From a virus, in the IMG/VR virus record IMGVR_UViG_3300042991_000019, positions 1-23,361 of that record: a stretch of 23,361 nucleotides of DNA. One strand, written 5' to 3'. Positions 1 through 23,361 of the stretch are shown piece by piece. The stretch's first letter is position 1. Each line of letters opens with the position of its first letter. Both the position numbers and the translations under genes were made by a program. The notes below the pieces were generated by a model. That model saw only the letters and a list, made by a program, of their open reading frames with translations. It was not told where the DNA came from and did no database searches.

Positions 1-37
1 ATTGTAGAGTCACTTAATTGCTTTATTGAGTCAAATA

Positions 38-2584
38 TTATTTTAAGTACTGTACAGCGAATGACTTTAGATAGAACGCTGTAGAGCCAGTAAGCTGTAA
101 CTTAAACCGCATAGCCACACCATCACGGTCAGTTAATGTCACTACTCCAGTGTATAACTTATAACCTGTTGGTAGTGGTAGTACCTGTCCACGGTCTGTT
201 AGTGTTATAGTATCATAGTTAGTACCAGCGTTGTTACTAACACTAGCAACCATAGTACTGTTAAGTGTGTAACTCCCAATCTTAGCGACTAACGCTACTA
301 CTGCGGTTACAGCCTCATCTGGTAATGTCTGTGTGGTTGTTGTAACAACACCATTTGTTACCGTTATGTCTTCGTACAGTTTAACTTCACACCATGATGG
401 TGGATTGGTATCTACAGTTGTAGTAGTAATCTTAATGTACCTATATGTTGTGGTGTTGGTCCATGTGAACTCTTCCATTTCAACAACACCACTTACAGAG
501 CCCATATTAGCTGATGTATATAATGTTGTATAGCTTGAGTCGTCGTTGCTACCACTTACAACAATAACTCTAGCACCATCATATTGTGAACGGTACAGTT
601 GTAGCTTAGTGATCATACGTGCATTACCACTACCTAAATCTATCTTAAACCATTGTGGTGTACTAGTTATATTAGATGACCACCTGTTGTCGCTGGAGGC
701 ATCATCTATACCGTCTACCGCAGCAGGAGGATCATACGGTGATCCGTATGACGACTCAGCAGTAGCTGTTTTATTTAACGCTTGGTTAGTTGTACCTTGT
801 GAATAGGTTATAAACTCTCTGGTTACAACCTGCATTGTTGTACCAGGGTCAGCTACAGTACCGCTAGCGTCTACACCTGTGTAAACAATACCACGTATGA
901 GCTGTTTACTTACGTTCTCGTTAAGATACGCAGAGATAGTACGATCTGTTACTGTATCTAAAGTTATATCATCTACACGTGAGTCTGTACCGCCACCACC
1001 CGCAGCCGTAATAGATGTCCATACAGCGGCTCCCGTATCTACGTTTACCGCTATAAACGCCTCTTCACTAGTGCTATTTACCCACACCTGACCTACAACG
1101 TACCCAGCTACGTCGTCATCATCCACGGTAGGATCTACTGTAGCAATATGTGGAGGAACACCAGATTGTGTTATATACTCTGATACCTCCCACGATAGCC
1201 CACTCCAATATATAACTACCTCCATATCAGCTACCAACACCGGCAGCGCAGATACGTCCTCTTCTATTAACGCAGCTTGTACCATAGCTGGAGAATGTGA
1301 TACAACTACAAGTTTACCGTTAGTTAAAACAGCACTACGCCAACTACCATCAGCTACGTTATTAGAACTTAACCACGTAGCACCGTCAGTAGAGTATAGG
1401 TAGGTAGTACCATTTCCAAAAGCGTAGAAGGCTGTACCAGTGTGAAGTACCGCATATAATTGTGGGCCAGTCGTTAACGTAGTATCAGACCAAGTAGTAC
1501 CATCTGTTGATGTAGATATAACAGCAAATGTAGTGCTGTATCCTACGGCTACAAACTTACTATCTGCGTATATTACATCTTGCCAGTTTAGTGTGAGACT
1601 GCTAGCACTATTGTTCCATGTGTCTAAGTCTGTGGACCTAATTATATTATATGTGTCATCGTCTGGATTACGCATCGTAACAACATACGTACCAGAATTA
1701 TAAGCTATATGTCGTAGGTATACTTCTGGTGCTACGTGAGCGGTCCAAGTAGCGCCAGCGGCAGATGTAGCGACGTAAGCGTCATCCACAGTGTAATCTA
1801 TGGCTACCATACCATACATAACAATAAACAAACTATTTACGTATGCTACGCTTATATAGTCAGCAGTAGTCCAGTCAGTCTGATCGTATAAAGTCCAACT
1901 ACTTCCATGGTTAGTAGATACACAAGACCCAAGTCCAGTACTAGCATCATCCACAACTACTACAATGCATGTACTACTAGCAGCTATGTCTTTTACTGTA
2001 GATCCAGTAGTAACCGGCAATGTTACAACAGTCCATACAATACCACCGTCTATAGATGTGTACAATACACCAGTAGTTGTTATAGCGTACAACGTAGTAC
2101 CATCGGCGACAATTTTAGAGAACGCATGTCCACTCGCCACTAACTCAAATGTGGCTGTGGCATCTTGTGCTAACAATGTATATTCTTTATCGGCGTAATC
2201 CTCAGACTTCACACGAAATCTAACAGGTACTCCAACTTTTGCGTCGTCTGCGTGTGGTAAATATATGTTATAGTCCGCTGTTAATCCAGATACTACATAC
2301 CTGCCACCGTAAGCTTCCGTGCCTAGTACTGTTTCTTCTGTTATAGGTGTTTCTAAAACAGACGATGCTCCACCGCCACCACTAGTTTCATTCCACGTAG
2401 CTAAGGTAGGAGTATTATCGACACATACGTACTCTTTCTTAGCCACGCGATCTATCCACCGACTACCTATAATGAACGTGTCGTTACGGTCGTCTGTAGC
2501 GGTTGGCGGTACTGTGTCAATCCAATACAGTATGTTCTGTACAGATGACCGTAACGCTGTCTCGTGTCTAGTGAGTGATGGCAT
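38..2584 (-). CDS. Receptor-binding tail protein with beta-propeller and discoidin (F5/8 type C) domains
   Basis: This 848-residue protein starts one base after the hub stop. A small module near residues 28 to 72 (DDRNDTFIIGSRWIDRVAKK, then EYVCVDNT, then TWNETSGGGG) recurs near 485 to 532 (GQVWVNSTSEEAFIAVNVDT, then AVWTSITAAGGGG). It is a pattern often seen in phage tip proteins. Residues about 150 to 435 hold repeated Asp-box-like motifs (SIDGGIVW, STNHGSSW, TSAAGATW, STDGTTW, STDGATW) spaced as in BNR/sialidase-type beta-propellers. Residues about 600 to 738 match the F5/8 type C (discoidin) sugar-binding fold: QALNKTATAESSYGSPYDPP, AAVDGIDD, RWSSN, QWFKIDLGS and YRYIKIT. A C-terminal beta domain follows. 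Together these point to carbohydrate recognition on the host surface. The sialidase active site cannot be confirmed. Confidence 0.8.
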   Translation of the reverse strand: MPSLTRHETALRSSVQNILYWIDTVPPTATDDRNDTFIIGSRWIDRVAKKEYVCVDNTPTLATWNETSGGGGASSVLETPITEETVLGTEAYGGRYVVSGLTADYNIYLPHADDAKVGVPVRFRVKSEDYADKEYTLLAQDATATFELVASGHAFSKIVADGTTLYAITTTGVLYTSIDGGIVWTVVTLPVTTGSTVKDIAASSTCIVVVVDDASTGLGSCVSTNHGSSWTLYDQTDWTTADYISVAYVNSLFIVMYGMVAIDYTVDDAYVATSAAGATWTAHVAPEVYLRHIAYNSGTYVVTMRNPDDDTYNIIRSTDLDTWNNSASSLTLNWQDVIYADSKFVAVGYSTTFAVISTSTDGTTWSDTTLTTGPQLYAVLHTGTAFYAFGNGTTYLYSTDGATWLSSNNVADGSWRSAVLTNGKLVVVSHSPAMVQAALIEEDVSALPVLVADMEVVIYWSGLSWEVSEYITQSGVPPHIATVDPTVDDDDVAGYVVGQVWVNSTSEEAFIAVNVDTGAAVWTSITAAGGGGTDSRVDDITLDTVTDRTISAYLNENVSKQLIRGIVYTGVDASGTVADPGTTMQVVTREFITYSQGTTNQALNKTATAESSYGSPYDPPAAVDGIDDASSDNRWSSNITSTPQWFKIDLGSGNARMITKLQLYRSQYDGARVIVVSGSNDDSSYTTLYTSANMGSVSGVVEMEEFTWTNTTTYRYIKITTTTVDTNPPSWCEVKLYEDITVTNGVVTTTTQTLPDEAVTAVVALVAKIGSYTLNSTMVASVSNNAGTNYDTITLTDRGQVLPLPTGYKLYTGVVTLTDRDGVAMRFKLQLTGSTAFYLKSFAVQYLK

Positions 2585-2585
2585 G

Positions 2586-5500
2586 TTAAGATCCAGTTAT
2601 ACTAATTGTAGAGACTTCGCGTAGTACTATAGGTACAGATACACGATATAGTACTGTTTTATAAACAGAGCGCCAACGTACAGCGTTACCTATAACAGAG
2701 TCCCAAGATACTCCACCAGCACTAGTAAATGGTATCGGTATCGACTCAGCTAAACAATACTCTACACTAAACAGTAGCTCTATACATTTAAAGTACAAGT
2801 TCTCTGGTAAATCAAATATACAAGGCTTAACGTATAGTGTACCGAACCAAGCATGAAATGTCTCGTTCTTTCGCGGTGCCCATATAACACACAAGTCAGG
2901 AAACTTTTGTCCCGCGTAAGCTATAGATACTAGTTGCGGTGGCCGCTTTAGTGTCGATATGAGCTTAAATAGCATAGTGTCTACATTAACGACTACGTAG
3001 CCATGTAAAGGTTCGTAGCGGACATCTATAGGATCATAGCAAGTGTCTGGCCATGGATCTTCACCAATCCCTGGTTGGCACGCAACCACAATCTCAGCAT
3101 CAACAGTAGAGTCACTTTCTGTACTAATGATGTTACAACACGCGTCCATTAACGTTTGCCCAGCTACACGTGATCCGGGGTTTATCTTAACATGGAATGT
3201 ACCGGAGAACCCAGGTGGGCATGGGAACGTACCAATTGGATAGTTTGGTGTTCGTGTAACATCTGATTCAGCGGAGGCAGTAGTGTTTTCAGCTTCTGTA
3301 TTAAGCGCTACGTTTAATGCTACGTCATAAAGGTTAGAGCTTGTACCAAACTGTACTTGTCTAAATACAACAGTAACAGGCGGGCCGTCTCCACCGAGAT
3401 TTATGGATACTGAGTCTACTACACCAAGCCCAGGTATTAGCGCGTACTCTGTAGTGTCGTCATACCGCATATACACACCATATGGTCCTAGTGTATACAC
3501 TGGGTTAGTAGCATCTGGATCATACTCAGGTAGTGGGGAGTCTTTAGCGGTTATAAACTTAAACGAATCTAAGTTTATGACATCTAACACCTGTAGGTTC
3601 ATATACGACAGCGGCAGTCCAACTGTGACAGTACGTGTAGTCTCTGGTATGTTAGCTGTATGACCTATACGCGTCATCTGTACAGCCGCAGCAGTAGCCG
3701 TTGTTGTGTCTGTTATATGTTTAAAAGTGTAGTCTATTGTACGGTCGTTACTCTTAGCCGCTTTTACAGACTGTAACTTACGAAGTGCTGTGCCACTTAC
3801 AGCAGCTATTGGATACTGGAACGTGTAATGCACCCTGACAAACTCACGGCGCTCCGCGTCTATAGAGGTTGCCATACGCCCTATGTCAAACTTATACATA
3901 CCATCTAGTATATCACCGTATGCAATAGAACCTTGTGTTTGAACAGTTAGATACCGCTCACCACTCTCACCCCTGTTCCATGTATGTACTAATGCTTTAG
4001 TGAAGTTTGGTGTAAGCTTATAGATGCCATCGCTAGCGTCTAACTGCAAGCCAGACTCAAACAGTACACTATCTAAAAGTTGTGTCCATGTCTCGTCAGT
4101 AATCTCAAGAGACATAGCGTTACCGAGCTGGCTAGTACCAGGGCGTGTGTTTGAGCCTCTAGTAAACCAAGGTATACCACCTTGTGTAAGTATCTCAGCA
4201 ATACAGTCACCAGCGTAGATAGGTGGTCCTGTGTCCACTTGTAGGAAGTTAGGATCTACTGATGCGTCTATCTCTAACAACGAACGTTTAAGTGTGATCT
4301 TACACAGGTCCACCATGTCAAAGTCTGTGTTACCATACGATACACTAGCTATATCAGATGGTGAAATAGGCAGTAACGACTTACCGTCATTAGCATATAT
4401 AGCAAGCTGCCCTGTTACAGTCTCAGCTATTATAGTGTTACCAATCAAACGACAGTAGAATACATGTGTTAATGCAACGTCAGTATTAACATGTGGCGTT
4501 ACTATTAATTCCCAAGCCATACCTTCACGTTGTATGTCGTCAAGTACATACGTGTCATTCGTGAAGTACAACGACCATGTTTGCGGTGCTAACCATTTAG
4601 CGTAGGTAAGATGTAGTAGGTCTGGATCACTAAAGTTAGTTGATTGTTGTATGTCGTAGAATTGTACGTTTACACCAGAGAAATACCACGTAGGCTCGTC
4701 TGGATTTTTCAACTCTTCACAAGTGTATTCTTTATTTGCTTCGTCTGCTATACCTGTAAGTTTAAGGAATACTGCACCGGCAGATATCTGTGCTCCACTA
4801 GCATAAAAAGATACTGTACCCGGTGACTTAAGATACATCAATGGTGATGGTATCCGTGTAAGCGGGATAGCGTTATCTATGAATACAGATTGTAAGTTTG
4901 TGGCAGCAAAACCTAGGGCCTCACTAGGTACAGTGTACCCTTTGTTGTATACCGTTATGCTATCCCAAGCTTGATTTAATGCCAACCCTGTGGTGTTAAT
5001 ACCATAGTTTCCATCACCAATATCTGTAATAGCACCGCTTATAAGACAGCCATTACCCATCTTTAACTTGACTGTATCTCCAACCAAGTCAGCTAGGGCT
5101 GGTGACTTACCTAGATTTATAGATGTACCGACTAGAACCGAGGACTGTACTTTACCAGCTATCACACCTAACACAGCGTTCTTATATGATTCAAAGCCAC
5201 TTATAGCAGCTATCGCACGGCCTACGGCTCTAACACCAGCCCGATAGCCGTAATATGCTGGGGCTGTTAGAAGGTTCTGCCACTCTGAGCCTTCTAGTAT
5301 TTGTTCAGCGTCAGCTGTGTTCTCGTTGTACCTTGATGACATCATTGTCACCATATCTACAAGTGTAATAGTGGTTGCTTGTTCACTCTCTGACCAAGCT
5401 AATCCAGCGGATAATTTGTAGTACCCAAAGAACACACCACTAGCTGTTATATCTTCTAACGACTTAGAGTAGTCAGTTGTCCACACCGCGAAGAAGAAGT

Positions 5501-5819
5501 CATCTACTGTAGCTCCAGCGGCATATAACCATTTAGAGAATGGTTCGTCGAAAAATGGTCCGCTATTCTTTATTACAAATTTAACTGTACGCATAGGCAG
5601 TCCTAGCCCAAGCGCTGCCGAACGCACTTCGTCTACAGTGATAGCTTCTATCTGTGCTTTAATTGGTACACGGGTGTAGTAGTATAGTAACTCATCACTG
5701 TCTAATGTACCAAGACCGTAATTAGATAGCGCAAACACAGGGGCTTTTGTGGCCGCACTAAATACAACGACAACCGTGAAAGGTTGTGTCATAGTTGCGG
5801 TAGGTAGTGCTGACCGCAT
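2586..5819 (-). CDS. Tail hub / tail-tip baseplate protein (Tal- or gpJ-like)
   Basis: This 1077-residue protein follows the Dit-like gene. The N-terminal 160 residues read as a beta-rich domain (RTVKFVIKNSGPFF, WSESEQATTITLVDMVTMMS), as in hub proteins. Around 565 to 760 is the best hub signature: LEITDETWTQLLDSVLFESG and LQLDASDGIYKLTPNF, followed by EFVRVHYTFQYP, RIGHTANIPETTRTVTVGLP and LNLQ-type strands near 'VLDVINLDSF'. These match the beta-barrels of gp27/gpJ-like tail hubs ('a.~~g......v.~.lp.....l..gDvi.l'). The last 210 residues contain nine cysteines (867, 894, 895, 914, 927, 977, 1000, 1012, 1022), far denser than the rest, suggesting a compact disulfide or metal-bound tip domain. 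The ATG has an AAGG site in the previous gene's end. No lysin motif was recognised. Confidence 0.75.
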   Translation of the reverse strand: MRSALPTATMTQPFTVVVVFSAATKAPVFALSNYGLGTLDSDELLYYYTRVPIKAQIEAITVDEVRSAALGLGLPMRTVKFVIKNSGPFFDEPFSKWLYAAGATVDDFFFAVWTTDYSKSLEDITASGVFFGYYKLSAGLAWSESEQATTITLVDMVTMMSSRYNENTADAEQILEGSEWQNLLTAPAYYGYRAGVRAVGRAIAAISGFESYKNAVLGVIAGKVQSSVLVGTSINLGKSPALADLVGDTVKLKMGNGCLISGAITDIGDGNYGINTTGLALNQAWDSITVYNKGYTVPSEALGFAATNLQSVFIDNAIPLTRIPSPLMYLKSPGTVSFYASGAQISAGAVFLKLTGIADEANKEYTCEELKNPDEPTWYFSGVNVQFYDIQQSTNFSDPDLLHLTYAKWLAPQTWSLYFTNDTYVLDDIQREGMAWELIVTPHVNTDVALTHVFYCRLIGNTIIAETVTGQLAIYANDGKSLLPISPSDIASVSYGNTDFDMVDLCKITLKRSLLEIDASVDPNFLQVDTGPPIYAGDCIAEILTQGGIPWFTRGSNTRPGTSQLGNAMSLEITDETWTQLLDSVLFESGLQLDASDGIYKLTPNFTKALVHTWNRGESGERYLTVQTQGSIAYGDILDGMYKFDIGRMATSIDAERREFVRVHYTFQYPIAAVSGTALRKLQSVKAAKSNDRTIDYTFKHITDTTTATAAAVQMTRIGHTANIPETTRTVTVGLPLSYMNLQVLDVINLDSFKFITAKDSPLPEYDPDATNPVYTLGPYGVYMRYDDTTEYALIPGLGVVDSVSINLGGDGPPVTVVFRQVQFGTSSNLYDVALNVALNTEAENTTASAESDVTRTPNYPIGTFPCPPGFSGTFHVKINPGSRVAGQTLMDACCNIISTESDSTVDAEIVVACQPGIGEDPWPDTCYDPIDVRYEPLHGYVVVNVDTMLFKLISTLKRPPQLVSIAYAGQKFPDLCVIWAPRKNETFHAWFGTLYVKPCIFDLPENLYFKCIELLFSVEYCLAESIPIPFTSAGGVSWDSVIGNAVRWRSVYKTVLYRVSVPIVLREVSTISITGS

Positions 5820-5824
5820 TGGTA

Positions 5825-6682
5825 TTAGACCTTAATACGACGTAGTGCTATTGTAACTGAATCCGCTGCTTTAGCTGCACGCAACCGTACGATTTGATCT
5901 ACACTAGTACCGTATAGATCGACAGATAATGTTATATCTGCTGGATCTGTACCTGTTGTAGTGAGTACTTCTTGGGTGGAACCTACAGCAGTAGCATCTG
6001 CGGACGCTGTGCCATTATGCCCTGCATGCACCAAAAGGGTTTTAGTATACGTAGCATCTACATTAAGTGCCACAAGCCATGACACATGCCTAATACTGGC
6101 AACAGTTACAGCTTCAAGTGTCACTGTACCATCTGTAGAAGCTACAACAGCATCTACTCTAGGGTTGTGTGGGTGGTTGGTATCAGCGATGTGAATAGCT
6201 AGCTGTGTAGGCATGGCTGTTTGTCCTGAGTCTGCAACGTTATTTGTCACATCAATTAAGTCAAGTGTGAAATCATACAACGTAGAATCGTTAGCTTCAA
6301 ACTTAGCCTCACCTTTGTTTACGGCATCTACTGTGTTCTTGTAGATGCGTACAACGTAGGCATCACCTTTGTAGTCTAAGTATTTAATCTTGTTAGCACC
6401 CCATACTACATACTCAAAGAACACTAACATAGCTGCGAACTCAGCTTGTGGCACCTCTTCAAATGATAAGTTTAACATATCGCTCATAGTTGTACCCATA
6501 TCGTACACTACTATGTTACCGTTCTTCAAACGTGAGAACGTTTGGTTACGTCCCTTAACACGCCTATCTCCACGCTCAGGCGCTTTAATAGTCACATACG
6601 CCTCTGCGTCAGACGTTGACGTAGCGGTGTGCGGATATAGGAGGGTTATTTGGTATGGGTGACGTTCAAATTGTGTTGGCAT
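5825..6682 (-). CDS. Distal tail (Dit-like) protein with C-terminal extension
   Basis: From the ATG at 6682, four bases after the tape measure stop, the protein has 285 residues. A GTG 25 codons upstream would only add a stretch lying over the tape measure end, so it is not preferred. No clear ribosome site is seen, which suggests coupling to the upstream stop. Residues 1 to about 148 look like a distal tail protein: MPTQFERHPYQITLLYP, NGNIVVYDMGTTMSDMLNLS, VPQAEFAAMLVFFEYVVW and STLYDFTLDLIDVT. Dit rings join the tube end to the hub. Residues about 155 to 285 form a separate beta-rich, Thr/Val/Ala-rich domain (HPHNPRVDAVVASTDGTVTL and onward), probably a small beta-sandwich exposed on the tail tip. 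Position between tape measure and hub supports the assignment. Confidence 0.68.
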   Translation of the reverse strand: MPTQFERHPYQITLLYPHTATSTSDAEAYVTIKAPERGDRRVKGRNQTFSRLKNGNIVVYDMGTTMSDMLNLSFEEVPQAEFAAMLVFFEYVVWGANKIKYLDYKGDAYVVRIYKNTVDAVNKGEAKFEANDSTLYDFTLDLIDVTNNVADSGQTAMPTQLAIHIADTNHPHNPRVDAVVASTDGTVTLEAVTVASIRHVSWLVALNVDATYTKTLLVHAGHNGTASADATAVGSTQEVLTTTGTDPADITLSVDLYGTSVDQIVRLRAAKAADSVTIALRRIKV

Positions 6683-6686
6683 AAGA

Positions 6687-9600
6687 TTACAATGTGTTGT
6701 TGGTTGCCGGGCCGGAGTTTGCTGTAGACCACTCTGTATAGTCGTCGTCACCACCACCAGTAGATGGTGGTGGAGCGCCTACAGGTCCGTTGTTATCACC
6801 AACGCTAGGTCTACGCCCACTATCTAGGTCACGTAACACGGAGTTCAGTAGCGCCTTCATTTCCTTTTGTACAACACGTACAACATCTGCTGCTTGCAGC
6901 CCATCCACTTTAATAGTGCCAATTTGTACTTCACTTAGAAGGTCGCCGTTTACACCAATACCATTCTTAGCTGCTAACCGTAACGCTTCGTTGACCATAG
7001 GAATTAGCTGTGACCTCGTAGCTATATCTGCTGTCTCTGCGTTAAACTTCGTTGTAGCAGCCACGCCCTTGGTAGTCCAGTCTGTAACCTCACTAGCATG
7101 TTTAGCTGCATTACGCTTCTGTGCCTCTTCTATCTGTATAACAAACTCTTCTGCCATAGACGCAGCGCGGCGACCATGCCCCTCAGACTCATATAATTGA
7201 CGGAACTGCTTTATTAACTCTAGTAACTTATCGGCTTCGTCTGTAGCTTTTGTAGTGTCAGTTATACCACCGAACTTACTAACACGTTCTATAATCTCGC
7301 TTTGTATCTGTCTACGTTCAAATACAGGGTCGTTACGACTCTGCCTACGTAACTCCTTTATATAATCACGCATCTTAGCAGCAGAGTCCTCTGCCATCTT
7401 TTGCAATGTTTTCGCCTTCTCTATCTCAGCGTCATACAACTTCATCTTATCTTGCCATACTTTATGATAGGCGTCATACTCTGCTTCATACGCGTTAGTT
7501 ACAGCCTTTTGACGTACAGCAATTTCTTTGTTGTGCTTATCTGTAACCTGCTCAAGACCTTCAGTCGCTATACGTAACATATTTTCTACATTAGTACGTT
7601 CTGCTGCTGTTAGTTTGTGCTTCTCACCAGCGTACCACTCTATTAACTCTGCTATGCGTGTTTTAACCGCTGCTATATCCTCTGGTGTAACAGCTACAAT
7701 CTTCTTCTCTGATAGTTTGTCTAACATACCGAACAACTGTTCAAACGCTGGTAGGTCTGCACTACCAAGTACTTTAGTACCAACAGATATCTCCGTAGTT
7801 ACCTCTTTACCGAAACCAATTTCTGTCATATGCTTAAGATATGCGGCTTTATACGCCTCTGCTTCGGTTTTAGCTAATGACTCAGCATCAGCTTTCCCAC
7901 GCTTCAACCTATTGTCTTGTATTATATCAAACACTTTACGTACATCAGGATCTTCTGGATCTAAGGCACCGACAGCAGACATTTGCGTCTGCATAAATGA
8001 CTTATAAGAATCCGCGTATGGGCTCTTAGACCATGTGTTTTCTGGATATTTTACACGTAATTCTCTTCCACGTTGCATTCGCGCCAATATAGCCGCTTCT
8101 TGCTCGTTTGGTGCAGTCGCTGTAGGCTCCGAAGCGTCAGTAGACTTTCTCTTATATGTTTGTGAAAAGGCTAGCTTCTCAGCCTCGAATCTAGCGTTAC
8201 GTAGCTCGTTAGCTATCTTAGCAAATATGGTTGTAGTTTTCTTTTCTACTGTATCTAGCATCTTTACTAAAGCATCAGTAAATACTGACGGAAGCTCCTT
8301 AGCTAACTCCTCAGTTTTATCAGAAATACGGTTTAAAGCTGTGTTAGTAGCCTCGGCCCCACCGAGTATTCTATCTGTGTACGCATTAGCTAACCTAGAC
8401 CACATGTTACCTATTTGGTCGCCGCGTTTACCTACGTCGGATGTTAACTTGTCGAACGCAGCAGTAGCTGCGTCCCACTGTCCAGTAAGTGTTAACGACA
8501 CAGTACGCAGTATATTACCAAGTAACTCTAAGGCTCCACGTAATACTATTATCACTGTACCTACACCGGCTATAACAGTATTTATAGCAAATAAAACACC
8601 ATCTAGTAGAGTTTTAAACGATATTAGCGACTTATCAGTTTTAGCTGTACCAAATACAATTGCGTTAAATATATTAAGTAGATCGCTACCAGCTTGCGCC
8701 ACGGAGTTACCTATATCTTTAAATATCTTACCAAAGTTTTCACCAAATGTGTTCATAACACGATTAGCAGCTTCCGCAGCAGAACCAGTAGCATTGATGG
8801 CATCCCGTGTTTCATACATAAGTCCAGGCAAAGCCGTTGTTATAACTGCACCGCGACGCCCCTGTTCTGTGCCCGCTACACGAGATATAACATCTATGTC
8901 ACCACCAGTAAGCGAACGAAGTTCTTCTATCTGCGCTGCGAATGCACGCCCCTTAAAAGCTGCTGCCCCAAATTGAATACCAAGTTGCTCCATTTCTTTT
9001 TTAGCTGTATCGGTAGGTTTAATAATAGCTGTAATATACCTATTCAACGCCGTTACTGACTGCGATGTGCTAAGACCAGCACGGTTCAGTCCTGCCAAAG
9101 CACCCATCATATCTTCAATACTAACGCCAGCCGCAGCAGCAGTAACAGCTACGCGACCAAGGTTCGATTGTAAATCTTTTACGTTAAACTTACCAACGTC
9201 AATAGCGTTGAATAATATGTCACTGTACCGCGTCATATCGCCAACAGATGCACCATACGCGTCTTTTAATGTTGTTAGAATAGAAATAGAAGATGCAAAT
9301 GATGTATTTAAACCGCGTGCGACTGTGGCAGCAACAGTACCAAACTGTTCAAGCTGTGACGCATCAATACCAGTAGATAGAGCGTCATAGAAACCTTTTA
9401 CAACTTCTACTTGTGATATATTAAATGCACCGGACAACCTTCCAGCAGCATTACCTGCTTTATCAATCATATATCCTAGCTGTTGTACACCAGTACCAAC
9501 AGGTGCTAACAGTGTTGACATAACAGCTAGTTCACGGTTAAGCTCTCTACCAGCAGCAGCTAACGCTGTAACACCAGCTACGACAGCAGCGCCACCAATA

Positions 9601-10361
9601 AACTTCATTATATTACTACCAAACCGCATTATAGAAGCACCGCCATCTTCACTAGCATCTTTAACAAGCCCAAACTTCTGTGCTAGTTCGCCTAATGACT
9701 TCTGCCCTATACCAGAAGCGTAAGCGAAACGTTCAAGCATATAGATAGACGCACCTAGATTTGTACCACCTAGTGCGAACCCAGCCCCAGCAGCTATATC
9801 TAAGCCAGCGCCTACACGAGTACCCATGGCAAAGTTACCGACTTTGTAACCCATTGTAGATTGTATACGCTTAGCTGCCGCTGCTGCTACTGCTTTCTCC
9901 TGGGCTATTGTTTTTTGTAGTAGTGCAGCTAACGCACGTTCTGCCTGTACAGACTCCCACCTAGCTGCTGCTTGTTTTAATAGTAAGTCTAGCTCTTGCT
10001 GTTCAGCTGCTAGATTTATTTGTGATCTAGCAGCTGATTGCGCTCCAAGAAATGCTCCAGTATCTTTACGAACACCTACCGCCTCAGTACGCTCTTTGTT
10101 AGCGACGGCAGCATATGCCTCCCTACGGGAACGTATTACATGATTAGTACGCTCTACCTGTGCCTCAAGTTCTTTTTCGTACCTAATAGCCGCATCTATT
10201 TCTGCAATGTACTTTGAAGCGTTTGCTATTATTGGAATCGGTTGTTTTGTCTCAGTTATCAACCGCTGCATATAATCATGTGATTCTAGAACAGCAGCTT
10301 TGTACTTATCTATACTAAGTACTAACTCAATAACTTCAGAATATAATGCGTTAGAGGCCAC
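6687..10361 (-). CDS. Tail tape measure protein (TP901 type)
   Basis: This 1224-residue protein is the longest in the window. Residues 1 to about 165 are helical and Ala/Glu/Lys-rich. Residues about 275 to 545 match the TP901-type tape measure core: ELNRELAVMSTLLAPVGT, DALSTGIDASQLEQFGTVAA, DILFNAIDVGKFNVKDLQSN and AAAAGVSIEDMMGALAGLNR. The GLSTSQSVTALNRYITAI and RVAGTEQGRRGAVITTALPG segments follow. Hydrophobic helices lie near 253 to 270 and 588 to 618, and long coiled coils near 930 to 1090. The tail is Pro/Gly-rich. The start is GTG, overlapping the end of the frameshifted chaperone frame. At the usual 1.5 angstroms per residue the tail would be roughly 180 nm, which is an inference. No peptidase or lysozyme insert was recognised. 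Confidence 0.92.
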   Translation of the reverse strand: MASNALYSEVIELVLSIDKYKAAVLESHDYMQRLITETKQPIPIIANASKYIAEIDAAIRYEKELEAQVERTNHVIRSRREAYAAVANKERTEAVGVRKDTGAFLGAQSAARSQINLAAEQQELDLLLKQAAARWESVQAERALAALLQKTIAQEKAVAAAAAKRIQSTMGYKVGNFAMGTRVGAGLDIAAGAGFALGGTNLGASIYMLERFAYASGIGQKSLGELAQKFGLVKDASEDGGASIMRFGSNIMKFIGGAAVVAGVTALAAAGRELNRELAVMSTLLAPVGTGVQQLGYMIDKAGNAAGRLSGAFNISQVEVVKGFYDALSTGIDASQLEQFGTVAATVARGLNTSFASSISILTTLKDAYGASVGDMTRYSDILFNAIDVGKFNVKDLQSNLGRVAVTAAAAGVSIEDMMGALAGLNRAGLSTSQSVTALNRYITAIIKPTDTAKKEMEQLGIQFGAAAFKGRAFAAQIEELRSLTGGDIDVISRVAGTEQGRRGAVITTALPGLMYETRDAINATGSAAEAANRVMNTFGENFGKIFKDIGNSVAQAGSDLLNIFNAIVFGTAKTDKSLISFKTLLDGVLFAINTVIAGVGTVIIVLRGALELLGNILRTVSLTLTGQWDAATAAFDKLTSDVGKRGDQIGNMWSRLANAYTDRILGGAEATNTALNRISDKTEELAKELPSVFTDALVKMLDTVEKKTTTIFAKIANELRNARFEAEKLAFSQTYKRKSTDASEPTATAPNEQEAAILARMQRGRELRVKYPENTWSKSPYADSYKSFMQTQMSAVGALDPEDPDVRKVFDIIQDNRLKRGKADAESLAKTEAEAYKAAYLKHMTEIGFGKEVTTEISVGTKVLGSADLPAFEQLFGMLDKLSEKKIVAVTPEDIAAVKTRIAELIEWYAGEKHKLTAAERTNVENMLRIATEGLEQVTDKHNKEIAVRQKAVTNAYEAEYDAYHKVWQDKMKLYDAEIEKAKTLQKMAEDSAAKMRDYIKELRRQSRNDPVFERRQIQSEIIERVSKFGGITDTTKATDEADKLLELIKQFRQLYESEGHGRRAASMAEEFVIQIEEAQKRNAAKHASEVTDWTTKGVAATTKFNAETADIATRSQLIPMVNEALRLAAKNGIGVNGDLLSEVQIGTIKVDGLQAADVVRVVQKEMKALLNSVLRDLDSGRRPSVGDNNGPVGAPPPSTGGGDDDYTEWSTANSGPATNNTL

Positions 10362-11075
10362 GTGCTGCTCCGATAGTTAGCTGTGCTTGTAATAGCTGTG
10401 AATCTTCTTCTTCACGAATCTGATTATAAGCTATTAGTTTTGACTGCATAGTTTTATCTTGGGCGTAAAACCAGTCTAACGACGCGGAAAGCCGTTCGCA
10501 ACATCTAAATATCTGATAGTCTAAAGTCCTACCATTTGGCAGCTTTGGACGTTCAACTGTTGTACTAGGCTCCCCGACAATCTGTGTGCCACCATCCGAA
10601 TCATCGGGGAGGTCGATTAAAAATCGCCTTTAACCTTGTCTATCTCTTCTTGTGTGAGATTAGATGCAAGTAGTGCTTCTTTAAGAATGACTACAACATC
10701 ACCTTCCGATAGACCTGACTGCTTAACTTCCTCGGCTAGTGCGCGTAAGTCCGCTACAGTAGTAGGCTTATGATCGAATGCGATGTTAGGATCATTCTCA
10801 AGAACACGATACATTATGTAGATGTTTTGTAGCGAGGTACGTTCTTCCATTTCAGCTAAGAACTTAGGATCGCTCCAATCCTCTTTCTCTTCACGCCCAC
10901 TTTTACCCTGTGTTACAAGCTTAGGTACACGTGGACGCGGCCATAACACTTCAAAGTCGCGCTTAACTCCAACAGTAATAGAAGATACAGTTAGTACTAC
11001 TTCCTCTTCTTTATTAGAGCGAGGAATAGTTACTTTACGTGTCTCACGAACAATCGGCTTGCCGTTGAACTTCAT
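10351..11075 (-). CDS. Tail assembly chaperone, -1 frameshifted long form (GT-type)
   Basis: After the TTT codon (10622-10620) of the short form, stepping back one base at 10620 reads TTA ATC GAC and so on, open for 89 codons to a TAA at 10353-10351. The fusion would be 241 residues. The added part reads LIDLPDDSDGGTQIVGEPST, then TLDYQIFRCCERLSASLDWF and YAQDKTMQSKLIAYNQIREE, ending QLTIGAARGL. It is helical and coding-like, has no plausible start with a good ribosome site of its own, and fills the whole gap to the tape measure. It overlaps the tape measure GTG start by 11 bases. A small share of the frameshifted form is required for tail assembly in lambda and many other siphophages. The open frame and junction are seen; actual shifting is inferred. 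Confidence 0.78.
10570..10623 (-). promoter_or_regulatory. Programmed -1 frameshift site: T-run over the stop codon plus downstream stem
   Basis: The minus strand reads GGC GAT TTT TAA in the short-form frame, with five consecutive Ts (10623-10619). Phe-tRNA on TTT can re-pair with TTT one base back, while the A-site stop TAA becomes TTA. Five bases after the TAA, CTCCCCGA (10611-10604) pairs perfectly with TCGGGGAG (10577-10570), giving an 8-bp GC-rich stem with a 26-base loop. The spacing is right for a -1 stimulator. The site is not a classical X XXY YYZ heptamer, since the stop codon itself lies in the slippery A-site. Confidence 0.72.
10617..11075 (-). CDS. Tail assembly chaperone, short form (G-type)
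   Basis: This 152-residue protein is acidic and helical apart from an N-terminal beta part (PIVRETRKVTIPRSNKEEEV, then VVLTVSSITVGVKRDFEVLW). The middle section KFLAEMEERTSLQNIYIMYR is followed by VADLRALAEEVKQSGLSEGD and the final SNLTQEEIDKVKGDF. It lies between the tail tube and the tape measure, where lambda-like phages keep the G/GT chaperones that hold the tape measure during tube polymerisation. The gene ends GAT TTT TAA at a T-run from which a -1 shift opens an 89-codon extension, which is the main support for the role. The ATG follows a TAGGAGA site after the hairpin. It has no obvious sequence motif of its own. Confidence 0.8.
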   Translation of the reverse strand: MKFNGKPIVRETRKVTIPRSNKEEEVVLTVSSITVGVKRDFEVLWPRPRVPKLVTQGKSGREEKEDWSDPKFLAEMEERTSLQNIYIMYRVLENDPNIAFDHKPTTVADLRALAEEVKQSGLSEGDVVVILKEALLASNLTQEEIDKVKGDF

Positions 11076-11098
11076 GGTGGTTTCTCCTAGAAGTTAAA

Positions 11099-11131
11099 CC
11101 TCCACACTACACGGCTAGCATAGTGTGGAGG
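11099..11131 (-). terminator. Inverted repeat after the tail tube gene (possible attenuator)
   Basis: CCTCCACACTA and TAGTGTGGAGG pair perfectly (11 bp) around an 11-base loop, in the 78-base gap between the tail tube stop and the chaperone start. On the minus strand the stem is followed by TTTAACTT, a weak T-tract. It is a good candidate for a partial terminator or a 3'-end stabiliser. The AGGAG site of the next gene lies just downstream and outside the stem. Confidence 0.6.
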
Positions 11132-11153
11132 GTCTATATGTTAAACTACGTGA

Positions 11154-11660
11154 TTAAGCGGTAACGTACGTACGTGTCGGCTCAAATGCTAACGCCTTGC
11201 CTGCTACGCTGATTGTGTCGAACTCTGAGCCTTCCTTGAAGTTTAACGATTCAACGTTAAAGGCAGGGAATACTAGCTGTTCGTAGTCTGTAGTAGAACA
11301 TGGATTTGCGAGCTTGAATATTAGATCAATGCTGTAAGGACCGCAGCTAGGACCACTTGACACCCATGCAGCCGCACCACCCTTCTTAGTGAGTGCGTCA
11401 ACAGGGCTGATACCAGTAGCAGCGCCGCTAGCAAATGACCATTGCTCAAACTTGAACGAGAACTTGATATCAATTTCAACTTCATCACCAGTACGCTTAT
11501 GGTCGATACGACCACGGTTCTTTACGATGAATGTTGGATATGTAATGGTGAAGTCTAAGTCACCGTCCATGATAGGAATGATAAGTGTATTCGGAGTGAC
11601 AGGAGTACCATCACTAAGAATCAACGAACCATGCCGTAAGTTACGAGTAGAAGCAGCCAT
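11154..11660 (-). CDS. Major tail tube protein
   Basis: This 168-residue protein is mostly predicted beta. The start RNLRHGSLILSDGTPVTPNT is typical of phage tube proteins of this type. It continues DGDLDFTITYPTFIVKNRG, RTGDEVEIDIKFSFKFEQW and a C-terminal FNVESLNFKEGSEFDTISVA. The 'rhgsl.l.Dgt.....l.ip...Gdl.~' opening and the lack of a sheath gene nearby suit a non-contractile tail tube. The ATG has an AGGAGA site overlapping the end of the terminator gene. A strong 11-bp inverted repeat follows the stop codon, which fits a highly expressed gene whose message is partly ended or stabilised there. Confidence 0.8.
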   Translation of the reverse strand: MAASTRNLRHGSLILSDGTPVTPNTLIIPIMDGDLDFTITYPTFIVKNRGRIDHKRTGDEVEIDIKFSFKFEQWSFASGAATGISPVDALTKKGGAAAWVSSGPSCGPYSIDLIFKLANPCSTTDYEQLVFPAFNVESLNFKEGSEFDTISVAGKALAFEPTRTYVTA

Positions 11661-11661
11661 G

Positions 11662-12129
11662 TTAAATCTCCTGAGTCGAGTTAATCACACCTTGATTGAG
11701 TAGAACCACAGATAATGTGTGGAGCGGTGGAAGTTGTTGAAGTATGTCTTTAGCAAAGTCCCCTACGCTACGTAGGTCTAATGGGACTATTTTATTCTCT
11801 TTGAACTGTATGCAAGTATTTTTTATCATCACATCCTTTTTATGAAACAACCTACTATACTTATCTGCTAGGTCATAAATAGCTACAAACTTGTTATCAG
11901 AACGTAATGTAGCGTATTTACTAAAGCAAATAATCTGTATGTCTATGTAACGCTCTATTGTATTACGCCTGCATGGGCCATCTATTATAGATAGGATGTC
12001 GAATGATAACCATTCATCTACATCAGCCACAGGTGGGTTAGGTGTACCACGAATGAACACTGGTGTAGTACCAGCTTCGGCTTGTACGTACTGAATCAAT
12101 CCAGTGTATAAGTCTCTTGATAATAGCAT
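11662..12129 (-). CDS. Tail terminator-like protein
   Basis: This 155-residue protein begins with an amphipathic helix (MLLSRDLYTGLIQYVQAEAG). A beta segment DEWLSFDILSIID near residues 38 to 50 comes next, then RYIDIQIICFSKYATLRSD near 60 to 78 and the helix VAIYDLADKYSRLF. The strand order and the 'i.iqi.cfs' core match the lambda gpU/tail terminator type, which caps the finished tube and joins it to the head. Size and position support this, since it lies between the gp10-like gene and the tail tube gene. It has a GAGGAA site and begins at a TAATG overlap. No direct family motif is strong enough to exclude another neck role. Confidence 0.68.
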   Translation of the reverse strand: MLLSRDLYTGLIQYVQAEAGTTPVFIRGTPNPPVADVDEWLSFDILSIIDGPCRRNTIERYIDIQIICFSKYATLRSDNKFVAIYDLADKYSRLFHKKDVMIKNTCIQFKENKIVPLDLRSVGDFAKDILQQLPPLHTLSVVLLNQGVINSTQEI

Positions 12130-12551
12130 TAGTGCTTCCTCATGTTGCGTATGCGCTCCCGCATACGTTGTACTGCTACTTCTACGAAGTTGCTACCTGC
12201 GCCACCTAAGTAATTACGATACTTTAAGTATGGCTCCCACATAGGATTTGTAATAGACCACTGTTTACCATTATCTGACATATACGGTTGCCATCCTGTA
12301 GCACCTTCAAAGTTACCTATCGGTAGCCCGTAACCTGGGTGTGATGGTGTCATCGGTCTACCAGTGGCAGCACCAGCGGCAGCACCAGTGTCTTTAGGAG
12401 TTAAGTTACGAAGATCAGCTATTGCGTCATCTATTACTTGTGCTAATACGGCTTTCAATCCTTGAACATGTTTCTGCTCTGTAGCCATGAGCATGTCACG
12501 AATACGGCTACGTCTTAAACTACTGGATTGCCCTTGGATTATGGCTGGCAT
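12129..12551 (-). CDS. HK97 gp10-like neck/tail completion protein
   Basis: This 140-residue protein fits the HK97 gp10-like family, which sits at the head-tail joint and helps complete or attach the tail. Visible family features are an N-terminal amphipathic helix (HVQGLKAVLAQVIDDAIADL) followed by the hallmark TPKDTGAAAGA near residues 51 to 61. Next come a Gly/Pro-rich loop and ITNPMWEPYLKYRNYLGG near 100 to 117, corresponding to the usual 'v.N...Ya.yle.G' motif. A C-terminal basic helix ends the protein. The length is normal for the family. The start is one base after the previous stop with an AGGA site. The stop shares one base with the next start (TAATG), so translation is coupled with the tail terminator gene. 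Confidence 0.82.
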   Translation of the reverse strand: MPAIIQGQSSSLRRSRIRDMLMATEQKHVQGLKAVLAQVIDDAIADLRNLTPKDTGAAAGAATGRPMTPSHPGYGLPIGNFEGATGWQPYMSDNGKQWSITNPMWEPYLKYRNYLGGAGSNFVEVAVQRMRERIRNMRKH

Positions 12552-12552
12552 T

Positions 12553-13905
12553 TTACACTATCCTGCGCGCTCCAACACGCCAACGTGTTTTAAGTGTACA
12601 TGTATCAACAGCGACAACAGTGTACTTAGTCCCAAGCAAATCAGATTGTATTACGTCACCACTACGTATCTCAACGTCGTCACGCATTGGTAACTCAATG
12701 ATTGTATCCATGGTATAGAAGTCATCATTCTGTACAGACTGCATGAACAAACGTAGCTGTTTGACAGCCCGATTATCACGATCACTTATCTGCCGTATTA
12801 ATGCGACATTGAATGTATAAATCTTGTTCTCTGGTACAGCTTGTCCATTTACCATGTCAATAACTACGTTATCTGTCTTACGTAATAGTTTGACTTGCTG
12901 TGTACCATCAATGGATTCCATGTCAGTTTCCATTGCGTCTACTACTTCCATATCAGTAGTGATATCAGTAGAGAACGCTAAGATTTCTGGCGAGTATGCT
13001 TTAACCACTGATGCCTCGATTCTTTGGTATATATCGTTGTAATCATATACCTTAACGTCTGTGGATTCAAGGAATATATCTGACGGTACTACTATAGCGG
13101 CTACACCGCCTGTAACGTACACGTCTGTAACAAGCAGTACCACCGTGTCATATAGTATATTAGCTACAGCACCGCCAATTACTATAGATGGTGGCAGCCA
13201 AAGTGTAGCGATATCATAAGTGGCAATTCCAGTAGCGCCACCAACGCCAACAGCTTGTGGATTATGTACCGATACCAAGTCAAATGTTGTCGCAGTTACC
13301 ACGTCGGCAACAACAACCGCAGGTGGTGTTACAATATACAGTACTGTAGCTGCCGAAGCTACAATAGCACTTGTTGTAATAGCTACAGGTGGTGTTACAA
13401 CAGACAGTACTGTAGCTGTCGTAGCTGTAGTAATACTTATTGCAACAACTACAGGTGGTGTTACAACAGACAGTACTGTAGCTGCCGAAGCTACAATAGC
13501 ATTTGTTGTAATAGCTACAGGTGGTGTTACAACAGACAGTACTGTAGCTGCCGAAGTTATACTAGCACTTGTTGTAATAGCTACAGGTGGTGTTACAACA
13601 GACAGTACTGTAGCTGCCGAAGCTACAATAGCACTTGTTGTAATAGCTACAGGTGGTGTACTTACAACTACGCTGTCATATAGGGGTGTATATGACGCAC
13701 CACCTGTAACTGTGGTAGTTAGGGATGTTGTAGTTACTGTATCCGCAGTTTGTGTTGTTAGCGCAGCACCAGTAGCTACAACATCTGGAGAAAACACACT
13801 GATAACTGTAGCTGTCACAGCTACAGTTACCCCACTAGCTGTACTTGAAACAGGGCCAAGCCAGTTAGATACCCACTTACCTAACCAAGCTCCTTGCCAT
13901 GCCAT
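12553..13905 (-). CDS. Tandem-repeat protein with possible head-closure C-terminal domain
   Basis: This 450-residue protein has three parts. The N-terminus MAWQGAWLGKWVSNWLGP is a Trp-rich peptide of a kind common at the start of small phage structural proteins. Residues about 84 to 259 are 22-residue repeats starting PPVAITTSAIVASAATVL: five nearly identical copies (84 to 193), then three degenerate ones. The repeats are Val/Thr/Ala-rich and probably form beta strands or a fibrous stalk. Residues about 285 to 450 are non-repetitive and end VIQSDLLGTKYTVVAVDT and then RWRVGARRIV. This resembles the end of head-closure (stopper) proteins, where 'GD.v...g..Y.V..v' is followed by 'w...~rri'. The gene lies immediately before the gp10-like and tail terminator genes, where a head-closure gene is expected. 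It starts one base after the previous stop. Confidence 0.65.
   Translation of the reverse strand: MAWQGAWLGKWVSNWLGPVSSTASGVTVAVTATVISVFSPDVVATGAALTTQTADTVTTTSLTTTVTGGASYTPLYDSVVVSTPPVAITTSAIVASAATVLSVVTPPVAITTSASITSAATVLSVVTPPVAITTNAIVASAATVLSVVTPPVVVAISITTATTATVLSVVTPPVAITTSAIVASAATVLYIVTPPAVVVADVVTATTFDLVSVHNPQAVGVGGATGIATYDIATLWLPPSIVIGGAVANILYDTVVLLVTDVYVTGGVAAIVVPSDIFLESTDVKVYDYNDIYQRIEASVVKAYSPEILAFSTDITTDMEVVDAMETDMESIDGTQQVKLLRKTDNVVIDMVNGQAVPENKIYTFNVALIRQISDRDNRAVKQLRLFMQSVQNDDFYTMDTIIELPMRDDVEIRSGDVIQSDLLGTKYTVVAVDTCTLKTRWRVGARRIV
13327..13656 (-). repeat. Five tandem 66-bp direct repeats inside a coding region
   Basis: The motif AGGTGG (plus strand) recurs at 13321, 13387, 13453, 13519, 13585 and 13651, giving an exact 66-bp period and five full copies. 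Each copy encodes 22 residues beginning PPV. Copies share long identical stretches such as ACAGACAGTACTGTAGCTG, with the third-most-leftward-reading copy the most divergent. Three further degenerate copies can be traced in the protein down to about 13129. Because 66 is a multiple of three, all frames stay open, which explains apparent open frames on the opposite strand. Confidence 0.95.
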
Positions 13906-13906
13906 T

Positions 13907-16900
13907 TTAACTACCCTGTGTTACAGTAGTCCGATTACCGTTTGCATCGACTGTCGCTGACATTTCGTCAGCGTCATCACCAAGTGTGCGGAATACAACA
14001 GTACCACCTGCCCCAGTGTTACCGCTAGACTTAGATATTGTCATAGCGCCTACTTTACGTAGTAACCGCGCCATAGTCCACCCTGGTATAATTTCAGCCG
14101 CCATTACCCATGACTTTATCTGTGCTTCTGATGGCGCTAGACCACCACATACAGTGTAAACCTTGTCAGATGTACTAGTGATACCGTAGCCACCTGTAGA
14201 TGTACTTTTAATCCAAGCAGACGCGTCATCTGTATACAGACGGAATGTGTCGTCAGTGAGTACTAGCTGCATAGAAGATGTATTGTCTAGCTCAAGTGCT
14301 GTAAACCCATCTTGATATATTACTGCGTTACCAGCATCTTGTAACTCCATACGTCCAAAGAAGTCACGTATGCCTACCTCGGTTGTAACAGCGTAATAGA
14401 ACCAAGCTACTAGCTTCCTCTTCTCGTTAGTACCGTCAGGATCGTTAATGTCTACTTCAATTACACCGCTTGCTTGTAGTGTAAACTCTGTTGCAGCAGA
14501 TCCGTCATACCCCAATGACGCGTACGTCGATAACATTACTTGTGCTGCGTACACAATCCACCCGGTACTACCTGCTACAGTATTATATGTATATTGTCTT
14601 GCAGCGGTAGTGCCAGATTGATATGTAAGTCTAATACGAACAACATCGTCTGTAGAGAACTCATCGCCATTGTCGTACGCAAGCGCCCAAGATGTACCAG
14701 TAACAACTTCGTTAGCTATCTCCGTAGCTGTTGTTACGTTGTAAACTTGAATACGACTACCAGCTAATATACTTAGTACAGAAGCTACAGAGTCTTTAGG
14801 TAATGGATACTCTGTAAGATAGCTGGTTGCGTCGGTAACGGCTGCGACGCATATGTTTATAACAGCGTTTGTAGTACTCGCTGTTGTACACCTTACACGT
14901 ACTTTAAGCTTGATACCTGTAGTTGGGGTAATAGCGCCGACATCATACAGATTTGTACCTGTAGCTGTAAGCCAAGTACCACTCCAACCACTTCCAGTAT
15001 CGTACTGGAACTCTATTATATGGTTAGCACTATTTGTACCGTTAAATGTTGGTGCCGCATTCGCTAGTCTAGTTATACCTAACCAGAAGTAGTCCATCTC
15101 CCACGTCGCTTCATCGCCAACAGTCGGTGCTAACAACCGACCCGTAGCAGAAAACTCAGGTGTACCACCTGTTACAACTAGCTTAGTACCACTTAATACT
15201 GTTGGTTCGTTACAAAGTAGAACAAGGTAGCCCCCTGTTGTACTTACAAATGTGTCATAGAATGATGTACCATATACAGCCGTAGCGCCAGTTGTTGGGG
15301 TTGCACTACGTAAACCACGTGCGTTTGTGTCTAGCGCATTCAATATCAGCCCTGTGTCTGCGCCGTCCCCCCAAACATCTACAAGTGTCATACGTACATC
15401 AGAGTTAGTATTTGCAGCTGCACCACTTCTAGCGTTACTACAGTAGCATCTACGTGCCACGGTCCCACTTGAGTTACCAGTCGTAGCTATAATACCAGCA
15501 CACGCATCGGCGCTGCCACAGTCATATGGTGCTGCCTTTGTAGCAATGCCTTGTACAAGTGTATTGTAGCTAGCATCTATAGTAACAATAGCGTTATATG
15601 GGTGTATGTTAGCAATACTTGCATAGTTACCACCGTAACCGTATACTGATATGTTAGTAGATGCGGCACTTATGTTGATTGCGCTAGTAGCTAATGTGGA
15701 AGATGTAGTAATGTTCTCGATACTATGTGCGAATACCATGTCTGTTATTGTAATGTTTGTACAAGACAGAACTCTAAGTGCCGCACCTATTATAACTACA
15801 TCTGTTAACTCAGAGTTAGTTACACGTGTAAGTGTTATGACCCCTGTGTAATTAGCACCACGTGTTAGCACCGTGGGGGTATTATCACCGAACGCCATGT
15901 ATTTACCACCACTGATTGTAACAGCATCACAGTCCGTGATAGCAATACCTGTTGCGCCAGCCTCTATCTCATAACTAAGTCCAGTACAATCCGTCATTGT
16001 TACGCCAGAGAAACACGATGCTACGATAAATGCTACGGCATTTACAGCGTCATTTACACCTACGGTGCATCGTGTAAGTAACACCTCTGTAGCACACTCA
16101 GATATATATATTTGATCTAATGCGTACACGTCCGTCAATTCTGCACTATATGCCTGCGCCAAATATATGTATCCGTTTACAGATACTTTACTAAACTTTA
16201 TAGCACCTGCTGCGAAAGTACTCCAGTCTATACGTGTTGCTAGTGCCGTATTACGAGTATTAGCAGTCCAGTCAGCGGATGTACTGCTACTTATATGTAT
16301 GTTTGGTACACGTAATCTAGCACCTGCCGGTAATGTTTTACCAAACGTAATACCAGTACGTATGCCGAACACACACGTACCATCAGCATTGTTCTTAAAC
16401 ACCTTACCACGAGCATCTGTAGCGGCACGGTTTGTTTGTGTAGAGCGTGTACCACCAGCGGCTGGCCATGTCTCCCAAACATTTGTACCACTACCAGTTT
16501 CTACGTCAATAGCTGGGCATCTGTCTGCAACGTAAAATTGGAATGTTTCATCGTCAGTCCCTGCGGCTGTACCTAAGTAAAACCAATCACCTTCAATCTC
16601 ATGCTCTCCTAGACGTGGGACCGTTATACCCTCGGCTTCGCCATGTACTAAGTGTAACCAACCACGTTGACCACCAGTTGTGCTATTTACTGTTATTGTT
16701 GCACTACCTGGAAGTGTCACAACATCATTATCAACAAATGCTGCTGACACACTCCTAAACTTTACGAAACCTGACGATGGCATAGCTGATGCAGCAGCAG
16801 TTGGTGCAACACCTAGGGCTGTCCACACACCTAGAAACTCACCAGTAGCTCCACTTACACTAGTACAATCGGCTACATCAACAGTCCCTAATGACGGTAC

Positions 16901-17140
16901 ATTTCCAGTGGACGCATCAAAAGGCACCCACCAAACAGTTGTACCATCATCATGTATTTTACCACCTGTGGTAGCGTCTATAGTTATAGAACCTACTACC
17001 GCAGCCTGCTGCCCCCACCTACTATCGCTATTACGTGTAAGTGTAGCATCAGTATTAATTGTTATGTCGTCACCATTATTAAGGCCACTCTTAGTCGAGT
17101 CGTCAATGTTTAATGATGTCGAGAATGTCTGTGCAGCCAT
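13907..17140 (-). CDS. Large beta-helix-like structural protein, possible head/neck appendage
   Basis: This 1077-residue protein has no signal peptide or membrane helix. Residues 1 to about 230 are beta-rich, with WGQQAAVVGSITIDATTGGK and GTTVWWVPFDASTGN. Residues about 280 to 600 contain short, regularly spaced strands of the form 'TLTRVTNSELTDVVI', 'VLSCTNITITDMVF' and 'GIAITDCDAVTISGG'. These are typical of right-handed parallel beta-helices in pectate lyases and phage spikes. Cysteines recur at equivalent turns. The part after 640 looks like beta-sandwich modules. The last 70 residues (ending DANGNRTTVTQGS) resemble a short C-terminal domain seen on many phage structural proteins. Position between connector-type genes and the neck proteins suggests a head fibre, collar or whisker rather than a tail spike. 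Enzymatic activity cannot be judged. The ATG follows an AAAGGG site. Confidence 0.7.
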   Translation of the reverse strand: MAAQTFSTSLNIDDSTKSGLNNGDDITINTDATLTRNSDSRWGQQAAVVGSITIDATTGGKIHDDGTTVWWVPFDASTGNVPSLGTVDVADCTSVSGATGEFLGVWTALGVAPTAAASAMPSSGFVKFRSVSAAFVDNDVVTLPGSATITVNSTTGGQRGWLHLVHGEAEGITVPRLGEHEIEGDWFYLGTAAGTDDETFQFYVADRCPAIDVETGSGTNVWETWPAAGGTRSTQTNRAATDARGKVFKNNADGTCVFGIRTGITFGKTLPAGARLRVPNIHISSSTSADWTANTRNTALATRIDWSTFAAGAIKFSKVSVNGYIYLAQAYSAELTDVYALDQIYISECATEVLLTRCTVGVNDAVNAVAFIVASCFSGVTMTDCTGLSYEIEAGATGIAITDCDAVTISGGKYMAFGDNTPTVLTRGANYTGVITLTRVTNSELTDVVIIGAALRVLSCTNITITDMVFAHSIENITTSSTLATSAINISAASTNISVYGYGGNYASIANIHPYNAIVTIDASYNTLVQGIATKAAPYDCGSADACAGIIATTGNSSGTVARRCYCSNARSGAAANTNSDVRMTLVDVWGDGADTGLILNALDTNARGLRSATPTTGATAVYGTSFYDTFVSTTGGYLVLLCNEPTVLSGTKLVVTGGTPEFSATGRLLAPTVGDEATWEMDYFWLGITRLANAAPTFNGTNSANHIIEFQYDTGSGWSGTWLTATGTNLYDVGAITPTTGIKLKVRVRCTTASTTNAVINICVAAVTDATSYLTEYPLPKDSVASVLSILAGSRIQVYNVTTATEIANEVVTGTSWALAYDNGDEFSTDDVVRIRLTYQSGTTAARQYTYNTVAGSTGWIVYAAQVMLSTYASLGYDGSAATEFTLQASGVIEVDINDPDGTNEKRKLVAWFYYAVTTEVGIRDFFGRMELQDAGNAVIYQDGFTALELDNTSSMQLVLTDDTFRLYTDDASAWIKSTSTGGYGITSTSDKVYTVCGGLAPSEAQIKSWVMAAEIIPGWTMARLLRKVGAMTISKSSGNTGAGGTVVFRTLGDDADEMSATVDANGNRTTVTQGS

Positions 17141-17150
17141 GTGCTACCCT

Positions 17151-17588
17151 TTACTGGATACGCAGTATGCCGGTAGCATCCCATGCTATAGTAAAGTCTC
17201 CACCGCTAGAAGTCTTATTTGCAGCGAAGTCTTTGTAGCATACTAGCTTACTTGTAGCAGCTACGCCAGTGTCCTTATAGATGATTGCTCCACGTGCTGT
17301 AATAGTAGCTGTAGCCCATGTTAGATCATCTGCTGTGAAATACGCACGGTCATTAACTAAGTCGATGTCAACAACTACGTTAGCTAATGCCGCTCCACCA
17401 GTCGTATAACCACCACCACTTGCTACCTCTGCGCCAGATATAGCATTAATGTCTGCAAGATCCTCATGCGTATCTTGGTCAGGTGTATATACATCCGTAA
17501 CTAATAGAACTTTAAATGAATCGGTGCTTAGGTTAATGTCACCTACAGCAAGTCCTAACTTTAATGTGTTATATACTACGTTAGCCAT
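17151..17588 (-). CDS. Phage virion structural protein (widespread 145-residue family)
   Basis: This 145-residue protein begins MANVVYNTLKLGLAVGDINL. Its sequence runs through KVLLVTDVYTPDQDTHEDL, SGAEVASGGGYTTGGAALA, DIDLVNDRAYFTADDLTWA and GAIIYKDTG, and ends in GGDFTIAWDATGILRIQ. I recognise this pattern from many marine and freshwater tailed phages: 'kv.LvtssY.pd.d.h....di...e..g.GYt.gG..L.n' followed by 'v.w......arg.viY' and a final 'f.i.w...GilrI'. There it is annotated as a structural protein near neck or tail genes. The fold is probably all-beta, and its exact place in the virion is not known to me. The ATG has an AAAGGC site. The gene stands between the small connector and the large beta-helix protein and may help anchor the latter. 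Confidence 0.7.
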   Translation of the reverse strand: MANVVYNTLKLGLAVGDINLSTDSFKVLLVTDVYTPDQDTHEDLADINAISGAEVASGGGYTTGGAALANVVVDIDLVNDRAYFTADDLTWATATITARGAIIYKDTGVAATSKLVCYKDFAANKTSSGGDFTIAWDATGILRIQ

Positions 17589-17600
17589 GATTTGCCTTTA

Positions 17601-17861
17601 TTAAGTGTACATCACAGAGTCTAATTCAAACGGCTCTGTAATTGATTGTAAATCGCTTTGAAGTTGAGTAATAGTTTTGTTAAGAACTTCTAAATACTCA
17701 TTCCATTTGAACTCTTGCCCATCAATGTTGTATGATGGCTTAGGCTTTAGAAGGATATCACGCCTTGTTACTATTGCACGTGTAAGTGACTCGCGTATGA
17801 TAGATACATGATCTGAGTCAGAGAACTCAACAGTAGGTGGTACGTATGGAAGCTCTGGCAT
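17601..17861 (-). CDS. Small putative connector (gpW/DUF6148-like) protein
   Basis: This protein has 86 residues from the ATG. A TTG two codons further upstream (17867) is an alternative start, lying 5 bases from the GAGG site instead of 11. It is helical and hydrophilic. The middle reads LKPKPSYNIDGQEFKWNEY followed by LEVLNKTITQLQSDLQSITE. An 'sY.idGq...w..yle.l...i..l' pattern in a protein under 100 residues after the capsid gene is reminiscent of small phage head-completion proteins such as the gpW/DUF6148 type, which bind beneath the portal. The similarity is recalled rather than computed. The gene lies downstream of the inverted repeat after the capsid gene and is followed after 12 bases by the next structural gene. 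Confidence 0.6.
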   Translation of the reverse strand: MPELPYVPPTVEFSDSDHVSIIRESLTRAIVTRRDILLKPKPSYNIDGQEFKWNEYLEVLNKTITQLQSDLQSITEPFELDSVMYT

Positions 17862-17869
17862 AAACAAGT

Positions 17870-17898
17870 CACCCTCTACCTATAGGAGATAGAGGGTG
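17870..17898 (-). terminator. Inverted repeat after the major capsid gene (possible attenuator or RBS-masking hairpin)
   Basis: On the minus strand CACCCTCTA pairs perfectly with TAGAGGGTG (9 bp) around an 11-base loop. It sits in the roughly 60-base gap after the capsid stop. The T-tract after the stem is poor (ACTTGTTTATG), so it is not a textbook intrinsic terminator. The 3' arm contains AGAGGG, the only ribosome binding site candidate for the next gene, so the hairpin could instead mask that site or protect the 3' end of the capsid message. Confidence 0.5.
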
Positions 17899-17927
17899 CT
17901 TGCGGCACTAGTTAATTTTATTAACTA

Positions 17928-19097
17928 TTACTCGTGTGCGCTGATGACATACCAAGGAGCATAGACATAAGGAACGCCACGTTCGTCTGCACGGAACTGT
18001 GCAACAACGTCACGCTCAAATGCATCCTTGTCATGTGATGCAGAAATAACCTGCATCGGGAACAGTACGCGATACCGGAACGCCTTCTTGAAGTCACCGA
18101 TAAACCAGTACTTGTTAGCATCGCTAGCAGATACGCTAGCAGCTACCAGCCGACGCTTAACCCAAGGTGATGTTACAGGCTGCAACATACCAGCAACAGG
18201 GTTGTTACTCAGAGTCTGTGTTGTAGCACCAGACTGTGTAACACGAATCTCAGTCGCGTTAAGAATGTTACGTGCCGTAGCAATCTTAGCAGCGGTTGTG
18301 AGGATTACCTTCGGGTTAACCATGATCGGACGCGCTACTGACGCATCATTTGACATAGCTTCAAACGCCTGCATAGCAGCGTCAATGCTTGTCCAGTCAG
18401 TTAGAGCCTGTGTAATCTCGTTGATACGAGGATCGTTAGCATCCTCGACAGCGCTTACATAGGTGTTACGAGCAGTACCCTTACGTGTGAAGGTATTGGT
18501 GATGCCAAGAACAACGTCGAAAATACGACGCTCCTTGTTGAGTGCAAGAACCTCACCTACACGCTGGCCCATTTCGAGTACCTGACTCGTACGGTCGAAG
18601 AATATCATTTCGCGTGTAATGCCAATCTTTAGGCCACGCTTCTTGGACTGTGGTACATCAATGTAATCTTCACTGAACTTAACGTCAGGATACTCACCAC
18701 CCTCTTCAACTTCGATAGCGTCGTCGCTAATCTCAGCTAGCCCAGGGATACGTGTGTTGTCCTCACGTGACTTTTCGACAGTCACAAGCTGTTCACCGAT
18801 GTACTCGGGAGCAGAGTATGCTTCGTAGACAGATTGGAATACCATCTGCCCAGTGATGTTTGTGAATGCAGCCAGATTGACAGGTGCGACAGCTTCCTTG
18901 ACAGCTACGAAGGAAGAATCGTTGTTAGCGTTAGCCAGCTTACGCACACCATCAACGCCAAGTGTGGCGTCAGCGATGTCACGGATGCTAAGGTCCTCTA
19001 ACTTCAACTCTTTGCTCTTAATAGCCTCAACGATAAGCTCAGTACGTGACTGAATCTCTGCGGGAGTCTTGCAGCTTTCAAATACGGCAGTAAGCAT
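17928..19097 (-). CDS. Major capsid protein (HK97-fold type)
   Basis: This 389-residue protein has the features of an HK97-type major capsid protein. A helical N-terminal region of about 75 residues comes first. Next is a segment beginning NITGQMVFQSVYEAY, then a long charged loop EISDDAIEVEEGGEYPDVKF consistent with the extended E-loop. After that comes KKRGLKIGITREMIFFDRTS and the spine-helix region VGEVLALNKERRIFDVVLG. The C-terminal half (PIMVNPKVILTTAAK, then YWFIGDFKKAFRYRVLFPMQ) fits the A-domain, with the usual 'w..gd..kaf.yr...p' pattern near the end. The ATG follows an AAAGGAA site. It sits directly after protease, scaffold and decoration genes. A perfect inverted repeat follows it before the next gene, which may limit read-through. 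Confidence 0.9.
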   Translation of the reverse strand: MLTAVFESCKTPAEIQSRTELIVEAIKSKELKLEDLSIRDIADATLGVDGVRKLANANNDSSFVAVKEAVAPVNLAAFTNITGQMVFQSVYEAYSAPEYIGEQLVTVEKSREDNTRIPGLAEISDDAIEVEEGGEYPDVKFSEDYIDVPQSKKRGLKIGITREMIFFDRTSQVLEMGQRVGEVLALNKERRIFDVVLGITNTFTRKGTARNTYVSAVEDANDPRINEITQALTDWTSIDAAMQAFEAMSNDASVARPIMVNPKVILTTAAKIATARNILNATEIRVTQSGATTQTLSNNPVAGMLQPVTSPWVKRRLVAASVSASDANKYWFIGDFKKAFRYRVLFPMQVISASHDKDAFERDVVAQFRADERGVPYVYAPWYVISAHE

Positions 19098-19115
19098 TTG
19101 TATGTTTCCTTTATA

Positions 19116-19583
19116 TTACTTTAGTGCGACGGTGTTAAGTAGCTTAGCAATGACCTTGGTGCTGCCAGAAGCGGCGGCGACAAGAACACGTGCTACGGCG
19201 AGGTTGGCAGTTGCAACGCCAACAACATTGTTTGTTAGTGCGTTACCAGTATCCTTAGCTGCACCAACATACTGACCAACAGTGTATGCAGCGGCGGTGC
19301 AATCAAATTCATAGACGCCATCCATGTTAACGGCAAGGCGCAGGTCACGGTCGTCTGTAGAGGCGACGAGTGACCGACCTTCTGCAACACCTAGGAACGC
19401 AGCTACGAATGCAGCTTGTGTAGTGGCTAGGTCTGTATCCCATACCCAGCTAGGTGCAGCAAGTACCTTGCTTGCTGCGTACGCACAAAGTGCGCCTGGA
19501 AGAATGGTAGCGGTAGGCACTAGTGATGTAACGTGTACATCATAATGCTGCATTAGAACGGGACCAGTACGATGAATAGTCAT
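19116..19583 (-). CDS. Probable capsid decoration protein
   Basis: This 155-residue protein is rich in Ala, Val and Thr, with no signal peptide or membrane helix. It has alternating beta-type segments: ATILPGALCAYAASKV near 25 to 40, AAFLGVAEGRSLVAS near 61 to 75 and DGVYEFDCTAAAYTVGQYVG near 88 to 107. It ends in ARVLVAAASGSTKVIAKLLN. The pattern 'pG.l......FlGva......y.~G.yvg' is like small phage head decoration proteins (gpD-like or DUF2190-like), which bind the capsid surface after expansion. Position supports this, since it sits between the protease/scaffold and the major capsid gene, as gpD does in lambda. The start is an ATG with an AAAGGAA site. Confidence in the gene is high and in the role moderate. 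Confidence 0.7.
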   Translation of the reverse strand: MTIHRTGPVLMQHYDVHVTSLVPTATILPGALCAYAASKVLAAPSWVWDTDLATTQAAFVAAFLGVAEGRSLVASTDDRDLRLAVNMDGVYEFDCTAAAYTVGQYVGAAKDTGNALTNNVVGVATANLAVARVLVAAASGSTKVIAKLLNTVALK

Positions 19584-19602
19584 TGATTATTTCCTTTATA
19601 AA

Positions 19603-19962
19603 TTAATCGCGCTTCTTAGCGAGTGCGAGGACATCAGCCTTTGAAGCTTCCTTTTCAGGCTGCTTCTTACCACGTGCCTGTGCGGGTGGTAGTGCTGATT
19701 CTGTTTGTGTAGTGACCTTGCCAACCAATTCCTTACGATCAGCAACGAGTGATTCTACTAGCTTGGTGTCGCCCTTCTCTACAGCGGCGCGAACCTGTGC
19801 CTTAAAAATGTCTGAATGAACTTCAACAGGCACCTTAGCAAGTGCTTCGGCTACTGCTGTTTCAATTGCAACGTGCTTATCGACAGCATCGAGTGCAATA
19901 ACTTCGACTAGATCCTTGCGGTTCTTAGTCAGAGTTTCTAGTGTGATGTCTGCAAACTCCAT
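19603..19962 (-). CDS. Nested in-frame scaffold protein (internal start within the protease gene)
   Basis: Codon 265 of the protease gene is an ATG preceded by AAAAAAGG with eight bases between the GG and the ATG. This is the same kind of site used by the capsid and decoration genes of this window (AAAGGAA). Translation from there gives a 119-residue acidic/basic helical protein beginning MEFADITLETLTKNRKDLVE, with a Lys-rich tail. A scaffold made from an in-frame internal start of the protease gene is known from lambda (C and Nu3) and relatives. It supplies many scaffold copies for each protease copy. The start and its site are seen in the sequence; production of the short protein is inferred. 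Confidence 0.65.
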   Translation of the reverse strand: MEFADITLETLTKNRKDLVEVIALDAVDKHVAIETAVAEALAKVPVEVHSDIFKAQVRAAVEKGDTKLVESLVADRKELVGKVTTQTESALPPAQARGKKQPEKEASKADVLALAKKRD

Positions 19963-20754
19963 AGTGTGTTCCTTTTTTGATTCCTTGTGTAAACTATCTG
20001 CTGCCGTTGTTGCAGCTTCAGTTTGAGTTTTCGGTAAAAGCTTATTAACTTCTGTCAATAAGTCCTGTATCACTGGCGCTATTTCTACAGCCTGTTGCTC
20101 CTGGGTCAACGTCTTTCCTAGAGGCCAACGCTTCTCGTATGAAATTTCAATGAACGTACGTAGTAGGCGTTCTAGTTTACGTTCTTCATCTTCTTGCGTG
20201 ATCGTATCTGTTATAACGCCTTCTTTGAATAACCCCTCAGTTGTACCACCTACTGTAACGAATGCGATACAATCAACAGCATTAATCTTAGTCATCTTGT
20301 TCGTCTTGTCGTCGTAGTTACACCATGCTTCATGTGACAGCATTAGCTTCTCTGGCTTGTTCTTAGCCCACCACATGAACTGCTCAAACATAGGATGCTT
20401 CTCATTCAGTACAATATCACCGAACAACCCCTTGCTTTCTTTAAAGCAAGCGTTCTCAGTGAACCCAATCTTGTCGCTGGGATCACGTTGTCCATAGCTG
20501 ATATTGTCTGGAGTGTGGCCAACAACTATATCAATGTTGTTGTATAGTGTAGCAGCTTCTTTAGTAGCAGTCTCGTCATACGAAAACGGATCTTTCTGAC
20601 CCTTCTTCACATTCTTAGATTGCATACCAAGTAGGTGAACACCTTTTATCTTGTTACCTTCTATCTGGTACTTGCTACCACGCATAGCCTCTGCTATACG
20701 CTCACCAGTGTTTGGTGTAGCATCATCTTCATATACACGAACTAATGTACTCAT
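19603..20754 (-). CDS. Capsid maturation (prohead) protease fused to a scaffold region
   Basis: The first 185 or so of 383 residues look like a phage maturation protease of the herpesvirus-assemblin-like serine type. Candidate catalytic residues are His80 (in DIVVGHTPD) and Ser140 (in KLMLSHEAW). They are followed by the family's typical strand AVDCIAFVTVGGTTEGLF near 159 to 176, matching the 'vD.v..Pat..glf' pattern of these enzymes. The rest, from about 190 onward, is charged, helical and low in complexity (KEHTMEFADITLETLTKNRK, ending KKQPEKEASKADVLALAKKRD), as expected of a scaffolding domain. The protease would cleave scaffold and capsid N-termini inside the prohead. The gene starts in an ATGA overlap with the previous gene and has an AAGGAG site. 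It lies directly before the decoration and capsid genes. An internal start gives a separate scaffold product (see 19603-19962). Confidence 0.82.
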   Translation of the reverse strand: MSTLVRVYEDDATPNTGERIAEAMRGSKYQIEGNKIKGVHLLGMQSKNVKKGQKDPFSYDETATKEAATLYNNIDIVVGHTPDNISYGQRDPSDKIGFTENACFKESKGLFGDIVLNEKHPMFEQFMWWAKNKPEKLMLSHEAWCNYDDKTNKMTKINAVDCIAFVTVGGTTEGLFKEGVITDTITQEDEERKLERLLRTFIEISYEKRWPLGKTLTQEQQAVEIAPVIQDLLTEVNKLLPKTQTEAATTAADSLHKESKKEHTMEFADITLETLTKNRKDLVEVIALDAVDKHVAIETAVAEALAKVPVEVHSDIFKAQVRAAVEKGDTKLVESLVADRKELVGKVTTQTESALPPAQARGKKQPEKEASKADVLALAKKRD

Positions 20755-21053
20755 AGCTTTGTAGCTCCTTGTAATTTACCCATATCAATCTGTATTTGGG
20801 TAACTGTTTTGTTTATTTGGTCTAGTGTCTGTTTAACTTCTATAAGCTGTGACTGCTTCTCTTTAAGAAGTGCAATCTCAGTGGCGTGTCCAAATGCTGT
20901 TAGTGTCAGCCATACAAAAAATGGTGCAGCCAACGCATACACAACACCTATTAATTTAAAAAGATTTGTTGTGAAAAACCTCTGACGATCTTTAACATAC
21001 TCACAGTCCTTATGTTTCGTATGAGGCCGTGTCTCGTCATCTGCTATGCTCAT
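20751..21053 (-). CDS. Small membrane protein with C-terminal coiled coil
   Basis: This 100-residue protein has three parts. A charged N-terminus (about 30 residues, KHKDCEYVKDRQR) comes first, then one strongly hydrophobic segment near residues 33 to 54 (LFKLIGVVYALAAPFFVWLT). The C-terminal half has heptad spacing typical of a coiled coil (ALLKEKQSQLIEVKQTLDQI onward). The positive charge before the helix suggests a cytoplasmic N-terminus and an outward C-terminus. It starts at the ATGA overlap with the portal stop, has a strong GGAGGGAA site, and ends in an ATGA overlap with the protease start, so translation is coupled on both sides. The topology resembles inner-membrane spanins and some holin-associated proteins, but no family is recognised and no lysis genes are seen nearby. 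A role in head assembly at the membrane is equally possible. Confidence 0.8.
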   Translation of the reverse strand: MSIADDETRPHTKHKDCEYVKDRQRFFTTNLFKLIGVVYALAAPFFVWLTLTAFGHATEIALLKEKQSQLIEVKQTLDQINKTVTQIQIDMGKLQGATKL

Positions 21054-22630
21054 TGTGTATTCCCTCCGTCCCCGTCAGCACCACGTTGCCCACCGCCACG
21101 CTTAGTAAGACCATCACCACCATTAGTAGGATCACTAGTTGGTGAAGTATTACCAGCATCGCCGGGCATCGCTTCACCGGGTTGTTGCGTTGCACGATGT
21201 TTAATTTGATTGGATCTAGTAATTGTATAGTTGCGACCGTGTTTAGCTGCAATTTCTTGTGGTGAAGTAGCGTGTAGTCCTAACAGGATCGCATCTACAC
21301 GTGCTTCATCAAGCGCCTTACCTACAGCTAACCGTTTACCATTAAAGTACAACGCATACTTCTCTCTATTTTGTTCTACATTAATACCCATCAGCCCCTG
21401 TATTAACCAAAACAACTGTTCTACTCCGTTAAATAGCATTGTCTGTTCTGTCTCAAAGTTAGCTATTACTGGAGAGCCAGGAGTCAAAGGGTCTGTTGGC
21501 TCTGTTGTAAGTAGCCAATCGACGGGTAATACGAAACCGTTAGCAATGTGTGTCAACTCATGCTTAGCAATCTCAATGAACGACGCTGCATTAACAGTAT
21601 GTGACGGAAATGTATAGGTAGTGCCTTTAGGTGCATCTAGTACTGTACCCGGTCGAACCTTACGTGCAGCTATCGCACGTCCTGTGGTAGCATCTATACG
21701 ACCCATACCATCAGAATTACGATTTATCATATTCTGCACTTGTGGTGCAGTAGCTTTATCGTGACTGCGTACCATTGTTATAGCTGCTTGTACTGTCGCT
21801 AGCACAGAACTATTAACAAGTATTTTCTCTAACCTTCTAAAGTTAGACATACACGGCCAGAACGAAGAAATCCCACGCGGTGCGTTGTTATCTACATTAC
21901 GCTTATCAATGACTAATGTAGAAATGTCAATCTGTTTAGCCTCATCAGATGTTGGTTTATAGAATACTCCTTCTACAATTTCAACATCAACACTATTATA
22001 TTTAATACCAAACTCGTAGTCTGAATCATCTGACTCAATGAATCCAGGTTCTAAGAAACGAATTTGCGGTACATCACCTGGGAACACACGTACATATACT
22101 TCACCGTCACGGTCAGCCCTGCGCTGCCACTCATATAGACGCATGGTGAAGTTATTAGCTTTTGTAAAAGCTTTCCAATTTTGCTTCATCTTACGAATCT
22201 GTGCGTTCTCTTTGTTCTTCGATAGCTGTACAGGATCTTCACCTAGGTCCTCTGGATAGATATCAATGCGTACACCAGAGCCAACTATGAAGTTACGCTT
22301 ATGTAGCAGGACGTTCTTAGCTACTTCATTAGTATCACATAGTGTACGTGCAGCGTTACGAATAGCACTCAACTCTTGCAGCGTGTAGTCGTAGTACTGA
22401 GCACTAGAAGCTAAACGTAATGGCAGCCATCCGTCAAAGTTCTCATCGCCACTACCATCCATTTCAGCAGCTTCACGTGTAAGTATTGCACTATTTAACC
22501 CTAAATCTTCTGCTATCTTAGCTACTAATTTAGGATCACCATACGACTTTGAAAGATCGTACAATGTGTGAGAAAGCAGATGTAATGCTGCTTCCTCTAC
22601 CAAGTCAACTTGTGATGGTAAGTTAGACAT
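21050..22630 (-). CDS. Portal protein
   Basis: This 526-residue protein has the layout of lambda/SPP1-type phage portals, the ring at the capsid vertex through which DNA is packaged and to which the neck binds. The recognisable core is an N-terminal helical part with RNAARTLCDTNEVAKNVL near residues 91 to 108, then VGSGVRIDIYP near 116 to 126, then ADRDGEVYVRVFPG near 172 to 185 leading into IRFLEPGFIES. This is the portal pattern of a GDGE-type strand followed by a 'leP' strand. A long helix containing the SSVLATVQAAITM stretch corresponds to the stem and crown region. The C-terminal tail is Gly/Asp-rich and low in complexity. The length is typical. Its start overlaps the lipoprotein gene by 8 bases and its stop overlaps the next start as ATGA. 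The assignment also fits the position just before protease and capsid. Confidence 0.9.
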   Translation of the reverse strand: MSNLPSQVDLVEEAALHLLSHTLYDLSKSYGDPKLVAKIAEDLGLNSAILTREAAEMDGSGDENFDGWLPLRLASSAQYYDYTLQELSAIRNAARTLCDTNEVAKNVLLHKRNFIVGSGVRIDIYPEDLGEDPVQLSKNKENAQIRKMKQNWKAFTKANNFTMRLYEWQRRADRDGEVYVRVFPGDVPQIRFLEPGFIESDDSDYEFGIKYNSVDVEIVEGVFYKPTSDEAKQIDISTLVIDKRNVDNNAPRGISSFWPCMSNFRRLEKILVNSSVLATVQAAITMVRSHDKATAPQVQNMINRNSDGMGRIDATTGRAIAARKVRPGTVLDAPKGTTYTFPSHTVNAASFIEIAKHELTHIANGFVLPVDWLLTTEPTDPLTPGSPVIANFETEQTMLFNGVEQLFWLIQGLMGINVEQNREKYALYFNGKRLAVGKALDEARVDAILLGLHATSPQEIAAKHGRNYTITRSNQIKHRATQQPGEAMPGDAGNTSPTSDPTNGGDGLTKRGGGQRGADGDGGNTQ

Positions 22631-23246
22631 TGCGTGCGCTCTTTATGTACTCTTTCTCTGATGTTGTCATAGCATCTGACAGCATCTTGAACAGTTTATT
22701 ATTCTGCCAGTCAGGATCAACTTCTTTATATTTATCGAGTACAACTAGCAATCTATCAAACACCTTACGCTTCGTTGGAGACTCACCACCAAAGAAGTGT
22801 CCTACTTGTCCAAGCATAGCGCCAAGTGGATGGCTACCTAGTACAACCTGTCCTAGCTTACCAAATATAACAGCTAATGACGCTATAGATAGTCCATATA
22901 GTGCATAATTTGTAATAACCTCACCATCACTCTTAGCGTGCATTTGACTTTCAGTATGTGCGCCTTCTGGATCTACGCTCCACGTACGTTTAGAAACACG
23001 CGGTTGTGGTAGGTCCTCTAAGTCAATCTCCATAACACGCGCCATATTATACGCATGCTCTACCATAGCAGACGCTGCCCACATAATCGCAGGTGGAACA
23101 TCTGTAGCACTCTTTTCTTGTACGAAAGCACTAGCGGACTCTAAATCAGATAGAGATTGTGCAGCTTTCTCTTTCTGCCGCGTAGTAACGAACGTACCGC
23201 ACCCACTGAATAGGAGGATACTTACTGTTAGTAGCAACCAGCGCAT
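22623..23246 (-). CDS. Putative phage lipoprotein with an internal hydrophobic segment
   Basis: This 207-residue protein begins with a short hydrophobic signal (MRWLLLTVSILLFSGCG). Its lipobox-like end FSGC puts the candidate lipidated cysteine at residue 16. A second hydrophobic stretch of about 40 residues, rich in Gly, Leu and Val, lies near residues 113 to 152 and could be a membrane helix pair or an amphipathic region. The rest is charged and helical, ending in SDAMTTSEKEYIKSARNV. The start is an ATG with an AGGAGT site 7 bases upstream. The last 8 bases overlap the portal start, so it belongs to the same transcript. No family is recognised. A lipoprotein between the terminase position and the portal is unusual. 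Superinfection exclusion, an outer-membrane lysis role or a virion component are all possible and none is shown by the sequence. Confidence 0.8.
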   Translation of the reverse strand: MRWLLLTVSILLFSGCGTFVTTRQKEKAAQSLSDLESASAFVQEKSATDVPPAIMWAASAMVEHAYNMARVMEIDLEDLPQPRVSKRTWSVDPEGAHTESQMHAKSDGEVITNYALYGLSIASLAVIFGKLGQVVLGSHPLGAMLGQVGHFFGGESPTKRKVFDRLLVVLDKYKEVDPDWQNNKLFKMLSDAMTTSEKEYIKSARNV

Positions 23247-23248
23247 TA

Positions 23249-23361
23249 TTATACTCCTAAATACATGTTATTATCGAAAATATTGTCGCCTATCGGATCA
23301 GCTTCTATTGGTGCTGCTACACCATCTGTGATAGATAAGTTATACTCTGTTGTAAGTTTAC
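23249..23361 (-). CDS. C-terminal end of an unidentified gene, cut by the window edge (terminase position)
   Basis: Reading the minus strand in from the window edge gives an open frame of 36 codons ending in TAA, two bases before the start of the lipoprotein gene. The residues include TDGVAAPIEADPIGD and end in NNMYLGV. The ribosome binding site of the next gene (TTTAGGAGT) lies inside these last codons, so the two genes are translationally adjacent. The gene just upstream of a portal block is very often the large terminase subunit, but no ATPase or nuclease motif falls inside the window. That identity is only a guess from position. The frame itself is supported by phase, the tight junction and the absence of alternatives, since the other two frames meet stop codons. 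Confidence 0.6.
   Translation of the reverse strand, partial: KLTTEYNLSITDGVAAPIEADPIGDNIFDNNMYLGV

Follow-up and report, generated by a model that had tools for sequence, protein, structure and literature searches.

Head-closure (stopper) proteins are small. The gene at the centre of this analysis was proposed in an initial annotation to encode such a protein behind a long stalk of tandem repeats, perhaps an undescribed collar fibre or a surface adhesin attached at the neck, with a fibrous protein devoid of closure function as the other reading. The locus raises the question of whether a stopper can carry its own stalk and, if so, where the stalk comes from. The window, that is, the whole stretch of DNA analysed here, is an entire viral record of 23,361 bases that may be a fragment, and the fused gene is known from this one uncultured-phage metagenomic record.

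Genomic setting and layout of the gene

The main genes of the window all lie on the minus strand. Starting from the portal gene, whose product matches phrog_21 and PF05136, the order is a gene at the scaffold/protease position, a cement-like gene, the major capsid gene (PF25209), an 88-aa gene, a 145-aa phrog_644 gene and the gene of a 1077-aa protein, followed by the fused gene, a 140-aa gene at the neck position, the terminator, tail tube and chaperone-position genes and the tape measure gene (Table 1). The adaptor, terminator and tube names used here are deduced from this order. The 88-aa protein has no library match and its gene is conserved in three relatives described below (L005, L006 and L008), and the C-terminal part of the 1077-aa protein has a relative in Curvibacter phage PCA1, a hypothetical protein. 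Because no sheath gene was recognised, the virus is likely a siphovirus.

Elsewhere in the window, the capsid protein (17928-19097, minus strand) aligns with the C-terminal portion of phrog_133 (head maturation protease), a match that may reflect the presence of protease-capsid fusions in this family. The product of the last gene (38-2584, minus strand), 848 aa long, contains an F5/8 type C domain of the galactose-binding-like kind and matches propellers weakly; it is a candidate receptor-binding protein of the tail tip. The chaperone-position gene and the tape measure gene are separated by a 255-base gap (10362-10616, minus strand), a place at which many phages encode a second, frameshifted chaperone product. 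With its listed GTG start, a 310-aa gene has a 71-base overlap with the tape measure gene (6687-6757, minus strand); because the counterpart in the relative L002 starts later, the true start is probably further inside.

The fused gene, whose strand had been left unstated, is exactly one minus-strand open reading frame of 450 codons, uninterrupted by a stop codon or an overlap. Composition divides its product in two: V, T, A, I and S account for 73% of residues 18-285, which contain 12 charged residues, and residues 286-450 are of ordinary composition with 46 charged residues. The domain border placed earlier near residue 285 is thereby borne out, with homology to the standalone relatives starting at residue 301-302. 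As a whole, the 450-aa protein has no match in Pfam, PHROG, NCBIfam, PDB sequences, INPHARED phages or IMG/VR.

At a lag of 22 residues, the protein is 38% identical to itself compared with 12% in shuffled sequences (z 13.3), with harmonics at 44, 66 and 88, and twelve units fall in register over residues 18-281 when laid out at this period, confirming the described tandem repeats ahead of a separate C-terminal domain. When five of the units are compared with the first among them, 55-66 of 66 bases agree (66-bp array, Tandem Repeats Finder score 561), and because these five are near-identical at the DNA level, assembly may have altered the exact count of repeats. Repeats of this period are absent from the other proteins of the window (best z 4.0 versus 15.9 for the stalk protein). 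The repeats make up about 60% of the protein, are almost uncharged and are predicted to be beta-rich; an AF2 model of residues 1-300, calculated without an alignment, predicts at low to medium confidence (pLDDT 62-76) roughly two strands of 8 residues in each unit of the central stalk. Since comparison of this model with the PDB gave nothing significant, the best match having an E of 0.39 and low probability, the stalk fold is left unnamed.

Table 1. Positions of the features discussed, in window coordinates unless a contig is named.
Feature	Position	Strand	Basis
Whole gene, 450 aa: cap, repeat stalk and head-closure domain	12553..13905	minus	ORF, ATG start
Trp/Gly cap MAWQGAWLGKWVSNWLG, residues 1-17	13855..13905	minus	sequence
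Repeat stalk, residues 18-281, twelve 22-residue units	13063..13854	minus	repeat layout and AF2
Five near-identical 66-bp copies within the stalk	13327..13656	minus	Tandem Repeats Finder, base comparison
Linker, residues 282-300	13006..13062	minus	low pLDDT; homology to relatives begins downstream
Possible internal start: GAGG 13017-13014, 5-nt spacer, in-frame GTG 13008-13006 (residue 300)	13006..13017	minus	
Head-closure (stopper, SPP1 gp16-type) domain, residues 301-450	12556..13005	minus	fold, synteny, homology
Segment RDNRAVKQLRLFMQSVQND, residues 376-394	12724..12780	minus	same letters in L002; AF2 helix
88-aa protein after the major capsid gene, adaptor position	17601..17867	minus	deduced from gene order
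145-aa phrog_644 protein, marker of the appendage-like module	17151..17588	minus	PHROG match, E 4e-37
1077-aa protein, middle gene of the proposed appendage module	13907..17140	minus	gene order
Neck protein (Ne1/HK97 gp10 position), directly after the fused gene	12129..12551	minus	deduced from the L006 relative
Tail-terminator-position protein	11662..12129	minus	deduced from gene order
Tail-tube-position protein, bait for relatives	11154..11660	minus	gene order
phrog_644, middle gene and separate 23-residue repeat protein, right after the portal gene	L006/G003 contig 33887-36587 (L035 4888-7587)		

The N-terminal cap resembles the start (M.W.G.W.G.W...W) of 41-51-aa ORFs in other phage contigs, which lie directly behind a virion-type gene (L010 7976-8101 in reverse-complement coordinates, L012, L013, L016, L021 and L022), and W15, which was not selected for, is also shared. 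In contrast to the window protein, these ORFs are very short, mostly end in an Arg-rich tail and have neither repeats nor a stopper, so that the likeness is one of a 17-residue motif. In 9 of 9 contigs checked, the stop of the preceding gene overlaps their start (ATGA), and the two that were searched had no PHROG match. Equating the short ORF and its preceding gene with the window cassette was not supported: by hhalign the C-terminal ends are unrelated (prob 0.2%), as are phrog_644 and phrog_240-type proteins (prob 1.1%), and only the cap motif remains common.

The C-terminal domain and its relatives

A search of IMG/VR with residues 286-450 returned one relative, L002, with 49% identity over residues 301-449. 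The L002 counterpart has 182 aa and no repeats, lies directly ahead of the same neck, terminator and tube genes, and has about 30 residues preceding its stopper domain. Using the tail tube as bait, we found L005 and L006, while the capsid protein as bait yielded no relatives. The L005 stopper (139 aa) is encoded right behind a 76-aa counterpart of the 88-aa gene, the L006 stopper (116 aa) occupies the same place, and both are free of repeats. The domains of the window, L002, L005 and L006 align as a four-sequence set. Almost the entire 116-aa protein of L006 is covered by a match to phrog_161 'head closure Hc1' (E 7.7e-4), and the product of the adjacent gene matches the Neck1/HK97-gp10 families. 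As the initial annotation had supposed, the window protein thus carries an extra region on a head-closure protein: the arm (cap plus repeats, 285 residues) is absent from L002, L005 and L006, and by this sequence comparison the repeats are a lineage-specific addition. In the more distant relative L008, a 71-aa adaptor-position gene is followed directly by the terminator and the tube (4288-5479), and the stopper and neck genes are missing in between.

An AF2 model of residues 286-450 based on the four-sequence alignment reached a pLDDT of about 80 in its core (pTM 0.52), with poor outer parts. Comparison of the predicted structure with gpFII/gp16-type folds, proposed at the outset, placed the SPP1 gp6/gp15/gp16 connector first among the PDB matches of the core (E 7e-5, prob 1.0). 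The next fold matches were the T1 stopper, 7-7-1 neck 2, the FCWL1 interface, Milano, SaPI1, Pam3 and XM1, and of the first 25 matches almost every one is a head-to-tail interface protein. In a viral structure library, the domain had 122 matches at E<=0.001; among the best 50 of these, which are 103-278 aa long, the named ones are mostly head-tail joining, adaptor or closure proteins. The AF2 model and the fold searches together place the gp16/gpFII beta-barrel fold in the C-terminal domain. Besides this fold, the domain shares with SPP1 gp16 and lambda gpFII a gene position behind the capsid genes and ahead of the neck, terminator and tube genes, a helix segment between strands and a length of about 150 residues. 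The known proteins are about 100-150 aa long, some with a short N-terminal adaptor-binding extension, whereas the window protein has 285 extra residues. The segment RDNRAVKQLRLFMQSVQND, which is identical in L002, includes a low-confidence AF2 helix (379-390) between strands and, going by the model, may sit where known stoppers have their lumen-facing helix. In the TP901-1 stopper, helices of this kind partly block the channel (PMC10747895).

Because stopper fold, synteny and the PHROG match of a syntenic relative agree, we regard the C-terminal domain as a head-closure protein and take this assignment as settled with high confidence. Neither a head-closure protein elsewhere in the record nor an unrelated C-terminal fold was found: an alignment search gave exactly one copy of the domain in each of the four records, and the window record, which may be a fragment, held no second candidate. 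Although the repeats fill some 60% of the chain, the fold, the synteny and the short proteins of relatives that carry this domain effectively exclude a standalone fibrous protein without closure function. The link to phrog_161 depends on the hmmscan of the L006 protein, because the phrog_161 profile searched directly against the contigs had no match. PDB profile searches with head-closure, neck and adaptor families returned nothing credible, and the C-terminal domain and the tail tube had no matches in GTDB genomes.

Association of the repeats with phrog_644

The 22-residue repeats of the window gene lie within two genes of a phrog_644 gene, and relatives of phrog_644 are found in 100 INPHARED records. 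In phiCbK, phrog_644 is gp75, directly before gp76, which is the proposed head filament of the phiCbK genome paper (PMC3556154). The MiniFlayer satellite encodes it as gp6, ahead of gp7, the 1376-aa gp8, a 'tail fiber' gene and the head-to-tail adaptor. The MiniFlayer authors proposed an adsorption module consisting of the tail fibre and three hypothetical proteins, and MiniFlayer fibres were seen on the helper's neck (PMC10690885); in our reading of the gene table, this module is gp6-gp9. A periodicity scan of ten phrog_644 loci detected 22-24-residue repeats in 9 of 10 phrog_644 neighbours and in 0 of 64 control genes, where the neighbours had been picked once the first cases had been seen and two of the loci, phiCbK and Colossus, are related. 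In six of the nine positive loci the repeat gene immediately follows phrog_644; in MiniFlayer and Pickett one gene stands between the two, and in Hawkeye the repeat gene lies upstream.

An out-of-sample check is provided by the 74-kb contig of L006 (G003), a relative that was found independently and whose phrog_644 region was examined after the ten-locus scan. It carries phrog_644, a middle gene of about 380 aa and a separate repeat protein (period 23 residues, z 10.3), and its stopper is a separate short gene 8-10 kb from this module. Because the three genes have the same order in G003 and in the window, we read the window gene as the stopper joined to the repeat protein of the module. L005, whose stopper is without repeats, has no phrog_644 within its fragment.

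The repeat proteins linked to phrog_644 (among them phiCbK gp76, MiniFlayer gp8, Gordonia Kampe gp39 and Pickett gp27) have a period near-identical to that of the window stalk, V/T/A/P-rich repeats predicted to be beta, and phrog_644 nearby, but they are separate proteins whereas the window repeats are fused to a neck protein, and the likeness is by period and composition. A profile of the window repeat units finds none of the others. In pairwise scoring, only phiCbK gp76 is clearly above both shuffled and reversed sequence (z 4.1), the other scores being weaker or no better than reversed sequence; the G003 repeat scores 118, where shuffled sequences average 91 (sd 12, maximum 132). Our best reading of these sequences is that the repeats belong with an appendage-like module. 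The module alone does not indicate the neck, because the phiCbK filament leaves the top of the head (PMC3556154) and phrog_644 lies among tail and lysis genes in several actinophages. The proposal of a collar fibre or adhesin gains indirect support from the association of module and repeat protein, and its remaining part, outside display and binding, we infer.

Competing explanations and a model of the neck

The explanation that we prefer, at a probability of about 0.62, is that an appendage repeat protein is fused to the stopper and gives rise to neck stalks. The C-terminal 150 residues would form a ring that closes the DNA channel, with the adaptor beneath the portal on one side and the tail terminator on the other, and the repeat part would be the third member of an accessory module together with the phrog_644 gene and the large middle gene. 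Known stoppers are hexamers whose N-termini contact the adaptor (R4C, PMC10276861; TP901-1, PMC10747895), and because these N-termini lie there, the arm would emerge from the neck where adaptor and stopper meet, at about the height of the TP901-1 neck-protein collar. Up to six beta-repeat stalks, each tipped by a Trp-rich cap, would be anchored by ring membership in place of a separate collar protein. In the manner of neck or head fibres, they may contact the host surface, or they may bear or recruit the product of the middle gene. We infer the ring number and copy number, the exit point and surface exposure of the arm, its role in adsorption, its partner and its ligand. As an elongated neck appendage, the arm would resemble T4 fibritin, A-1(L) gp80-82 (PMC10966104), TP901-1 NPS and XM1 gp40; these are separate docked proteins, whereas the window arm would belong to the stopper chain itself.

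If translation began at the GTG codon of residue 300, a normal 151-aa stopper would result, with the long form as a second product and only some ring positions stalked. We consider this possible but doubtful, and because it is a variant of the preferred explanation, our confidence in the two overlaps. The GTG is in frame exactly where homology to L002 starts and is preceded by GAGG at a 5-nt spacing, the same arrangement that precedes the listed start of the 88-aa gene, while the ORF's own start has only AGG. It is also, the last codon aside, the sole internal start with a Shine-Dalgarno match of at least 4. No relative is known to use such an internal start, however, and as 2 of 17 internal start codons reach a Shine-Dalgarno match of this size, one at the border by chance would be expected roughly one time in eight. 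Rather unlikely, in our view, is that the repeats are packed around the neck as a structural collar or cement and are not displayed. The Milano collar, which ties the neck to the tail and carries no fibres (PMC10491603), offers a precedent, and the almost uncharged, beta-rich repeats would suit such a role, but elsewhere repeat proteins of the same period adjoin a head-filament candidate (phiCbK) and an adsorption module (MiniFlayer).

The fusion is seen in a single metagenomic record, in which a lost stop or an assembly join is possible, and relatives have separate genes. That the repeat protein and the stopper are truly two adjacent genes, joined by an assembly or sequencing artefact, is nevertheless improbable given the single open frame described above and the extra residues that also lie ahead of the L002 stopper domain.

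In the literature searched, coverage of which was partial, we found no stopper with a repeat stalk, and the preferred explanation of a stalked stopper suggests a neck-mounted fibre as a new arrangement of a known stopper type. For the TP901-1 neck protein, the mode of attachment was stated as unknown (PMC10747895). A stopper carrying its own stalk would be a direct, covalent way of anchoring a neck appendage. Tentatively, phrog_644 and a 22-24-residue repeat protein might constitute a mobile module that builds head or neck fibres and is fused here to a stopper, possibly with an internal start setting the number of stalked subunits. As a clue, the fusion connects phrog_644 and the 22-24-residue repeat proteins with virion appendages; in about 100 cultured phages, phiCbK and MiniFlayer among them, these proteins mostly lack annotation. 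The phrog_644 link offers a test of the still unproven phiCbK head filament.
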